64,000 nucleotides of DNA from Ignavibacteriaceae bacterium (GCA_031292455.1 JARLHC010000075.1:1-64000); one strand, 5' to 3'; shown: positions 1-64,000, numbered from the stretch's first letter. Notes: a model not told the origin generated them from the letters alone. Program-made: numbers and translations.

Positions 1-2
1 CA

Positions 3-770
3 TTAACTAATATTTTTGAAATGAAAACCAAAGTTGATCCCACCGATACTACATCAAAAGAAAAAAAGATTCAGCTGCTTAATCTCTCTGCAAATATTAA
101 TTATAACTTTGCCGCCGATAGTCTTAGGTTCTCTGATCTTACTCTTAGTTATAGAACTCAGGTTGGCGAGTTGCTTAATTTGTCGGGCTCCACTAGTTTT
201 ACTCCTTATGACTATAGCGGGACTATCTCAAAAATTAATACATTCCTTGTCAACGAAGGCAAAGGTCTACTCAGGATGACTAATCTCAGTTTCTCAATCT
301 CAACTGCAATCTCTGGCGAAAAACTAAAGTCTAAAGAGTCCGAAGCAAAAAAACCCGAAGACCGTCCCGCAAATGAATTGGAAAATATAGACCGGCAGAT
401 TTATCAGGGAATTTATAATCAGAAGGAAGCCGATTTTTCTATCCCCTGGAATTTATCTCTTAGTTATAATTATAACCTGTCGCGCCCTACTCCTCTCCAG
501 TCTTTTAAATATTCTAACCTTAACGGTTCAATCGATTTTAATTTAACTCCCAATTGGAAATTTTCGGTAGCCGGCAGTTATGATTTCCAGACCAAACAGT
601 TTGCCGCTCCCCAGGTCAGGATAACTCGCGATCTGCATTGCTGGGTTATGAATTTTACCTGGAACCCTATTGGCACTTACAGGGGCTATAACCTCGAAAT
701 TAAAGTTAAAGCTCCCCAGCTTGAAGATCTTAAGCTTACCAAACGCTCCGACTTTTACAGCGGTAAATAA
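3..770 (+). CDS. LptD-like outer-membrane protein, C-terminal part (5' end outside window)
   Basis: The reading frame is open back to base 3, so the gene starts before the window and the ATG at 21 is internal. The translation alternates short beta-strand-like segments (LSLSYNYNLSRP, WKFSVAGSYDF). It ends in a block near residues 200-250 with ITRDLHCWVMNFTWNPIG followed by KAPQLEDLKLTKRSDF. From family knowledge this ending matches the LptD/OstA-like barrels of Bacteroidota, which insert lipopolysaccharide into the outer membrane. The N-terminal jellyroll and plug cannot be seen here. The stop lies one base before the start of the NYN-domain gene, so the two are probably co-transcribed. The family call rests mainly on the C-terminal motif. 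Confidence 0.72.
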   Translation, partial: LTNIFEMKTKVDPTDTTSKEKKIQLLNLSANINYNFAADSLRFSDLTLSYRTQVGELLNLSGSTSFTPYDYSGTISKINTFLVNEGKGLLRMTNLSFSISTAISGEKLKSKESEAKKPEDRPANELENIDRQIYQGIYNQKEADFSIPWNLSLSYNYNLSRPTPLQSFKYSNLNGSIDFNLTPNWKFSVAGSYDFQTKQFAAPQVRITRDLHCWVMNFTWNPIGTYRGYNLEIKVKAPQLEDLKLTKRSDFYSGK

Positions 771-771
771 T

Positions 772-1224
772 ATGAGACACTTTATTATCGATGGTAATAA
801 TTTAATAGGTAAGATCAGCTCCCTTCAGAAACTTCAGAAAAAAAACAAACAGTCCTCCCGCGAAAAACTTGCATTCATTCTTGAAAGTCATTTCATCGGT
901 AAGCAGAATATTAAAGTCACGCTTCATTTGGATGGCTTTCCCGGGCAGCCCATAAAGGTTCAGAGTCTGAGATTAATCTATTCAGGCAAAAAAACAGCCG
1001 ATGATGAAATAAAATATCAGATTGAACAGGAAAAGAACAGGCGTAATTTGATCATAGTATCATCCGACCTGAACCTGAAAGAATTTGCCCGTAAATGTGG
1101 CTGCGAATGGAAATCTTGTGAAGAATTCTCCGGGGAAATTCTAACCGCCTCCCCGGACGATGAAGAGAAAAAAAAGATTGATGGACTGGATAACGATGAA
1201 TTTAAAAGATTATTTAACGTATAA
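772..1224 (+). CDS. YacP-like NYN-domain ribonuclease
   Basis: A protein of 150 residues. It opens with MRHFIIDGNNLIG, the N-terminal Asp-Gly-Asn motif of NYN/YacP (Rae1-like) endoribonucleases. It continues with a central GKKTADDEIKYQIE acidic motif and a VSSDLNLKEFARKCG motif, where the metal-binding aspartates of this PIN-like fold sit. The frame is open upstream to 670, but the ATG at 772 gives the correct family N-terminus and lies one base after the stop of the LptD-like gene. These proteins are cytoplasmic and act in RNA turnover; the specific substrate here is unknown. The C-terminus (after residue 125) is an acidic and lysine-rich tail. Confidence 0.8.
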   Translation: MRHFIIDGNNLIGKISSLQKLQKKNKQSSREKLAFILESHFIGKQNIKVTLHLDGFPGQPIKVQSLRLIYSGKKTADDEIKYQIEQEKNRRNLIIVSSDLNLKEFARKCGCEWKSCEEFSGEILTASPDDEEKKKIDGLDNDEFKRLFNV

Positions 1225-1292
1225 ATACAAAAAATGAATCGGATCTTTGGCATATTATTTTTTATTGCCTAAAAAATGATTTAATAGTATAT

Positions 1293-1346
1293 AATTGTAA
1301 TTATACAAAATATCCAATAAGTTTAAATGATATTATGTCAATGTTT
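1293..1346 (+). repeat. 54-bp repeat, copy 1, upstream of TPR gene
   Basis: This block starts AATTGTAATTA and contains ATAAGTTTAAATGATA and TCAATGTTT. It recurs at 4570-4623 with six mismatches and no gaps. Both copies lie in non-coding DNA upstream of a plus-strand gene (69 bases before the ATG at 1415 here). It may be a shared promoter or regulator site, or a short dispersed element; the sequence alone does not decide. Confidence 0.7.
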
Positions 1347-1414
1347 GGCTAAAAGGCAGGCCTGTTAAGATTCCAATGTTATATTCATTAAACTTTATAA
1401 AATCTCGGAGTTCT

Positions 1415-3919
1415 ATGAAAAATTCCTGCAAACATTTCCTCCCGCTTCAATATATTACAACTCTTATATGTTTAACTATTTTATCCCCATGTTACTATAA
1501 TACATTTGCCAGGGAGAATAAAGTAACTGACTCCAATGATACGTTAACCCGCGCAGAAATCTTAAATATCGGGTATCCATCCAATCCAATAACTCACGAA
1601 ACAATTAAATTTGTTAACGGATTGTATGTTAAACATCTTCCTGGCAGTGATAAAACATTAAAAATCCAAATCGAAGAAAAAAATAAATTCGGACTTCTTA
1701 CCGGAAAAAAACTTCCCGGCCTGGCCGCATTTATTACAGCCGATTCCGGCAATGGAACAAAGTACACTTACCTTACTGCCTTTCTTAAAGATAATGGCAC
1801 TCCCTATCTGGCGGCCTCTATTCTGCTGGGGCCGGAAGTTACAATCGATCATTTGATTGTTGAGGATAATAACATTGATATCTGGTGGCTGAGATATCTT
1901 GAAGGGGACAAACGGGACGAGCCTTCACATATTGTCTGCAGAAATTATACTCTCCGCAATGACTCCCTCATCGACGATGATTATGAAGCACGGGCTGAAC
2001 AAAAAAGAGCACTGGAAAATGATACTGTATTTACTAATTCTGTTACAACTGGTTTTTGGACCGTTAAATGGAATAAAACTCATGCCGCTGTTTTCTTTAA
2101 CTTAACAGGTGAGGGTGAGGATATTTATGAAGAAACTAATCAGGATATTGATGATAATGATTTTTATGCTGGCGATTCAATTGAAACTTATTTTAACCCC
2201 GGATGGTATTATAACACAAGTTATGATATGTTGTCCGTTGTCGGTCCCTATGTCTCTTTTTTGGCAAGTTATGATGGATCAGGAGGAATGCATCCTATCG
2301 TCGGCACTACTTTGGGTGTGTTTGAAATAAACACACATGATAAATCTAATCCTCCTGCTAAGGATACTGCAGTTGATCCTATGAAAATAATGGAAGAGGT
2401 TAAAAATCATAAGGATTCTGATGTAAAAAGTCCCCTGATCACTGATATATTCCCCGAACAGGAAGTCTTTAATGCTTTGATGAAAGACTCAATTATTCTG
2501 GCTTCGCTTAACGGTAAAAATCCGGCTAACCTTAAACAATTAATCCCTGATCTTGATGGCGGTTGCGCAATAGATTTTACTTATCTGCTCGAAAGTTTTG
2601 CCTTCAAAAGTATACACAATAACAATGTCGTGGTTGAGTTCGGACTTACTCATGGATGTGAAGTTGAAAAAGGAACATTCACAGTTATCGATATTGAACT
2701 CCCTGTTCCGGAGTATAATAAGCAGATGTTTATTGAAGCTGCTAAAAATAAATCAACTATGGAAGGAATAAACCCGGGTTTTATTCAGGAAACAAAACAG
2801 GAGAAAATTGATGAAGCCCTTGAAATTATTGCTGAACAGCATAGGGAAGATTCAATTAAAGTCGTAGAAAAAAGAGAAAATGATTTTAGAACTTACTTTG
2901 ATCAGGGTAGGGATTATTGCAGCGATGGGAATTATGAAAAAGCAATAATAGATTTAACTAAAGCATTAGAGATCCTTCCGGATAATATAGAAACTCTTAA
3001 TTGGCGGACGATCGCTTATATGAATTCACAGGATTATGATAAATCTATGGCAGATTGCAGCAGAATATTAAAATTAAACCCCAATTATGCAGAAGCTTAT
3101 TTGCATAGGGGAATATTATATTCTTTTAATCAGGAACATGATAAGGCAATATCAGATTACAATAAATCAATAGCACTGGATTCTAATTATATAAAAACTG
3201 ATAATTATTGTAGAAGAGGAATTTCGTATTTTAAAAAAGAAAATTATGATCTGGCTTTGTCAGATTTTAATAAAGCGATTGAGGATTATTCCTACAATAC
3301 CATGGCTTATTCTTGCCGGGGAGGAGTTTATCTTATTAAAAAAGAATATGACAAGGCAGTCATGGATTACAACAAAGCTATAGAAATGGATTCATCAAAA
3401 GAGTCGACTTATTATTACAACGGTAGGGGACTAGCTTATTTCGGTCAGGAAAAATTTGATGATGCAATCTCTGATTATAATCATGCCATCAAAATTGATA
3501 ATAAGAATTCGCAGGCTTATTTTAACAGGGCTGCCGTCTATGATCGCCTGAACAATTATGATAAAGCAATATCAGATTACAATAAATTTATAGAGTTAGC
3601 CCCGGCAAATGCTGTTGGTTATGATAATGTCGGATATGCTTGTATAAAAACACAATATTATGATAAGGCAATTTCAAGTTTCAATAAGTGTATCGAATTA
3701 GATAAATCAAATTTTGATGCAATGCTTGGACTTGCAATTACATATTATTTGAAAAATGATACCGTTAAGGCCTTGCAGTCATTAAATCAGGCAATTTTAA
3801 CAGAACCTGAACTTAAAAAAGGGATGGATGGTATTAAAATCCTGGAAGAAAAAGGATATTACTATTACGATAATGATAAGATTATTCTTAAAAAATTATT
3901 TGACATGGTAACCAAATGA
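1415..3919 (+). CDS. Secreted tetratricopeptide-repeat protein
   Basis: A protein of 834 residues. I prefer the ATG at 1415 over the one at 1376 because GGAG lies four bases before it and a signal peptide follows directly (Lys start, then LQYITTLICLTILSP). The N-terminal half is a mixed region with an SVVGPYVSFLASYDGSGG stretch resembling RsiV/DUF3298-type domains, but that is tentative. A short charged helix follows, then about nine TPR units from roughly residue 495 to the end. They repeat the pattern YDKAISDYNKAIELD at 34-residue spacing. It is probably periplasmic or surface-associated and a protein-binding scaffold. A 54-bp repeat lies in its leader. Its stop overlaps the next ATG by four bases. 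Confidence 0.8.
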   Translation: MKNSCKHFLPLQYITTLICLTILSPCYYNTFARENKVTDSNDTLTRAEILNIGYPSNPITHETIKFVNGLYVKHLPGSDKTLKIQIEEKNKFGLLTGKKLPGLAAFITADSGNGTKYTYLTAFLKDNGTPYLAASILLGPEVTIDHLIVEDNNIDIWWLRYLEGDKRDEPSHIVCRNYTLRNDSLIDDDYEARAEQKRALENDTVFTNSVTTGFWTVKWNKTHAAVFFNLTGEGEDIYEETNQDIDDNDFYAGDSIETYFNPGWYYNTSYDMLSVVGPYVSFLASYDGSGGMHPIVGTTLGVFEINTHDKSNPPAKDTAVDPMKIMEEVKNHKDSDVKSPLITDIFPEQEVFNALMKDSIILASLNGKNPANLKQLIPDLDGGCAIDFTYLLESFAFKSIHNNNVVVEFGLTHGCEVEKGTFTVIDIELPVPEYNKQMFIEAAKNKSTMEGINPGFIQETKQEKIDEALEIIAEQHREDSIKVVEKRENDFRTYFDQGRDYCSDGNYEKAIIDLTKALEILPDNIETLNWRTIAYMNSQDYDKSMADCSRILKLNPNYAEAYLHRGILYSFNQEHDKAISDYNKSIALDSNYIKTDNYCRRGISYFKKENYDLALSDFNKAIEDYSYNTMAYSCRGGVYLIKKEYDKAVMDYNKAIEMDSSKESTYYYNGRGLAYFGQEKFDDAISDYNHAIKIDNKNSQAYFNRAAVYDRLNNYDKAISDYNKFIELAPANAVGYDNVGYACIKTQYYDKAISSFNKCIELDKSNFDAMLGLAITYYLKNDTVKALQSLNQAILTEPELKKGMDGIKILEEKGYYYYDNDKIILKKLFDMVTK

Positions 3920-4122
3920 AAAAATTCCTTTTACTCTTATTATTTTATGCAGCAGTTATAAGTGCCCGGCCTTATATTTACGAAAGAGGGCATGATACTT
4001 TGTATATCAAAGAAGTCAATTTCCCCCTTGTCAGCATCAACAGAATTAATTTGTCTAATGGAAAGATTAAATATGAACTTGGCTCTAACTTTTCGGCAGA
4101 TACTTTTTTACAAAATCCATAA
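3916..4122 (+). CDS. Small exported protein of unknown function, possibly truncated
   Basis: A protein of 68 residues starting in an ATGA overlap with the TPR gene, which supports translation. Residues 1-17 form a clear signal peptide (MKKFLLLLLFYAAVISA). The mature part is only about 50 residues and matches no family I recognise. Its last 38 bases overlap the 3' end of the response regulator on the other strand. The abrupt end inside another gene suggests that it is the 5' part of a longer gene cut off when the regulator region arrived. It could also simply be a short secreted peptide. Confidence 0.5.
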   Translation: MKKFLLLLLFYAAVISARPYIYERGHDTLYIKEVNFPLVSINRINLSNGKIKYELGSNFSADTFLQNP

Positions 4123-4462
4123 AGGTTTTTTTAATAAATGGTTTTGCAAGATAACCGTTAAAACCCTCTTGTAGAATATGCTCCTTATCCCCTGGCATAG
4201 CACAGCCCGTTACAGCTAAAATAGGTATATGCCTGTATTTATCTATCTTTCTTATTTCTTTCAATGTTTGAACCCCATCAATCCCATTTTTTGATTTGAT
4301 ATCCATTAGAATTAAATCATAAGAATCAGATTTACATTCTTTTATTCCATCTTTTCCACCCTTAACACTAACCACATGTTCATATCCGGATAAATATGCG
4401 GATAGAATTTCCCTGGTAATCCGGTCATCTTCAATAATAAGAATGTTTGTAGGAATCTTCAT
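4085..4462 (-). CDS. Single-domain response regulator (receiver only)
   Basis: A protein of 125 residues that is only a CheY-like receiver. It has the acidic pocket IIEDD at residues 9-13, the phospho-acceptor Asp54 in LILMDI, a Thr in LAVTG and the conserved lysine in YLAKPF. No output domain follows, so it would act by protein contact or as a phosphorelay module. The closest relative in this window is the receiver at the end of the hybrid kinase near 54.6 kb (compare IPILAVTGCAMPGDKE with IPIIALTAFAMDGDKE). It is not next to a kinase gene here. Its 3' end overlaps a small convergent ORF. Confidence 0.88.
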   Translation of the reverse strand: MKIPTNILIIEDDRITREILSAYLSGYEHVVSVKGGKDGIKECKSDSYDLILMDIKSKNGIDGVQTLKEIRKIDKYRHIPILAVTGCAMPGDKEHILQEGFNGYLAKPFIKKTFMDFVKKYLPKS

Positions 4463-4569
4463 ACTGTAATGTACCCCATTTTTTTAAAAAATAAAATGAT
4501 AATAACAGTCCCAATTTGTCGGCTCCTGCCTTTAATATGTTTGCCCAAAAGAAACAACAAACAAAATTA

Positions 4570-4623
4570 AATTGTAATTAGATAGAATATCCTATAAGTT
4601 TAAATGATACTATATCAATGTTT
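4570..4623 (+). repeat. 54-bp repeat, copy 2, upstream of orphan gene
   Basis: Second copy of the block at 1293-1346, with six substitutions in 54 positions. It ends 26 bases before the ATG at 4649, so it probably covers the promoter of the A/T-rich orphan gene group. The position relative to the start codon differs from copy 1. Confidence 0.7.
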
Positions 4624-4648
4624 CGTTATTAATAGCATTTGAATAATT

Positions 4649-5128
4649 ATGTCAAATCTGAACCTTATATTATTTGTAATATTAATTCTGCTAATTTATG
4701 TGCAGAACTCTATAAGAAGATCAATAAAATATAAACTCAAAACATTTGATATAAACACGAGTCAGTTATTGAAAATACTAAAATTATTATCTTTAGAGAT
4801 GAACGACCAAGTTGCGGAAATATATTATAACAATGAAAGTATTTTTAAATTGAGAAAATACCAGGACGGTAATAAGTGGGGTATTAAATTATATTTATTA
4901 TATGATAACAATGTAGAGTATTATAAAATTATAGCAGATTTGATGAATGGTTTTAGAATAGAAAAAGAAAATAAGAATGATAGCAATAGTTTTTCGCAGC
5001 TTATCATCGATGCAAAGAGTGATCTGGATAAACTCAATTCTGCAATAGAGCAATTATTACAAAAAACATTCAATCTGTCCAATCGTAAAAAATATAAAGT
5101 GTTGTTTTTACAAAAAAGTTTATTATAG
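4649..5128 (+). CDS. Hypothetical membrane-anchored protein
   Basis: A protein of 159 residues. Residues 4-18 form one hydrophobic segment (LNLILFVILILLIYV), followed by basic residues, so the rest probably lies in the cytoplasm. The soluble part holds an LLKILKLLSLEM helix and a KWGIKLYLLYD strand region, with a charged helix near the C-terminus. I recognise no family. It begins a run of four A/T-rich orphan genes. The next gene has the same architecture (one TM helix, then an L-rich helix and aromatic strands), so the two may be distant paralogues. Confidence 0.6.
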   Translation: MSNLNLILFVILILLIYVQNSIRRSIKYKLKTFDINTSQLLKILKLLSLEMNDQVAEIYYNNESIFKLRKYQDGNKWGIKLYLLYDNNVEYYKIIADLMNGFRIEKENKNDSNSFSQLIIDAKSDLDKLNSAIEQLLQKTFNLSNRKKYKVLFLQKSLL

Positions 5129-5137
5129 TTCATAATC

Positions 5138-5683
5138 ATGTTAATTATTACCTTTTTATTATTTGCATTAATTGTTTTTTTCTTAGCCTTTATTAGAACT
5201 TCACTAACTCATAAAAATCAATATAAACATTTTTATAATATTGAATTTCAAAAATTATTAAATGCATTAGAAGTTCTTGAAGAAGGTAATGTGGGAGGGT
5301 ATTTTGGCGTAAAACCCTTAAAAGGTAGTTTTTATTGGATTTACATCATAAAAAATCAAGATGATAAAGAGTGGTGGTTCGAGATAGCCATAATCAAGAA
5401 ATATTCTGAAATCTTAAATTTAATGTTTGGTGAAAATAAAACTGAAAATGATTTTCACGAAACTGAAATTCCAACTTGTAGACTAAATTTAAAGAACTTT
5501 GTTCGATATAAAATAGGGTCTGATAAGAATGCGATTATGATATTATTATCTGACTATTTTACTAAAGCCTTTAATAAACAAGACATTCTAAACTATTCAA
5601 TAAACTATAATCACGAAACTGAATTATTACTTCTTAGATTTGAATATATTGAAACATTGAAAGGGTTTATGACAATTATATGA
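5138..5683 (+). CDS. Hypothetical membrane-anchored protein
   Basis: A protein of 181 residues with an N-terminal hydrophobic helix (residues 2-19, LIITFLLFALIVFFLAFI). A soluble domain rich in aromatic residues follows (GSFYWIYIIKN, KEWWFEIAIIKKY). No known motif is visible. It starts nine bases after the previous stop and ends in an ATGA overlap with the next start, so the three genes are probably one transcript. Codons are strongly A/T-biased, as in its neighbours and unlike the genes after 6.7 kb. Confidence 0.6.
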   Translation: MLIITFLLFALIVFFLAFIRTSLTHKNQYKHFYNIEFQKLLNALEVLEEGNVGGYFGVKPLKGSFYWIYIIKNQDDKEWWFEIAIIKKYSEILNLMFGENKTENDFHETEIPTCRLNLKNFVRYKIGSDKNAIMILLSDYFTKAFNKQDILNYSINYNHETELLLLRFEYIETLKGFMTII

Positions 5684-6087
5684 AAAAAATAATAGTATTT
5701 ATCGGATTGTTTATATTTTCTCAAACAATTATTCCCCAAAGTATAATCGGTATTTTGCAAATGGATACTCCTGAACAGTCAAGTGGTTATCCTGAAAGCT
5801 ATCGTTTTTATAAAAATGGGTCCTTTGAATATCATGTTAATGAAGAAGATGGTCTCAGTAGAATTCGAATTATAGGTGGAAATTATAGTATAAAGAAAGA
5901 CTCAATTATTTTTATTGCCTATTATACCGTAGAAGAAATGGGAGGACATGTAGAAATGAGTGAAATTTATGCGAGGAATAATACTTGGTCAATTGAAAAT
6001 TGCGAAGAAAAAAAAATACTTATAGAAAAACCTAAAAATGAAATATGTCCATTCAGAAAAATCTTTAAAATAAATAATTATGATTAA
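5680..6087 (+). CDS. Hypothetical secreted protein
   Basis: A protein of 135 residues with a signal peptide at residues 1-20 (MKKIIVFIGLFIFSQTIIPQ). The short mature domain includes ESYRFYKNGSFEYHV and IIGGNYSIKKDSIIF. This alternation resembles small lipocalin-like or copper-resistance-like beta proteins that report on growth defects, but the match is too weak for a name. Translation is probably coupled to the gene before it through the four-base ATGA overlap. Confidence 0.6.
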   Translation: MKKIIVFIGLFIFSQTIIPQSIIGILQMDTPEQSSGYPESYRFYKNGSFEYHVNEEDGLSRIRIIGGNYSIKKDSIIFIAYYTVEEMGGHVEMSEIYARNNTWSIENCEEKKILIEKPKNEICPFRKIFKINNYD

Positions 6088-6240
6088 TGACCAGAAATTC
6101 TATAAGGTATCTGAAAATCCCAATGAAAAATAAATTGCCGTAGATAATTAAGTAGCATGGTTAAAAGTTAACAAGTTAAGTTATTAACAAGATAACCTAA
6201 CTAATAAGACAGATTCGTTTTTGATTATGGACACCGAAAT

Positions 6241-6657
6241 ATGAAGAAGTTAAATAAAATATTAATAATTGTTTTCTTATTATTGATGAGTTGTTCTCAT
6301 AAGAAAGAATATTACGAAATGAAATTCTTAGATACGAATAATTTGTCCATCCGTGCAATCATTACTAATATGGATTATAATACATATCTCGGAAATACTT
6401 TTACCTCAATCATAGGCCACATTACTGTAGTCAATTATTCTAATGACTCAATTTTGTCCAACTTAAAAAAAGTTAAACTATCAATAAATAATGAAGAAGA
6501 AGGTGATATCGCTATAAATAGTTTCGCAGATATTATTATTCTGGATAAAATAATGTCTCCTAAAGATTCGATTGCTCAAAATGTATGCTGGACTTTTAAA
6601 AAGAAAATCAGCATAGATGAATTAAAAAAAATGAAGCTTATCATTTCAAAAAATTAA
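6241..6657 (+). CDS. Hypothetical lipoprotein
   Basis: A protein of 138 residues. It starts with a lipoprotein signal (MKKLNKILIIVFLLLMSCSH) whose lipobox LLMSC puts the lipid on Cys18. The mature part reads as one small beta-sandwich-like domain with no family signature known to me. It lies 153 bases after the previous gene, in a spacer holding two TTAACAAG direct repeats near 6169-6192, so it may have its own promoter. It is the last gene of the A/T-rich stretch. Confidence 0.6.
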   Translation: MKKLNKILIIVFLLLMSCSHKKEYYEMKFLDTNNLSIRAIITNMDYNTYLGNTFTSIIGHITVVNYSNDSILSNLKKVKLSINNEEEGDIAINSFADIIILDKIMSPKDSIAQNVCWTFKKKISIDELKKMKLIISKN

Positions 6658-6734
6658 GTAGTAGTATAATTTAGTAAAAATGGCAATCTATGAATGCTTA
6701 TTAATAATCCAGCACAGTTCTCTCAATTCCCCCC

Positions 6735-8093
6735 TCACTCCATATACTTCCTTATCTCCTCAATATTTATCGGCTTGGCCACTATCTCCTTTCTGCTGTT
6801 CACCAAAAACATAGTAGGAGTCGCATATAAATAATAATCCGTTGCCGCCTTCCCGTTCCACCCCTGCATGTCGGAAACATTTATCCACCCTAAATTATTC
6901 TTCTTCACAAAATTTAACCAGTCACTCTTGCTCGTGTCTATCGATATCGCCAGTATCTTCATCTTCATCCCCTTATTCTTCTCGTACAAATCATTCAGCT
7001 TCGGTAGCAGCTCCTGGCAGTGCTGGCACCAGCTTGCATAAAAAATTAACAGCGTATTTTCCCCCTTAATCTCCGCTAAATCTACCTTCTTCCCCGTAGC
7101 GTCCGGTATTACTATTCGCGGCACAACCGACCCGATCTTCAGATGCTTCGCCTGGTCCATCCTCCTCTGTATCGAATTCTGCAGCTTCTCGTCCAGGCAG
7201 ATGTCATCCTTTATTACATAATTATCCACTATGTAATCTATTATCTGGTCAAACCCGAACTTCTTGAACCCGTCAATCAGATACTCCGTTATATGCTGAT
7301 AAACTAACGCGTTCACCTTCGCCTTATTCAGTATCGTATCCACTGCACCCATAAATTCCTTCTCAAGCAGATCCTTCGGCAGCTGCGGATTCCTGAACAG
7401 CGTCAGGTACTCTATCGATTTATTCGTAAACGCATCGGAATATATCAGGTCATCGTCATTAAAATTTATTTTATCTAAACAGTGCGCCTTCAGATATGAT
7501 AACTGCTTCTCAACCGGCATCCCTGTATCCGTCGCCGGCAGTTGAACTGATTTTATGTATCTCGCAATAAACGATTTGGGATTCTTCTGCGATGTTACAT
7601 TCACAAAATTCAGATAATCCCTCTGCAGTTGAACCAGCTTCCCCTTGGCAGTATTGTAAAACTCATCATCCGCCGGATATTTCGCCAGCATAAACTGAAG
7701 CAGATCGGTCTTTACCTTGTATTGCTTGTTCAGCTTCAGGAATGCATAATAGATCTGGTTCGTCTCCGGACCGCTCGATGTAATGCTGTCCTGCATGTTA
7801 TTCGCATCCGTGTATAAATTTACATCCTCATAATCATAAATAAAATCTATCCACTTGCTGTTCGTAAAGATCAGTCTGTAAAACCCCGCATGCGCCCCCC
7901 CCTGTGCAAATTTATAATGGAATTCCCCCATCACCGGCGTAAATATCGAATCCGTCTTAACAAAATTCTCCCCCTTCAGATAGGATAACTGCGCATTCTT
8001 CTGGTTAAGGTTCTTAACATATATATTAATTGTCTGCGGCTGTATCTCTGCAAAGCAGAAAATAACTAAGATATAAATAAATATGTTTCTCAT
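6735..8093 (-). CDS. TlpA-like thiol-disulfide oxidoreductase, secreted
   Basis: A protein of 452 residues. A signal peptide occupies residues 1-20. Residues 20-310 form a long N-terminal region like the DUF4369-type domains fused to TlpA/ResA proteins in Bacteroidota. The C-terminal 130 residues are a thioredoxin fold with the active site WCQHC (Cys356, Cys359) and the cis-proline motif ATPTMF. It should act in the periplasm, reducing or isomerising disulfides, for example in cytochrome maturation; the substrate is not visible. It is the last gene of the exbB-exbD-tonB operon, 41 bases after tonB, so it may share regulation with energised outer-membrane transport. Confidence 0.85.
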   Translation of the reverse strand: MRNIFIYILVIFCFAEIQPQTINIYVKNLNQKNAQLSYLKGENFVKTDSIFTPVMGEFHYKFAQGGAHAGFYRLIFTNSKWIDFIYDYEDVNLYTDANNMQDSITSSGPETNQIYYAFLKLNKQYKVKTDLLQFMLAKYPADDEFYNTAKGKLVQLQRDYLNFVNVTSQKNPKSFIARYIKSVQLPATDTGMPVEKQLSYLKAHCLDKINFNDDDLIYSDAFTNKSIEYLTLFRNPQLPKDLLEKEFMGAVDTILNKAKVNALVYQHITEYLIDGFKKFGFDQIIDYIVDNYVIKDDICLDEKLQNSIQRRMDQAKHLKIGSVVPRIVIPDATGKKVDLAEIKGENTLLIFYASWCQHCQELLPKLNDLYEKNKGMKMKILAISIDTSKSDWLNFVKKNNLGWINVSDMQGWNGKAATDYYLYATPTMFLVNSRKEIVAKPINIEEIRKYME

Positions 8094-8134
8094 TTATCCT
8101 CTGATATTTTTATTTCACTCAGCAAATATATGCT

Positions 8135-8830
8135 TCATTTAAACAAAACTCCCACAAGCATCTGAACCTTTACCGGCACCCCGGCTTTCCGACCTGCCCT
8201 GAAGTGTGTCCTTCTTACTGCATTCAGGGCCGCCTGGTCTGCCTCTCCCCCCAGCCCCTTTGATAACAGCACCTTCCTTACTGTCCCGTTCTCGTCAATG
8301 TACGTCAGCACGTAAACCGTCCCCTTTACTCCGGAATTCATTACCGACGGCGGAATCTTATCCCTTATGCTCTCGCCTCCCCCTATCGGCTCCGGCATCT
8401 GCTCAACTGCTACTAAATAAACTTCACTTACCGGTTTTGGCGGATCGACCTTCGGAATAGGGGGGAGTCCAATGTTTCCGCCTGTCCCGCTTCCCGTTCC
8501 GTTCCCTATCCCCGTTCCGGTTCCTGTCCCCGTGCCCGTCCCCTTAACAGTTGATGTCCCTGTCCCCTCAACCTCTTTCCGTTTTGGCTTCTCTGCTTCC
8601 TTTGTCTTTTTTTCGGTTGGCTCCTTTGTCGGTATCTTCACCTCGGGATTCGCCGCTACCACGTCTGGCGCCCCTCCGCTCCCGCCCCCCGGCTCTCCTC
8701 CCAACCCTACCTCTATAAGTGATGAATTCGGATTGTTCGTTCCCTTGTACGCTGCCAGCAGGAATGCAAAAAGAACTATATGGGCTATTATCGAAACTGC
8801 TGAAGAGAAATATTTATAATTGCTGAGCAT
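8135..8830 (-). CDS. tonB: TonB-family energy transducer
   Basis: A protein of 231 residues. An N-terminal membrane anchor spans about residues 9-28. A long linker follows, with Gly-rich, Lys/Glu-rich and Pro-rich parts. The C-terminal TonB domain includes VKGTVYVLTYIDENGTVRKV and ALNAVRRTHFRAG. The linker has a run of alternating Gly-Thr pairs near residues 97-111, coded by a GGNACN-type hexamer repeat. It links the inner-membrane ExbB/ExbD motor to outer-membrane transporters. The start overlaps the exbD stop by one base. No TonB-dependent receptor gene is present in this window. Confidence 0.88.
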   Translation of the reverse strand: MLSNYKYFSSAVSIIAHIVLFAFLLAAYKGTNNPNSSLIEVGLGGEPGGGSGGAPDVVAANPEVKIPTKEPTEKKTKEAEKPKRKEVEGTGTSTVKGTGTGTGTGTGIGNGTGSGTGGNIGLPPIPKVDPPKPVSEVYLVAVEQMPEPIGGGESIRDKIPPSVMNSGVKGTVYVLTYIDENGTVRKVLLSKGLGGEADQAALNAVRRTHFRAGRKAGVPVKVQMLVGVLFK

Positions 8831-9231
8831 TATTTTTTGATTGTGCCTATCAAAAGCTTCGTCGCCCCCGACCTCTTTACAATATCAAGTATATGTATAA
8901 AACTTCCGTGCGTAATATTGTTGTCCCCATTAATTATCACTTCCGAATTGCTCTTTATGCTGTACTCTGTCTTTAATATCGTCTCTAACTGGTTTTCAGG
9001 AACAACCTTGTTATTTACATATATCTCATTCTTATCATTAATAAATACCTCTATGTTCTTCTTTACTACTGTCTCCGACGATTCCGCTACCGGCAGCTTT
9101 ATCTTTAATGCCCCCGTTACAAGTATGGGGCTCGCTATCATAAATATTATCAGCAGTACAAGCACTACGTCCGTAAAAGGCGTAATGTTTATCTCTGAAA
9201 ACTCCTTTGAATCTATCTCAAATCTTCTCAT
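8830..9231 (-). CDS. exbD: ExbD/TolR biopolymer transport protein
   Basis: A protein of 133 residues, the usual ExbD length. One transmembrane helix (about residues 20-40) carries the conserved channel aspartate in NITPFTDVVLVLLIIFMI. The periplasmic domain (residues 60-130) includes KNEIYVNNKVV and NITHGSFIHILDIVKRSG. With ExbB it forms the proton-driven motor for TonB or a Tol-like partner. The four-base overlap with exbB and one-base overlap with tonB show a single translationally coupled operon. Confidence 0.93.
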   Translation of the reverse strand: MRRFEIDSKEFSEINITPFTDVVLVLLIIFMIASPILVTGALKIKLPVAESSETVVKKNIEVFINDKNEIYVNNKVVPENQLETILKTEYSIKSNSEVIINGDNNITHGSFIHILDIVKRSGATKLLIGTIKK

Positions 9232-9893
9232 TGCTTCACCGGCTGCTTATTCTCCAATACAAGTATTACTGTCTCCTGTACTGATTCCTCTAACATCGGC
9301 AGCGATAGCTTTATCTGCTTAATAAAATAATTGTAAAACATTACCGCCGGTATCGCCACAAGTATTCCTGCCGCCGTCGATACTAATGCCTCTGCTATCC
9401 CCGACATTACATTCGTGTAGCTCGCCGCCTCATTTACCGATAATGCGCTGAACGCCCTTATTATCCCTACTACCGTCCCGAATAACCCTATAAATGGCGA
9501 TACTGCCCCCAAAGTAGCCAGCAGTACTAAACCCCTCTCTAACTTTGCTAGCTCCTTGTCAAGTCTCGTGTACGACCCCTGCACCAGGTCCCCCTTCTCA
9601 TAATGCGCATGCTGTAACACATACCTGTAAACTGATGTAAGCGGACTTTTAATCGTAAACCATAACCACTTTATTGATTCCGCATCCAATGCCGCTAACC
9701 CTTTATCCGTTCCGCCGTCCTTTAAACTCTGCCTTACCCTTAACGAAAACCCGTTTATGTTCTTCTCCTTTATCCCCTGGAACACTATATATTTCTCTAT
9801 AACTATCTTCAATGCAAATATGGAACAGATAGCTAAAATTATAATTGTAAAGCTCCCTTTCATTAGATCAAGATATGATTCATAATTCATCAT
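9228..9893 (-). CDS. exbB: ExbB/TolQ/MotA proton channel family protein
   Basis: A protein of 221 residues with three hydrophobic helices: residues 12-32, about 110-135 and about 150-180. The MotA/TolQ/ExbB signature is present in GAVSPFIGLFGTVVGIIRAF and in GIAEALVSTAAGILVAIPAV. It is the inner-membrane stator that carries proton flow with ExbD. It is the first gene of the operon exbB-exbD-tonB-TlpA-like, and the upstream spacer to the DedA gene is only 36 bases. The DedA gene may therefore belong to the same transcript. Confidence 0.93.
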   Translation of the reverse strand: MMNYESYLDLMKGSFTIIILAICSIFALKIVIEKYIVFQGIKEKNINGFSLRVRQSLKDGGTDKGLAALDAESIKWLWFTIKSPLTSVYRYVLQHAHYEKGDLVQGSYTRLDKELAKLERGLVLLATLGAVSPFIGLFGTVVGIIRAFSALSVNEAASYTNVMSGIAEALVSTAAGILVAIPAVMFYNYFIKQIKLSLPMLEESVQETVILVLENKQPVKQ

Positions 9894-9929
9894 TTTCCTC
9901 TGTAATTGTATTATAAATGTATTTGATGT

Positions 9930-10580
9930 TTAATTCCCTGGCTCCGGTTTAACCGTCTTTCTCTTCTGTCTGAAAAATTCGATTATTGCCGGTAGTAATG
10001 AAATTAATATAATTGCAATAGTCACAACAGAAAAATTATTTTTTACAAAAGATATGTTCCCGAAAAAATAACCCCCGTAAACAAAAACTATCACCCAAAG
10101 TACCCCCCCGGCTATATTATAAAAGCTGAACCTTGTAAAAGTCATGCTTCCTACACCTGCTACAAAAGGAGCAAAAGTCCTTATTATCGGAACAAACCGG
10201 GTTATAATAACAGTCTTCCCCCCGTGCTTCTCATAAAATGCATGCGTCCGGTCAAGGTATTCCTTCTTAAGAAAACGCGAGTTTTTATGGAATATCTTTT
10301 CGCCTATCAGGTGTCCTACCAGGTAATTTGATGAGTTTCCAAGCACCGCCGCAAGTGTAAGTAATAAAAATAAATAATGCACGTTTAACATGCTAATTGC
10401 GGCAAATGTTCCTGCCGCAAACAACAGCGAGTCCCCCGGTAAAAATGGTGTAAATACAAACCCCGTCTCCGCAAATATTACAAAAAATAATATGGCGTAT
10501 GTCAGCGTGCCGTATTGTCTTATTGCTATATCAAGGTATTTGTCTAAATGTAAGAATATCTCAACTATGTTAAATTCCAC
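9930..10580 (-). CDS. DedA family membrane protein
   Basis: A protein of 216 residues with about five hydrophobic segments. It has the DedA (SNARE-associated, VTT) signatures ETGFVFTPFLPGDSLLF near residue 40 and ITRFVPIIRTFAPFVAGVG near residue 125. It also has the GNSSNYLVGHLIG motif between helices. Family members act in lipid carrier recycling (undecaprenyl phosphate or phosphatidylethanolamine flipping) at the inner membrane. It lies 36 bases before exbB on the same strand. Confidence 0.9.
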   Translation of the reverse strand: MEFNIVEIFLHLDKYLDIAIRQYGTLTYAILFFVIFAETGFVFTPFLPGDSLLFAAGTFAAISMLNVHYLFLLLTLAAVLGNSSNYLVGHLIGEKIFHKNSRFLKKEYLDRTHAFYEKHGGKTVIITRFVPIIRTFAPFVAGVGSMTFTRFSFYNIAGGVLWVIVFVYGGYFFGNISFVKNNFSVVTIAIILISLLPAIIEFFRQKRKTVKPEPGN

Positions 10581-10954
10581 TTTCCACCTTCAATATTATG
10601 GCTCAAAAATAGAAAAATAATTGATGATGGGAAAGGAAGAAGTGAATATTTGCATGATGTGAATATAATGGCTCTTTTTATTCTTTTAAGACATCTGTAA
10701 AATAATTCAAAAGTACAATCTTACATATTGATTATGAATAATTTATTAATTAAGTTTTATTTGGTTGGGAAATTTTTATTCTATTTATGCGAATCGATTC
10801 AAAATTATTTTATTAAGTTTGATGACATCTGAGTCTTTAAAGACCATCATGACCTGTTCATCTCTTTGGTCTATTGGGTATAGTATTATTGCGGCATTAT
10901 TGTTTTAATCTTTATAATTATTCAAAAAAATAATCACTAATTAAAGGTGGATGT
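10581..10954. other. Divergent intergenic region
   Basis: A stretch of 374 bases between the DedA gene (minus) and the T9SS cargo gene (plus). It is A/T-rich and should hold both promoters. I see no open frame of note and no strong hairpin. AAAGGTGG at 10943-10950 is the ribosome site of the gene at 10955. Confidence 0.5.
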
Positions 10955-13138
10955 ATGAGATCACTATGTCTTGTTCTTGTCTCTCTTTGGTTTATTGGTC
11001 AATCCTTTCCTCAAGTCCCTATTCTATTTTATGACTTTGAGAGTAATACAAACAGAAGTGTTTTTGAAAATTCAGTAGAGCAATCAATTAATACTGGAAG
11101 CGGTCCTATTATAAGACATGGTACCGGTACCATCGAAAGCGGTCCTGGAGATAATTATTTAGGAACTGGTTTGTACGGTAATAATTGGCAAAATACTACT
11201 TCGGATCCCGGTACTTCAGCCACTGAGTATTACCAGTTTACTGTTAATACCACAGGTTTCAAAGGAATCACGATTAAATTACGTTACTTGATTGCCTTTG
11301 CTAGTGGTCCTGGAAATTTCGGAATATTAATAAGCTCTAATGGAGTTAATTTTAAAAAGACCTTGTCCCTAAATACTGGAGGGCCTAATAGTATGTGGGG
11401 AGATGTAACATATTCATTTTATAATTATTCAGAGGTTAATAATAATTCCAACCTTACTCTGCGGCTATATGCTTTTAAAGGAATAAATTCAGGTTCCGGA
11501 GGTTATCTGGCCATAGATAATTTGATGATCACTGCGGATACTGTTCTATCTAATGCGGGAAATATTACTTTACTGAATGAAACCAATATCTATAATTCTT
11601 GGTATTCGGGAACTATAGGGAAGACCCTAACTCGTCCAAATTTGATAGTTAATGGCCCTGGTACTAGCGTCTCCCTCTCCAGTCCATTGAATATCTTGCA
11701 GAATTTGACTGTTTCGAATGGAGCAGTTTTCAATTGCAATAATTTTCCTGTTTGGGGTATAGGGAATTTTACTCTTAATAGTGGCGCGACATTATATGTT
11801 GGCTCTTCAATGGGTATTGCTTCGCTTCCTGATTCCTCTGGAAATATTTGTGTAACTGGAACACGGAAATATGATTCAGCTGCTAATTATTTTTATAATG
11901 GCTCATCTGCTCAGATTACTGGCAACGGATTGCCTGCTACAGTAAATTCCCTTATTATTAATAATAGCTCAGGAGTTACTCTCACAAACTCAATTCAGAT
12001 TTCGGATACCTTGAAATTATTATCAGGAAATCTGATTCTTGGAAATAAAAACCTTTCAATGAACAGTCTGGCTGTCTTGTCGGGTGGTTCTGCAAATTCT
12101 TATCTCATTACTGATAATTCAGGTAAAATGGTATATAATAATATGACCCGTGCTAAAGATATAAAATTTCCTATTGGTACTTCGGAATCTTACAACCCTG
12201 TCATTGTAAATTATACTGGAACAATAGATACTTTCAAAGCATCTGTAAAATCCTCATTTGATAACCCTCCGGTAGATGCCAACAGAGTTGTTAACAGACA
12301 GTGGATAATTTCTGAAAACAATCAGGGTGGATCAACCGCTACTGTTAAATTATTCTGGGTAACAGGTAATGAAGCCCAGGGTTTTAATCATTCTTCACAG
12401 GTTATGATTGGAAGGTTTGAGGCAACTGGTTGGAATCAATTACCCGCAACTGTTTCCGGCTCCGGTACTCCTGCTGATCCTTATGCTGCTTGTGTATCAG
12501 GTATAACTCAATTCTCATCTTTTGGTATCGGCAATGATTGTGCTTTACCAGTTGAACTAATTTCTTTTGATTATAAGGTTGTCAATAAGGATATTTATCT
12601 TCATTGGGCAACAGCTACTGAAGTAAATAGTAATTGTTATAATATCGAAAGGAAATTAAATCCTGGTAATGATTGGCTGAAGATTGGGAACGTAGAAGCA
12701 AATTTCTTAAGTAGTTCCCCAAGAATATATTCATTTGTTGATGGTTCCCCCAAACCTGGTCGGTATTTATACCGCCTTAAAATGATTGATAATGATGGCT
12801 CATATAAATATAGTAAGCAGATTGAGGTTGTTGTAAATATTTCCGCTGGTTATGAACTCTACCAGAATTACCCTAATCCTTTTAATCCTTCAACAACTAT
12901 AAATTATAAGATCCCGGTTGATTCCGAAGTTTTAATCGATGTATTTAATGCACTGGGAACTAAAGTAGCCCGACTTGTAAACGAACCTATGGGAGCAGGG
13001 TATTATCATGTAGAATTTGAACCCAAAAGGCAAAAAGTATTTATGGCCTCTGGTATCTATTATTATAAAATTACTGCCATAGAAAAAGACACAAGAATTA
13101 GCCATGCTCTTATTAAAAAAATGATATTTCTGAAATAA
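10955..13138 (+). CDS. T9SS-secreted surface protein, function unknown
   Basis: A protein of 727 residues. Residues 1-19 are a signal peptide ending SFP. Residues 20-195 look like a jellyroll domain (YQFTVNTTGFKGITIKLRY, then SGSGGYLAIDNLMIT). Residues 200-380 hold beta-strand repeats of the LNSGATLYVGSS kind. Residues 530-640 form an FnIII-like module (LPVELISFDYKVVNKDIYLHW). The last 75 residues are a type IX sorting domain with LYQNYPNPFNPSTTINYKIP and a C-terminal MIFLK. It should be exported through Sec and then T9SS and attached to the surface. The FnIII-like plus sorting module is closely similar to that of the deacetylase at 44.2 kb. It is a stand-alone gene with a terminator after it. 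Confidence 0.87.
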   Translation: MRSLCLVLVSLWFIGQSFPQVPILFYDFESNTNRSVFENSVEQSINTGSGPIIRHGTGTIESGPGDNYLGTGLYGNNWQNTTSDPGTSATEYYQFTVNTTGFKGITIKLRYLIAFASGPGNFGILISSNGVNFKKTLSLNTGGPNSMWGDVTYSFYNYSEVNNNSNLTLRLYAFKGINSGSGGYLAIDNLMITADTVLSNAGNITLLNETNIYNSWYSGTIGKTLTRPNLIVNGPGTSVSLSSPLNILQNLTVSNGAVFNCNNFPVWGIGNFTLNSGATLYVGSSMGIASLPDSSGNICVTGTRKYDSAANYFYNGSSAQITGNGLPATVNSLIINNSSGVTLTNSIQISDTLKLLSGNLILGNKNLSMNSLAVLSGGSANSYLITDNSGKMVYNNMTRAKDIKFPIGTSESYNPVIVNYTGTIDTFKASVKSSFDNPPVDANRVVNRQWIISENNQGGSTATVKLFWVTGNEAQGFNHSSQVMIGRFEATGWNQLPATVSGSGTPADPYAACVSGITQFSSFGIGNDCALPVELISFDYKVVNKDIYLHWATATEVNSNCYNIERKLNPGNDWLKIGNVEANFLSSSPRIYSFVDGSPKPGRYLYRLKMIDNDGSYKYSKQIEVVVNISAGYELYQNYPNPFNPSTTINYKIPVDSEVLIDVFNALGTKVARLVNEPMGAGYYHVEFEPKRQKVFMASGIYYYKITAIEKDTRISHALIKKMIFLK

Positions 13139-13156
13139 CAATTTAACAATTCTATT

Positions 13157-13179
13157 ATCCCCGCCTTTAAAGCGGGGAT
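13157..13179 (+). terminator. Rho-independent terminator
   Basis: A perfect 8-bp stem ATCCCCGC / GCGGGGAT with a seven-base loop, followed by ATTTCT, 18 bases after the T9SS cargo stop. A weaker outer pair (ACAATT / AATTGT) flanks it. The next gene is convergent, so it may work both ways. Confidence 0.8.
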
Positions 13180-13238
13180 ATTTCTGATAGAAATTGTTTA
13201 ATTATATAAAGTTATGCTGATTATATCAAGCATTGCTT

Positions 13239-13886
13239 TTAGGGCGAAAGTCGGTATATGTGCCAGCCATAACCCTTTAATGAATAACATATCCTGTCAT
13301 GCATCCGGTTCTCTCTACCTTGCCAAAATTCAAATTCCGTTGGAACTACCCTGTATCCCCCCCAGTATTCCGGCATAGGTACTTCCTTCCCCTCAAATTC
13401 CTTCCTGTACTTTTCGTATGTTTCAATTAAATGCTCCCGGTCCTTCAGCCATTCCCCCTGTTTTGATGCCCATGCTCCTAACTGACTCTCTCTCGGCCTG
13501 CTCCGGAAATATGCCTCGCTCTCTCCCTTGTTCGTCTTTATCACCTTCCCCCTTATCCTTACCTGCCTCTCCGTCTCTTTCCATAAAAATAATATCGCCG
13601 CCCTCGGATTCTCCGCTAACTCCTTTCCCTTTAAACTTCCGTAATTTGTGTAAAATACAAAACCATCCTTGTCAAAACTCTTTAATAATACCGTCCTTAC
13701 TGATGGCATCCCTTCCTTCCCTGCAGTCGATATGATCATTGCATTCTGCTCGGTCCTCTCTGTCATTACCGCCTCTTTGTACCATATCCCGAATTGCTCA
13801 AATGGGTCCCTGCTCACTCCGCTTTCGCTTAATCCCTTACCCCAGCTTTTCATCCCCGGTCCCTCTGTCCCTTTCCTCTTCTCCAT
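13239..13886 (-). CDS. pdxH: Pyridoxamine 5'-phosphate oxidase
   Basis: A protein of 215 residues, the normal PdxH length. It makes pyridoxal 5'-phosphate from pyridoxine or pyridoxamine phosphate using FMN and oxygen. Signatures: DPFEQFGIWYKEA, VRTVLLKSFDKDGFVFYTNY, ERQVRIRGKV, SRPRESQLGAWAS, PEYWGGYRVVP, EFWQGRENRMHDR and the terminal YRLSP. The frame is open on the minus strand up to 14132, but the first 82 residues of that extension have no family match. GAGGAAAG precedes the ATG at 13886, so I place the start there. The enzyme needs oxygen, so the host meets at least some oxygen. Confidence 0.95.
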   Translation of the reverse strand: MEKRKGTEGPGMKSWGKGLSESGVSRDPFEQFGIWYKEAVMTERTEQNAMIISTAGKEGMPSVRTVLLKSFDKDGFVFYTNYGSLKGKELAENPRAAILFLWKETERQVRIRGKVIKTNKGESEAYFRSRPRESQLGAWASKQGEWLKDREHLIETYEKYRKEFEGKEVPMPEYWGGYRVVPTEFEFWQGRENRMHDRICYSLKGYGWHIYRLSP

Positions 13887-14162
13887 GCTTTTTCTCTTTC
13901 CTCTTTTTGTTGCTCCATAAATATCAAACTTTTTGTAAATAATTATTAATGATTTATTAATAAATGCTGACATAATCAAAAAAAGTGATCTGTCGCAAAA
14001 GTATTGAACCCCGCTCCCTGCGCCCCCTCCTGTATCCGCCGGAAAATCTTCACTCCCATCCTTTCTCTGTTTATCCCTCCCCCCGTATTCTCCATTACCT
14101 TTTAATACCAGATTGCCTAAATTAAACATCAAATAATATCTTAATTTGTCCGGTTCCCCTTT

Positions 14163-15185
14163 ATGAAAAAATATCCGCCCCAGCTTTTTGTTATTCTCGC
14201 CTTTATTCTCGCTCAGTTCGCCTGGCTGGGACTCCTTGGCGCTTGGATTTATTATTACGCTTCAAACTATATCATCTTTAAACAGGTCGGCAATAAAGTC
14301 TCCCCACAGCTCGCCTTCGAAAGCCCCAATGTCGGCGTCTTCGTTGTCGGCATTATTATTATCGCCGGCATCGCTGTTTCTATGTTCCTCGTATTCAGGA
14401 ATCTCTTCGTCCAAAGAAAACTTACCGGGCTGTACGATAATTTTATCGCCAACATTACCCATGAATTAAAATCCCCCCTCTCTTCTATTCAGCTCTACCT
14501 GGAAACCCTCTCTTCTAAAAATATCCCTCCCGATAAACAAAAAGAATTTTACGCCATTATGGCTAAAGATACCAGCCGCCTTCATAAATTGATAAATTCT
14601 ATCCTCGAGATCTCACGCATTGAACAGAAAAAAGTCGCACATAGCTATCATATCTATAGCGCTGATATCTTTTATAAAATAGTCGAAACTTCTGCTAAGA
14701 ATTTCCGCCTCCCCCCCGGAACCCTCAATATCCAGGGCACCTTCTCAGGCAAATGCGTTATCGATAAGGAAGCTATGCAGATCGTCTTTGATAATTTAAC
14801 CGATAATGCCGTTAAGTATTCCGTCGGCAGTACTAATATTTTAGTTAAATTAAAAAACACTGATAAGAAAATTATTATTGAGTTCTCCGATAACGGAATA
14901 GGTATCGGCCTCAAGGATCAGAAAAAAGTGTTCAATAAATTCCATAGGGTCTATAATAAGAATATCCCTAATGTCAAAGGTACCGGACTCGGCCTCTATT
15001 GGGTCAAAGAAATTATTAAGTTCCATGGCGGCAAAGTTTCTCTCAAAAGCGATGGTCCCGCTAAAGGTACCTCTTTCTTTATTGAACTCCCGATCTATAA
15101 AACGTCTAAAAAATTGTATATAAATTCTCTGCTTAGAGCTACTGCTAAAAAAGAAAGATTTATGGAGGCTACTGATGGAGACTAA
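14163..15185 (+). CDS. Sensor histidine kinase (PhoR/BaeS type)
   Basis: A protein of 340 residues. Two transmembrane helices (about 8-30 and 57-78) enclose a short periplasmic loop of about 25 residues. HisKA follows with His100 in NITHELKSPL. The ATPase domain has an N box (NLTDNAVKYS), G1 (DNGIGIG) and G2 (KGTGLGLY). With such a small loop, the signal is probably in the membrane or comes from a partner. It overlaps the response regulator gene by 11 bases, so the two form one cognate pair. The C-terminal tail after the ATPase domain is basic and about 25 residues long. Confidence 0.93.
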   Translation: MKKYPPQLFVILAFILAQFAWLGLLGAWIYYYASNYIIFKQVGNKVSPQLAFESPNVGVFVVGIIIIAGIAVSMFLVFRNLFVQRKLTGLYDNFIANITHELKSPLSSIQLYLETLSSKNIPPDKQKEFYAIMAKDTSRLHKLINSILEISRIEQKKVAHSYHIYSADIFYKIVETSAKNFRLPPGTLNIQGTFSGKCVIDKEAMQIVFDNLTDNAVKYSVGSTNILVKLKNTDKKIIIEFSDNGIGIGLKDQKKVFNKFHRVYNKNIPNVKGTGLGLYWVKEIIKFHGGKVSLKSDGPAKGTSFFIELPIYKTSKKLYINSLLRATAKKERFMEATDGD

Positions 15186-15897
15186 TGAATATAAAGGCGC
15201 CCGAATCCTACTCGTCGAAGATGAGGAAACCCTCGCCAATGGCCTTGAGTTTAATCTTACCGATGAGGGCTATGTTATCGAGTGGGCTAAGGATGGCAGG
15301 CAGGCTCTCGACTTCTTTAACTCCCGCCCCTACGATCTTATCCTCCTCGATATTATGCTCCCTTATTACGATGGCTTCGAAATTGCCAAAAAAGTCCGCG
15401 AGGTCTCACCACAAATGCCTATCCTCATGCTTACTGCAAGAACTTCAGTCCAGGATAAAATTAAGGGTCTCGAACAGGGCGCCGATGATTATATGACTAA
15501 ACCATTCCACCTCGCCGAGCTCCTCCTTCGCATTAAAGGCATGCTTAAACGTAAACTCTGGTATAAGGAATCTTCCGAACTCCTCCCTAAATTTTCATTC
15601 GGTAATAATATCATAAATTTTGAAAACCTTAGCTGCACTGCCGGTTCAAGAAAATTTAACCTCACCCAGCGCGAAGCTATGGTTATGAAATATTTTATCG
15701 AGAAAAAAGGGAAGATCGTCTCACGCAAAGAACTCCTCGAAAATGTCTGGCATACTAACCCCGATATTGAAACCCGGACCGTCGATATCTTTATCTCTCA
15801 CTTAAGAAAATATTTCGAGCCCGATCCCGATAACCCCGTCTTTATCGTCAGCATCCGCAATGCCGGCTACCTGTTCAACGATGAATCCGGCGGCTGA
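15175..15897 (+). CDS. OmpR/PhoB-family response regulator
   Basis: A protein of 240 residues. The receiver has ILLVEDEE at residues 11-18, Asp59 in YDLILLDIMLP, and the KPF lysine in DYMTKPF. The winged-helix DNA-binding domain (about 140-235) has LTQREAMVMKYFIEKKGKIVSRKELLENVW and IVSIRNAGYLF. GGAGG lies ten bases before the ATG. It overlaps the upstream kinase gene and is its likely partner. Its stop codon is directly next to the stop of the CDF transporter on the other strand, leaving no room for a spacer terminator. Confidence 0.95.
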   Translation: METNEYKGARILLVEDEETLANGLEFNLTDEGYVIEWAKDGRQALDFFNSRPYDLILLDIMLPYYDGFEIAKKVREVSPQMPILMLTARTSVQDKIKGLEQGADDYMTKPFHLAELLLRIKGMLKRKLWYKESSELLPKFSFGNNIINFENLSCTAGSRKFNLTQREAMVMKYFIEKKGKIVSRKELLENVWHTNPDIETRTVDIFISHLRKYFEPDPDNPVFIVSIRNAGYLFNDESGG

Positions 15898-16797
15898 TTA
15901 GATAGGACAATTATGGTTGTTCCCGAAATGTACTCTGTCATTCTCTATCTGTATTGTGGTATGTGAAATTCCGAATTTGGATTCCAGGCCCTCCGCCGTT
16001 TTCGCAAGAAATTTATCATTCGATTCCGGGTCGGGTATGTTTAAATGTACTGTAAGTGCGTACTCCGTTGTGCTCATCGCCCAGATGTGCAGATCATGAA
16101 CGTTCGTTACCCCCGGCAGACTCTTTAGGTAATTTAAAACATTGTCCGTGTTTATATTATCTGGCACTGCATCCAGTGATAAAAGTACAGATTGTTTTAA
16201 CAGCCCCCACGTGCTTATTGTAATCACTATCCCGATCAGTATGCTTATTAATGGATCGATCCACATCCATCCGGTAAATATTATTATAAGCCCTCCAATT
16301 ACAACTCCAAGTGATACCCCCGCGTCTGCTGCCATGTGAAGAAATGCCCCCTTAATGTTAAGGTCTCTGTCTTTCCCCTTAATAAATAAAAATGCCGTCA
16401 GCCCGTTAACTATTACACCTATCCCTGCAATCAGCATCATCATGTTCCCCGCAACCGGCTGCGGATGCATGAATTTCCTTATCGTTTCTATCAGTATTCC
16501 CCCAACTACTATTAATAATAACAGGGAATTGAACATCGTAGCCAGTACAGTCGATTTCCTTAAACCGTATGTCCGCGTATTCGTCGCTATCGATTTTGCA
16601 ATATATCCCGCCCCCCACGCTAAAAGTAGTCCGAGCACATCGCTTAAGTTATGCCCTGCATCTGCTATTAGCGACATTGAATGGATCAGGTAGCCGAAAC
16701 TCGCTTCTATTACTATATAAATTACGTTTAAAGCAATCCCCCACGTAAATGCTTTGTTGTAATTTATTTCCGGTTCGTGTGTATGTCCGTTTTCCAT
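15898..16797 (-). CDS. Cation diffusion facilitator (Zn/Co/Cd/Mn-type) transporter
   Basis: A protein of 299 residues with six hydrophobic helices. The CDF signature SLIADAGHNLSDVLGLLLA (about 41-60) has the metal-binding His and Asp of helix 2. A second site, AFLHMAADAGVSLGVVIGG, is in helix 5. The cytoplasmic C-terminal domain runs from about residue 215 (LPGVTNVHDLHIWAMS). The termini are His-rich (ENGHTHEPE, HFGNNHNC). It exports divalent cations from the cytoplasm in exchange for protons. The ion is probably zinc by similarity to CzcD/ZitB, but this is not proven by the motifs. An inverted repeat lies just before its start. Confidence 0.92.
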   Translation of the reverse strand: MENGHTHEPEINYNKAFTWGIALNVIYIVIEASFGYLIHSMSLIADAGHNLSDVLGLLLAWGAGYIAKSIATNTRTYGLRKSTVLATMFNSLLLLIVVGGILIETIRKFMHPQPVAGNMMMLIAGIGVIVNGLTAFLFIKGKDRDLNIKGAFLHMAADAGVSLGVVIGGLIIIFTGWMWIDPLISILIGIVITISTWGLLKQSVLLSLDAVPDNINTDNVLNYLKSLPGVTNVHDLHIWAMSTTEYALTVHLNIPDPESNDKFLAKTAEGLESKFGISHTTIQIENDRVHFGNNHNCPI

Positions 16798-16803
16798 TAT
16801 CTC

Positions 16804-16839
16804 TATCTTAGTTTAAAATTAACTTTTATTACTAAGATA
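16804..16839 (-). promoter_or_regulatory. Inverted repeat before the CDF transporter start
   Basis: A perfect 9-bp inverted repeat, TATCTTAGT and ACTAAGATA, separated by 18 A/T-rich bases, ends six bases upstream of the ATG at 16797. It may be an operator for a metal-responsive regulator or an mRNA hairpin that hides the start. There is no T-run typical of a terminator. Confidence 0.45.
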
Positions 16840-16905
16840 AAAATATATAAAACTATTTTGTAATTATCCTGTCATGTATTTATTTATCAATTTATTATTC
16901 CGCCG

Positions 16906-17043
16906 TTACTTTACCTCCGCTATATCATTATTAATGACTGTCTTATCCTTAATTACCTCAGGTTCCCCTCCGTCTTTTGCTTTGCTCTCGGATGATTTGT
17001 TTTCTGTAGTCTTTATCACTGCGTAAACTCCGGAACTTAACAT
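16906..17043 (-). CDS. Small hydrophilic protein, function unknown
   Basis: A frame of 45 codons. A strong ribosome site (GGAGGGGG, five bases from the ATG) makes it likely to be translated. The product begins MLSSGVYAVIK and then is almost all charged or polar (many Lys, Glu, Asp, Asn), with no hydrophobic core and no cysteine. It starts 11 bases after the stop of the 191-residue gene and is the last gene of that minus-strand group. I recognise no family. Confidence 0.5.
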   Translation of the reverse strand: MLSSGVYAVIKTTENKSSESKAKDGGEPEVIKDKTVINNDIAEVK

Positions 17044-17054
17044 TTTACCCCCTC

Positions 17055-17630
17055 CTACTTTTTATCTTTTTTGGTCTCGTTTGACTTAACAAATAATTTC
17101 GTGATCTTCTCTATATGTGCGTTCAGTATTTCGTCCCCCGGTGATGTTTTCCCGGTAGCTTTAACTACATCCGTTAATGCTTTGATCGCTGTCTGCGCAA
17201 TTTTAGGGTCTACATATTTTTGCGCCGTAAGTACGTTCAGCCAGTGTACTATTATTATAATACAATGATGTAGTCCTGTATTATATAGCGTTACACAAAC
17301 ATCTTTGCAGCCGCAGCATACATCCACCACTGCATATTGGCTTATATAGTTGCATTGGAATAATCCACCCCCTTCAAATGCAGCAATTTCAAATGGGTTT
17401 TGAATTGCATACAAAAGATAACGGCCCGGCGGAACATCTTTTATCTCTGCATATCCCCGGTCAACTGGAATCATGCCGTAAGACCGGTTATTCATCGGTT
17501 TGGAAAAATCACTGCAGTCGGGGTTTAACAGAAATAGATACCATCCGTTCATCGGAAAAAGATTCGCCGGCGTATTCTCCTGTATAGATGCATTGCCGAC
17601 TATTGTTAAGTTTACTTTTAACGTTGCCAT
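17055..17630 (-). CDS. Orphan protein with a clustered cysteine motif
   Basis: A protein of 191 residues without a signal peptide. The first part looks like a beta-sandwich (ATLKVNLTIVGNASIQ, then EIKDVPPGRYLLYAIQNPF), similar in feel to carboxypeptidase-regulatory or tube-like domains. A cysteine cluster DVCCGCKDVC lies at about residues 103-112. A hydrophobic stretch HHCIIIIVHWLNVL comes next, followed by a helical charged tail. The cluster could bind a metal or be disulfide-bonded. I do not recognise the family. It lies in a minus-strand group with the genes at 17704 and 18950, beside a two-component system. Confidence 0.55.
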   Translation of the reverse strand: MATLKVNLTIVGNASIQENTPANLFPMNGWYLFLLNPDCSDFSKPMNNRSYGMIPVDRGYAEIKDVPPGRYLLYAIQNPFEIAAFEGGGLFQCNYISQYAVVDVCCGCKDVCVTLYNTGLHHCIIIIVHWLNVLTAQKYVDPKIAQTAIKALTDVVKATGKTSPGDEILNAHIEKITKLFVKSNETKKDKK

Positions 17631-17703
17631 AATACTGCCTCCATTTTAATTTGTTTGAAAATATATTTTTTTTACCCTGTACCTTCATCTGACTTCAAAA
17701 AAA

Positions 17704-18939
17704 CTATTTGCTTGTAACACTGGGCGCATTTCCCAACCCGAAATTAATCCCGAGCAGCGTTATAAGATCCCCGTTGCCATTAATAATGTTCCCCTGAAAA
17801 TCTTTTCCGAATGTCGCTGTCAGATAAGTGTTCTTTCCTATATCATAATTAAAGTTTAATATGTAACGGAAATTGGGCTGCCTGCCTGAACTGAATTTCC
17901 CCTCTGTCTCAAATGAGATTCCGAATGCTTCGCTTGTATATAATAACCTGATCCCTGTATTTCCGCTTCCTTTCCACCCGGTTGTATCTTTTCCATTCAG
18001 AAATTTTAGGATGAATAACAAATCGAAATTTTCATTGCAGTATGTGGGTGTTATCCATAATCCCCATTTGGAAAATTCCCCGTTCTTAACACTGTCACCT
18101 TCAAAAAATCCGGCCCCCGCTAATGCAAAATCCATAATAAACCCGGTTTTCTTTTTGTTTATCGACCTGATCTCCGTTAATGTGTTCTGAAGTTTCTCCT
18201 TATCTGCTGTTTGACTGATAAGTTCATTTGCCATTTTTACTGCTTCGGTTGAGTCCTTCGGCTTTTTTCCGCTCTTGAAATAATCATTTTTGATTTTTTC
18301 AATTTCAATCAGCATCTGTTTCGTTTCTTCCTCTGAAATATATTTGTCACTTGATAAATATATTCTGCTCTCCTTTAATTCATTATCAATAATTGAATCA
18401 AGATTAAATTCCTTAACGGTGATATCAGGTATTACACCATTTGTATAAAAATCCCTTTTGTAACTGTTAACATGATACTCCTTTATTAATGTGTCCAGGT
18501 TATCTGTATTAAAACTGCCGGGACAAATGATCGTCCTGATCCCCCCCGCAAGATACGATCCTCCCGGCGTTCCGCTTAATTTTGATGTCGCCGCACTAAA
18601 TGAAAAGTTCTGCTGGATTGACTGGCATATTGTCGGGTTAATGTATTCCCTGAATGTTAATTGAGGATGATAAAACCACCAGTATGGCGCTGTCTCAATT
18701 GCAAAATTCTGTGGTATAAGCTCTTTGCTCGATAATCCGTTAAGTACGTTTACCGCAAATGCGTTCGGCGTCTCTGGTTTAGCAAAATTAGTAGGCGAAA
18801 TTCCCAATAGCATAAACGCCGGGCTTTCCGGCGTTTTCATTGAATCAAGTGGTATGCTTGTCTGCCCGGTTAACGGCAATGCATTAAGAATAATTATTAA
18901 AAAAACCGTCACAATTGATTTGTTTATAAAATTATTCAT
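17704..18939 (-). CDS. Exported orphan protein, probably outer membrane
   Basis: A protein of 411 residues. A signal peptide occupies residues 1-25 (ending LPLTGQ). The text includes a conserved-looking segment (APYWWFYHPQLTFREYINP) near residue 85 and a charged helix with SEEETKQMLIEIEKIKNDYF in the middle. From about residue 270, alternating aromatic strands appear (FGISFETEGKFSSGRQPNFRY, LNFNYDIGKNTYLTATFGKDF) that look like half of a beta-barrel. The family is unknown to me. It starts 10 bases after the stop of the 114-residue gene, so it shares a transcript with it. Confidence 0.6.
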   Translation of the reverse strand: MNNFINKSIVTVFLIIILNALPLTGQTSIPLDSMKTPESPAFMLLGISPTNFAKPETPNAFAVNVLNGLSSKELIPQNFAIETAPYWWFYHPQLTFREYINPTICQSIQQNFSFSAATSKLSGTPGGSYLAGGIRTIICPGSFNTDNLDTLIKEYHVNSYKRDFYTNGVIPDITVKEFNLDSIIDNELKESRIYLSSDKYISEEETKQMLIEIEKIKNDYFKSGKKPKDSTEAVKMANELISQTADKEKLQNTLTEIRSINKKKTGFIMDFALAGAGFFEGDSVKNGEFSKWGLWITPTYCNENFDLLFILKFLNGKDTTGWKGSGNTGIRLLYTSEAFGISFETEGKFSSGRQPNFRYILNFNYDIGKNTYLTATFGKDFQGNIINGNGDLITLLGINFGLGNAPSVTSK

Positions 18940-18949
18940 TGTGGCTTCC

Positions 18950-19294
18950 TTATTTAAAATTAAATGACCGGGATAATATTACAGAGTCGTCTTTTCCGAA
19001 TTCCTTTTTCTCTGTACATGAAATATTTTTTAACCCTCCCGATAGATCGTAGGTTATGGATGCTTTATTTGTTTGGGGATTTGCTTTGTCCACTGTAGTA
19101 TTGATCGTTAATTTCTTCCCCTTTATGTCTTTCCCTAATCCCACATTAATATTGGTTATTTCCCCCCCTTCCAAAGTCTGCCCGTTTAATTTTACTTTCG
19201 ATGATCCTATCTGCCCATCCCCTATAGTTACTGTTAAATTTACATTCTGATTATCAATAACTGAATAATCATCTGGACATTGATCGTTTGACAT
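18950..19294 (-). CDS. Small orphan protein, beta-rich
   Basis: A protein of 114 residues with no signal peptide. The sequence alternates strands (VNLTVTIGDGQIGSSKVKLNG, GKKLTINTTVDKAN) like a small immunoglobulin or coat-type fold. It is the first gene of the minus-strand group 16906-19294 and lies divergent to a two-component system. The absence of a secretion signal, while its neighbour is exported, is odd. The start ATG at 19294 follows an AACAGGAGC ribosome site. Confidence 0.55.
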   Translation of the reverse strand: MSNDQCPDDYSVIDNQNVNLTVTIGDGQIGSSKVKLNGQTLEGGEITNINVGLGKDIKGKKLTINTTVDKANPQTNKASITYDLSGGLKNISCTEKKEFGKDDSVILSRSFNFK

Positions 19295-19425
19295 ATATGC
19301 TCCTGTTATTTGTTATAAATCAAATAATTACCTCCGGAAGGAACCTTTATCCTTCATTTTCTTTTCTTGTAGCCGTTATTTGTTTAATAATATATGGGTC
19401 TGGTATTTAATATGATACAGTATGA

Positions 19426-19453
19426 TTACTAATTTTTTTTAGTAACGTTACTA
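19426..19453. promoter_or_regulatory. Palindromic operator candidate in divergent promoter
   Basis: A perfect 14-bp palindrome TAGTAACGTTACTA (19440-19453) overlaps a second inverted pair, TTACTAA-N6-TTAGTAA (19426-19445). It lies 60 bases before the kinase gene and 145 bases before the divergent orphan operon. Short related sequences CGTAACACTACT and CGCAACACTACT lie near 22530-22560. The NarL-type regulator coded next to it is the obvious candidate to bind here; this is inference. Confidence 0.5.
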
Positions 19454-19512
19454 TTTTTTATAAATATTATTTCTTTATCTTTCATTATCAAAAAGGATAG
19501 TTCAATTCGAAA

Positions 19513-20652
19513 ATGAAGAGAGATATTGACTATTATTTAACCCTTTTCCGTAATCTCGATAACCCCGTTTATTATTCCATAATATTTGTTGTATTGCTCT
19601 ACTTCCTGCTGATAGTAATTCATAAGTATCTCATTTTACCCCTCAAAAAGAAGCATCTCCTCGAAAGAAAAGAACTGGAATCTGAAAATTTGAAGATGCT
19701 TGAAACTTTTGCTGAATATGACCCCAATCCTATTATCCGTATTGATGAATCTGGGGATATTATGGATCTCAATAAAGCAGCTCGGAAATTGTTTAATATA
19801 TCTCCGGTTAACCATATTAACATCAGAGACTTTTTCCCCGAAATAAATATCAATTTTAAAGAGGAGATTAGTAAAAATTCTAAACTTCAGCTTAATGCTG
19901 CCTTCAGGGAAAGGCATCTGTTGATCAATTTCTTTGGCATAAGTTTTTTAAGACGTGCCCAGATCTATTTTCTCGATGTTACTGAAAGAACTAATCAGGA
20001 ATTAATGACTAAAGAATCTGAAAAGAAATTCCGCTCCCTTTCCTTTTATTTGCAGGATTATCTGGAAACTGAAAGACAAAGAATTGGCCTTGAACTGCAT
20101 GATGTAATAGGACAGAATTTATTCCTGCTCAAATTAAAATTTGATGAGGCCTCTAAAAATTTTAATGATTTTAAAGAAAATTCCAATAGTATTGTTAATT
20201 CTTTGGATTCTACTATAAATGAACTGCGTAATATTATGTTTGATCTGAAACCAAGAAATCTTGATGATTTTGGCCTTGATTACGCTGTAGAGAAATTATC
20301 CGATCATATCTCCAAAAGCTCTAAACAAAATGGAATTGTCGATATCATCGGTAAATCAAAAAGATTGGATAATGAAGTTGAACTGCATATGTTCAGAATA
20401 ATTCAGGAATGTCTTACTAATATTATCCGCCATTCCAAAGCTACCGAATATAAAATCCAGCTCTGGTATTCGGAATCCTCCCTTAAAGTCTATATCTCTG
20501 ATAATGGGGTCGGCTTTGATATCGACAAGGTCGATAAGAATAAAAATTTCGGCCTCTTTAATATGTCGGAACGGATTAAAGCGCTGAATGGCAAATTAAC
20601 TGTTAATTCTTCTTCCGAGGGTACTTTATTATTATTCGAAATTCCCATATAA
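19513..20652 (+). CDS. PAS-domain sensor histidine kinase (HisKA_3, NarX/DesK type)
   Basis: A protein of 379 residues. One transmembrane helix spans about residues 20-38. A PAS domain follows (about 60-165, DPNPIIRIDESGDIMDLNKAARKLF). The HisKA_3 dimerisation domain has His196 in ERQRIGLELHDVIGQNL, and the ATPase domain has DNGVGF and FGLFNMSERI. It has almost no periplasmic part, so sensing should be cytoplasmic through PAS. The gene is followed by its NarL-type regulator six bases later. Confidence 0.92.
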   Translation: MKRDIDYYLTLFRNLDNPVYYSIIFVVLLYFLLIVIHKYLILPLKKKHLLERKELESENLKMLETFAEYDPNPIIRIDESGDIMDLNKAARKLFNISPVNHINIRDFFPEININFKEEISKNSKLQLNAAFRERHLLINFFGISFLRRAQIYFLDVTERTNQELMTKESEKKFRSLSFYLQDYLETERQRIGLELHDVIGQNLFLLKLKFDEASKNFNDFKENSNSIVNSLDSTINELRNIMFDLKPRNLDDFGLDYAVEKLSDHISKSSKQNGIVDIIGKSKRLDNEVELHMFRIIQECLTNIIRHSKATEYKIQLWYSESSLKVYISDNGVGFDIDKVDKNKNFGLFNMSERIKALNGKLTVNSSSEGTLLLFEIPI

Positions 20653-20658
20653 TTGGTT

Positions 20659-21357
20659 ATGTCAGATTTTATTAAGGATGTAAGAATACTGATTTGCGAT
20701 GACCACGCAATTGTTAGATCTGGTTTGGCTAAACTCCTGGCTGAAGAGAACTGGATCTATTCTGTCGGCGAAGCAGAAAATGGGGAGGATATGGTGCGGA
20801 AATATGAATTGTTCAGACCTGATTTGGTCCTCGCCGATATCTCTATGCCCCGTATGTCTGGTATCGAAGCAGTAAAGATAATTATGTCAAAGTATTCTAA
20901 TGCTAAAATTCTCTTTTTATCTATGCTCTTTGATGACCAGTATATCTATTGTGCTATTAAAGTGGGCGCCGCAGGTCTTATCAGTAAAAATATCTCCAGG
21001 GATGAATTGATTTTCGCTATTAAGGAAGTCTCCTTGGGAAGACAATATTTTGGACCCCTTTATGACTATAAGAAAATCAGGGAAATTATTAAAAAATACG
21101 ACGGGAATGATAATTTATCTTTTAATATCGCTTATATAAAAATGACTTGCCGGGAAGAAGAGATAGTTAATTATATAAGCCAGGGTTTAACTAGTGATGA
21201 AATTGCAGAAAAACTTAATCTGGGGAAAAGAACTGTCGATAAAATCCGCTCCACTGTTATGCAGAAGTTTGATTTGAAAACTTTACCTGCCTTAATTAGC
21301 TTCGCTATTCACTACGTTGAAGATAAAAAAAATAGTAACACTACTATTGATATTTAA
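20659..21357 (+). CDS. NarL/LuxR-family response regulator
   Basis: A protein of 232 residues from the ATG at 20659; an in-frame TTG two codons earlier is possible but less likely. The receiver has ILICDDH, Asp60 in PDLVLADISMP, and a VGAAGLISKN segment carrying the lysine. The C-terminal LuxR helix-turn-helix runs from about residue 165 (CREEEIVNYISQGLTSDEIAEKL, GKRTVDKIR). It is the cognate partner of the kinase before it. A palindrome in the nearby divergent promoter is a candidate target. Confidence 0.93.
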   Translation: MSDFIKDVRILICDDHAIVRSGLAKLLAEENWIYSVGEAENGEDMVRKYELFRPDLVLADISMPRMSGIEAVKIIMSKYSNAKILFLSMLFDDQYIYCAIKVGAAGLISKNISRDELIFAIKEVSLGRQYFGPLYDYKKIREIIKKYDGNDNLSFNIAYIKMTCREEEIVNYISQGLTSDEIAEKLNLGKRTVDKIRSTVMQKFDLKTLPALISFAIHYVEDKKNSNTTIDI

Positions 21358-21466
21358 TTTCTTTCGAAATTCTTCAATATTTGAACTAAATTAATAGTAA
21401 TCCTACTGATTTTTTACTCTCCCTATCTCTATAATTTACCCCAACATTAAAACAATGAGGTGTATT

Positions 21467-21901
21467 GTGAGTAAATTATATGCAGTTCTTATCGCTGTCG
21501 TTTTTATTTGCTGTGTCTCCTATTCACAGAATAATGTAGGTAAAATTTATCCGAAAGATGAAGCAAATCTATTATTCGGACCTGCCGTTACTGTGGTCTC
21601 TATCCCAACTGTGCAGCTGAATAATTTAACTTCCCAGTCCTCCAATTATCTGATGTTTAGGATTTTTAATGGAAATCTTACTATTTTAGGCGATAATAGA
21701 TTAGTATTATTTCCTGCAAATTCAGTCGTCAATCCTCAGGATGTTTTTGAGTATTTCAGTATTTCGTTAATACGTCAATTAATATCTGATGGAAATAGCA
21801 CGGTAACTTTTGTTGAAGTCAGGAATAATGGTATAGTTACTCTTACTTCGGGAGATTATACGTTGGAAACTGGTGCTTTTTGTCCACCCTACTGTTATTA
21901 A
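21467..21901 (+). CDS. Secreted orphan protein
   Basis: A protein of 144 residues from a GTG start at 21467, which GAGG precedes at a spacing of six bases. An ATG four codons upstream has no such site. A signal peptide covers the first 20 residues (LYAVLIAVVFICCVSYSQ). The mature part is a small beta-rich domain that ends in a cysteine-bearing tail (FCPPYCY). No family recognised. It lies 110 bases after the NarL regulator and directly abuts the next membrane gene. Confidence 0.6.
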   Translation: MSKLYAVLIAVVFICCVSYSQNNVGKIYPKDEANLLFGPAVTVVSIPTVQLNNLTSQSSNYLMFRIFNGNLTILGDNRLVLFPANSVVNPQDVFEYFSISLIRQLISDGNSTVTFVEVRNNGIVTLTSGDYTLETGAFCPPYCY

Positions 21902-22498
21902 ATGTATCTTGCTAAAATTATAGTAAGTGTTAGTATTATAATTTGGTTATTGCCTCCCTTTAAACAATTAAAGGGGGGTTATTTTTTATATTTTCTGATT
22001 TTAGGCTATTCCGATCCCATGGTCATGTTATTAGGATCGCTTTTTAAATTGCACCCTTATTATACTCATATCTCAGTCGCTTTTTTGCTCACGCTTTCAG
22101 TTCTGTTCTATAATAAAAACCTAAATTATAAATGGATAGTTAGCCTGGTTTTATTATTGATTTTATCAATTTGCTTCGGAAATAAAAATACTCTTCTCTT
22201 CTCAATTATTCTCTTCCGCATTTTAGTCGTCTTGCAGATATTTATTGCTTTGGCTAATGAATTCTTCTCTAAACATTCGATTAGCCTGTATTTTTCAGTC
22301 CTCCTGTTTTATGAAATAACGGTTATTCTTAAACTGACTGCTGTGGCCTTTAATTATTCTACCGGTATTTATCTGTTCTATTTCTCGTTGGCTTTTGAAT
22401 TATTGATCGGAATATTCTTCGTTTTCTGTAATCGTCAGAATAGCCCCCTTTTTAAACTTCCTTTTTTTACTACTGGCCATAATTTACCCCCTTCTTGA
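21902..22498 (+). CDS. Orphan polytopic membrane protein
   Basis: A protein of 198 residues with about six hydrophobic helices, almost no loops and a short basic tail. Its ATG directly follows the stop of the secreted orphan gene, so they are co-translated. No signature motif is visible. The locus (kinase, regulator, secreted protein, membrane protein) suggests a sensory or signalling role, but nothing in the sequence proves it. Confidence 0.6.
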   Translation: MYLAKIIVSVSIIIWLLPPFKQLKGGYFLYFLILGYSDPMVMLLGSLFKLHPYYTHISVAFLLTLSVLFYNKNLNYKWIVSLVLLLILSICFGNKNTLLFSIILFRILVVLQIFIALANEFFSKHSISLYFSVLLFYEITVILKLTAVAFNYSTGIYLFYFSLAFELLIGIFFVFCNRQNSPLFKLPFFTTGHNLPPS

Positions 22499-22747
22499 CA
22501 TTTTTATTAGTCTTATATCAAATTTTTCGTAACACTACTAAAAGATTTCGCAACACTACTTATTCTTTTTATTTATTTAACTGATAAATTTATGACGAGA
22601 ATCATACTAGACCCCGCGGGTGGGAGGATGGTTTGGGATTAATTAACATAATTCTTAAGGTATTTTATAAAAATTCATTCTTTGTAATAAATCACTTATA
22701 CCAACATTATTTATAGCAATTATTATCCTTACATATTAACTTTGTAA

Positions 22748-23302
22748 ATGTTATTAAGTGAAATTATAATAATTGCCTTCGGCCTCTCTCTCGATGCTTT
22801 CGCCGTATCTATTGGTGCCGGCGCCGTCGGAACTATTGGAAATCATAGGGGAGCTGTGCGGTTGGCTTTCCATTTTGGCCTCTTCCAGTTCTTAATGCCT
22901 GTTCTTGGATGGTATTTAGGCCTTAAAGTAGAACCCTATGTCAAAAGTGCCGACGCCTTCATCGCATTCTTTCTCCTCTCCTATATCGGCGGTAAAATGA
23001 TTTGGGAATCATTTAAACCTGCCGGTGAATTTAGAAAAGATCCTTCCAAAGGGAAAGAAATGGTTATTCTGTCAGTCGCCACTAGTATCGATGCCCTTGC
23101 CGTTGGATTCAGTCTTGCCATCCTCAGGATCAGCGTCTGGTATCCGGCATTTATTATAGGCATTGTTACAGCCCTGCTTTCAATATCTGGTATCTATATG
23201 GGTAAAATAGTCGGCAGTAAATTGGGAAAGAAAATGGAGTTCCTGGGTGGACTTGTAATTATCGCTATTGGTATTAAAATATTATTGTCACACTTCATTT
23301 GA
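22748..23302 (+). CDS. mntP: MntP manganese efflux pump
   Basis: A protein of 184 residues, the family length, with six hydrophobic helices. The two family motifs are present: FGLSLDAFAVSIGAGA (helix 1, with the Asp of the transport path) and ATSIDALAVGFSLA (helix 4). It exports manganese from the cytoplasm. The leader (22499-22747) is 249 bases long. I looked there for a yybP-ykoY manganese riboswitch and cannot make out its conserved loops. A short GC-rich patch lies near 22608-22640. Confidence 0.93.
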   Translation: MLLSEIIIIAFGLSLDAFAVSIGAGAVGTIGNHRGAVRLAFHFGLFQFLMPVLGWYLGLKVEPYVKSADAFIAFFLLSYIGGKMIWESFKPAGEFRKDPSKGKEMVILSVATSIDALAVGFSLAILRISVWYPAFIIGIVTALLSISGIYMGKIVGSKLGKKMEFLGGLVIIAIGIKILLSHFI

Positions 23303-23386
23303 TCTCATTTATTCTTATCATATATCTTTTTAATATTACCTCAAAGATATTATTTTTACTGCTCATAGAAATGATGAATTATTATT

Positions 23387-24154
23387 ATGATTAATAAAAT
23401 TATTGAAATTGCTAAGGAAGCTGGACAGGTGGTCCGCGATGGTTTCGGGAAAAGTCTCGATATCGAGTTTAAAACTAATGAATCTAACTTGGTAACCCAG
23501 ATTGATAAAGCTTCCGAAAAATTAATAATTGAGTACGTTCATAAAGAATATCCCACCCATTCTATTCTTGCAGAGGAAAGTGGCCTGTCGGAAAATACTT
23601 CTGAATTTACATGGGTCATCGACCCCCTCGATGGCACCACTAATTTTGCCCACGGCCTCCCCGTATTCTCTGTCTCTATCGGCGTTCAGAAAAATGGGAA
23701 CACTGTCGGTGGCGTTGTTTACGACGTAATGCAGGATATCGTTTATTCCGCTGAGGCTGGCGGCGGCGCTTATGCTAATAATAAAAGAATAAAAGTATCC
23801 CCGAATAATAACCTCCAGCGGGCTCTCCTCGTAACAGGTTTCCCGTATAATATTGCAGATAACCCTGAACATGCATTCGAAAGATTTGTCGCTCTAACTA
23901 AAGTTTCCCGAGGTATGAGAAGATTAGGTTCCGCCGCAATCGATTTCTGCTATGTCGCTAAAGGAGTATTCGATGGATTCTGGGAAGTTCATCTCCATCC
24001 TTGGGATATCTGCGCTGGTAAACTGATTCTCGAAGAGGCAGGCGGAATCGTAACCGGCTTCGATGGAGAAACAATCAATATTTTCGCAGTAAAAATTCTC
24101 GCAAGCAATAAACATATTCACCCTCAAATGCTCGAAGTTATAAATAACTTTTAA
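23387..24154 (+). CDS. suhB: Inositol monophosphatase family protein
   Basis: A protein of 255 residues. Metal-site motifs of the family are all present: AEESG (about residue 62), DPLDGTTNFAHG (about 83-94) and LHPWDICAGKLILEEAGG (about 203-220), together with GSAAIDFCYVAKG. It should hydrolyse inositol-1-phosphate or a related sugar or nucleotide phosphate in the cytoplasm, with magnesium. One change is visible near the C-terminus, where the usual short glycine loop reads GFDGETINIF. It is a single gene, not in an operon. Confidence 0.9.
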   Translation: MINKIIEIAKEAGQVVRDGFGKSLDIEFKTNESNLVTQIDKASEKLIIEYVHKEYPTHSILAEESGLSENTSEFTWVIDPLDGTTNFAHGLPVFSVSIGVQKNGNTVGGVVYDVMQDIVYSAEAGGGAYANNKRIKVSPNNNLQRALLVTGFPYNIADNPEHAFERFVALTKVSRGMRRLGSAAIDFCYVAKGVFDGFWEVHLHPWDICAGKLILEEAGGIVTGFDGETINIFAVKILASNKHIHPQMLEVINNF

Positions 24155-24327
24155 TACTATCAGCATTTGCCGATCTATTCCTCTCTACTCTCTCTTTATT
24201 TTTCTTTTGTTGGATTAATGAAGCTGGCTTTCAGAAATTGAAATAAGTATTACATCTTTCTTGACATTTAATTGACTCCTGGCACACAGGTGATGCTTTA
24301 ATACATTTAAATAAAAATCATTACTTA

Positions 24328-24335
24328 TATTTTTG
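24328..24335 (+). promoter_or_regulatory. Bacteroidota-type -7 promoter element
   Basis: TATTTTTG matches the TAnnTTTG -7 consensus of Bacteroidota housekeeping promoters and lies 18 bases before the ATG at 24354. I do not see a clear TTTG at -33. Confidence 0.4.
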
Positions 24336-24353
24336 CAAGTAGGAAAATTAAAT

Positions 24354-24983
24354 ATGTTTGATTATAAAAATCATTGCGATAATGTTTATCCCGGAAGTAA
24401 AATTAATAAGCTGGGCTGGTTTGAAGAAACACCACAGCCCTCATTAGATTTGATATTAAGTTGCAATCTTAAAAAGGATGCGGCAATTTTGGATGTTGGA
24501 TGTGGCTCCGTAAACTTAATTAAAAATCTCCTTCAGGAGTCATACAATAACTTAATTGTAGCTGATATCAGTAAGGTCGCTTTGGATCGCTCAAGGAAAT
24601 TATTGAACGCTAATGAATCTGGAAAAGTTAAGTGGGTCGTCGATGATATTACTAATCCTAAAATTCTTACCAGGCTTACAAATATTGACCTCTGGCACGA
24701 TAGGGTAGTCTTGCCTGTTGTAATTGACGATTACTCCCGGTCCGGTTATTTAGAAACATTAAAAATGCTGGTCCGTGTCGAGGGCTTCGTAATTATTGCT
24801 GTGTTATCCCCGGAGTTTGTAAATAAAACGGGCAGCATCTATGTTAAAAATTATGATTACAATATGATTGAAGAATTTTTAGGAGGGGAATTTAAATTAT
24901 TAAAACATTTCTCTTATTCATATAAAATCCCTTCTGGCGATTTGCGCCCTTTCTTTTATACTCTTTTTCAAAGATTATCATAA
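24354..24983 (+). CDS. SAM-dependent methyltransferase, class I
   Basis: A protein of 209 residues. The ATG at 24354 is preferred because it has a GTAGGA ribosome site 10 bases before it. A TTG seven codons upstream lies inside the promoter. Motif I is ILDVGCGSVNLIKN (near residue 47), motif II is LIVADISKVALDRSRK, and the motif IV region is VKWVVDDITNP followed by IDLWHDRVVL. The conserved HDR triplet is seen in small thiopurine-like methyltransferases of this group. The acceptor is unknown. No operon partners. Confidence 0.85.
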   Translation: MFDYKNHCDNVYPGSKINKLGWFEETPQPSLDLILSCNLKKDAAILDVGCGSVNLIKNLLQESYNNLIVADISKVALDRSRKLLNANESGKVKWVVDDITNPKILTRLTNIDLWHDRVVLPVVIDDYSRSGYLETLKMLVRVEGFVIIAVLSPEFVNKTGSIYVKNYDYNMIEEFLGGEFKLLKHFSYSYKIPSGDLRPFFYTLFQRLS

Positions 24984-25012
24984 CCATATTTATTTTAATA
25001 GAGTTACCTAAA

Positions 25013-25048
25013 GAAAAAGGCTGCCTCATATCCATTTTGATGCAGCCT
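25013..25048 (-). terminator. Terminator of the cytochrome operon
   Basis: A perfect 7-bp stem AGGCTGC / GCAGCCT with a 17-base loop. Read on the minus strand, the 3' arm is followed by TTTTTCTTT, 26 bases beyond the stop of the last cytochrome gene. It may also serve the methyltransferase gene on the plus strand. Confidence 0.8.
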
Positions 25049-25073
25049 CTCTCTCAATAAATCTGATATTAAA

Positions 25074-25988
25074 TCACTTCCTCTTGTTTAGCGCGTAGTT
25101 GATTTGTCCGTTTATATGTCTTGTCTTATCTATTATCTCACCCTTCTCGTTTACTACCGTCGAATGGCACGCTACACATTCAGTTATTGGCAGTTTAATA
25201 TGCCCAACTGGGGAAATAAATCCGTCTGGTGTACCATGGCATGAGCCGCAGGGAGCTTGGGATCCGTCTAATTTTGTCCACGTTACTGTTTTAGCATTTC
25301 CTGTCATTTTGTCGGATGTATAAGCGAATTTTCTTTCTGTCGGGGCATCGGATTTCTTGAATTCAAAGTTGCCATGACAGTATGTGTTCGCACAGGTTCC
25401 TGTGCTCGTATCAAATGAAGCATCAGTTGCTATTCCATGAATTGCAAGACTGTCCAGCTTTACTATATTTGGTTGCGGCCCATGACTAAAATGATCCGCG
25501 GCATTACTTGCTGTTGGAATTTTATGACAGTTTTCGCATGCTACAATACCAAAACCATTATTATATAAATGACTGTCATGTGCACCAACTGTAATTAAAC
25601 TTGTTGAAGTATTTCCGCTTGCATCTCTCGGTGGAGCTGTCCTCGTAGGATCATGAAAATCGCCATGACATGTATTGCATGCCAGTGGACCCGCTCCTTC
25701 TGTATGACAATTATAACATGATACCCCTGTTATCCCTCCCTTGAAATCAGCAGCATGGCATTTCTGACAACTTGCAAAATCAAAATTATTAACTGCTAAG
25801 AACTTGCCGTGAAAGTTAGCTGATGTAGTATCATTGAATCCTGTTTTGTGAATTGAGAGTGCTTGCGGCTGTGTTATATTCTCCTTTAACTTGCTGCACC
25901 CGTCAGTTAAAATTGCAATGCTGATTATTGTAATAAAACTTAAAATATAATATTTCATTTTTAATTCCATAATCTTATTTAGCTCCAT
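25074..25988 (-). CDS. Heptaheme c-type cytochrome lipoprotein
   Basis: A protein of 304 residues. A lipoprotein signal ends in LTDGC (Cys31). Met11 (25958) or Met7 (25970) could be the real start, as the hydrophobic signal begins there. Six CXXCH motifs (CQKCH, CYNCH, CNTCH, CENCH, CGSCH, CVACH) and one CX4CH motif (CANTYCH) give seven haem sites. The CX4CH site followed by CXXCH resembles the Geobacter-type CxxxxCH...CxxCH domain. It probably sits on the outer membrane as the exit cytochrome of the conduit. It is the last gene of the operon and overlaps the 14-haem gene by 14 bases from the ATG at 25988. Confidence 0.9.
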   Translation of the reverse strand: MELNKIMELKMKYYILSFITIISIAILTDGCSKLKENITQPQALSIHKTGFNDTTSANFHGKFLAVNNFDFASCQKCHAADFKGGITGVSCYNCHTEGAGPLACNTCHGDFHDPTRTAPPRDASGNTSTSLITVGAHDSHLYNNGFGIVACENCHKIPTASNAADHFSHGPQPNIVKLDSLAIHGIATDASFDTSTGTCANTYCHGNFEFKKSDAPTERKFAYTSDKMTGNAKTVTWTKLDGSQAPCGSCHGTPDGFISPVGHIKLPITECVACHSTVVNEKGEIIDKTRHINGQINYALNKRK

Positions 25989-27201
25989 GACAATATCCGC
26001 AGAATCTTACTCCTGGTGTTGCCGGAAAACGGGTATGGCAGTTAAAACATACAGATGCATCGCTGTCATGCCAGTCGCCATGTACATTATGCATAAATCC
26101 GCTTGGATGGGTTCTGGGGTCTGTCCCTTTTATTCCGTCTGCATCAGTATGGCATGTTACACATATAGGGTCGGCTCCTTGTACATCGTGACATGCCTGG
26201 CAACTCTCAATGTCCCTTCTTGCTAATACACTATGCCTTCCGCCTCCTGTCCCGACACCTCTTCCTGTAACAAAATCAGTTGCAAAATGAGAGGTTGGTG
26301 TGATCCCTCCTAAATTGAAATCACTGTTTTTCGATGAATGGCAGCTTCCGCAGAATGTCTCTGTTTCATGACAGGTCTGGCACTCTGCTGTCTTACCTTT
26401 TAAATCAATTCCATGCGTATACGTGTAATTCAAATCGTGTACCCGCGTTATCTGCTGTTGCTTTGTACCATCTTTAAAATTGTTTGGTAAATAAGGTGCA
26501 TAAAAATCAGTGGGCGTGTTTGCGCCCGTAATTACATTATTGGCAGCATGGCAGGTAATGCATGAATTATTGTTGGCATCATGGCACATAACACAGTTGG
26601 CATTAATTTCCTTTGCCGCATATTTATGGCTCTTAATAAAGTTAACACTCTGGTGCGATAATGGCTTTAAGTTAACCGTGGAAATATGGCAGGCCTCGCA
26701 TGAACTTGTCGCTTTGCCTTTGTCATTGTGGCATGAATAGCAGTTTTCCATAATAGGGTAGGGCTGCACTGCTTTGTAAGCATAATCCACATCTGTTATC
26801 CCCTTATGGCAGGCTTCGCATTTTAGCTTCTGATTATCAAGATGTGCGCTGTGATCAAATATAATATTATTCGATGTATGCTGAATTAGATTTGCATACA
26901 TTTCACCGTAATGGCACTTGTTGCATTTATCATCATTATTCACTTCATCATGGCATTGCTTGCATGCTTCATGATTTGGCATTAACCTGTCTTTTACCGA
27001 CTTGCTTGTCTTCACTGCTGCATGGCATACATCGCATTCAGCTAAATCTTTATGAAAACTGTGCGAGAACTTGATTATGTTCGCGTTTCCTGTCGAGTCA
27101 GAATCATCAGTTGCCTTCGGGGATGAAAAAGCAGATAATAACAGTATAACTAAAATTACAGGAAGTACAATTAGGTATAGATATTTAATTTTTAATTTCA
27201 T
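25975..27201 (-). CDS. 14-haem c-type cytochrome
   Basis: A protein of 408 residues. An N-terminal hydrophobic segment (about 8-27) acts as signal peptide or anchor. There are 14 CXXCH motifs (CDVCH, CKQCH, CNKCH, CEACH, CYSCH, CEACH, CVMCH, CITCH, CQTCH, CGSCH, CQACH, CVTCH, CFNCH, CGYCH). Many extra histidines could give bis-His ligation. The haem density, one per 29 residues, is that of a molecular wire. It is probably periplasmic, passing electrons to the porin-embedded exit cytochrome. It lies one base after the porin gene and overlaps the heptaheme gene, so all three should be made together. Confidence 0.93.
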   Translation of the reverse strand: MKLKIKYLYLIVLPVILVILLLSAFSSPKATDDSDSTGNANIIKFSHSFHKDLAECDVCHAAVKTSKSVKDRLMPNHEACKQCHDEVNNDDKCNKCHYGEMYANLIQHTSNNIIFDHSAHLDNQKLKCEACHKGITDVDYAYKAVQPYPIMENCYSCHNDKGKATSSCEACHISTVNLKPLSHQSVNFIKSHKYAAKEINANCVMCHDANNNSCITCHAANNVITGANTPTDFYAPYLPNNFKDGTKQQQITRVHDLNYTYTHGIDLKGKTAECQTCHETETFCGSCHSSKNSDFNLGGITPTSHFATDFVTGRGVGTGGGRHSVLARRDIESCQACHDVQGADPICVTCHTDADGIKGTDPRTHPSGFMHNVHGDWHDSDASVCFNCHTRFPATPGVRFCGYCHGAK

Positions 27202-27202
27202 G

Positions 27203-28489
27203 TTACATCATCCCCAGATTAGTATTAAACCAGTAGTTGATCTTGAAGAAAAACCTGAAGTCATTCTTGTATATTTTATTGTCCATATATTGTCCCTGAA
27301 GATCAAATGATAAGGCCCTGTATGGTCTTACATTTACTCCTGCCAGAACTGAGGCAAGGTCATTTACTGCATCATCTGGCGAAAGTTTATATGCCGTAAA
27401 TGAAATCCCTGCAGATGGAGTTAGTATCCCATCCCAAAATGAATGAGCTGTATATAATGATAATCCATCCATTTCTCCGGCATAGCCTAAATTTTTAAGA
27501 TATGTTAATGTTCCGTAAGTAGTGCTCACCCCTAAAGTAATCCTCTGCGAATTATCATCCTGGTAAATTACATCCCCTACTTTACCTGTCAGAGTAATTT
27601 CCTTGTTTAAAGTATAATCCCCTCCGACTTCTATTTCCTGTGTATTACCATAATTAAATACTGAAAATATTGAATTATAATTTATCCTCGGGTCCCTGTA
27701 ATTATAGTATACATTAAGTTTTAAATTATCTATCTGCAGATAGTCTGCATTAAATTCAAACTTTGACGTCTTTTCAAAATTAAAATCATAATCGTATCTG
27801 GCTTCTATGGCTGCTGTATTCTTAAGATCATAGAATACTTCTGCTGATCCAAAACTGAATTGATTGGAATTATGAGTTATCAGTACATTGATTGGATTAT
27901 TCTCCGGATCTAATCGAAGTGCGTAGTAATCTTCAGGTTTAAAATTCTTATTCACATAGCTTAAGCTTACCTGGAAATTATCAATTGCATTGGTTATTAA
28001 TTTCCCCCCTGTAACGTAATTATTCTTCCAGTCATTAAAGGCAACTTTCTGGTATGATGGAACATCTCCGCCGTAATAACCCGATATCCTGAAACGATTA
28101 AATTTTAGATCAACGTTGGCTCCATCATAAACTCCCCCTTCTATGCTGTTGAAAATTGGTTGCCTTCCTAATTTTATGGTTGCAACATCAAAAAGGTCAC
28201 GCCCTTCAAGGTATAGGTTATATAACCGTACGCGGGATGCTTCGTTTGCATCTCCCGCCGAAAGATCTCCTTCAAAGTCAAGATAAGTTCTTAGCGAGAA
28301 CTTATCTTGATTGATATTAAGGCTTAATAGCTCATATGCCCGCAAATATTGATTTGAAGCATTTACTGTATCAAACCTTTCCATTGAATAAACCGAGGAA
28401 GAGATTCTTCCATTTATGTTTTGTGGGATTAAGTATCCCGTAAACATTATTATAAGGCAGATTAGTAGTATAAATTTATTCATGTTCAA
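27203..28489 (-). CDS. Outer-membrane beta-barrel porin of cytochrome conduit
   Basis: A protein of 428 residues. A signal peptide spans about residues 1-22 (ending LIPQ). The rest alternates polar and aromatic residues with about 18-20 possible strands (FSLRTYLDFEGDL, NVYYNYRDP, GTLTYLKNLGYAG). It ends in the aromatic strand FFFKINYWFNTNLGMM. There is no haem motif. Set directly between four multiheme cytochromes, it fits the role of the barrel in porin-cytochrome complexes such as MtrB or OmbB, though the length is smaller than MtrB and the sequence is not obviously related. Direct similarity needs a profile search. Confidence 0.8.
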   Translation of the reverse strand: MNMNKFILLICLIIMFTGYLIPQNINGRISSSVYSMERFDTVNASNQYLRAYELLSLNINQDKFSLRTYLDFEGDLSAGDANEASRVRLYNLYLEGRDLFDVATIKLGRQPIFNSIEGGVYDGANVDLKFNRFRISGYYGGDVPSYQKVAFNDWKNNYVTGGKLITNAIDNFQVSLSYVNKNFKPEDYYALRLDPENNPINVLITHNSNQFSFGSAEVFYDLKNTAAIEARYDYDFNFEKTSKFEFNADYLQIDNLKLNVYYNYRDPRINYNSIFSVFNYGNTQEIEVGGDYTLNKEITLTGKVGDVIYQDDNSQRITLGVSTTYGTLTYLKNLGYAGEMDGLSLYTAHSFWDGILTPSAGISFTAYKLSPDDAVNDLASVLAGVNVRPYRALSFDLQGQYMDNKIYKNDFRFFFKINYWFNTNLGMM

Positions 28490-28512
28490 TATTTTTTTGA
28501 AAGATTAAACTG

Positions 28513-29067
28513 TTATTTGCTCTTGGGTATCGGATGCTTAATCTTATCCCACATTACGGCAAAGTCTTGTTTTACATATGTCGGACTCTTTTCATTATGG
28601 CATTGTACACAAAATGATTCACGATCCGTGTGTATCATTAATCCGTTCTTTATTGCCTCTTCTTTATTCTTCATTATGCTTACCGATTTGTAGTTTGAAC
28701 CTGCGCCATGGCAGGTCTCGCACTGTACACCATCTTCTACATGAAACTTTGCGCCTAATAATGTCGGGTCCGCCTTATATCCGGATGTGTGGCACCCCAT
28801 GCATTCATCGGTTTTAATAGCCGGTGTCTTGTATCCTCTGGCCAGCGCAATTGAATCTGCCCTCGGTGTCAGGAGTGCTTTGTATGCCTGTGAATGCTTT
28901 GTCGATTTCCATATATCATATTGCTTGCCTGCTTTTTCTGTCTTATGACAAAGTCCGCATGTCTCTGCACCTACAAATGTATTTGGCTTCTTGTCTGTAT
29001 CTTTATCTTGACAAAAGAATAGGGGAGAAAACATTATCAGCATTATAATCGCAGTTCTATGAGTCAT
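28513..29067 (-). CDS. Tetraheme cytochrome c (c554-like)
   Basis: A protein of 184 residues. The N-terminal hydrophobic segment (MTHRTAIIMLIMFSPLFFCQ) is a signal peptide, possibly of the lipoprotein type with the Cys at residue 19. Four CXXCH motifs are present (CGLCH, CMGCH, CETCH, CVQCH), with the pattern ETCGLCH...W..TKHSQAY and DGVQCETCHGAG seen in cytochrome c554-like electron carriers. It is probably a small periplasmic or membrane-attached shuttle. It lies between the T9SS cytochrome and the porin gene in the operon. Confidence 0.9.
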   Translation of the reverse strand: MTHRTAIIMLIMFSPLFFCQDKDTDKKPNTFVGAETCGLCHKTEKAGKQYDIWKSTKHSQAYKALLTPRADSIALARGYKTPAIKTDECMGCHTSGYKADPTLLGAKFHVEDGVQCETCHGAGSNYKSVSIMKNKEEAIKNGLMIHTDRESFCVQCHNEKSPTYVKQDFAVMWDKIKHPIPKSK

Positions 29068-29133
29068 TATACCTCCTGTATTTTAATTTTTATAATTGGA
29101 GAGTTCAACTTAATGAACTCTCCCGATATAGCT

Positions 29134-30729
29134 TTATTTTATTAAGACCATCTTTCTAACCATCTGGAAGTCCTTCGAAACAAGACGGTAGAAATATATC
29201 CCGGATGCGTATGAGCTGGCGTTCCATTCAATCTTGTATTTGCCTGCCTGATAGAAATTATTTGTTAGAGTTACGACTTCTTTCCCTATAGCATCGTATA
29301 CCACTACCTTTACATTGCCTGATTCAGGAATTGAAAACTTAATTGTGGTCGAGGGATTGAAAGGATTCGGATAATTCTGAGATAATTCATATTTGTTTGG
29401 TGCCATGCCTGTTTCATTCAATAGTGCCGTCGGAGTGAATCTGGCTATCGCATCCCTTAATAATTTTTGTACAAGTCGGGTATTATGAATACCATGGCTC
29501 CCTTCTCCTGTAATCGATAGCAAATTATAATTCGCCTGCATGAATGCAGTCGTAAGTGAATCATTATGGCTGGCTTTATTTATCTTAGTCTGTAAAACAT
29601 TTATAAGACTGTCTGTTCTTGTCTGCGTGCCTCTGTAATCAAACATTTTGTCATGGTTCGAGGTATCAACTACTGTATAGAAATCTGAATGACAGTTCCT
29701 GCATGCCTCTACCCTTGGGAAAAATGTATGCCCTGTTGCTGATGTCTGTCCGTTGAATGGACTTGCATATACATGGCAGTTCACGCATCTCTCCGTTGCT
29801 GCGTATGTATGCGCAGAGTTAATGTATGTTTCGCCGGGATACTGATAACCGAATAAAGGACTTCCTGTCAATGCCTTTGATGTTGTCTGATGCGGCGTGC
29901 TGTTTATAATAATTGTGTCTGCATTATTATGGCACTGATCGCATATTGTACTTTGCGGCGTAATTGCAAACCTTAACTGGTGCTGGTTATTCTTTGCATG
30001 TGGATCATGACACGCTACACAGGTTAATGGCTTTACATCGGAACCGGTAGCTAGTATTGTATCCCTGTATCCCTGTGGATTGGATGCCCATAAAATAAAA
30101 TTCTGTGCAACATGACATCTTACGCACGATTTATTCGTTACTACAAATGAAATATTGCTGTGTGCATGTACCGATTGCTGCCATTCATCATAATATGGAT
30201 TATGTACCCCTTGATGGCATTGCCCGCAAAGCTCAGCTGAATAGTTCAGTTTATTAATATTCTTAAAATCCCAATGGTTTGCTCCTAATATTACAGTATC
30301 TCCCGGATTGGTAGGATTTGTATTTTTGATTCCTAAAGGACCATGACATGCCTCGCATCCTACATTCTTTACCCTGTTAAATGCGGCAATATTAGTAATG
30401 ACATAGTTTGGAGTTTTAGTACTGTCTTTCAAAACATATTCATCTGCGCCGTAAGTTGCCGGTCCTGGTATCCATCCGGTTGTATGACACGAAAGACAAT
30501 CATAACTTAACATTGTCTTCAGTGAATCATAAGAAACTGCATGCAGTGTATTCTTATATGTGTCATATTTTGGAGAACCTATGTTCCCTGATTGATGACA
30601 GGATGCGCATGACCTTCCTTGTGGCTCACTTCCGTTTCCCGTTCCTAAATAATAATTTGTTTCTTGGCTGAATAATATCCCCGATGCCGTGAGGAGAAAA
30701 ATTGCTGTAAGTAGTAAGTTTCTATTCAT
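29134..30729 (-). CDS. Nonaheme c-type cytochrome with T9SS sorting domain
   Basis: A protein of 531 residues. A signal peptide (1-21, ending LFSQ) is followed by nine CXXCH motifs from about residue 40 to 345 (CASCH, CLSCH, CEACH, CGQCH, CVRCH, CVACH, CDQCH, CVNCH, CRNCH). A helical region without cysteines comes next. The last 75 residues or so are a type IX sorting domain with LSQNYPNPFNPSTTIKFSIP and the end FQMVRKMVLIK. So haem should be attached in the periplasm and the protein then moved through the T9SS to the cell surface. It is the first gene of the cytochrome operon and its likely role is outer electron exchange. Confidence 0.92.
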   Translation of the reverse strand: MNRNLLLTAIFLLTASGILFSQETNYYLGTGNGSEPQGRSCASCHQSGNIGSPKYDTYKNTLHAVSYDSLKTMLSYDCLSCHTTGWIPGPATYGADEYVLKDSTKTPNYVITNIAAFNRVKNVGCEACHGPLGIKNTNPTNPGDTVILGANHWDFKNINKLNYSAELCGQCHQGVHNPYYDEWQQSVHAHSNISFVVTNKSCVRCHVAQNFILWASNPQGYRDTILATGSDVKPLTCVACHDPHAKNNQHQLRFAITPQSTICDQCHNNADTIIINSTPHQTTSKALTGSPLFGYQYPGETYINSAHTYAATERCVNCHVYASPFNGQTSATGHTFFPRVEACRNCHSDFYTVVDTSNHDKMFDYRGTQTRTDSLINVLQTKINKASHNDSLTTAFMQANYNLLSITGEGSHGIHNTRLVQKLLRDAIARFTPTALLNETGMAPNKYELSQNYPNPFNPSTTIKFSIPESGNVKVVVYDAIGKEVVTLTNNFYQAGKYKIEWNASSYASGIYFYRLVSKDFQMVRKMVLIK

Positions 30730-30922
30730 ACATTATTCCTCGTGAGATTTATCTATTATCCGAAATTTCTTAAAATAAAATTCAAAAGCAAATATTAAAC
30801 CAGTGATATGTAGCATATTTCATCAATTACGACATATTCTTTATCACAAACGGGAATATAAGTATTTTTTTATCAATTTGGGGAATAATTCTTCTGTCCT
30901 TAATATTATAATAAATTTATGT

Positions 30923-30930
30923 AGTTTTGT
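30923..30930 (+). promoter_or_regulatory. Bacteroidota-type -7 promoter element
   Basis: TAGTTTTG matches TAnnTTTG and lies 20 bases before the ATG of the lipoprotein at 30951. The spacer 30730-30950 should also hold the minus-strand promoter of the cytochrome operon, which I cannot locate with confidence. Confidence 0.45.
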
Positions 30931-30950
30931 GCAAGTAAAAAGAGAATTAT

Positions 30951-31457
30951 ATGCGATTCAAATATGTTATTCCCGTTCTTATTACTATTTTGTTAGTTTC
31001 ATGTAGCCCCAAAAGAATAGATAAACTTGGGTTTTCAGTAAAAAATAACATTATCTATAGAAATGATTCCAATATCCCCTTTACCGGAATTATAAAGACT
31101 AAAACAGAAGGTAAATATTTTGAGTATTCGGTGAAAGATGGTCTGAAAAACGGTCTATTTAAAATATCTTTTGAAAATGGTAATCCGATTATGGTCGGAA
31201 ATATTGTAAATGATAAGAATGAAGGCAAATGGCTCTACTATTATCCTTCTGGTCAGCTGGAATCCGAAGGGAACTATGTCCATAATAAATCCGATAGCAC
31301 ATGGACCTGGTATTACCCCAGCGGAAAAATTAAAGAGAAGGGTAAGTTCGTTAACGGACTCAGAGAAGGAAGCTCAAAGATGTTTGACGAATTGGGAAAT
31401 GTTTCTATGGAAAATGAATATAAACATGGTATAGCTTCTGATCCTGTTCGTAATTAA
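30951..31457 (+). CDS. MORN-repeat (YwqK-like) lipoprotein
   Basis: A protein of 168 residues. A lipoprotein signal (LITILLVSCSP, Cys18) leads into at least three MORN-like repeats: NEGKWLYYYPSGQLESEGNY, SDSTWTWYYPSGKIKEKGKF and REGSSKMFDELGNVSMENEY. Such proteins are common in Bacteroidota and are often annotated as YwqK-family antitoxins, without proof of that role. It is probably periplasmic-facing on the outer membrane. It is divergent from the cytochrome operon and upstream of rplU. Confidence 0.82.
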   Translation: MRFKYVIPVLITILLVSCSPKRIDKLGFSVKNNIIYRNDSNIPFTGIIKTKTEGKYFEYSVKDGLKNGLFKISFENGNPIMVGNIVNDKNEGKWLYYYPSGQLESEGNYVHNKSDSTWTWYYPSGKIKEKGKFVNGLREGSSKMFDELGNVSMENEYKHGIASDPVRN

Positions 31458-31510
31458 TATTAAAGAGATTTTATTTGACATATGTTTACTAAATAGTTAA
31501 CTTCACTGTC

Positions 31511-31518
31511 TAATTTTG
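31511..31518 (+). promoter_or_regulatory. Bacteroidota-type -7 promoter element of rplU
   Basis: TAATTTTG fits TAnnTTTG and lies 16 bases before the rplU ATG. A TTTG at 31474-31477 is farther upstream than the usual -33 spacing. Confidence 0.4.
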
Positions 31519-31534
31519 AAAAAATGAGGTTATA

Positions 31535-31843
31535 ATGTTTGCCGTAGTTGATATATTAGGTCAACAGTTTAAAGTGACAGAAAAAACGAAATACTACGTA
31601 CCGAGATTGAAAGATGCACCGGAAAGCGAAGTTACATTTCCTAATGTTCTGTTGTTTAGCGATGATACAAGTGTTAAGATCGGTAGTCCTTATGTTGCAG
31701 GTGTAAAAGTCTCTGCAAAAGTGCTCGATCATGTTAAAGATGATAAGGTTATTGTTTATAAAAAGAAAAGAAGAACCGGATACGATAAATTTAATGGTCA
31801 TAGACAGCATCTTACTAGAATAGAAATTACAAAGATTGGTTAA
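31535..31843 (+). CDS. rplU: 50S ribosomal protein L21
   Basis: A protein of 102 residues, the normal L21 length. It begins MFAVVDILGQQFKVTEKTKYYVPRL and ends with the rRNA-binding signature KKKRRTGYDKFNGHRQHLTRI. It is a large-subunit protein that binds 23S rRNA. It lies 12 bases before rpmA, the conserved L21-L27 pair. Confidence 0.97.
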   Translation: MFAVVDILGQQFKVTEKTKYYVPRLKDAPESEVTFPNVLLFSDDTSVKIGSPYVAGVKVSAKVLDHVKDDKVIVYKKKRRTGYDKFNGHRQHLTRIEITKIG

Positions 31844-31855
31844 AGGAGATTTATA

Positions 31856-32110
31856 ATGGCACATAAAAAAGGTCAGGGATCTACAAGAAACGGAAGAGAT
31901 AGTAATGCGCAGCGCCTTGGCGTAAAGAAATTTGGTGGTGAGAAAGTTTTGGCTGGAAATATTCTGGTAAGACAAAGAGGTACAAAATTCCATCCCGGTG
32001 AAAATGTAGCTATCGGCGGTGATGATACTTTATTCGCTTTGATTGATGGATTTGTAAAGTTTGAGAAAAAAAGAGGGGATAGACAATTCGTTAATGTATA
32101 CGGATCATAA
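31856..32110 (+). CDS. rpmA: 50S ribosomal protein L27
   Basis: A protein of 84 residues. It begins [20 protein letters not shown] and holds the L27 signature [18 protein letters not shown]. The N-terminus starts directly with the mature sequence, with no cleavable Firmicute-type extension. It helps to place tRNAs in the peptidyl transferase centre. AAAGGAG lies seven bases before the ATG, and a terminator follows. Confidence 0.97.
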
Positions 32111-32136
32111 ATCCTGAACAAAATTATCGCGATATT

Positions 32137-32162
32137 AAAAGGTTACCATTCGGTAACCTTTT
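32137..32162 (+). terminator. Rho-independent terminator of rplU-rpmA
   Basis: A perfect inverted repeat AAAAGGTTACC / GGTAACCTTTT with a four-base loop, ending in a T-run, 27 bases after the rpmA stop. Confidence 0.9.
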
Positions 32163-32399
32163 CCATTTCTGACCGGATATTTAAACTATGTAATTCCATC
32201 TGACAGGTAATGCATTTTAAAGTTCCTAATTTTTCCGAAATATTACGGACTAATGATTATTTACCCCCGGTTATAAGGTATATTACCTATTGTTTGTTTT
32301 CCTGAATTAAATTATATATGGAAAGTATTAGAATTATTTAACTAACTAAATAAACTGCATAGAATTGAATAAAATTATTACTGATAGAGAATCTTTATT

Positions 32400-33611
32400 A
32401 TGAGTCGTATTTGCATGATTTCTCAGTCAAATCTCTCTGACCCGCGCGTTAGAAGACAAGCCGAAGCACTTGCGGAAGATGGAAATGAAGTCGATATAAT
32501 ATGTACTTGTAATGATAAAAATGAACCGAAAATTGAAAACTTCGGTTTCATCACCTACTATAAAGTCCTTGTCAAAAAAAGATATGAAAATGCTGTAAGA
32601 TATGCTCTTCATTCCTTTTACTTTTTTATAAAAACTTTCTTTAAACTTCAATCCTTGTCCTTTATTAAAAGCTATGATCTTATTCAAATTCATAATATGC
32701 CCGAATTCCATGTTTTTACGGCGCTATTTCAGAAAATTGCCGGTATTCCGGTTGTCCTTGATATTCACGATCTGACCCCCGAATTGTTTGATTGTAAATG
32801 GGGGGATAAAAATCATTCCGTATTTAGTTTTATCGTTCGGGTTGTTGAAAAGATCTCGTGCAGCTTCTCAAATAATATAATCACAGTAACAGATATTTGT
32901 AAGGAAAATCTTGTAAATCGGGGCGTCCCACCTGAAAAAATTACCCTGGTTCTTAATACTCCGAATCAGAATATTTTTAAATATGATCCGGGAAGGGAAT
33001 TCAGGGTTATTACAAGTGGTGCCAAACTTATTTATCACGGCACTGTTGCACAAAGAATGGGTATCCATTCCGCTGTTGAATCAATGAAATATATCAACGA
33101 AAAAATCCCTGGCAGTACTCTTGCAATCTATGGTCATTTCGATTACTCTTACAAGATACTGATTGATAAACTAATCAAACGGCATAATCTTGAGCAGTCT
33201 GTTTGTTTGCATGGTGAACATCCTCAGGAAGAAATATATGAATTTATTAAGGCATCAGACTTCGGTGTGGTCCCCTATGTTGACAATGTTTATATGAACC
33301 TTTGTCTTTCTACTAAAATGTTTGAATATAATGCTTCCTTGCTTCCTGTTGTCGCTTCACGTCTTAAATCTTTCTCAATGATATTCGGAGATGACAGTAT
33401 AGCCTATACAAAACCGGAATGCCCTCATGAAATAGCAGAAAAAATAATAAGTCTGTGTAATGATCCTGCTAAAAGAAAAAGAATGGTTTGTAACGCCTAT
33501 TCCATCCTTCAAAGTATTTCTGGTCAGATTATGTCTGAAAGATATCTTAATTTAATAAACAGCACTATCTTTGGGAAAAAAAATATTAAAGTAAGTACTT
33601 CTGGAATTTGA
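32400..33611 (+). CDS. Family 4 glycosyltransferase
   Basis: A protein of 403 residues of GT-B type. The N-terminal domain begins MSRICMISQSNLSDPRVRRQA, a donor-independent motif common to Bacteroidota GT4 enzymes. The C-terminal domain has LIYHGTVAQRMGIHSAVESM, the linker HGEHPQEEIYEFIKASDFGV and the nucleotide-sugar site VYMNLCLSTKMFEYNASLLPVV. It acts at the cytoplasmic face on surface polysaccharide or lipid-linked sugars; the sugar is unknown. It is a single gene after the ribosomal terminator, with a 289-base leader in which I see no clear element. Confidence 0.88.
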   Translation: MSRICMISQSNLSDPRVRRQAEALAEDGNEVDIICTCNDKNEPKIENFGFITYYKVLVKKRYENAVRYALHSFYFFIKTFFKLQSLSFIKSYDLIQIHNMPEFHVFTALFQKIAGIPVVLDIHDLTPELFDCKWGDKNHSVFSFIVRVVEKISCSFSNNIITVTDICKENLVNRGVPPEKITLVLNTPNQNIFKYDPGREFRVITSGAKLIYHGTVAQRMGIHSAVESMKYINEKIPGSTLAIYGHFDYSYKILIDKLIKRHNLEQSVCLHGEHPQEEIYEFIKASDFGVVPYVDNVYMNLCLSTKMFEYNASLLPVVASRLKSFSMIFGDDSIAYTKPECPHEIAEKIISLCNDPAKRKRMVCNAYSILQSISGQIMSERYLNLINSTIFGKKNIKVSTSGI

Positions 33612-33712
33612 TTGATTTATTCTGAAAAATGTCCTTGCCCCTTATTCTTTTTAACTTATTTTATCACTATAAAAATTATTTTATTCTGCAAACATAAATT
33701 ATCTGAACTCCT

Positions 33713-34411
33713 ATGAGAATTAAATTTATTGCTCCCCTCATACTCTTATTTTCAGCTGTTATCTGTTATGGACAAACGGTTACTAAATATGGTGTAACTG
33801 TTGTCAATGATACTTCCTTCTATAAAAAAGAAGTTGAACGCGATAGCCTTAATATGTTAGTTGATATTGAAAAATTTATTCCTCATATAAAACTCGATAT
33901 TAAGTATGCAACTAAAGATAATTTCCTTGGTATGCCGGTCTATAACAAACCCAAAGCTTTTTTGAGGTTGCCTGCCGCTATCGCTCTTAAAAAAGTTCAG
34001 GCAGAACTTAATAAAAAAGGTCTGGGACTAAAAATATATGATGCTTACCGTCCCTATTCTGTTACAGTTTTGTTTTATGAAAAAGTTAAAGATACTAATT
34101 TTGTCTCTAGCCCATGGGAAGGTTCTCGCCATAACCGCGGCTGCGCTGTCGATGTTACTATAATAAATCTTAAAACTGGCAGGGAACTTGAAATGCCTAC
34201 TAAGTTTGACGATTTTACTGCTAAAGCTCATCCGGACTATAAAAACCTCTCCGATACCGTTAAATCCAATCGGACCCTTCTGTTCAACGTAATGAGTAAA
34301 TATGGTTTCAGAAAATACCCGACCGAATGGTGGCATTTCGATTTCTCGGGTTGGGTTAATTACTTCCTTATGGATATTAAATTCGAGGATCTGGAAAAAA
34401 TTATTCTGTGA
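33713..34411 (+). CDS. D-alanyl-D-alanine dipeptidase (VanX/DdpX family)
   Basis: A protein of 232 residues. A signal peptide spans residues 1-20 (ending CYG). The VanX zinc-site signature is complete: SRHNRGCAVDVTI (His and Asp ligands near residues 141-148) and EWWHFDFSGW (catalytic Glu and zinc His near 205). The substrate-arginine motif IYDAYRPYSV is also present. Family enzymes cleave D-Ala-D-Ala. With a signal peptide and no vancomycin-resistance genes around, a role in cell-wall peptide recycling in the periplasm is more likely than resistance. It stands alone. Confidence 0.9.
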   Translation: MRIKFIAPLILLFSAVICYGQTVTKYGVTVVNDTSFYKKEVERDSLNMLVDIEKFIPHIKLDIKYATKDNFLGMPVYNKPKAFLRLPAAIALKKVQAELNKKGLGLKIYDAYRPYSVTVLFYEKVKDTNFVSSPWEGSRHNRGCAVDVTIINLKTGRELEMPTKFDDFTAKAHPDYKNLSDTVKSNRTLLFNVMSKYGFRKYPTEWWHFDFSGWVNYFLMDIKFEDLEKIIL

Positions 34412-34485
34412 CCTGTGTCTTCCTTCCCTTGATATGAAACTATAAGTTTATATTTTGTGTATAATAGAATATACTTAGGATTATT

Positions 34486-36318
34486 ATGGAAAAAGATTCT
34501 CTGGAATTACATGATGTTACTGTTAGGTTTGCAGGTGATTCAGGTGATGGAATGCAGCTTACTGGTACTCAGTTTACGAATACAACTGCTCTGGTTGGCA
34601 ATGATGTAAGCACCCTCCCGGATTATCCCGCTGAAATTCGTGCCCCTGTCGGAACTACTTATGGAGTTAGCGGCTTTCAGCTCCATTTCTCTAATATCGA
34701 TATACAGACCCCCGGCGATTCCCCTGACGTTCTTGTCGCTATGAATCCAGCTGCTCTGAAAGTCAATCTCAGGGATTTAAAGGCTGGCGCAACTATTATT
34801 ATTAATGTTAATTCCTTCGAGACTAAAAATCTTAGACTCGCTGGCTATGACGTGAATCCCCTTGATGATGGTTCTCTCGATGGCTATAATGTCGTTCAGG
34901 TTCCTCTTTCAAGTTTAACTTCTAAAGCTCTTGATGGTAGCGGGTTATCAGCTAAGGATATCTCGCGAAGCAAAAACTTCTTTGCTCTTGGTATGATGTA
35001 TTGGTTATATAGCCGCCCCGTCGAACCTACAATAGATTGGATAGATTCGAAATTTAAGTCTGTTCCCTTAATAGCCGAAGCTAATAAAAAAGTTCTGATG
35101 GCTGGCTATTATTATGGGGAGAATACCGAACTCTTTACTACAAGATATTTTGTCGAACCTGCAAAATTGCCTCAAGGTATGTACAGAAGTATCTCCGGTA
35201 ATGAAGCAACAGCTCTTGGCTTCATTACTGCATCGGTTAAATCCGGCCTCCCTCTTTTCCTTGGCTCTTATCCGATTACTCCCGCATCAGATATTCTTCA
35301 TGAGTTAAGTAAGTATAAAAATTTTGGCGTAAGAACCTTCCAGGCTGAAGATGAAATTGCAGGTATTACTGCCGCTATAGGTGCCGCCTTCTCTGGTGCA
35401 CTCGGAATTACTACTACAAGTGGTCCCGGTCTTGCACTCAAAACCGAAGCTCTCGGTCTGGCTGTTATGACTGAAGTTCCCATTGTGGTTATCGATGTCC
35501 AGCGTGGAGGTCCTAGCACAGGACTTCCTACTAAAACAGAGCAGTCTGACCTTTTGCAGGCAGTCCATGGCAGAAATGGTGAATGCCCTGTGGTAGTTAT
35601 TGCCGCATCTACTCCCTCAGATTGTTTTTATATGGCTATTGAAGCTGCAAGAATTGCTTTTAAATATATGGTCCCGGTCATCTTATTAACAGATGGTTAT
35701 ATTGCTAATGGTGCTGAACCCTGGAAAATTCCTGAGCCGGATACTATCCCTGAAATAAAAGTTAAAATCAGAACAGAAAAAGAAGGCTTCTTCCCTTATT
35801 TAAGGGATGAAAATCTTGCACGCCCTTGGGCTCTTCCGGGTACACCTGGACTCGAACATCGTATCGGCGGTCTTGAAAAAGCAAATATTACCGGAAACGT
35901 TAGCTATGACCCGGAAAACCATGAGTTTATGGTTAGACTCAGAGCCCGGAAAGTTAAAAATATTGAGAACGATATTCCTGATCTTGTCGTTGCTGGAGAT
36001 CTCGATGCTGAACTCCTTGTGGTGGGATGGGGAGGTACTTATGGTGCAATAAATGAAGCTGTGAACAGGATAAGGGAAAATGATAAGAAAGTTGCCCATG
36101 CTCACTTTAAATATATCTCCCCATTCCCTAAAAATACACGGAGTGTTCTTAAAAAATATAAAAAGATTCTTTGCCCTGAATTAAACCTCGGACAACTTTC
36201 CCAGTTGCTTAAAGCGGAATTCATGGCTGACGTTGAGACCTTTAATAAAATCCAGGGACTTCCATTTAAATCATATGAAATTGAAAATAAGATCGAAACG
36301 ATGCTAGGAGAATTGTAA
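34486..36318 (+). CDS. korA: 2-oxoglutarate:ferredoxin oxidoreductase, alpha (fused gamma-alpha)
   Basis: A protein of 610 residues. The N-terminal gamma domain (about 10-190) has RFAGDSGDGMQLTGTQF and IRAPVGTTYGVSGFQ. The alpha (pyrimidine-binding) domain follows with PITPASDILHELS, FQAEDEIAGITAAIGAAFSG and TTTSGPGLALKTE, and then domain II. This fused order is usual for KorA-type enzymes of Bacteroidota and Chlorobi. With KorB it converts 2-oxoglutarate and CoA to succinyl-CoA with reduced ferredoxin, or the reverse in a reductive TCA cycle. The enzyme is oxygen-sensitive in many hosts. It overlaps korB by one base. Confidence 0.92.
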   Translation: MEKDSLELHDVTVRFAGDSGDGMQLTGTQFTNTTALVGNDVSTLPDYPAEIRAPVGTTYGVSGFQLHFSNIDIQTPGDSPDVLVAMNPAALKVNLRDLKAGATIIINVNSFETKNLRLAGYDVNPLDDGSLDGYNVVQVPLSSLTSKALDGSGLSAKDISRSKNFFALGMMYWLYSRPVEPTIDWIDSKFKSVPLIAEANKKVLMAGYYYGENTELFTTRYFVEPAKLPQGMYRSISGNEATALGFITASVKSGLPLFLGSYPITPASDILHELSKYKNFGVRTFQAEDEIAGITAAIGAAFSGALGITTTSGPGLALKTEALGLAVMTEVPIVVIDVQRGGPSTGLPTKTEQSDLLQAVHGRNGECPVVVIAASTPSDCFYMAIEAARIAFKYMVPVILLTDGYIANGAEPWKIPEPDTIPEIKVKIRTEKEGFFPYLRDENLARPWALPGTPGLEHRIGGLEKANITGNVSYDPENHEFMVRLRARKVKNIENDIPDLVVAGDLDAELLVVGWGGTYGAINEAVNRIRENDKKVAHAHFKYISPFPKNTRSVLKKYKKILCPELNLGQLSQLLKAEFMADVETFNKIQGLPFKSYEIENKIETMLGEL

Positions 36319-37373
36319 TGGCAGATATAGAAGTAAAAGATATAAAATACACTTCCAAAGATTTTACCTCCTCTCAGGATGTTAGATGGTGCCCGGGATG
36401 CGGTGACTATTCAATACTGGCCCAAATGCAAAGGACAGCCCCGGACCTTGGAATAAAAAAAGAAAACTTTGTGTGGGTTTCAGGTATTGGATGCGCTTCT
36501 CGTTTTCCATATTATATGGAAACATATGGCTTCCACGGTATCCATGGCAGAGCCGTTGCTATTGCTACAGGTGTTAAAGTAAACCGCCCCGATCTCTCTG
36601 TCTGGGTCGCTACCGGTGATGGTGACTTGCTCAGTATTGGCGGTAACCACTTTATCCATGTTTGCAGAAGAAATGTTGACCTTAAAATCATCCTCTTTAA
36701 TAATAGAATATATGGATTAACTAAAGGCCAGTATTCTCCTACTTCTGAAAAAGGTAAAAAAACAAAAAGCTCCCCTTTTGGCAGTATCGATTTTCCTTTT
36801 AATCCACTCTCTCTGGCCGTCGGAGCTGGTGCTACTTTTATTGCAAGATCTTTAGACAGAGACCCTAAGCATCTGCAGGAAATGATGAAACGGGCAGCTG
36901 CTCATAAAGGGACTGCATTTATTGAGGTATTCCAGAATTGCAATATCTTTAACGATGGCGCATTCGAAATATTAACTGAAAAAGAAACTAAGGCAGATAA
37001 TGTCCTGGTCCTTCAACAGGGCAAACCTATGATATTCGGAAAAAATAACGATAAGGGAATTAGGCTGAATGGCCTTACTCCTGAAATTGTAGATTTCGCT
37101 CAGGGATCTTTCTCTATTAATGATCTTTGGATTCACGATGAGTTTGATCCTGATAGCACCCGCGCCCATATCATTTCACGCTTTGCTGAGAAACCGGGTT
37201 TTCCCACTCCTATCGGTGTCCTGAAACAGGAATTCAAATCTACTTATGACGCCGACTTTCACGAACAGATCAATAACATCAGGAGAACTAAAGGAGAAGG
37301 AGACCTTAGAAAATTATTATTCTCAGGCAATATGTGGCAGGTTAACGAAAGTAATAAAATAAACAATAACTAA
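36318..37373 (+). CDS. korB: 2-oxoglutarate:ferredoxin oxidoreductase, beta subunit
   Basis: A protein of 351 residues. It binds thiamine diphosphate and an iron-sulfur cluster: WCPGCGDYSILA (cysteines near residues 25-28), GIGCASRFPYYMETYGFHGIHGRA and GDGDLLSIGGNHFIH with the NNRIYGLTKGQYSPTS loop. The extra cysteine expected later in the chain could be in FQNCNIFND. There is no separate ferredoxin-like delta subunit in the operon. The start is a TAATG overlap with korA. Confidence 0.93.
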   Translation: MADIEVKDIKYTSKDFTSSQDVRWCPGCGDYSILAQMQRTAPDLGIKKENFVWVSGIGCASRFPYYMETYGFHGIHGRAVAIATGVKVNRPDLSVWVATGDGDLLSIGGNHFIHVCRRNVDLKIILFNNRIYGLTKGQYSPTSEKGKKTKSSPFGSIDFPFNPLSLAVGAGATFIARSLDRDPKHLQEMMKRAAAHKGTAFIEVFQNCNIFNDGAFEILTEKETKADNVLVLQQGKPMIFGKNNDKGIRLNGLTPEIVDFAQGSFSINDLWIHDEFDPDSTRAHIISRFAEKPGFPTPIGVLKQEFKSTYDADFHEQINNIRRTKGEGDLRKLLFSGNMWQVNESNKINNN

Positions 37374-37390
37374 TTAATGGAGGCTGTTAT

Positions 37391-37804
37391 ATGAATTCAT
37401 TAGTGCCGTTTATTCATTTTGCTGGTAATTGTGAAGAAGCTCTTAATTTTTATAAAAAATGCTTCGGCGGTGAAATATCAGGAATTCAAAGGTTTTCAGA
37501 TTCTCCTATGCCTGTTCCTGATACACATAAGTCTAAGATAATGTATTCTGAATTCAGGTCGGGCGGCCTCTTCTTTCTTGCTTCTGATGGCCCGCCGGAC
37601 TATAAGCCTGGTAAAAGTGATAGCGTCTCCCTTAGTATCGACTTCAAAGACCCCATTGAAGAAGAAAAAGTTTTTAATTTACTCTCCGCCGGTGGTAAGG
37701 TTACAATGCCTTTGGCAGAACAATTCTGGGGAGCTAATTTCGGTATGCTTACCGATAAGTTCGGTTTCAATTGGATGGTAAATTGCACCCTTCCCAAAAA
37801 GTAA
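37391..37804 (+). CDS. PhnB-like VOC-superfamily protein
   Basis: A protein of 137 residues. It shows the PhnB/3-demethylubiquinone-like signature: PFIHFAGNCEEALNFYKKCFGGE at the start and EQFWGANFGMLTDKFGFNWMVN at the end. The fold is two paired beta-alpha-beta-beta-beta units. The function of this group is mostly unknown. It lies 17 bases after korB with a GGAGG ribosome site, and a terminator follows, so it may be the last gene of the kor transcript. Confidence 0.88.
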   Translation: MNSLVPFIHFAGNCEEALNFYKKCFGGEISGIQRFSDSPMPVPDTHKSKIMYSEFRSGGLFFLASDGPPDYKPGKSDSVSLSIDFKDPIEEEKVFNLLSAGGKVTMPLAEQFWGANFGMLTDKFGFNWMVNCTLPKK

Positions 37805-37841
37805 ATAATATTTTGTCTAATTATTATATATAACTAACTTT

Positions 37842-37868
37842 AAGGCTTGATATTATCAAGCCTTTTTA
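37842..37868 (+). terminator. Rho-independent terminator
   Basis: A stem AAGGCTTGA / TCAAGCCTT with a five-base loop, then TTTATT, located 38 bases after the VOC gene and just before the nrnA start at 37873. Confidence 0.88.
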
Positions 37869-37872
37869 TTCT

Positions 37873-38868
37873 ATGATAAATTTTGATCAGCTAAAACAAG
37901 TAATATCGGAAAACGAGTCCTTCTTAATTACTACTCATGTAAACCCGGATGCCGATGCCTTGGGTTCTGAGATTGCTCTGTATCTCATTCTCCGGGAACT
38001 CGGCAAAAATACCCGTATAATTAACTATAGCGAAACTCCCTACAACCTCGTCTTCCTCGATAAACTTGGAGTGATTGAGATATACGATGAGATTAAACAT
38101 AACTCTGTTTTTAATTCTACTGATGTTGTTATCGCTGTCGATTTTAATAGATCAGACAGGGTCGTCAGTATGAAAAAGGCTTTGGTTGAATCCACTGCTT
38201 TCAAATTATGCATTGATCACCACCTTGAGCCTGAATTTATTTGGGATTACGTTTTTATCGATAGTATTTATAGCTCCTGTGGAGAAATTATTTATGATTT
38301 TATTAAAAAAACTGCAATCGTAACTCTAACCTATGAACTCGCATATCCTCTCTATGCCGCCATTATGACTGATACTGGCTCCTTCCGTTTTGAAAGGACT
38401 ACGCAGGAACTCCATTTGATTGCTGCGGAAATGCTTAGACTCGGTGTTATTCCCGGCGAGGTATTTGATAAAATATATGATCAAAGTAAGTTCGGTAAGT
38501 TTAAACTTCTTGGGCGTGCCCTTAATTCCATGAAACTCTACGGAGATGATCTGTCTGTTAGCTACATGGTTTTGACCCGGAACGATTTCCTTGAAACTGG
38601 TGGTCTTGAATCCGATACCGATGGCGTTGTTAATTTTGCCCTGTCCGTTGAAAATGTAAAAATAGGTATCCTCTTTGTTGAACTCTCCGAAGGGTTTAAA
38701 GTTAGCTTCAGGTCTAAAGGTTCAGTTGATGTCAATAAACTGGCTGCTGAGTTTGGCGGCGGGGGACATGTAAATGCTTCTGGCGCAAGGTTCCACAAAG
38801 GTACATTGTCCGAACTGATCCCTCAGGTTTTAAATAAAGCATTTCAGTATACAACCAAAGAAGGTTAA
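37873..38868 (+). CDS. nrnA: DHH/DHHA1 phosphoesterase (NrnA-like)
   Basis: A protein of 331 residues. The DHH domain has THVNPDADALGSE (residues 20-32), VIAVDFNRSDR and CIDHHLEPEF. The DHHA1 domain ends in the GGGGHVNASGARF motif near residue 300. NrnA-type enzymes degrade short oligoribonucleotides and dephosphorylate pAp, using manganese. The metal-binding residues look intact. It lies two bases before pepA. Confidence 0.92.
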   Translation: MINFDQLKQVISENESFLITTHVNPDADALGSEIALYLILRELGKNTRIINYSETPYNLVFLDKLGVIEIYDEIKHNSVFNSTDVVIAVDFNRSDRVVSMKKALVESTAFKLCIDHHLEPEFIWDYVFIDSIYSSCGEIIYDFIKKTAIVTLTYELAYPLYAAIMTDTGSFRFERTTQELHLIAAEMLRLGVIPGEVFDKIYDQSKFGKFKLLGRALNSMKLYGDDLSVSYMVLTRNDFLETGGLESDTDGVVNFALSVENVKIGILFVELSEGFKVSFRSKGSVDVNKLAAEFGGGGHVNASGARFHKGTLSELIPQVLNKAFQYTTKEG

Positions 38869-38870
38869 TA

Positions 38871-40382
38871 ATGTTTAATCTCAATATTAAGTCAGGCGAA
38901 AAGAAAATATCATACAAACCCTGCTCTTTGGTTCTTAAATATTTGGTTGATGAAAAAAAACTGGAGCAAAGCCTCCTCCATATTGAAAAAATTATAAATA
39001 TAAAATTGTCTTCTCTCCAGACAAAGAATTTCCTCTCTAAAGATGGAATTGAGATCCGCGCCTCTAAAAAAGATGGAAAACCCGATGATGTCATATTCTC
39101 TAAAGTAAAGATCGATGATTCCTTTTCCTCGGATTATTTTCGCAACCATTTGGCAGGATTTATAAGCAGTATCCAGAATGAAGAACTTAGTAGCCTGCAT
39201 ATTCTTCTTCCTAAATACGAAATCTTTAAGCGCTTCTTCAGCGATGAGAAATATTATTTAAGGTCGTGCATTGAAGGCCTTATCCTTGGCAATTATTCAT
39301 TCGACCGCTATAAATCTGATCATAAAAAATTGAAGAACCTCGAAGTCTTTATATATGGCGACAATGGCAAAACAGTTCGCTCTGCTATTAAAACTACAAT
39401 GAGCGTAATGAATGGGGTCCTTTTTACTAAAGATCTTCAGAATGAGCCGGCTATTAACTTGACTCCCGATCTTCTTGCAAAACGTATCTCATCTCGGTTA
39501 ACACCCCTGGGTGTAAAAGTAAAATCATTCGATGAAAAAGAAATTAAAAAAAGAAAAATGGGGGGCCTTCTTGCTGTGGGTATGGGAAGCGACAATCCTC
39601 CGCGGTTTATAATTATGGAATATAATGGGGCAGGAAAGACTCCGGGTAAAAAGCAAAAGAAAATTGCTCTGGTAGGCAAAGGCATTACATTCGATTCGGG
39701 CGGTATCTCCCTTAAACCCTCTGCTGGTATGGCTGAAATGAAAGCCGATATGTCAGGCGCTGCTGTAGTCGCAGGCACTATCCTTGCCGCTGCTGCAGAA
39801 AAACTCCCTCTTAATATTGTCGGTATTATTGCGGCCGCGGAAAATATGCCTTCTGGTAAATCAGTACGCCCTGGCGATATTGTTAAAACTTCATCCGGAA
39901 AAACAATTGAAATAGATAATACTGATGCTGAAGGTCGTATTATCCTCGCCGATGCGCTTGACTTTGCTTCTAAATTAAAACCCTCTCAGATTATAGACCT
40001 TGCAACTTTAACTGGCGCTTGCGTCGTTGCTCTTGGCGAATGCGCCGCAGGTTTGTTTACAAAGAATGATAAACTTGCTGAAAAATATTTCAGGCTTGGT
40101 ATTAAAACTAATGAAAAGATCTGGGCTATGCCTATGTGGGATGATTATTTCCAGTTAATTAAAAGCGATGTCGCTGATGTTAAAAATGTCGGCGGTCGCT
40201 GGGGTGGCGCTATTACTGCTGCTAAATTCCTCGAAAAATTTGTACCTAAGGATATCCCCTGGGCTCATATCGATATCGCGGGCCCTGCAATGGCTAACAA
40301 CTTTACTAACTACAGTAAAAAGTATATGACTGGTTTTGGCGTACGCCTCTTATTCGAGCACCTCTTGGTCGAACTCGGGTAA
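38871..40382 (+). CDS. pepA: Leucyl aminopeptidase (M17)
   Basis: A protein of 503 residues. The catalytic domain (about 180-500) has VGKGITFDSGGISLKPSAGM, MKADMSGAAVV and the M17 signature NTDAEGRIILADAL. These carry the two metal sites and the catalytic lysine and arginine. The N-terminal macro-like domain (1-170) is less conserved. It is cytoplasmic and removes N-terminal residues from peptides. It follows nrnA at a spacing of two bases. Its last 33 bases overlap the 3' end of the lolD gene on the other strand. Confidence 0.95.
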   Translation: MFNLNIKSGEKKISYKPCSLVLKYLVDEKKLEQSLLHIEKIINIKLSSLQTKNFLSKDGIEIRASKKDGKPDDVIFSKVKIDDSFSSDYFRNHLAGFISSIQNEELSSLHILLPKYEIFKRFFSDEKYYLRSCIEGLILGNYSFDRYKSDHKKLKNLEVFIYGDNGKTVRSAIKTTMSVMNGVLFTKDLQNEPAINLTPDLLAKRISSRLTPLGVKVKSFDEKEIKKRKMGGLLAVGMGSDNPPRFIIMEYNGAGKTPGKKQKKIALVGKGITFDSGGISLKPSAGMAEMKADMSGAAVVAGTILAAAAEKLPLNIVGIIAAAENMPSGKSVRPGDIVKTSSGKTIEIDNTDAEGRIILADALDFASKLKPSQIIDLATLTGACVVALGECAAGLFTKNDKLAEKYFRLGIKTNEKIWAMPMWDDYFQLIKSDVADVKNVGGRWGGAITAAKFLEKFVPKDIPWAHIDIAGPAMANNFTNYSKKYMTGFGVRLLFEHLLVELG

Positions 40383-41042
40383 AATTAGCCCGTCTTTAAT
40401 TGTGAATAATTGGTCCGCAAGATTCATAAGTAACCCGTTGTGAGTCACAATAACAAATGTTTTCCTGAACTTGTCTCTCAGATTAACAATCAACTCATGT
40501 ATCGATTCACTGTTTGTTGTGTCAAGGTTACCTGTCGGTTCATCTGCAAATACAATCGATGGATCGTTTGCTAACGCCCGTGCTAATGCTACTCTCTGCT
40601 GTTCGCCTCCCGATAAAGCGGCAGGCTTATGATTTAGCCTTTCCTTTAAACCAACCATCTCCAGTATCTCTTTTGCTTTGGCAGTCGCCTTCGGTAAACT
40701 TACTCCGTCAATCATAAGCGGTATGGCAGTATTTTCAACTGCTGTAAATTCAGGCAGTAAATGATGGAACTGGAAAACAAACCCTATATTCTTATTCCTG
40801 AACTTAGCCAGTTTCTCATCCGATAACTTAAATATGTTGATATCATCAAACATTACTTCTCCGCTGTCGGGGCGGTCAAGTCCTCCCAGTAAATGTAGTA
40901 GAGTGCTCTTTCCCGCTCCCGAAGCTCCGATTATTACCGAGATCTTCTCAGGCTTAAATTCCAGTGATACTCCCCTCAGTATCTCAAGCTTTACATTCTT
41001 CTCAGTTTGGTACGACTTGATTAAATTTACTCCTCTTAACAT
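40350..41042 (-). CDS. lolD: Lipoprotein-releasing ABC transporter ATPase
   Basis: A protein of 230 residues. Walker A is [16 protein letters not shown], the Q loop is [13 protein letters not shown], the signature is [15 protein letters not shown] and Walker B is [12 protein letters not shown]. The FQFHHLLPE stretch is typical of LolD. With the two permeases upstream it should extract lipoproteins from the inner membrane for delivery to the outer membrane. Its start lies one base after the stop of the permease, and its end runs into pepA. Confidence 0.93.
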
Positions 41043-41043
41043 G

Positions 41044-42276
41044 TTATTCCCATTTAATTGCCTCTATTGTGTTTACTTTTGATGCTCGCTTTGCTGGGAT
41101 AAGCGCCGCCAGGAATGCAAGTAGCATCGATACTCCTGCAATATAAAAGAAATCGGAAACTTGTAGCATAAGCGGCAAAGCATCCATTTTATACTGCGTG
41201 GGATCAAGTGGATATATCTTAAACTTCAACTGCAAAAAACATATGAAGTAACCTAATATTGACCCCGCCGCCGTTCCCACCATCCCTATTAGTAACCCTT
41301 CGAACATAAATATCTTCACGATGGATTTCTCCTCTGCTCCCATCGACCTCAATATCCCTATGTCTCTCTTCTTTTCTATAACCGACATGGATAAAGAACC
41401 AAGTATATTAAAAGATGCAACAGCTATAATAAGTGATAATATTATATATGCCGTCCATCTCTCAATCTGCATTACAGAATAAAGTTCTCTGTGAAAATCG
41501 AACCATGTATATATCGCAAATTCCTCCTTGTTCAAAAATTCTGCAAGTTTCTCCTTTACATTATTAGCTTCCTTTGGATCCTTTAATCTGAAATCAATTC
41601 CCTGTATCCGCCCTCCATATCCCAGAAGTTTTTGAGCTGGCTCAATAGAACTAAATATATAATTCCCATCGTAGTCATTATTGTTCGAGCTGTAAATTCC
41701 CCCTACTATAAAGTTCTGCATTTTAGGTAGCGATGTTTCTGTAATTACATTCTCAATCCCGGAGGGCGAAATTAAAGTAAGCGTATCTCCAATCAGCGAC
41801 TCTAACCTGTCTGCAAGCCTTAATCCAATTAGAACTCTTGGTATGCCGTCCAGACTTGATAAATCATATTTCCCAAACAGTATATTCTTCTTTATATCAT
41901 AAATGGATTCACCCGCACCTGTCGTTATTCCCTTTAAATTAATTACTTGTGTCTCCCTGCCTCTTATCGCAAGTACCTTACCACTCACAAAAGGGGAGTA
42001 GCTTCTTATTTCCTTAACTGAACTAAACTTGTTTTGATAATCCTTTATATTAAAGTTCAGGTCAGGATTAATAATTTCTATCCTTACATCAGGATCAAAA
42101 CTTATAAGGAATGATGTTACTAAACTCCCGAATCCGTTGAACACTGAAAGCACAACTATTAGCGCTGCAACTCCTATAGTAATTCCTGCAATCGAAAGGA
42201 ATGATATAATTGTAATGAAATTAACTTTATGCTTTGAGATTAAATATCGCTTTGCTATGAATGTCTCAAATTTCAT
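41044..42276 (-). CDS. LolC/LolE-family ABC permease
   Basis: A protein of 410 residues from Met at 42276. A 25-residue extension to 42351 overlaps the preceding gene and lacks the family N-terminus, so I reject it. It begins MKFETFIAKRYL, then helix 1 (FITIISFLSIAGITIGVAALIVVLSV). A periplasmic domain follows (about 60-270), and three helices close the protein with SMSVIEKKRDIGILRSMGAE and GSILGYFICF. The start overlaps the stop of the next permease in a TAATG. It is part of the Lol lipoprotein sorting system. Confidence 0.9.
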   Translation of the reverse strand: MKFETFIAKRYLISKHKVNFITIISFLSIAGITIGVAALIVVLSVFNGFGSLVTSFLISFDPDVRIEIINPDLNFNIKDYQNKFSSVKEIRSYSPFVSGKVLAIRGRETQVINLKGITTGAGESIYDIKKNILFGKYDLSSLDGIPRVLIGLRLADRLESLIGDTLTLISPSGIENVITETSLPKMQNFIVGGIYSSNNNDYDGNYIFSSIEPAQKLLGYGGRIQGIDFRLKDPKEANNVKEKLAEFLNKEEFAIYTWFDFHRELYSVMQIERWTAYIILSLIIAVASFNILGSLSMSVIEKKRDIGILRSMGAEEKSIVKIFMFEGLLIGMVGTAAGSILGYFICFLQLKFKIYPLDPTQYKMDALPLMLQVSDFFYIAGVSMLLAFLAALIPAKRASKVNTIEAIKWE

Positions 42277-43490
42277 TAGTTGAACCGTATCGTTGATACT
42301 GCTTTTATCCGTGATGCTATATAACTCGGAATAATAGATGCCATTATGCAAAGCAGAAGTGTTAATAATGATACCCCGCCGAATATTGTAGCTGAAAGAT
42401 AAATCGGCACTGTCGACATAAAGTATACTGAAGAGGGGAGCGTTATAATATTGTATCTTAATTGAATTTCCATTATCAGGTAACCAATTACATTGCCAAG
42501 TATTATCCCGGCTATCGCAAGCACTATCCCCTGGAAAAGAAATATCCCCGTTACCTGACTTCTGCTTGCTCCTAATGACTTTAATATCCCTATTGCGCTT
42601 GTTTTTTCTAACACCATCATCAGCAGAGTCCCTATTATATTAAATACCGCAACTATAATTATTAAACCTAATACAATTGGTATCGGTTTCTTTTGAAGGT
42701 CTATCCATGTAAAAATATTCTTATGCAATTCATATATCGAAGCAGATCTGTATGGATATCTTAACTTCTCCCTGAGTAAATCAGTAAGACTGTCTATTTT
42801 GGTAATATCCTTCACCCTTATATCATATCCGTTAACATTATCCCCCATCTTTAGTAGTGATTGTGCATCTTTAAGACTTATGTATGCGTATGCATCGTCA
42901 TATTCCGCCATTCCGCTTTCAAAGATTCCCGATATAACAAAGTTCTTCACATTAGGCATATTCTCTGCAGATGGAATCTTGTCATTATTCAAAGTAAACA
43001 AAGTCACTTTGTCCCCGGTTTTCGCATAGATCTTATCCGCCAGTTTCTTCCCGATTAATATAGATTCTCCTTTATCAATCATTATCTTGCCGCTTGTTAT
43101 ATTCTCCTTAATTCCCCGCATCCTGTCCTGTGGCATAACACCAATTATATTTATCCCTTCTGTTCCTCTTTTACTTGTAATTATGGCAAGACTCGAAGCA
43201 TAAGGATTGATTTCTAATAGGTTGTTCCCTAATAATGATTCAATTCTTGGTAGCTGAGTGTGATAATCAGGCAGGGTTTTTATCAAAGAAGTGAGTTTTA
43301 TATGTGAATCAAAATCAATTATCTTGTTCGTTATTGTCTTTTCAAATCCCTTTAGGATACTTAGTGCTATAATAAGCGTGGCTACCCCTAATGCAATCCC
43401 AATAATTGAAATAACTGAAATAAACGAGAAGAATTTGGAATCCTTTCTTGAAAATGTAAACCTTTTTGATATATAGAACGGAAATACCAT
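42276..43490 (-). CDS. LolC/LolE-family ABC permease
   Basis: A protein of 404 residues from the ATG at 43490. The frame extends to a TTG at 43544, but MVFPFYISKRFTFSRKDSKF is the expected LolC/E beginning. The layout matches its neighbour: helix 1 at about 22-45, a periplasmic domain, and helices near 275-300, 320-350 and 370-395 with LEKTSAIGILKSLGASRSQV. The two permeases are clearly paralogous and probably form a LolCE-type heterodimer with LolD. It is the first gene of the operon. Confidence 0.9.
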   Translation of the reverse strand: MVFPFYISKRFTFSRKDSKFFSFISVISIIGIALGVATLIIALSILKGFEKTITNKIIDFDSHIKLTSLIKTLPDYHTQLPRIESLLGNNLLEINPYASSLAIITSKRGTEGINIIGVMPQDRMRGIKENITSGKIMIDKGESILIGKKLADKIYAKTGDKVTLFTLNNDKIPSAENMPNVKNFVISGIFESGMAEYDDAYAYISLKDAQSLLKMGDNVNGYDIRVKDITKIDSLTDLLREKLRYPYRSASIYELHKNIFTWIDLQKKPIPIVLGLIIIVAVFNIIGTLLMMVLEKTSAIGILKSLGASRSQVTGIFLFQGIVLAIAGIILGNVIGYLIMEIQLRYNIITLPSSVYFMSTVPIYLSATIFGGVSLLTLLLCIMASIIPSYIASRIKAVSTIRFN

Positions 43491-43681
43491 CCGGTTAGAT
43501 ATGCCTAGATTGATTTTTGATAAAGAAAAATAGAAATTAAACAAATCAATTAAAAATAAATCCCATAATCTTTGTTTTTATTTCTGTAAACCGATATATT
43601 TGTTCCCTATTTAAAAAATGGTGTCATCTCCAATAAAAACAGGGATTTCTTGATGACACGGCATTTATTTGAATATTACTT

Positions 43682-43757
43682 CGGGGCGTAGCGTAGCCCG
43701 GTTCATCGCGCCTGCTTTGGGAGCAGGAGGTCGCAGGTTCGAATCCTGCCGCCCCGA
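43682..43757 (+). tRNA. tRNA-Pro (TGG anticodon)
   Basis: A seven-bp acceptor stem CGGGGCG / CGCCCCG. The anticodon arm CCTGC-TTTGGGA-GCAGG gives TGG, and the T arm is GCAGG-TTCGAAT-CCTGC. CCA is not encoded. It is the first of four tRNA genes in a row. Confidence 0.96.
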
Positions 43758-43788
43758 CTATCTGAGTTCTTAATCAAGTGTGAATCAT

Positions 43789-43862
43789 GCGCCCATAGCT
43801 CAATTGGATAGAGCAACAGCCTTCTAAGCTGTAGGTTAGTGGTTCGAGTCCACTTGGGCGTA
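43789..43862 (+). tRNA. tRNA-Arg (TCT anticodon)
   Basis: The acceptor stem GCGCCCA pairs with TGGGCGT, with a G-T wobble at the end. The anticodon loop TTCTAAG gives TCT, which reads AGA and AGG. The T arm is AGTGG-TTCGAGT-CCACT. Confidence 0.95.
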
Positions 43863-43893
43863 CGCTTTTTTAGAGCGGGAGCTCTTATAAATG

Positions 43894-43967
43894 GTGAGCG
43901 TAGCTCAGTTGGTTAGAGCACCAGGTTGTGGCCCTGGGGGTCGTGGGTTCAACTCCCATCGCTCACC
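43894..43967 (+). tRNA. tRNA-His (GTG anticodon)
   Basis: The acceptor stem GTGAGCG pairs with CGCTCAC. The anticodon loop TTGTGGC gives GTG. The encoded G at 43893 faces the discriminator C at 43967, as required for the extra -1 G of histidine tRNA. CCA follows at 43968-43970, so CCA may be encoded here. Confidence 0.96.
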
Positions 43968-44000
43968 CCATTTGTTCTTTTCTTAATATATTGTCCTTTT

Positions 44001-44072
44001 GGCCCCATCGTCTAGTGGTTAGGACATAGCCCTTTCACGGCTGTAACAGCGGTTCAAATCCGCTTGGGGTCA
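44001..44072 (+). tRNA. tRNA-Glu (TTC anticodon)
   Basis: The acceptor stem GGCCCCA pairs with TGGGGTC. The anticodon loop CTTTCAC gives TTC. The T loop is TTCAAAT. It is the last of the four clustered tRNA genes. Confidence 0.96.
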
Positions 44073-44249
44073 CTCTTAACCTTCATGGTTGTAAAATTAT
44101 GAGGGTTTTTCTTTCCCCTTATTGAGCTTGAGTTCGCTTCTTATTTGATTTGTATTCCCCGGCCTTAAATAAAATGCGTTTAGAAAATTTGCGTAATGAA
44201 GTGAAGAGCAATAAATAGTCTCAACGAAGTTAGTTCGTTTCCCGTTTTG

Positions 44250-45968
44250 TTACTTTAACAAAATCATCTTCTTTGTCTCGGTAAAACTTCCCGCTTGAAT
44301 CCTGTAATAATAAACCCCGCTTGGAATATTACCTGCATTCCATGTTAATTCATAACTGCCCGTTGGCTTCTCTTCATTAATTAACGTTGCAATTTCATTT
44401 CCTATTATGTCATAAACTTTAACTGTAACATGCCCCATGCTGCTTAAGGTATAACGTATCTTTGTGTTAGGATTAAATGGATTCGGGTAATTCTGATCTA
44501 ATGAGTATATCTCTGGTAATGTATTCACTACAACACTGACCACATCGGAATATTTAAATTTTCCGTCATTGTCTATCATTTTAAGCCGGTAGGAATATTT
44601 TCCTTTTGATTTAGAAGAATTATCAATAAAAGAATATGCTTTGGTAGAATTCGAGTTCCCTGAACCTTGTACTGAACCTATCCTCTCCCACGATTTATTC
44701 TCCTGCATCCTTTCAATTACAAACTGGTTATTGTTTATTTCCGTTGAAGTAGACCAGCTTAACTTAATCCCTTTGTCTGCTATAGTAGCAGTAAAAGTAG
44801 TCAACTCTACTGGTAATGGAATATCTGCCTTATTCAGAATTAATAGACCACTGTTAGGAATTACATACGTCCTTATAATATTATCACTCCCCGATATAAA
44901 AGTATATGCAGTATCTTTGTTTGTACCCTGGTCAATTATTGCCGCCTTCCAGTCAGGCGGAACAGTAACATCAATGGTTAATGGATAATTATATATCGGG
45001 TTAGTCAGAGTATCTGTAACATTTAGCTTTACAATGGTTGAAGTCTGCATTAAAATATCATACTGAAAACTTTCCCTCTCCTTCATATACTTTGTAATAT
45101 TTCCTATAGTTTCTATCCATACATCATTACTGTCGGATCTTTGTTTTAACCATTGGCAAACTGATGTCAGCCATTCTGTCGTCATTGGATACCATGCCCC
45201 CTGCTGAAGCATATAGGGCAATAAGGAAAAGGGAACTACCTCATGCGCCTCAAGCATTCCCCATCTTCCGGTTGTTATTGCATTTTGCATGTAGTTCTCA
45301 AAATCAACTAACTCATCATGATCAGCTTGAACTGAGTTTCTCGGCAAATTGAAATATTCTTCATAAGCGCCTATTGTATAAAACTGTGTGCCCGTTAAAG
45401 ATGAATCGATCGGAATACTCCCACCTGACCTTCCCGATTCATAAAACAATTGAGTATTACTTGTTACTGTTGAATCATATGCTAACGAAGGATATGCAAA
45501 TGATATACATTTCTGATTTGATATTTTCCCCTCTATTATCTTTTTTGATTGGTAAAGTTCGTATAATAACGTACCCGCTGTTAATGTATCTCCCGTCTGT
45601 ATTGTCGTAAGATCAACATGATCTACTGTATGAGATCCAATCTCATGACCGTCAAGCCCCATCGACTCGAATTGCTTCCATGTACCGTAATCCTCAATCC
45701 CTGGTAAATCTTCAGTTAATAAACTGGTTACAATAAAAAACGTCCCCTTAAATTTGAATGAATCTAAAAGAGGCGCTGCATAAGTATATTGCGACATGCA
45801 GCCATCATCAAATGTGAAAGTAAAAGCAGATTTTCTCCCGTCAGCCCATTTCTTTACAGTAGTTTGTCCGTATTCCCAATCCGTGGTGGAACCCGTAACA
45901 CCAAAATAAAATAAAAAAATTAGAACTGCCGTCGGAATCTTTACTTTTAGATTCGTAGAGTTACCCAT
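44250..45968 (-). CDS. T9SS-secreted polysaccharide deacetylase
   Basis: A protein of 572 residues. A signal anchor covers about residues 10-27. The NodB-like deacetylase domain (about 40-310) has the metal and catalytic motif FTFTFDDGCMSQY and the zinc histidines in GSHTVDHVDL. Next come an FnIII-like module (about 385-485, LPVELTTFTATIADKGIKLSW) and a C-terminal type IX sorting domain (LDQNYPNPFNPNTKIRYTLS, ending FTETKKMILLK). It should remove acetyl or related groups from a polysaccharide outside the cell. A stand-alone gene on the minus strand after the tRNA cluster. Confidence 0.9.
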   Translation of the reverse strand: MGNSTNLKVKIPTAVLIFLFYFGVTGSTTDWEYGQTTVKKWADGRKSAFTFTFDDGCMSQYTYAAPLLDSFKFKGTFFIVTSLLTEDLPGIEDYGTWKQFESMGLDGHEIGSHTVDHVDLTTIQTGDTLTAGTLLYELYQSKKIIEGKISNQKCISFAYPSLAYDSTVTSNTQLFYESGRSGGSIPIDSSLTGTQFYTIGAYEEYFNLPRNSVQADHDELVDFENYMQNAITTGRWGMLEAHEVVPFSLLPYMLQQGAWYPMTTEWLTSVCQWLKQRSDSNDVWIETIGNITKYMKERESFQYDILMQTSTIVKLNVTDTLTNPIYNYPLTIDVTVPPDWKAAIIDQGTNKDTAYTFISGSDNIIRTYVIPNSGLLILNKADIPLPVELTTFTATIADKGIKLSWSTSTEINNNQFVIERMQENKSWERIGSVQGSGNSNSTKAYSFIDNSSKSKGKYSYRLKMIDNDGKFKYSDVVSVVVNTLPEIYSLDQNYPNPFNPNTKIRYTLSSMGHVTVKVYDIIGNEIATLINEEKPTGSYELTWNAGNIPSGVYYYRIQAGSFTETKKMILLK

Positions 45969-46175
45969 TAACTATTTCCATTACGTGTCCATAAATTAGT
46001 CAATAATTCAATTATGATACAGCTTGCTATCATAAAGAATTGAATAAATCAATTAAACACTTAAATTTAATTAATATCAGTTTTATGCCGCAAATCATAT
46101 GCCACTTTTATTGCTCCCTTTTTCACAAAATTTCAGCTCTATTTTTATTAGTTATCTCTATTAATATTGGAATCA

Positions 46176-46480
46176 ATGAAAAACCTGAATTATCTGGCAC
46201 CTGATCCCGGAATAATTACAAAAAAAGAAATCAATGCTCCTCAGAAAATGGTTTTTAAAGCATGGAATAACCCGGATATCCTTATAAATTGGTGGGGTCC
46301 ACAGGGGCAATTCTATTACCATCCCTGAGTTTTACCTCAAACCCGGTGGTACATGAACCTTCCATATGCATGAGCCTGAAAAACCGGGATACCTTATCGG
46401 ATGCGTTTTTCTCAATATTATTGAACCGGAACTTATCTCCCCCTTAAAATTCCCCCGAATTAAGATGATTATCTCTATAC
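46176..46480 (+). pseudogene. Decayed AHSA1/SRPBCC-family gene
   Basis: From the ATG at 46176 the translation reads ITKKEINAPQKMVFKAWNNP and then INWWGPQGQF, the beginning of an AHSA1/START-like protein. The frame ends at a TGA after YYHP. In the +1 frame it continues as ITIPEFYLKPGGT, then a TGA where the family has Trp, then TFHMHEPEKPGYLIGCVF and IIEPELIS. So at least one frameshift and one nonsense change are present, and the C-terminal part is lost. The gene is dead unless a sequencing error explains both changes. Confidence 0.8.
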
Positions 46481-46597
46481 TGTCATTGGCTCTTCATACC
46501 CACAGAATACCCGCAGAATACCCACAGATACTATTTTTCCCCCTAAAATCATCACTTTCTCCTTTACCCAACGTCGTTTACATAGCAGTTAGTCTGG

Positions 46598-46771
46598 ATG
46601 GGGTTTATCGCCGGAAAAGATTGTAGCTTGGATTGGATTTATGAATTCCCTAATCCTGAATGTAGCGATTGTGGCTTTCAAAATTCCCTTAAAGCAGAAA
46701 TTCTTTTTTTTCAGTTATCTTCAGCTTTAAGGGAACTATACGATCATTTCTCAGATCAGTTATTTCCCCTT
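46598..46771 (+). pseudogene. Possible truncated DinB-like remnant
   Basis: An open frame gives DWIYEFPNPECSDCGFQ followed by a helical stretch (LSSALRELYDHFSDQL). The CSDCGF plus helix pattern recalls the N-terminus of DinB-superfamily proteins. The reading frame then runs into the convergent SnoaL-like gene and loses sense. I give it low weight. The rest of 45969-46771, outside this and the AHSA1 remnant, shows nothing I can name. Confidence 0.3.
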
Positions 46772-47293
46772 TTATTTATCATCCATATCACTCTTTGGCT
46801 TGGCACCTGCCTGGTTCATTGACATTGGATTAACATCTGAATTCCAGATTTCTGTTTTAATCTTTAAACTGCCGTCACTTTGCTTCTGCCATATATTTAC
46901 ATATTTCCCCTTATCAGTCATGGGTGTCGTCTGATTCGGCATGTTAAAGCTTAATTCGTAAGTGCCAATCTCGCAGATTATATCATTGTTTCCGTATACG
47001 TCCGTTGGCGTAGTTGTGAAACTATTATACGTGGTACCCATATCCATCTTCTTATCGCTCTCTAATATTGCATCCTTTCCTCTAACCATCGGAGCATAAC
47101 TTGGTAATGATATCGCATCATCTGTAAAATAATTATTCATCGTAGTATAATCCTTGGAAATAAATGCTTTATCATAGTCCTTATTCATGTTTTCAATCTT
47201 TGCCCGTACATCGGACATATCATTGTTCTGCGCCAATACATTCATTGCAATCAACAGAACAAAACACATCATCATTCCAAATCTTGTTCTCAT
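46772..47293 (-). CDS. Secreted SnoaL/DUF4440-like protein
   Basis: A protein of 173 residues. A signal peptide (1-21, ending NVLAQ) precedes an NTF2-like cone domain: VRAKIENMNKDYDKAFISKDYTTMNNYFTDDAISLPSYAP, then VRGKDAI and a WNSDVNP segment. DUF4440 proteins bind small ligands or act as isomerase-like enzymes; no specific function can be assigned. An AAAGGAGTTG ribosome site precedes the ATG. Confidence 0.82.
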   Translation of the reverse strand: MRTRFGMMMCFVLLIAMNVLAQNNDMSDVRAKIENMNKDYDKAFISKDYTTMNNYFTDDAISLPSYAPMVRGKDAILESDKKMDMGTTYNSFTTTPTDVYGNNDIICEIGTYELSFNMPNQTTPMTDKGKYVNIWQKQSDGSLKIKTEIWNSDVNPMSMNQAGAKPKSDMDDK

Positions 47294-47526
47294 ATTTCAA
47301 CTCCTTTATTACTTTTACTTATTATACACTTTTAATTTATTTAGAAATTTTTATTTCTTCCGTTGTAAGTGTCACAGTACAACTTAAATAGTCCGGCCGG
47401 TTTTAACGACTAACATCACTCCATTATCTTGCTGTTTATATTCTCAATTCCTCTGCTTATTTATTGAAATTATCTGTAATTAACATTAATTTGCATCTAC
47501 CTTAACACCCATGACTGGAGTCAACA

Positions 47527-48270
47527 GTGAATTACATCAGGTTTTTTTTCTATTCCGCAGTTGTATCTCTAATGATTTTAACATCTTGTAAAAAAGGGGA
47601 TCCTGGTCCCGCTGGTCCTCTCCTTTCAGGTAATCTGAGTGGTTTTTGTTATATAACTGATTCCCATGGTAATATCTCAAAAGATAACAGCGGAATTGTT
47701 GTTACCGCAGAAGGTTCTGGTATTGTCGATACAACCTCTTCTGATGGTCACTTTATCCTTTCTCGGTTATCTTCTGGAACATATACCATCTCGTTTTCTA
47801 AATCTGGATATTCTACAAATAAATATCCTGGATTCCAGTTTGTAGGTGGCGGTCAGGCTTTCTTGGGATATATGTCTGTTTTCCCTTTCCCCGATTTTAC
47901 TGTTTCACATATATCGGCAGCTATAACAAATGATAGTGTATTATCTATTCAGGGAACATTATCTGACTCAAGCTCCGATAATAGATACGTTCTGTTGTTT
48001 TGGGGAACTTCTCCCAAGGTTTCTTCCGATCCTAAAAATTATTTGTTTTGTAATACGCTCTTCCTCTATAATCAGTCTGTAACATTTTCAGAACAATGGA
48101 GTACTAATATTTTTTACGATAGGGGATTCGTAAAAGGTCAGACAATGTATATGGTTGCCTATTCTCTTTCAAATTCTTCCGGCAGCTATCTCGATTTAAC
48201 AACAGGAAGATATTATTATTCCGGTATTAGCCAGGTTTCCTCTAATGTCGTAAGTGTTCTCATACCCTAA
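47527..48270 (+). CDS. Lipoprotein with carboxypeptidase-regulatory-like domain
   Basis: A protein of 247 residues from a GTG start, with GGAG seven bases before it. A lipoprotein signal ends in LTSC (Cys21). A short GPAGP collagen-like stretch follows. Then comes a beta-sandwich domain near residues 35-105 (GIVVTAEGSGIVDTTSSDGHFILSRLSSGTYTISFSKSGY) of the carboxypeptidase-regulatory type. The rest is a second beta domain of unknown type. It probably sits on the outer membrane. It comes before the DUF4876 lipoproteins, which use a similar N-terminal domain. Confidence 0.75.
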   Translation: MNYIRFFFYSAVVSLMILTSCKKGDPGPAGPLLSGNLSGFCYITDSHGNISKDNSGIVVTAEGSGIVDTTSSDGHFILSRLSSGTYTISFSKSGYSTNKYPGFQFVGGGQAFLGYMSVFPFPDFTVSHISAAITNDSVLSIQGTLSDSSSDNRYVLLFWGTSPKVSSDPKNYLFCNTLFLYNQSVTFSEQWSTNIFYDRGFVKGQTMYMVAYSLSNSSGSYLDLTTGRYYYSGISQVSSNVVSVLIP

Positions 48271-48406
48271 TAATTTTTGTAAAATGACTATTAAAGTAAA
48301 TGTTAATAAAAAGAATATTCATTTTAACTATGGAACACTTTTTAGTATATTTTTTTCTAAATAACCTGCAAATCCTTTAATTTTAAGGAGATAACTGAAT
48401 TTGGAA

Positions 48407-48490
48407 TAGTACTAATTTGTTAATAATTTGTATATTACTAATACACATTATGATTTTTATAGTACTAAATCGTTAAAAATGTGTATATTA
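48407..48490 (+). promoter_or_regulatory. Two copies of a 31-bp promoter-region element
   Basis: TAGTACTAA then A/T-rich sequence then TGTATATTA occurs at 48407-48437 and again at 48460-48490, with four mismatches. Related single copies precede the other two DUF4876 genes. Copy 2 ends 38 bases before the TTG start. It probably holds the promoter or a regulator site of this gene family. Confidence 0.6.
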
Positions 48491-48528
48491 TATCAACACA
48501 CAATAATTTTTTATTGGAGGGCAAAGTT

Positions 48529-49623
48529 TTGAAATATTTCATTTTGGTTTCTTTGTCTCTTTTTTTCTTCCTATATGGATGCATGCAAAATCCTCCCGTC
48601 GTTAAGGATGGGAATGGTACTCTGGAACTAAAAGCAGTCTGGAATAAATCTCTTGATACCATTCCGGATCTTGCTCCTCTGCAGAATGCAAAAGTAATCG
48701 TCAGTTCTCAATATGGAATTCAGGTTTATTATACTGGATCGGATGGCTATTTAAGATTGTCTCACCTTCCTGCTGCAAGTTATAATATCGCTGTTAAAGG
48801 AGCCCATCCTAATGATCCCACCATTATTCTCGTCGCCTCTAATAGGGGTCTTAATATTGGCTCTGGTCAAACCTGCACATACACCGATACTGCCAAACCT
48901 GTTTCAAATTCTGGCATCGCAATAAATGAAATTTATTGTGCCGGACCAGTTAATAATATCTTTTATGTGTACGACCTCTTTTTAGAATTATATAATTCAA
49001 GTGATAGTGTTAAATATCTTGATGGTATGATGGTTATGAGGGTCTCTGGTACTAATAATGGAACTTATGGTCAAGGCGCTGATTGGTACCACACTGGAGT
49101 TATGCAGGGTGCTACTTATGCCTATAAATTCCCTGGAAGACCAGGAGAAAAAAACTATCCTTTTAATCCAAAACAGTTCCTCGTCCTGGCTGGTGATGCT
49201 GTCGATCATAGAAAAGCTGTTGCTACAAGTATCGATCTTTCTCATGCCGATTGGGAATTTTATAACCAGTATATGGCTGCAGATATTGATAATCCCAACG
49301 TTCCCAACCTTATTAATTTGCGGTCTGATAATACAAGTAAATTCTTGATTAATATGGTAAGCGATGTTGTCGCGCTCTCCTCTGGTGTCGATTCGGTATG
49401 GACAGATGGCATTGATATCAACACTGTAATTGATGCTGTTCAATATACTAACAATCCTGCTGTTCATTTAAAAACTATTGACGATCGTTTGGATAGAGGA
49501 CAGGCCCCTTGCCCTCCAAGATATAGCGGTCAATCAATACAAAGAAGAGAACCTGGAATGGATACAAATGACGGCGGCCTCGATTGGGAGATTATCCCTC
49601 GCCCTACACCCGGTTGGCAATAA
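48529..49623 (+). CDS. DUF4876 lipoprotein, paralogue 1
   Basis: A protein of 364 residues from a TTG start at 48529, with GGAGGG seven bases before it. The open frame extends back to 48481 but lacks a ribosome site there. The lipoprotein signal is KYFILVSLSLFFFLYGC (Cys19 lipidated). Residues 30-125 form a carboxypeptidase-regulatory-like beta domain. Residues 135-364 carry the DUF4876 core with GIAINEIYCAGPVNN, LFLELYNSSDSVKYLDGMMV and QSIQRREPGMDTNDGG, which resembles a lamin-tail-like fold. Its role is unknown. In other Bacteroidota such proteins often accompany TonB-dependent receptors, which are absent here. Confidence 0.85.
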   Translation: MKYFILVSLSLFFFLYGCMQNPPVVKDGNGTLELKAVWNKSLDTIPDLAPLQNAKVIVSSQYGIQVYYTGSDGYLRLSHLPAASYNIAVKGAHPNDPTIILVASNRGLNIGSGQTCTYTDTAKPVSNSGIAINEIYCAGPVNNIFYVYDLFLELYNSSDSVKYLDGMMVMRVSGTNNGTYGQGADWYHTGVMQGATYAYKFPGRPGEKNYPFNPKQFLVLAGDAVDHRKAVATSIDLSHADWEFYNQYMAADIDNPNVPNLINLRSDNTSKFLINMVSDVVALSSGVDSVWTDGIDINTVIDAVQYTNNPAVHLKTIDDRLDRGQAPCPPRYSGQSIQRREPGMDTNDGGLDWEIIPRPTPGWQ

Positions 49624-49636
49624 CCTATATTTAAAT

Positions 49637-49674
49637 TAACGTCGGCATTTAACTCGTTTTATATGCCGGCGTTA
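49637..49674 (+). terminator. Terminator hairpin after DUF4876 paralogue 1
   Basis: TAACGTCGGCAT pairs with ATGCCGGCGTTA (one G-T or mismatch position) around a 14-base loop, starting 13 bases after the stop. There is only a weak T-run. The same hairpin follows paralogue 2. Confidence 0.7.
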
Positions 49675-49676
49675 AT

Positions 49677-49810
49677 TACTCTTCATAGTAAAATTTACCG
49701 TACTCTTTATGATTCATTATTAATGCACTTGCATACGATTCGTCTTTCGGCTATACCAATTCTCTTCGAAATGTTGATTTAAAATGTGCTAGCGTTTCTT
49801 CATTAAACAT
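49677..49810 (-). pseudogene. Remnant of an FAD-linked oxidoreductase N-terminus
   Basis: On the minus strand a strong ribosome site (GGAGAAGGAG) leads into ATG at 49810 and MFNEETLAHFKSTFRRELV. An in-frame TAG follows, then PKDESYASALIMNHKEYGKF. The spacing FR-EL-P-D-Y-A is like the first 40 residues of berberine/GlcD-type FAD oxidoreductases. The rest of the gene is missing. A degraded second copy of its last part lies after paralogue 2 near 51084-51130, so this remnant was already there before the tandem duplication. The family match is tentative. Confidence 0.5.
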
Positions 49811-49878
49811 GTTATAACTCCTTCTCCTATCAATAACCTGCAAATTCTTTTATTCTAGAGGTATAATTCGGGTTCTAA

Positions 49879-49909
49879 TAGTACTAAAATGCTAAATATG
49901 TGTATATTA
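49879..49909 (+). promoter_or_regulatory. 31-bp promoter-region element of DUF4876 paralogue 2
   Basis: TAGTACTAAAA ... TGTGTATATTA, four mismatches to the copy at 48460-48490. It ends 30 bases before the TTG start. Confidence 0.6.
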
Positions 49910-49939
49910 ATTAATAATGTTATTTTGGAGGGCAAAGTT

Positions 49940-51034
49940 TTGAAATATTTCATTCTGGTTTCTTTGTCTCTATCTTTCTTCTTTTATGGATGCATGCAAA
50001 ATCCCCCCGTTGTTAAGGATGGGAATGGTACCCTGGAACTAAAAGCTGTGTGGAATAAATCCCTTGATACTATTCCGGACCTAACCCCTCTGCAAAATGC
50101 AAAGGTAATACTGAGCTCCCAATATGGAATGCAGATTTATTATACTGGATCGGATGGCTATTTAAGATTGTCTCACCTTCCTGCTGCTAACTATAATATT
50201 GCGGTTAGAGGAACCCATCCTGATGATCCAACCATTATTCTCGTCGCCTCTAATAGGGGTCTTAATATTGGTTCTGGTCAAACCTGCACATATACCGATA
50301 CTGCCAAACCTGTTTCAAATTCTGGTATCGCAATAAATGAAATTTATTGCTCCGGACCTGTTAATAATATCTTCTATATGTATGACCTCTTTATCGAATT
50401 ATATAATTCAAGTGATAGTGTTAAATATCTTGATGGTATGATGATTATGAGGGTCTCTGGAACTAATAATGGAACTTTTGGGCCAGGTGCTGATTGGTAC
50501 CACACTGGAGTAATGCAGGGCGTTACTTATGCCTATAAATTTCCCGGAAGACCAGGAGAAAAAAACTATCCCTTTAATCCAAAACAGTTCCTCGTCCTGG
50601 CTGGTGATGCTGTCGATCATAGAAAAGCTGTTGCTACTAGTATCGATCTTACTCATGCCGATTGGGAATTTTATAACCAGTATATGGCTGCAGATATTGA
50701 TAACCCCAACGTCCCTAACCTTATTAATTTGCGGTCTGATAATACAAGTAAATTCTTGATTAATTTAACGGTCGATATTGTAGCTCTTTCTTCAGGTGTC
50801 GATTCGGTATGGACAGATGGGATCGATATAAGCAATATTATCGATGCCGTTGAATATACTGGTAGTCCTGCTACTCATGTAAAAACTCTTGACGACCGGA
50901 TAGATAGAGGTCAGTTCCAATCTCCTCCAAGATATAGCGGTCAGTCTATGCAGCGAAGAGAACCTGGAATGGATACAAATGACGGTAGCCTCGATTGGGA
51001 GATCATCCCTCATCCTACCCCCGGTTGGCAATAA
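49940..51034 (+). CDS. DUF4876 lipoprotein, paralogue 2
   Basis: A protein of 364 residues, nearly identical in large part to paralogue 1. The TTG start at 49940 has the same GGAGGG site at the same spacing, and the lipobox is FYGC. Changes between the copies cluster in the region around residues 285-325 (NLTVDIVALSSGVDSVW, then DAVEYTGSPATHVKTLDDRID), which may be a surface loop. The DUF4876 core motifs are intact, so the copy is not a pseudogene. Confidence 0.85.
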   Translation: MKYFILVSLSLSFFFYGCMQNPPVVKDGNGTLELKAVWNKSLDTIPDLTPLQNAKVILSSQYGMQIYYTGSDGYLRLSHLPAANYNIAVRGTHPDDPTIILVASNRGLNIGSGQTCTYTDTAKPVSNSGIAINEIYCSGPVNNIFYMYDLFIELYNSSDSVKYLDGMMIMRVSGTNNGTFGPGADWYHTGVMQGVTYAYKFPGRPGEKNYPFNPKQFLVLAGDAVDHRKAVATSIDLTHADWEFYNQYMAADIDNPNVPNLINLRSDNTSKFLINLTVDIVALSSGVDSVWTDGIDISNIIDAVEYTGSPATHVKTLDDRIDRGQFQSPPRYSGQSMQRREPGMDTNDGSLDWEIIPHPTPGWQ

Positions 51035-51047
51035 CCAAAATTTACAT

Positions 51048-51083
51048 TAACGTCGGCATTTAACTTGTTTATATGCCGGCGTT
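51048..51083 (+). terminator. Terminator hairpin after DUF4876 paralogue 2
   Basis: TAACGTCGGCAT pairs with ATGCCGGCGTT around a 13-base loop, starting 13 bases after the stop. It is the duplicate of the hairpin at 49637. From 51131 to 51357 I see only the A/T-rich leader of the kinase gene. Confidence 0.7.
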
Positions 51084-51357
51084 CATTATTCTTTAAGTAA
51101 AATTTCCACGTACTCCTAATGACTTATGCATTTAACATTTTCCCCCGTTACAACTAAAATGTTTTAGATTGGTAAAAACTTTATTTATTTTACTTTCGAA
51201 AAAAGTTAGTCTTAACTTCTATACAATTTTCAAGAATAATAAATTTAATAAGGGAATTATTTATTATCCTGAATAAATTGAATTGATCAGTTTCCCCTTC
51301 AGGGAAATTAATATAGTGTGGGTTATATAATCCATGTAAAATTTATTGGAGGATCTT

Positions 51358-54300
51358 TTGAATAGGTGGCTTTGGTTCTTAACTGCTGTTATTTTAATAA
51401 TTGCTCTCGTTCTCTCCGGCAATATTTATCTCGATTCTGAAAATCAGATTATTAAAGAATTTGACGATCATCAAATGTTTATTGCCAAAGATCTTAATAT
51501 GGATTTATACTCTGAAATCACTTCTATTGTTAAAAGTTCAAATTATTTATCCCTGGAAAGTGAAAACAATAATTTTAAAGAGATCTTTAAAAGAAAAACT
51601 GCATTAAATGGCATATATCCTCCTTACGTTGAAGCAATATCGGTTTATAATCAGGATGGCAGACTAATTGGTTCCAATAGCGTCAGAACTGATCAGCTTA
51701 AAAAAGAAATTATTAAAAATATCTTAAATGGAAATTATAATTTCTTTATCGATGACGATGAACGGTTGATTGAAAACAATAAGTCTATAAGTAATTTCAT
51801 TGTCTATATCCCTCTGAAAGAATTGAATTTGATTATGGCTTTTCAGATTAACGCACCTGAATTTTTTAAAGCTAATATTAATAATATGAATTTAAAAGCT
51901 GATAAATTCGGGATATGGGTTATTGATCAGGAGGGAAATGTTTTGTTTCAGTCAGACCATCCTTCTATGGAATCCAGGAATGTTAACAGGTTGACCAATA
52001 ATTGTTTTAATTGTCATACCGGGAATTCTTATTTGAAAGAAATACAAAGTAACTCGACAGGTCATCTGAAATATTCACTCAAAAACTCTGGGACAAAGAA
52101 AGCCTCATTTTCAACTTTAGATCTAAATAATGAACATTGGAAAATCGTTGTTACTACTCCTAGTGAAGAGGTTACTGTTTATCTGGTTAAAGCAGCTAAA
52201 CAGGCCCTCATTTTATTATTATTGGTAATATTATTGCTTTCCATTATTACATATTTTGCAATAAAATTCTTCAAGATTCATTTCAGGGCCAGGGAAGAAT
52301 TGAATCATATGACCGAAAAGAATAAACTTTTAAGTCAGGTCATTGAGTCAGAAACAAAATATAAAGATTTATTTGAGAATAACCCTATCCCTATGTGGGT
52401 CTATTCCGTTGATTCTCTGAAATTTGAGATTGTCAATGATGCTGCTGTCAGGCATTACGGTTTTACAAGAGAAGAATTTTTATCCATGACTCTGAAGGAT
52501 ATTGGGCCTGATGATGAAATTTCTAAACTTGAAAATAATCTCACTCAATCCGAAAGTAAAATTGAAACTTTCAATTCTTGGCACCATAGAAAAAAAGACG
52601 GCACTATTATTAATGTTGAAATAACATCCCATTCATTGCCGAGCACCTACGGAAATCATTTCCGTCTTGTTATGGCTAAAGATGTTACCGAAAAGTTCCA
52701 TCTGCAGAAAGAGCTTGAAGAAAGTGAGGAAAAATTCAGGAATATCTTTGAAAATACCAAAGCTATATTTATAATTATCGATCCCTCTGATGGGAAAATA
52801 GTTGAAGCAAATGATGCAGCATGCGAATTTTATGGGTATAGTCAAAATGAAATGTTTGAGGAAATTTATTTAAGCCAGATTAACACTTTACCTGAAGATA
52901 AAATTAAAATTGAGATGCAGAAAGCTGCTCAAAATAGTATCCGGTTTTTTAGTTTTAAGCATCGTCTCAAAAATGGATCGGTTAAGGATGTTGAAGTATT
53001 TAGTGGCCCGATTCACTTCCTGGGGCGTAATCTTCTTTTCTCTGTTATTCATGACATTACGGAAAAAAAACTCGCTGAGGAGGATATAAAATTACTGGCT
53101 TACGCTCTTGAAAGTATAAATGAATGTATATCGATAACAGATTTGAATAACAAAATAACTTACGTAAACGGCGCTTTCTGTAAAGTATATGGCTACTTTA
53201 GTCATGAGATTATCGGCAGGCATATTGCCATTGTTATGGCTCGGGATAACGCTGAGGAGGTTGAAAAAAATATCTTAGCGAGTACCATTAATGGGGAATG
53301 GAAAGGGGAATTAATCAATAAACGGAAAAATGGGGAGGAATTCCCTGTCTATTTATCTACCTCCCCGATTAGAAATGAAAATGGTGAAATTATATCTCTT
53401 CTAGGTGTTGCCCTGGATATGACTGATGTGATTGTTTCAAGAGAGGAATTAATCCGTGCAAAAGATAAAGCTGAAGAAATGAATAGGCTTAAATCCAACT
53501 TCCTTGCAAATATGAGCCATGAACTGAGAACTCCAATGATCGGTATGCTCGGATTCTCCCAAATATTAAAACAGGAGTTGGATAACCCTGAGCAGCAGGA
53601 AATGGCCGAAGCCATTTATTCCAGCGGACAAAGATTAATGCAGACATTAAACCTTGTGCTGGATTTATCTCGGATAGAAGCTAATAAAATGGAAATAAAA
53701 CTGAATGAAATAAATATTAAGGAAATTATTAACAGTTCAGCTAAAATTTATGAGGCAGCAGCTAAAAATAAAAATCTCTACTTAAACAAATTATTTAAAA
53801 ACGATAATATTTATTGCTTCCTCGATGAATTATTAATGGTACAGATAATAAATAACTTGTTGTCTAATGCATTGAAATTTACCAAGATAGGGGGAATTAC
53901 AATTGAACTTGATACAGAAAATTATGGCGCAGATACTTGGGCTCTGATTAAAGTTATTGATACCGGAATAGGTATCCCGGAAGATTATCAGCCTCTGATA
54001 TTTGAAGAATTCCGCCAGGTCAGTGAAGGTCTGGGCCGTAGTTATGAAGGCAGCGGGTTAGGCCTTACCTTGACGAAAAAAACAGTCGAAATAATGAACG
54101 GGTCAATTACAGTAAGTAGTGAACTTGGAAAAGGGTCAGTATTTACTTTGAGATTTCCTGCGGTTATACATGATAATATCACTCCAGATAATTTAGATGA
54201 TTCTAACAAAGTTCAGGAAATTCCTTTCATACTTCAGAATCCCGATTTACCAAATCTCTTATTGGTTGAGAATGATAGGGCAAGTGCATTCATTACAAAA

Positions 54301-54636
54301 AGAGCACTTAAGGAAATTTGTACTGTCGATTTGGCAAACGATGGTGAAACTGCTGTGGAATTGGCCCGTAAAAAAGCTTATTCTGCCATTATAATGGATA
54401 TTGGACTGGGGTATGGAATGAATGGTATGGAAGCAGCAAAAATTATTCGGAAGTTTCCTGGATATGAAAAAATACCTATTATAGCATTAACTGCTTTCGC
54501 TATGGATGGAGATAAGGAGAATTTTCTTGCCCAGGGAATGACTCACTATCTGTCTAAACCTTTTGATTTAAAAGATCTGAAAATTTTAATTATCGATATA
54601 TTAAATGACTTAAATAATAAATCTGTCGTTATATAA
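51358..54636 (+). CDS. Hybrid histidine kinase with haem-motif periplasmic sensor
   Basis: A protein of 1092 residues from a TTG at 51358, with GGAGG at 51348-51352. Helix 1 (about 5-22) and helix 2 (about 282-304) enclose a periplasmic domain with one CXXCH motif (CFNCH, bases 52003-52017), a c-type haem site. Three PAS domains follow (about 330-450, 455-570 and 575-695). Then come HisKA with His721 in NMSHELRTPM, the ATPase domain (NLLSNALKFT, DTGIGIP, GSGLGL) and a receiver with Asp1014 in IIMDIGLG and the SKPF lysine. The haem suggests redox or gas sensing. It lies between two DUF4876 paralogues. No DNA-binding partner is next to it. Confidence 0.93.
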   Translation: MNRWLWFLTAVILIIALVLSGNIYLDSENQIIKEFDDHQMFIAKDLNMDLYSEITSIVKSSNYLSLESENNNFKEIFKRKTALNGIYPPYVEAISVYNQDGRLIGSNSVRTDQLKKEIIKNILNGNYNFFIDDDERLIENNKSISNFIVYIPLKELNLIMAFQINAPEFFKANINNMNLKADKFGIWVIDQEGNVLFQSDHPSMESRNVNRLTNNCFNCHTGNSYLKEIQSNSTGHLKYSLKNSGTKKASFSTLDLNNEHWKIVVTTPSEEVTVYLVKAAKQALILLLLVILLLSIITYFAIKFFKIHFRAREELNHMTEKNKLLSQVIESETKYKDLFENNPIPMWVYSVDSLKFEIVNDAAVRHYGFTREEFLSMTLKDIGPDDEISKLENNLTQSESKIETFNSWHHRKKDGTIINVEITSHSLPSTYGNHFRLVMAKDVTEKFHLQKELEESEEKFRNIFENTKAIFIIIDPSDGKIVEANDAACEFYGYSQNEMFEEIYLSQINTLPEDKIKIEMQKAAQNSIRFFSFKHRLKNGSVKDVEVFSGPIHFLGRNLLFSVIHDITEKKLAEEDIKLLAYALESINECISITDLNNKITYVNGAFCKVYGYFSHEIIGRHIAIVMARDNAEEVEKNILASTINGEWKGELINKRKNGEEFPVYLSTSPIRNENGEIISLLGVALDMTDVIVSREELIRAKDKAEEMNRLKSNFLANMSHELRTPMIGMLGFSQILKQELDNPEQQEMAEAIYSSGQRLMQTLNLVLDLSRIEANKMEIKLNEINIKEIINSSAKIYEAAAKNKNLYLNKLFKNDNIYCFLDELLMVQIINNLLSNALKFTKIGGITIELDTENYGADTWALIKVIDTGIGIPEDYQPLIFEEFRQVSEGLGRSYEGSGLGLTLTKKTVEIMNGSITVSSELGKGSVFTLRFPAVIHDNITPDNLDDSNKVQEIPFILQNPDLPNLLLVENDRASAFITKRALKEICTVDLANDGETAVELARKKAYSAIIMDIGLGYGMNGMEAAKIIRKFPGYEKIPIIALTAFAMDGDKENFLAQGMTHYLSKPFDLKDLKILIIDILNDLNNKSVVI

Positions 54637-54659
54637 CAAAATCTATCGATCTTTATATT

Positions 54660-56378
54660 ATGATAAAATCTTTGCTTAAAAAGAAACCCACTGTTAGTAA
54701 AAAGCGATTGTTGTCAAAATCTGAATACTTAATTGAATATCTGTCTGCTTCCTGGCACCCCTATGCTTTGATTATTCTCCTAGGTGTTCTTGTTTTCGGC
54801 AGGACTATCTTGTTTAATTATACCTATTTTGATGACGATTTAATTATATTAAAAAAAATTGATTCCCTGTCCAATCTGTCCACAATATTTCAATCATTTA
54901 AAACTCTCTACTTCTCTGCATACTACCGACCTTTCATAACTATATCATTAATTATAGATGCCCAGATTAGTAATATTTCTCCATGGATGTACCATGTCTC
55001 AAATCTTGTTTATCATCTAATAGCAGGTTGTCTAACATATTACTTGTTATTAAAACTTAATTCTTCGAGGTTAATAGCACTAATTGCGGGAATTGTTTTT
55101 ATCCTCCACCCATTGGCAACTCAGGCTGTCGCCTGGATACTGGGCAGAAATGATTCTCTTGTGGCTATCTTCATTTTGATATCATTTATCTTTTTAATCA
55201 ATTCTGTTTCGTATGGAAAAATCTATTATTACTTACTCCATTTACTCTTTTTCTTTTTTGCTTTGTTAACAAAAGAAACCGCTGCTGTTTTTCCGGTAAT
55301 CGCCTTAGTTTACCTTACCCTCATTGCTCGCTACGCTCTATTTTCAATGAAAACAATTAGGTACTTTTTTGGATGGGCTTTTGTGATAATTGTCTGGCTT
55401 CTTCTGAGAAGCGCAGCATTAAGTGGTATTAAATTAAATGAAGGTATATTTTCCTACCATGGAATTATTTCAAACTTTCCTGCATTAATTGAATTACTCG
55501 GTAAACTCGTTCTTCCAGTTAGATTGTCAGTTTATCCGACTATAAATTCTATTTCTGTGATATTGGGTACTCTGACAATTTCTGCTTTAATGATCTCTCT
55601 TTTCCTCTGGAAGAAGAATATAAATCGATTAGTTGTTTTTTCAATAATATGGATCGTCCTTTTTAATCTACCTGGTATGGTTGTTACTATTGCCGATAAC
55701 TTAAACCGTTTTAGCTATCTTGAAAGCCGGGCCTATATTTCAATTATTGGATTTGTGATCCTTCTGGCGGGTATGGAAAAGTGGATAACAGCCCTATCAC
55801 CCCAAAGGTTAATCTCTATCATTATTTCTGTTGCAGTGATTTACTCAATAATAATATTCAAATATAGCTCCTACTATCAGACCCCTCTTAATCACTGGAA
55901 TAAGGCAGTCGAAATGTCTCCCGGTGCAGCCGATGCTTGGTTTAACTTAGCATTAGTATCAGCAGATATCTATAATAATATTGATATGGCTGAAGTCAAT
56001 TTGAAAAAAGCTATTGCCTTAAATTATGATAACCCTTCTTATCATAATTGGCTGGGAACAATATACGGACAAAAGAATTTGCCATCTCAGGCGGAATATG
56101 AATTTAATATTTCCTTAAAACTCGATCCGGCTGACCCGAATACCTATTTCAATCTTGGATACCTTAATTATCTTAATAAACAGTTCCCTGCAGCTGAAAA
56201 ATATTATATGATGTCTGTGAAGGTTGATTCATCCTATTTTGCCTCATACTATCAATTAATTACCCTATATATTCAGCAGCTGAAATATGATGATGCTCTT
56301 AAATATGCCGGCATATTGAAGGCTAAGGGATTTAATTTAGACCCTGCTTTATTAGAACAGATCCATTCCCGGAGATAA
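54660..56378 (+). CDS. TMTC-like membrane protein with TPR repeats
   Basis: A protein of 572 residues with about eleven hydrophobic helices in the first 410 residues, then at least four TPR units (about 420-560, DAWFNLALVSADIYNNIDMAEVNLKKAI, then DPNTYFNLGYLNYLNKQFPAAEKYY). The loop after helix 1 has the acidic motif TYFDDDLIIL, and a later segment has HPLATQAVAWILGRND. These are features of GT-C-fold O-mannosyltransferase-like (TMTC/DUF1736) proteins. It may transfer a lipid-linked sugar at the membrane, but the donor and target are unknown. It lies 23 bases after the hybrid kinase, so the two are probably one operon. Confidence 0.82.
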   Translation: MIKSLLKKKPTVSKKRLLSKSEYLIEYLSASWHPYALIILLGVLVFGRTILFNYTYFDDDLIILKKIDSLSNLSTIFQSFKTLYFSAYYRPFITISLIIDAQISNISPWMYHVSNLVYHLIAGCLTYYLLLKLNSSRLIALIAGIVFILHPLATQAVAWILGRNDSLVAIFILISFIFLINSVSYGKIYYYLLHLLFFFFALLTKETAAVFPVIALVYLTLIARYALFSMKTIRYFFGWAFVIIVWLLLRSAALSGIKLNEGIFSYHGIISNFPALIELLGKLVLPVRLSVYPTINSISVILGTLTISALMISLFLWKKNINRLVVFSIIWIVLFNLPGMVVTIADNLNRFSYLESRAYISIIGFVILLAGMEKWITALSPQRLISIIISVAVIYSIIIFKYSSYYQTPLNHWNKAVEMSPGAADAWFNLALVSADIYNNIDMAEVNLKKAIALNYDNPSYHNWLGTIYGQKNLPSQAEYEFNISLKLDPADPNTYFNLGYLNYLNKQFPAAEKYYMMSVKVDSSYFASYYQLITLYIQQLKYDDALKYAGILKAKGFNLDPALLEQIHSRR

Positions 56379-56448
56379 ATGATCAATTTTTTAGAATCAT
56401 ATATTAGGTGATATATCCTCCTTTTATTGACCGGGCAAATTGGGTTTA

Positions 56449-56479
56449 TTGTACTAAATTACTCAAAATGTGTATTATA
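56449..56479 (+). promoter_or_regulatory. 31-bp promoter-region element of DUF4876 paralogue 3
   Basis: TTGTACTAAATTACTCAAAA then TGTGTATTATA. It is a more diverged version of the element before the other two paralogues, with the GTACTAAAT and AAAATGTGTAT cores kept. It ends 33 bases before the TTG start. Confidence 0.55.
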
Positions 56480-56512
56480 ATAAGTATAATAACTATTATG
56501 GAGAATAGTCTG

Positions 56513-57601
56513 TTGAAACGCTTGATCCTGATAGCTCTGTCTTTATTATTCTTTCTGTACGGCTGTATGCAGAATCCTCCGGCCCTTCAGGATGGTAATG
56601 GTTCTATTGAACTTAAAGCCGTTTGGAATAAATCTGTTGATTCCATACCCGATCTTGTTCCTCTGCAGAATGCAAAAGTTATCCTAAGCTCTCAATATGG
56701 AATGGAGATCTATTATACAGGAACTGATGGGTATTTAAGATTGAATCACCTTCCATCAGCTAATTATAATATCTCGGTTAAAGCCCCTCACCCTGTTGAC
56801 CCGACAATCATTTTGGTAGGCTCCATCAGGAATGTCAATATTATATCGGGCCAGGTCCGCGATTCTACCGTTACTGCAGAACCTGTTTCAAGTTCTGGCA
56901 TTGCAATAAATGAAATTTATTGCGCCGGACCAGTTAATAATATCTTTTACTTTTATGACTTGTTTATAGAATTATATAATTCTAGTGATAGTGTAAAATA
57001 TCTTGATGGAATCCAGTTTATGAGGGTTTCCCGTACTAATAATGGTCTTATGCCTGGTGGTGATTGGTACCATGATGGCAGAATGCAGGGCGTTACGTAT
57101 ATTTATAAATTTCCCGGAAGAGCTGGAGAGAAAAATTATCCCTTTAATTCTAAACAGTTTCTTGTTCTGGCTGGTGATGCTGTCGATCATAGGAAAGCCG
57201 TTTCTACTAGCATCGATCTTTCAAATGCAGATTGGGAATTCTATAACCAGTATATGGCTGCTGATATAGATAATCCCAACGTTCCTAACCTAATTAATTT
57301 AATATCTTCTAATACAACTAAATTTTTAATTGGCTTGAATGATGATATCGTTGCCCTTGCTTCAGGTGTCGATACTGTTTGGACAGATGGTATCGATATA
57401 TCTACTATCCTTGATGCTGTTCAATATAGGTCTAATGTTACTCTTCCAAAATATATCGATGACCGCCTGGATAGGGGAATCGTTCAGGCTCCTGCAAGAT
57501 ACAGCGGAAAGTCTATGCAAAGAAAAGAACCTGGTATGGATACTAATGATGGTAGTCTCGATTGGGAGATTCTTCCTGCCCCCACACCGGGGACACAATA
57601 A
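56513..57601 (+). CDS. DUF4876 lipoprotein, paralogue 3
   Basis: A protein of 362 residues from TTG at 56513, with GGAG nine bases before it. An ATG at 56498 (MENSLLKRL) is possible. The lipobox is FLYGC. It is clearly homologous to the tandem pair along its length (GIAINEIYCAGPVNNIFYFY, LYNSSDSVKYLDGIQFMR) but more diverged, and it lacks the tandem pair's downstream hairpin. The copy is therefore older or separated earlier. The 31-bp upstream element is shared in diverged form. Confidence 0.85.
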   Translation: MKRLILIALSLLFFLYGCMQNPPALQDGNGSIELKAVWNKSVDSIPDLVPLQNAKVILSSQYGMEIYYTGTDGYLRLNHLPSANYNISVKAPHPVDPTIILVGSIRNVNIISGQVRDSTVTAEPVSSSGIAINEIYCAGPVNNIFYFYDLFIELYNSSDSVKYLDGIQFMRVSRTNNGLMPGGDWYHDGRMQGVTYIYKFPGRAGEKNYPFNSKQFLVLAGDAVDHRKAVSTSIDLSNADWEFYNQYMAADIDNPNVPNLINLISSNTTKFLIGLNDDIVALASGVDTVWTDGIDISTILDAVQYRSNVTLPKYIDDRLDRGIVQAPARYSGKSMQRKEPGMDTNDGSLDWEILPAPTPGTQ

Positions 57602-57800
57602 CTCATTTAGGCAAAACTTTTTATATTACCATGGTTAATAATAATTTCCAAATGTTTTAACCTTGAATTGTTTTTAGAAATATTCATGCAAATGGCAATA
57701 TTAGGTCAATGTACACATCTTTATTAGACAGAATTTGCATTAGCAATTAAGATATTATAATATTATATTCTCAAATAGGTTATATCATCAAAGGTGAATT

Positions 57801-57896
57801 ATGAGTATAGCAAAAAAAATATTTACTTTAATTCTGCTTGTTGTTGGTTCGGCCCTGTTTACATTTGCTCTTTTATATTTTCTTTTCTTAAAGTAA
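57801..57896 (+). CDS. Small membrane peptide (31 residues)
   Basis: A 31-codon frame with AAAGGTG eight bases before its ATG. It begins MSIAKKIFTLILLVVGSALF and is one hydrophobic helix with basic residues at the start and a terminal lysine. Such small single-helix proteins often regulate membrane enzymes. It lies just before the sensor-like membrane gene at 57966. Confidence 0.5.
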   Translation: MSIAKKIFTLILLVVGSALFTFALLYFLFLK

Positions 57897-57965
57897 AATT
57901 ACCAAAATTATTTTTCACCTTGAGATTTCTTTTGTTATTTTATATTTAATTATAAAAGAAAAAAT

Positions 57966-58532
57966 ATGACTAAAATTAAAAGAATCCTTCTCAAATGGCT
58001 CCTTTTATCTGCCTTAACTAGTGTTTTCTTCCTCGTAATTTATGTCACTTTTCAACAAGCATTAAGATTAACAGCTAATTATCCACAGGTTCAAATAGCT
58101 GAAGATTATGCTTATTTACTTTCCAATGCCGATCCCTTTGATTCAACCAGGTTCTCAGAAAAAATAAATATTGAAAGGAGTCTCTCTTCCTTCGTTATCA
58201 TTTTTAACAGTAATGAATATCCGGTTTTGACTTCAGGATTATTGCATGGAACTATTCCTCATTTGCCCAAAGGTGTTCTGGACAATGTTAAACAGGATAA
58301 AGAATTAAAACTAACTTGGCAGCCCGAAAGGGGAGTCAGGATTGCTTCCGTTATAATTGCTTATAATGGGAAAAACACTGGCTTTGTATTAGCTGGTAGA
58401 TCATTAAGAGAAACAGAAACAACTATTGGAAAGATCGCAACGATATTAGGAATTGGTTGGATTATATCACTGATCTCTGTTCTTATTGTTATTGCAGTAA
58501 ATGAGTATTTATTCCGTAATTCGGAAACCTGA
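57966..58532 (+). CDS. Sensor-like membrane protein without output domain
   Basis: A protein of 188 residues. Helix 1 (about 12-30) and helix 2 (about 155-180) enclose a periplasmic domain of about 120 residues, with a strand pattern near ASVIIAYNGKNTGFVLAGRSLRETE that looks like a single dCache or PAS-like fold. The architecture is the N-terminal half of a two-helix sensor kinase, but it stops just after helix 2 without HAMP or kinase domain. It may be a stand-alone ligand-binding partner. No family name. Confidence 0.65.
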   Translation: MTKIKRILLKWLLLSALTSVFFLVIYVTFQQALRLTANYPQVQIAEDYAYLLSNADPFDSTRFSEKINIERSLSSFVIIFNSNEYPVLTSGLLHGTIPHLPKGVLDNVKQDKELKLTWQPERGVRIASVIIAYNGKNTGFVLAGRSLRETETTIGKIATILGIGWIISLISVLIVIAVNEYLFRNSET

Positions 58533-58587
58533 TTAACCTCTGATTATTATTTCTTTTATCAATCTTTCCATCATTAGAAACAATAAT

Positions 58588-58610
58588 AAGGCTGCCTTTT
58601 AGACAGCCTT
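58588..58610. terminator. Bidirectional terminator hairpin
   Basis: A perfect 7-bp stem AAGGCTG / CAGCCTT with a nine-base loop, placed between the convergent genes at 57966 (plus) and 58643 (minus). The A/T-rich DNA on both sides fits a shared terminator. Confidence 0.7.
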
Positions 58611-58642
58611 ATAAAGTACATTAAATATAATGGACTCAGATA

Positions 58643-59863
58643 TTAATCCTGCTCATATGCAATTTCGCCATGAAGTGAATTATCTAATCCCGCGATCTCT
58701 TCCTCTTTTGTCACTTTTACAGGAGTGATTAGGTTAATAACGTGCAACATCCCTAACGTAAACAGGAAGCAGTATGTGCATACAAGTAACATCGATAGAA
58801 TTTGTGTTAGAAAAAATGTTGACGATCCACCGACCAACCATCCTTCTATATTCACACTTGGATTTACTGCCTTAGTTGCAAATAACCCCAGCATTATTAT
58901 TCCTATCGAACCTCCTACACCATGTACTCCCCAAACGTCCAATGCATCATCCCACTTTAATTTGTTTTTCAGGGCAACAGCGAAGTAACATATAATTCCT
59001 GCCGATATTCCTATAACTACTGCATTTCCAAGAGTTACATATCCGGCCGCTGGAGTAATAGTCGCTAGTCCTGCAACCGATCCTGTAAGCAATCCAATGA
59101 ATTTCGGCTTTTTCTCCAGTATCCATGCTAAAAATAACCATGTCATTCCTGCAAAAGAAGCAGCAACATCTGTATTAATGAATGCCTGGGCTGTAATTGC
59201 ATCTACTCTGCATTCGGATCCGGCATTGAATCCGTACCATCCAAACCAAAGGAGTCCGGTTCCTAATGCTACTAATGGGATACTGTGTGGCCCCCGTTCG
59301 ATGACATTACGTTTTCCTACATAGAAAACAGATGCTAAAGCAGCCATTCCTGCACTCGCATGTACTACAATTCCTCCTGCAAAATCAAGCACACCCCATT
59401 TTGCTAATAATCCGCCTCCCCATACCATATGTACTAGCGGGAAATAAACACATAATAGCCAGAGTGTAAGGAACAACATGTATGCAGGGAAACGTACTCT
59501 GTTTGCAAATGCCCCGGTTATAAGTGCAGGAGTAATAATTGCAAACATCATTTGGTAAGCTGCAAAAACAAATAATGGTATTTCATGGTTGCCTGGAAAC
59601 ATTGTGTTTAGATTAATTCCATTCATGAATGCCATATTTAGATTACCAATTATACCTCCTTCTCCTCCGCTGAAACACAATGAATAACCAACAACAAACC
59701 AAATAACTGTCGTCCAGCACAATGAAATAAAACTTTGTATCATTATTGCTAGAACATTTTTCCTGCCTACAAGGCCGCCATAAAAGAATGCAAGGCCAGG
59801 GGTCATTAACATCACCAGACTCGCGGCTACCAGCATGAAGGCAGTACTGCCTGTATTTAACAT
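58643..59863 (-). CDS. amt: Ammonium transporter (Amt/MEP/Rh)
   Basis: A protein of 406 residues with eleven hydrophobic helices. The family motifs are there: PGLAFFYGGLVGRKN at the start, DFAGGIVVHASAGMAAL in the middle (with the conserved pore His and Asp) and FGWYGFNAGSE. It conducts ammonium into the cytoplasm. No glnB/glnK gene lies next to it, but the TorF-like gene upstream on the same strand is a frequent partner in other genomes. The C-terminus is a short regulatory tail, as usual. Confidence 0.95.
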   Translation of the reverse strand: MLNTGSTAFMLVAASLVMLMTPGLAFFYGGLVGRKNVLAIMIQSFISLCWTTVIWFVVGYSLCFSGGEGGIIGNLNMAFMNGINLNTMFPGNHEIPLFVFAAYQMMFAIITPALITGAFANRVRFPAYMLFLTLWLLCVYFPLVHMVWGGGLLAKWGVLDFAGGIVVHASAGMAALASVFYVGKRNVIERGPHSIPLVALGTGLLWFGWYGFNAGSECRVDAITAQAFINTDVAASFAGMTWLFLAWILEKKPKFIGLLTGSVAGLATITPAAGYVTLGNAVVIGISAGIICYFAVALKNKLKWDDALDVWGVHGVGGSIGIIMLGLFATKAVNPSVNIEGWLVGGSSTFFLTQILSMLLVCTYCFLFTLGMLHVINLITPVKVTKEEEIAGLDNSLHGEIAYEQD

Positions 59864-59893
59864 AAGAACCTCAGAATTTAATTAATGAATTAT

Positions 59894-60646
59894 TTATAGA
59901 GTAATTCCAAATACCAAATATGATATTTCCATATTAGGATTTAATATATAAGAACAGTATACTGGGATTGAATAGCTTTCCGATATCTTAATTTGTTTGG
60001 ATGCTTTTAGACCAATATTAATTATGCTGAATCTATCTGTATTATATAGTGGATTTTCCTGTGACCCGGGTGTAGTTCCTGTAAATATGCTTATAGATGC
60101 ATCATCTACTTTAAATCCATACTCAGCATATATGTACATGTTGTTTCCCTTATCATTGTAAACGTTTATGCATCCGGAAATCAATATCGGAAATGATTCC
60201 GGTCCTCCCATTGTAAGACCTGCTTCTATAATGTGAGCTCCGGGTCCATTCTTATTATTATAGTTGTTAAAATTTCCGATACGGATTCCGCTGTTTGCAA
60301 AATAGTAGTCTGTTATTATTGCAGTTAGCGAACTTTTATTTGGTCCATCTATTGTATAGCTCCCCCACGTATCAATTTCCTGTGAGGAATTATAATGAGC
60401 GTCTATTGAATTCAGATGAGTAAGTCCGTATGAACCCCAGAAACCGCACTGCAGCCCTCTAACCTTCATTGTAATTGAAGGTTGAATGTTGGGCGCATCA
60501 TTTAAATTAATTCCTTGCCAGATATATCGGCTTACGAAGTCAGCATTTAGTGTAATAGATATAGGTTGTGCGGATATTTGTGCGGCTGCTCCATAAAAAA
60601 TAAAGAGCAATGAAAGATTATTAACGGGCAATTTTCTGTATTGCAT
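59894..60646 (-). CDS. TorF-like (Gcw_chp) putative porin
   Basis: A protein of 250 residues. An N-terminal signal peptide (about 1-27, ending QISAQ) leads to a beta-barrel of about 10-12 strands starting ITLNADFVSRYIWQGINLND, a motif of the Gcw_chp/TorF putative porin family. It ends with the strand ISYLVFGITL. Members are often coded next to Amt and PII genes, as here (30 bases before amt on the same strand). A role as an outer-membrane channel for small nitrogen compounds is inference. Confidence 0.82.
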   Translation of the reverse strand: MQYRKLPVNNLSLLFIFYGAAAQISAQPISITLNADFVSRYIWQGINLNDAPNIQPSITMKVRGLQCGFWGSYGLTHLNSIDAHYNSSQEIDTWGSYTIDGPNKSSLTAIITDYYFANSGIRIGNFNNYNNKNGPGAHIIEAGLTMGGPESFPILISGCINVYNDKGNNMYIYAEYGFKVDDASISIFTGTTPGSQENPLYNTDRFSIINIGLKASKQIKISESYSIPVYCSYILNPNMEISYLVFGITL

Positions 60647-60724
60647 CCTGATTTCACAATAATATAAATTTCTACTGCAAAACTAAATGTAATATTTGTG
60701 GAGATACAGTCTTTTGCAATGAAC

Positions 60725-60759
60725 GTCACATATTTGTCACAAACGTGTTGGTTATAACC
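60725..60759. promoter_or_regulatory. Repeats in the divergent amt / LytTR promoter
   Basis: GTCACA occurs at 60725-60730 and again at 60736-60741, 11 bases apart (one helix turn). A perfect 10-bp palindrome GGTTATAACC lies at 60750-60759. The region separates the TorF-amt operon from the LytTR regulator gene, so one or both may be regulator sites. Confidence 0.4.
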
Positions 60760-60830
60760 CGCTGTGTCTCTATTTTTATAATGGCTAATTGTATAGTTAC
60801 TATTTTTAAAAACATCCTGCATATTGCATT

Positions 60831-61592
60831 TTGATAAAAGTCCTCATCATAGAAGATAAACAGGATAATCTGAAAATCATTAAGGATGTTTTGGATTCCT
60901 CTCAGTATACTACCCATTACTCCCATGATAAAAAAGATGGTGTTGAAATAGCTATACACTATAAACCGGATTTGATTCTGTTCCATTTTGGTGGTTTTGA
61001 TGATCTGGTTTATTTGAACCAAATTCTAAATAATGATGCTACAGCTTTTATTCCATTATTGATAATTCCGATTAAACCTTCATTTGAAGATCAGAGGGTG
61101 TTAATGGAATTGGGTGTTGCAGACTATCTTCCTGAACAATTTATTGAGTCGTCACTTCTAAAAACTATTGTCAATCTCCTCGGTAAAATTCGGAAATTGA
61201 AACAATCCATTAGTGAACAAATGGAGACTTTTGAAGAGATTGAAAAATCGGTAAAACAATCTGATCATCTTTTAGTAAAACTTGGAACTAAATTAAAACT
61301 AATTAAATTTTCAGATATCCTTTGCATTACAGCACTAAAAGAGTATAGCAAAATAAAAACTAACGACAACTTTGAAATTCTTGTCCGTAAATCTATGCGC
61401 AATTGGGTGAAGATGCTCCCCTCTAATTCATTCCTTCGAATTCATCGTGCAACAATTATTAACATTAATTACATTGATAAAATTAGTCAGAATAATGGTC
61501 GAACCTATACTGTTTCTTTGAAAGGTGCTAAAGATACTTTCGATTTCAGTTACCGCTATGCTAATATTATGCGTCGTTCCTTTCCAACCTGA
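60831..61592 (+). CDS. LytTR-family regulator with degenerate receiver
   Basis: A protein of 253 residues from a TTG start at 60831; no clear ribosome site. The N-terminal receiver has VLIIEDK at residues 4-10, but His52 takes the place of the phospho-acceptor Asp (PDLILFHFGG) and the usual KPF lysine is absent (YLPEQF). It is therefore probably not phosphorylated in the normal way. The C-terminal LytTR DNA-binding domain (about 150-250) has VKLGTKLKLIKFSDILCI, SFLRIHRATIININYI and the tail FSYRYANIMRRSF. It lies divergent to the amt operon and may regulate it. Confidence 0.88.
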   Translation: MIKVLIIEDKQDNLKIIKDVLDSSQYTTHYSHDKKDGVEIAIHYKPDLILFHFGGFDDLVYLNQILNNDATAFIPLLIIPIKPSFEDQRVLMELGVADYLPEQFIESSLLKTIVNLLGKIRKLKQSISEQMETFEEIEKSVKQSDHLLVKLGTKLKLIKFSDILCITALKEYSKIKTNDNFEILVRKSMRNWVKMLPSNSFLRIHRATIININYIDKISQNNGRTYTVSLKGAKDTFDFSYRYANIMRRSFPT

Positions 61593-61624
61593 TCCTGATC
61601 GCAATAAAATAATCTAAAATAATA

Positions 61625-62035
61625 TTACTGCTGTTTTGCCCCGCTCCTTTTATTTGAACTTATTAAACTATCTATACTCCAAATGCCTCCCCCGTATGCT
61701 GAAAAAAATAAAAATATAAAACAATAAACTACAGCCAGCTCACCTCTGTTTACAAGTGGTAATATAGCGGCTGGGGCATGCGCAGTCCAATAAGCATAAG
61801 CCATTTCACCGCTGGCTAAAAATGCAGCCCATCGCGTTCCTAAACCAATCATAATAAGTATGCCGCCGAAAAACTCAATAGGACCGGCAATCCAAAGTAT
61901 ATGCCATGGGAGGTTAATTCCTGCAGGTAAAGGTGGATAACCTAACAATTTCTGTGAACCATGACAAATAAATAGAAATCCTGCAATTATACGAAGGATA
62001 GCATATGTCTGTTTCTCATATTTTCTCATAACCAT
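61625..62035 (-). CDS. DoxX-family membrane protein
   Basis: A protein of 136 residues with four hydrophobic helices. The DoxX signature is present in LRIIAGFLFICHGSQKLLG and AGPIEFFGGILIMIGLGTRWAAF, and in MAYAYWTAHAP. It is related to the small subunit of thiosulfate:quinone oxidoreductase and to redox-linked membrane proteins, but the function of stand-alone members is mostly unknown. AGAGGAAATT precedes the ATG at 62035. It is a single gene. The 297-base region after it (62036-62332) is A/T-rich, with no element I can name. Confidence 0.9.
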   Translation of the reverse strand: MVMRKYEKQTYAILRIIAGFLFICHGSQKLLGYPPLPAGINLPWHILWIAGPIEFFGGILIMIGLGTRWAAFLASGEMAYAYWTAHAPAAILPLVNRGELAVVYCFIFLFFSAYGGGIWSIDSLISSNKRSGAKQQ

Positions 62036-62332
62036 AATTTCCTCTTGATAATTAAGTTTTCATTTATTACAAGATGCACCGAACTTTCTGGCCCACCATT
62101 AATTTGTATTTAAAATTACATTAATAGTATTTCAGTATTTATTTTTATCCGGAGAATTAATTTCTCATTTTACTCCTTTAACTTAAATACCGTTTCTTGC
62201 AATTATTATTCTTTTTAATACATATTCAATTACCTGTGAATTTATACTCCTATTTTTCTATTTTTATTGAGATAACCGTCACAATTTTGTTTTTATTGCT
62301 TTGAACTTAGTAATCTTAAAAGGATTCAGATA

Positions 62333-63154
62333 ATGCTTGATCAGGAAAATAATATTTTAATAAAACCAATTGGCATGGTTCGGTCAGAAAGTGTTAATCG
62401 CTATGAAACTCCTCGACAGGGTATCCTTGCAGGTAGTAAAATATCGGTTATTAAACTTAACTCAGGTTTCAACTTCGAACAGGCACTAAAAAATCTGGAA
62501 GGTTTTGAAAGGATATGGGTTATTTATTGGTTCCATTTAAATAATAATTGGAAACCAATGGTCACTCCTCCACGCCATACACGAAAAAAAATAGGTGTGT
62601 TTGCCACTCGTGCGCCATATAGGCCAAATCAAATAGGCATTAGTTGTGTGAAACTGGAAAAAGTGGGTAAATTAGAGATATTCATTTCTGAATCAGATAT
62701 ACTTGATGGCTCACCGGTGTTAGATATTAAACCCTATCTTCCGTATTCTGATTCCTTTCCCCTTGCCTCCACTGGATGGGTAAAAAGTGGAATAGAGAAT
62801 ATATATAAGGTTATTTTTCAACCGAAGGCTCATGTGCAATGCGAATGGCTTAATAATCAAGCGCGTATTAATCTGGAAAGTTTTACACGCCTTCAGCTTG
62901 AGTTTAACCCTACCGATGCATCCAGAAAAAGAATTTCACTGCTTAAGTCAGGAAATATGAAAAAAGAGTCTCTCGTTTTGGCATATAGAACTTGGCGTAT
63001 CATTTATCATGTAAATGAAAGAAATAAAAAAGTAACAGTTAAAGAAATCCGCTCCGGTTATACCTCTGATGAATTAAATGATACCCATAAGGATAAATAC
63101 AATGATAAATGTCTTCATGAAAAATTTATTGACTATTTCAATTGTATGGAGTAG
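62333..63154 (+). CDS. trmO: tRNA (N6-threonylcarbamoyladenosine(37)-N6)-methyltransferase TrmO
   Basis: A protein of 273 residues. The YaeB/TsaA-like barrel (about 8-160) has IGMVRSE, FERIWVIYWFH, KKIGVFATRAPYRPNQIGIS and SDILDGSPVLDIKPYLPY, which form the S-adenosylmethionine site of TrmO. A C-terminal domain of about 100 residues follows, as in full-length TrmO (RISLLKSGNMKKE, WRIIYHVNERNKKVTVKEIRSGY). It methylates t6A37 in threonine tRNAs. Single gene. Confidence 0.92.
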   Translation: MLDQENNILIKPIGMVRSESVNRYETPRQGILAGSKISVIKLNSGFNFEQALKNLEGFERIWVIYWFHLNNNWKPMVTPPRHTRKKIGVFATRAPYRPNQIGISCVKLEKVGKLEIFISESDILDGSPVLDIKPYLPYSDSFPLASTGWVKSGIENIYKVIFQPKAHVQCEWLNNQARINLESFTRLQLEFNPTDASRKRISLLKSGNMKKESLVLAYRTWRIIYHVNERNKKVTVKEIRSGYTSDELNDTHKDKYNDKCLHEKFIDYFNCME

Positions 63155-63221
63155 TTGCCCCTTCTTTATTATATTAAAATGTATAAATTATTTATTATCA
63201 GTCATATATCTTACTTAACAA

Positions 63222-64000
63222 ATGAAGAAATTAAAAAAATCAAGACGAAACCTTAATGAATCAATTCAAATTGTCAGCCCGCCAATAAACCTTGCCTATA
63301 ATAAATATTTTCCGGCAAAGTTTGAGCTTACTATAAATTATATTCTCGCAGCTATAGCTGTAGCTATGGGATTAATCTTTTTATTCAAAGCTAAAACAAT
63401 AAATGGCTATTTTTGTTTTCCGCTTGATGATTCCTGGATTCACCTTACTTTCGCACGTAATCTCGTTGATTACGGAAGTTTTTCATATTATAAAAATCAG
63501 CTTGTAACATCAGGTTCAACGTCTCCCTTGTATACATTTATCCTGGCTGCTCTTTATTCCTTTTCAAAGAACGAATTTATTATTAGTTATGTTATAGGTA
63601 TTAGTTCCTTTGCTCTTTCGGTATTCTTTATGTTTAAATTAGCAAAGTTACATTTCGTGTCAGCAATATGGCTTGCATTTTTAACTTCATTATTATTAGC
63701 GCTTCAATCCGATTTAAATCTTATTGCGGTTTCTGGCATGGAAACAACAATGTTTATCGCTCTTATTATTATATCTTTGTACAATTATCAAAAGAAAAGC
63801 TTTAAAGCTCTTGGTATATGTCTGGGGCTGTTGCTTTGGTGTCGCCCCGATGGCCTTATCCTTTGGGTCGCTATTTTAGGTGACTATTTTATTGGTACAC
63901 TTTCGGCAAAAAGTAAAAAAGATTCCCCCTTTTTCCTAAAAACTTTGATTGTTCCATTTTCTATCGCCGGAGGGATGGCCATTCTGTATTTCTTATTTAA
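63222..64000 (+). CDS. GT-C-type membrane glycosyltransferase (partial, 3' end outside window)
   Basis: The frame is open from the ATG at 63222 to the end of the window (259 codons). A basic N-terminus is followed by helix 1 (about 36-58). The loop motif FPLDDSWIHLTFARNLVDYG with TSGSTSPLYTFILAAL is typical of GT-C polyprenyl-phosphate-dependent glycosyltransferases. Further helices and an LLLWCRPDGLILWVAIL segment follow. The acidic DD pair in the first loop is the likely catalytic site. It should transfer a lipid-linked sugar on the outer face of the inner membrane. The acceptor is unknown. Confidence 0.78.
   Translation, partial: MKKLKKSRRNLNESIQIVSPPINLAYNKYFPAKFELTINYILAAIAVAMGLIFLFKAKTINGYFCFPLDDSWIHLTFARNLVDYGSFSYYKNQLVTSGSTSPLYTFILAALYSFSKNEFIISYVIGISSFALSVFFMFKLAKLHFVSAIWLAFLTSLLLALQSDLNLIAVSGMETTMFIALIIISLYNYQKKSFKALGICLGLLLWCRPDGLILWVAILGDYFIGTLSAKSKKDSPFFLKTLIVPFSIAGGMAILYFLF

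What the first reader, a model, noticed from the sequence alone, without database searches (positions are those of the whole stretch)
25074..30729. Five-gene porin-cytochrome operon with 34 haem sites and a surface-sorted cytochrome
Seen: five minus-strand genes with spacings of -14 to 66 bases code for 9-, 4-, 14- and 7-haem c-type cytochromes and a barrel protein, and a terminator follows the last one. Known: porin-cytochrome conduits (Mtr, Pcc) carry electrons across the outer membrane. Inference: this is a conduit in which the outer cytochrome uses the Bacteroidota type IX route. The order and haem numbers do not match MtrCAB or the Geobacter OmaB-OmbB-OmcB set that I know.
Basis: partly seen in the sequence, partly recalled or inferred. 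Interest (0 to 1): 0.85.

Follow-up and report, generated by a model that had tools for sequence, protein, structure and literature searches.

The report
Ignavibacteria electron conduit with T9SS-exported cytochrome
Five adjacent genes in an Ignavibacteria genome appear to build a wire of 34 haem sites that carries respiratory electrons through the outer membrane; the core was described in 2014, but the added outer cytochrome seems to be exported by the Bacteroidota type IX secretion system and resembles a mineral-reducing surface protein known from a Gram-positive bacterium.

Summary
In detail: five minus-strand genes at 25074-30729 with 9, 4, 0, 14 and 7 (6 CX2CH + 1 CX4CH) haem motifs, short gaps and a strong terminator. 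Four of them (tetrahaem, barrel, 14-haem, heptahaem lipoprotein) are the class-wide Ignavibacteria porin-cytochrome (Pcc) cluster, described in 2014 for Ignavibacterium album (IALB_1837-1840, 400-aa 14-haem protein included), so "matches no known set" is wrong. It is not MtrCAB. The fifth gene is the new part: its nine-haem protein is closest, among solved structures, to OcwA, the surface Fe(III)/electrode reductase of Thermincola potens, and ends in a type A T9SS sorting domain. All 30 family members fetched with a tail-free profile carry that domain; 332 homologues of the other three cytochromes carry none. Genomes with the barrel nearly always have such a nonahaem (51 of 57, against 2 of 338 without). 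The genome has SprA, PorU and PorV, and CbcL-like and NapC/ImcH-like quinol oxidases that relatives place beside the conduit. Best reading: an outward electron conduit whose terminal reductase is exported by T9SS. No report of T9SS-exported multihaem cytochromes was found in the open-access library. Function is inferred; nothing was tested at the bench.

The parts
29134..30729 (-). Nonahaem cytochrome (531 aa), OcwA-like, residues 453-528 a type A T9SS sorting domain
   Evidence: 9 CX2CH; PF13435 c554 domain at 40-130, PF18962/TIGR04183 tail; profile match to OcwA 6i5b E 1.8e-34
29146..29373 (-). T9SS C-terminal sorting domain coding part of the nonahaem gene
   Evidence: TIGR04183 48.8 bits in the genome search
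28513..29067 (-). Tetrahaem cytochrome of the c554 family (184 aa), predicted periplasmic carrier
   Evidence: 4 CX2CH; PF13435 E 2.6e-18; cytochrome c554 1bvb E 2.8e-8; lipobox in only 4 of 103 homologues
27203..28489 (-). Outer-membrane beta barrel without plug (428 aa from TTG, 426 aa from ATG 28483); family seen only in Ignavibacteria among the phylum genomes searched
   Evidence: AlphaFold2 pLDDT 81.6, 24 strand elements; BtuB-type 22-strand barrels Z about 19, rmsd 4.2 over 335 residues; no Pfam, NCBIfam or PDB sequence match; distribution
25975..27201 (-). 14-haem wire cytochrome (408 aa) predicted to thread the barrel
   Evidence: 14 CX2CH; 14 in 107 of 115 homologues; profile match to c7-type multihaem 3ov0 E 2.8e-25
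25074..25988 (-). Heptahaem lipoprotein cytochrome (304 aa, 6 CX2CH + 1 CX4CH), predicted outer-membrane cytochrome
   Evidence: TIGR01904 E 3.2e-11; lipobox in 90 of 107 homologues with a C-S-[D/E/K]-[L/I] start
25010..25055 (-). Intrinsic terminator after the last gene
   Evidence: fold z-score -4.3

Best explanation
This operon encodes an outward extracellular electron transfer conduit of the Ignavibacteria Pcc kind. Inferred path: quinol is oxidised at the inner membrane by CbcL-like and NapC/ImcH-like enzymes coded elsewhere in this genome; the periplasmic tetrahaem passes electrons to the 14-haem wire, which sits in the plugless barrel and crosses the outer membrane; the heptahaem lipoprotein receives them at the membrane surface; and the OcwA-like nonahaem, made holo in the periplasm, exported folded through the T9SS translocon SprA and trimmed and anchored by PorU, acts as the terminal reductase for Fe(III) minerals, humics, electrodes or small soluble acceptors. 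Shown here: gene content, haem motifs, sorting domain, barrel fold (predicted), conservation, co-occurrence, T9SS and quinol-oxidase genes in the genome. Inferred: assembly of the complex, the wire lying inside the barrel, surface location, direction of flow and acceptor.
For: Core order tetrahaem-barrel-14-haem-heptahaem kept across the order and, at about 230-345 bits for the barrel, across other families of the class. Known precedent in I. album. Relatives put CbcL-like 16-haem + cytochrome b561 proteins, or Rieske/cytochrome b with NapC-like 6-7-haem proteins, directly before the conduit; this genome holds a CbcL-like 715-aa and a NapC-like 499-aa protein side by side on another contig. 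Nonahaem: OcwA match with nine haems, c554-like front and NrfA-like rear, the architecture described for OcwA (PMC6703420). T9SS domain in 30 of 30 full-length relatives found with a profile lacking the tail, 0 of 332 homologues of the other cytochromes. SprA, PorU, PorV and about 112 sorting domains in the genome. Co-occurrence of nonahaem and barrel: 51 of 57 against 2 of 338; within the order, 35 of 37 against 0 of 3. Fe(III)-respiring Melioribacteraceae isolates are reported (PMC11708057).
Against: The 14-haem model is poor (pLDDT 48.6), so nothing shows it fits the barrel. Its N-terminal hydrophobic helix has no clear cleavage site and might be an inner-membrane anchor. The nonahaem is next to the conduit in only about 16 distinct loci; elsewhere it lies apart, so the operon link is a habit of some lineages. 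Co-occurrence counts are not corrected for shared ancestry, and only up to four candidates were scored per genome. No expression or biochemical data were found for this cluster.
Confidence: 0.74

Rival explanations
1. The nonahaem is an extracellular respiratory enzyme for a soluble substrate (nitrite, hydroxylamine, sulfite or tetrathionate), fed by the conduit, not a mineral reductase.
For: Its profile also hits octahaem nitrite reductases, NrfA and MccA (E 1e-17 to 2e-7), and OcwA itself reduces oxyanions.
Against: No CX2CK active-site motif; the best matches by far are OcwA and another multihaem cytochrome, 6qvm; of the distal His-His pairs of OcwA only one His of the second site is invariant and the first site is variable.
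Confidence: 0.2
2. The conduit runs inward: it takes electrons from Fe(II), solids or partner cells.
For: Porin-cytochrome conduits can run both ways, and the sequence does not fix direction (established knowledge).
Against: Neighbouring CbcL-like, ImcH-like and bc-type modules in relatives are quinol oxidases in Geobacter-type chains; cultured relatives are reported as Fe(III) reducers.
Confidence: 0.12
3. The sorting domain does not deliver a holo-cytochrome to this conduit; the nonahaem is a surface protein with a separate role.
For: The nonahaem is often coded away from the conduit.
Against: Nine haem motifs and their order are kept in nearly all members while the tail is always present; strong co-occurrence with the barrel.
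Confidence: 0.12

Closest known systems
Pcc cluster of Ignavibacterium album JCM 16511 (IALB_1837-1840; Shi et al. 2014, PMC4245776)
   Same: Porin, 14-haem ~400-aa periplasmic cytochrome, outer cytochrome with an atypical motif, extra periplasmic cytochrome
   Different: No T9SS nonahaem is mentioned in the text read; the IALB sequences themselves were not compared here, only their relatives
OmaB-OmbB-OmcB of Geobacter sulfurreducens
   Same: Small barrel plus periplasmic multihaem plus outer lipoprotein cytochrome; CxxxxCH/CxxCH domain of the heptahaem
   Different: 14 haems instead of 8 in the wire, 7 instead of 12 in the lipoprotein, added tetrahaem and T9SS nonahaem
MtrCAB of Shewanella
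   Same: Works on the same principle
   Different: Barrel has no MtrB/PioB match, wire no MtrA/DmsE match, outer cytochromes no OmcA/MtrC family match over cut-off
OcwA of Thermincola potens (PDB 6i5b); second PDB match 6qvm, a multihaem cytochrome (probably OmhA of Carboxydothermus, from memory)
   Same: Nine haems (OcwA), c554-like plus NrfA-like halves, C-terminal region with the GSxGxHN stretch
   Different: Surface protein of a Gram-positive; here a T9SS tail in a diderm
c7-type multihaem chain PDB 3ov0 (Geobacter dodecahaem nanowire, identity from memory)
   Same: Best solved relative of the 14-haem wire
   Different: A free periplasmic protein, not part of a barrel complex

Membership tests
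Porin-cytochrome (Pcc) cluster | Barrel gene next to a periplasmic multihaem cytochrome gene | tested here: met
   kept in relatives
Porin-cytochrome (Pcc) cluster | Outer-membrane cytochrome in the cluster | tested here: met
   Predicted from sorting signals: lipobox in 90 of 107 homologues of the heptahaem; T9SS tail on the nonahaem
Porin-cytochrome (Pcc) cluster | Sequence homology to Geobacter OmbB/OmaB | not tested
   Geobacter sequences were not at hand; papers report OmbB-like porins in Ignavibacteria (PMC7399161; PMC6137239)
[quoted passage not shown]
   needs reconstitution
Ignavibacterium-type Pcc | 14-haem, about 400-aa wire beside the porin | tested here: met
   14 motifs, 408 aa; 14 in 107 of 115 homologues
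MtrCAB | MtrB/PioB barrel family | tested here: not met
   no Pfam or NCBIfam match of that kind at E 0.1
MtrCAB | MtrA/DmsE decahaem family in the wire | tested here: not met
   TIGR03508 not matched by the 14-haem protein; 6r2q chain A absent from its profile hits
MtrCAB | OmcA/MtrC family outer cytochrome | tested here: not met
   TIGR03507 matched only by the 14-haem protein, at 12.6 bits against a 209 cut-off
OcwA-like nonahaem surface reductase | Nine haems, c554-like then NrfA-like halves | tested here: met
   architecture from PMC6703420
OcwA-like nonahaem surface reductase | Penta-coordinate haems 2 and 5 with distal His-His pairs | tested here: inconclusive
   one His of the second pair invariant (H280), the first site variable
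OcwA-like nonahaem surface reductase | Cell-surface location and Fe(III)/electrode activity | not testable with these tools
   bench work needed
T9SS type A cargo | C-terminal sorting domain over cut-off | tested here: met
   TIGR04183 44.9 bits, cut-off 23
T9SS type A cargo | T9SS machinery in the same genome | tested here: met
   SprA, PorU-type C25 peptidase beside PorV
NrfA nitrite reductase | CX2CK catalytic haem motif, five haems | tested here: not met
   nine CX2CH, no CX2C with another residue after it

The most novel reading that the evidence does not exclude
Ignavibacteria as a class export OcwA-type nonahaem terminal reductases, fully haem-loaded and folded, through the type IX secretion system, as the outer end of a Pcc conduit: a further route to the surface for metal-reducing cytochromes, beside type II secretion/lipoprotein sorting and Gram-positive wall anchoring.
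Probability: 0.6. Interest if true: 0.72.

Novelty: new variant of a known kind. Interest (0 to 1): 0.58.

Why it matters
The conduit of Ignavibacteria has been on record since 2014, but the papers read here name no terminal reductase or surface-sorting route for it. A class-wide nonahaem with a T9SS tail that travels with the barrel gives a concrete candidate for both, links the OcwA reductases known from Gram-positives to diderm bacteria, and asks whether T9SS can carry a protein with nine covalently bound haems. It can be tested in cultured Melioribacter or Stygiobacter by fractionation and haem staining.

Tried and rejected
The 14-haem structure prediction was too poor to use (pLDDT 48.6), so no fold search was run with it. 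Foldseek and VIA matches of the barrel are generic large barrels (siderophore receptors, BtuB, ushers, Occ channels); they support size and fold only, and the absence of MtrB from the list says nothing. MtrCAB membership was rejected on family models. Plain nutrient porin rejected: no family match. NrfA/octahaem nitrite reductase identity rejected for lack of CX2CK and a much better OcwA match. The promoter scan is near chance level (30 against 24.7 expected), so no promoter is claimed. Paper searches combining T9SS or sorting-domain terms with cytochrome or EET terms gave no title or abstract reporting T9SS multihaem cytochromes; the library is open-access only, so this is not proof of novelty. 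The M. roseus multi-omics paper does not mention porins or multihaem EET.

Full report
What is there. Five minus-strand genes lie at 25074-30729. In order of transcription they are a 531-aa protein with 9 CX2CH motifs, a 184-aa protein with 4, a 428-aa protein with none, a 408-aa protein with 14, and a 304-aa protein with 6 CX2CH and 1 CX4CH, 34 motifs in all. All other frames of at least 60 aa in the window hold one CX2CH between them. Gaps run from 66 to -14 bases; the barrel probably starts at ATG 28483 and the overlap of the last gene disappears with a later ATG. A hairpin with a U-run at 25010-25055 ends the unit (z -4.3).

The organism. The window is on contig 117 of a 3.36-Mb draft genome. 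Its nearest named relative by the 14-haem protein is the Ignavibacteriales MAG fen_1302 (81% identity); the 80 best loci are records labelled Ignavibacteria, Melioribacter, Bacteroidetes or Chlorobi, including Stygiobacter electus.

The core. The tetrahaem, barrel, 14-haem and heptahaem genes occur together, in that order, in nearly every relative, and in more distant form in other families of the class (barrel about 230-345 bits). The barrel is single-copy here. The 14-haem count is kept in 107 of 115 homologues and the heptahaem has a lipobox in 90 of 107. Shi et al. 2014 described this set for Ignavibacterium album: porin IALB_1839, 400-aa 14-haem IALB_1838, outer cytochrome with atypical motif IALB_1837, periplasmic IALB_1840 (PMC4245776). 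Later papers list Ignavibacteria Pcc clusters too (PMC7399161; PMC6137239). So the core is known.

Fold and relatives of the parts. AlphaFold2 gives a confident all-beta barrel (pLDDT 81.6) that superposes on 22-strand barrels such as BtuB (rmsd 4.2 over 335 residues) without a plug domain; sequence searches of Pfam, NCBIfam, PHROGs and PDB find nothing credible. The 14-haem protein is closest to a c7-type multihaem chain, PDB 3ov0, and also hits alternative complex III subunit A; its front half matches the genome's own pentahaem beside a 1025-aa protein that looks like an ACIII part. It does not match MtrA. The tetrahaem is a cytochrome c554 relative. None of the MtrCAB family models is met.

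The nonahaem. Its profile matches OcwA of Thermincola potens (6i5b) at E 1.8e-34, then 6qvm, then octahaem nitrite reductases and NrfA. OcwA is a nonahaem surface reductase made of a c554-like tetrahaem half and an NrfA-like pentahaem half with a C-terminal helix bundle (PMC6703420); the window protein has a c554 domain at 40-130 and aligns with the OcwA rear half through the GSxGxHN stretch. It has no CX2CK motif. At its C-terminus sits a T9SS type A sorting domain (44.9 bits).

Is the T9SS tail meaningful? A profile built from the haem part alone (A4) was run over 395 genomes of the phylum. All 30 loci fetched from it carry the sorting domain, and so do the 30 family members found earlier among relatives (some belong to the same genomes), whereas none of 115 wire, 103 tetrahaem and 114 lipoprotein homologues does. 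With a threshold for full-length matches (best E at most 1e-50), 51 of 57 barrel-bearing genomes have such a nonahaem, and 2 of 338 genomes without the barrel; inside the order 35 of 37 against 0 of 3. These counts ignore shared ancestry and were tallied by hand from the two tables. The genome has SprA, C25 peptidases with one beside PorV, and about 112 sorting domains. A second T9SS-tailed nonahaem (793 aa) lies on the same contig beyond the window.

Electron source. In relatives the conduit is preceded by 16-18-haem proteins fused to cytochrome b561 (CbcL-like) with a 19-haem protein, or by Rieske, cytochrome b, an 11-haem and a NapC-like 6-7-haem protein. CbcL and ImcH homologues are the proposed quinol oxidases of such chains and were reported in Ignavibacteriae (PMC6295460). 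This genome has a CbcL-like and a NapC-like gene side by side on contig 55. The CbcL and ImcH labels rest on domain make-up, not on direct comparison. This favours outward flow.

Judgement. The conduit reading is well supported by homology and precedent, about 0.85 on its own; T9SS delivery of the nonahaem about 0.65; a mineral or electrode acceptor rather than a soluble one about 0.6. What is new against the literature found is the T9SS-tailed OcwA-like family and its association with the conduit across the class. No experiment is available here.

Noticed in passing
Contig G000:C117:78665-81043 (locus L195:14664-17042, minus), beyond the window: A second nine-haem cytochrome (793 aa) with a T9SS sorting domain in the same genome.
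   Followed up: partly
L033:9711-14959, L168:8746-12931 and others: CbcL-like cytochrome b561/16-haem fusions, 19-haem proteins, or Rieske/cytochrome b/NapC-like modules sit directly before the conduit in relatives.
   Followed up: partly
window 25975-27201 and G000:C47:68162-68644: The first 160 residues of the 14-haem wire match the genome's own pentahaem (about 30% identity) beside an alternative complex III-like 1025-aa protein, which hints at a shared origin.
   Followed up: no
L028:132-1892, L119:9112 on, L113:9249 on: In some relatives the outer lipoprotein cytochrome has grown to 10-26 CX2CH motifs with up to five CX4CH.
   Followed up: no
L102:12107-14545 and L128:7841-10285: Larger T9SS-tailed cytochromes with 15 CX2CH + 1 CX4CH downstream of the conduit.
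   Followed up: no
Homologues of window 25074-25988, residues after the lipobox cysteine: A C-S-[D/E/K]-[L/I] start in most homologues, which may be a surface-lipoprotein sorting signal.
   Followed up: partly
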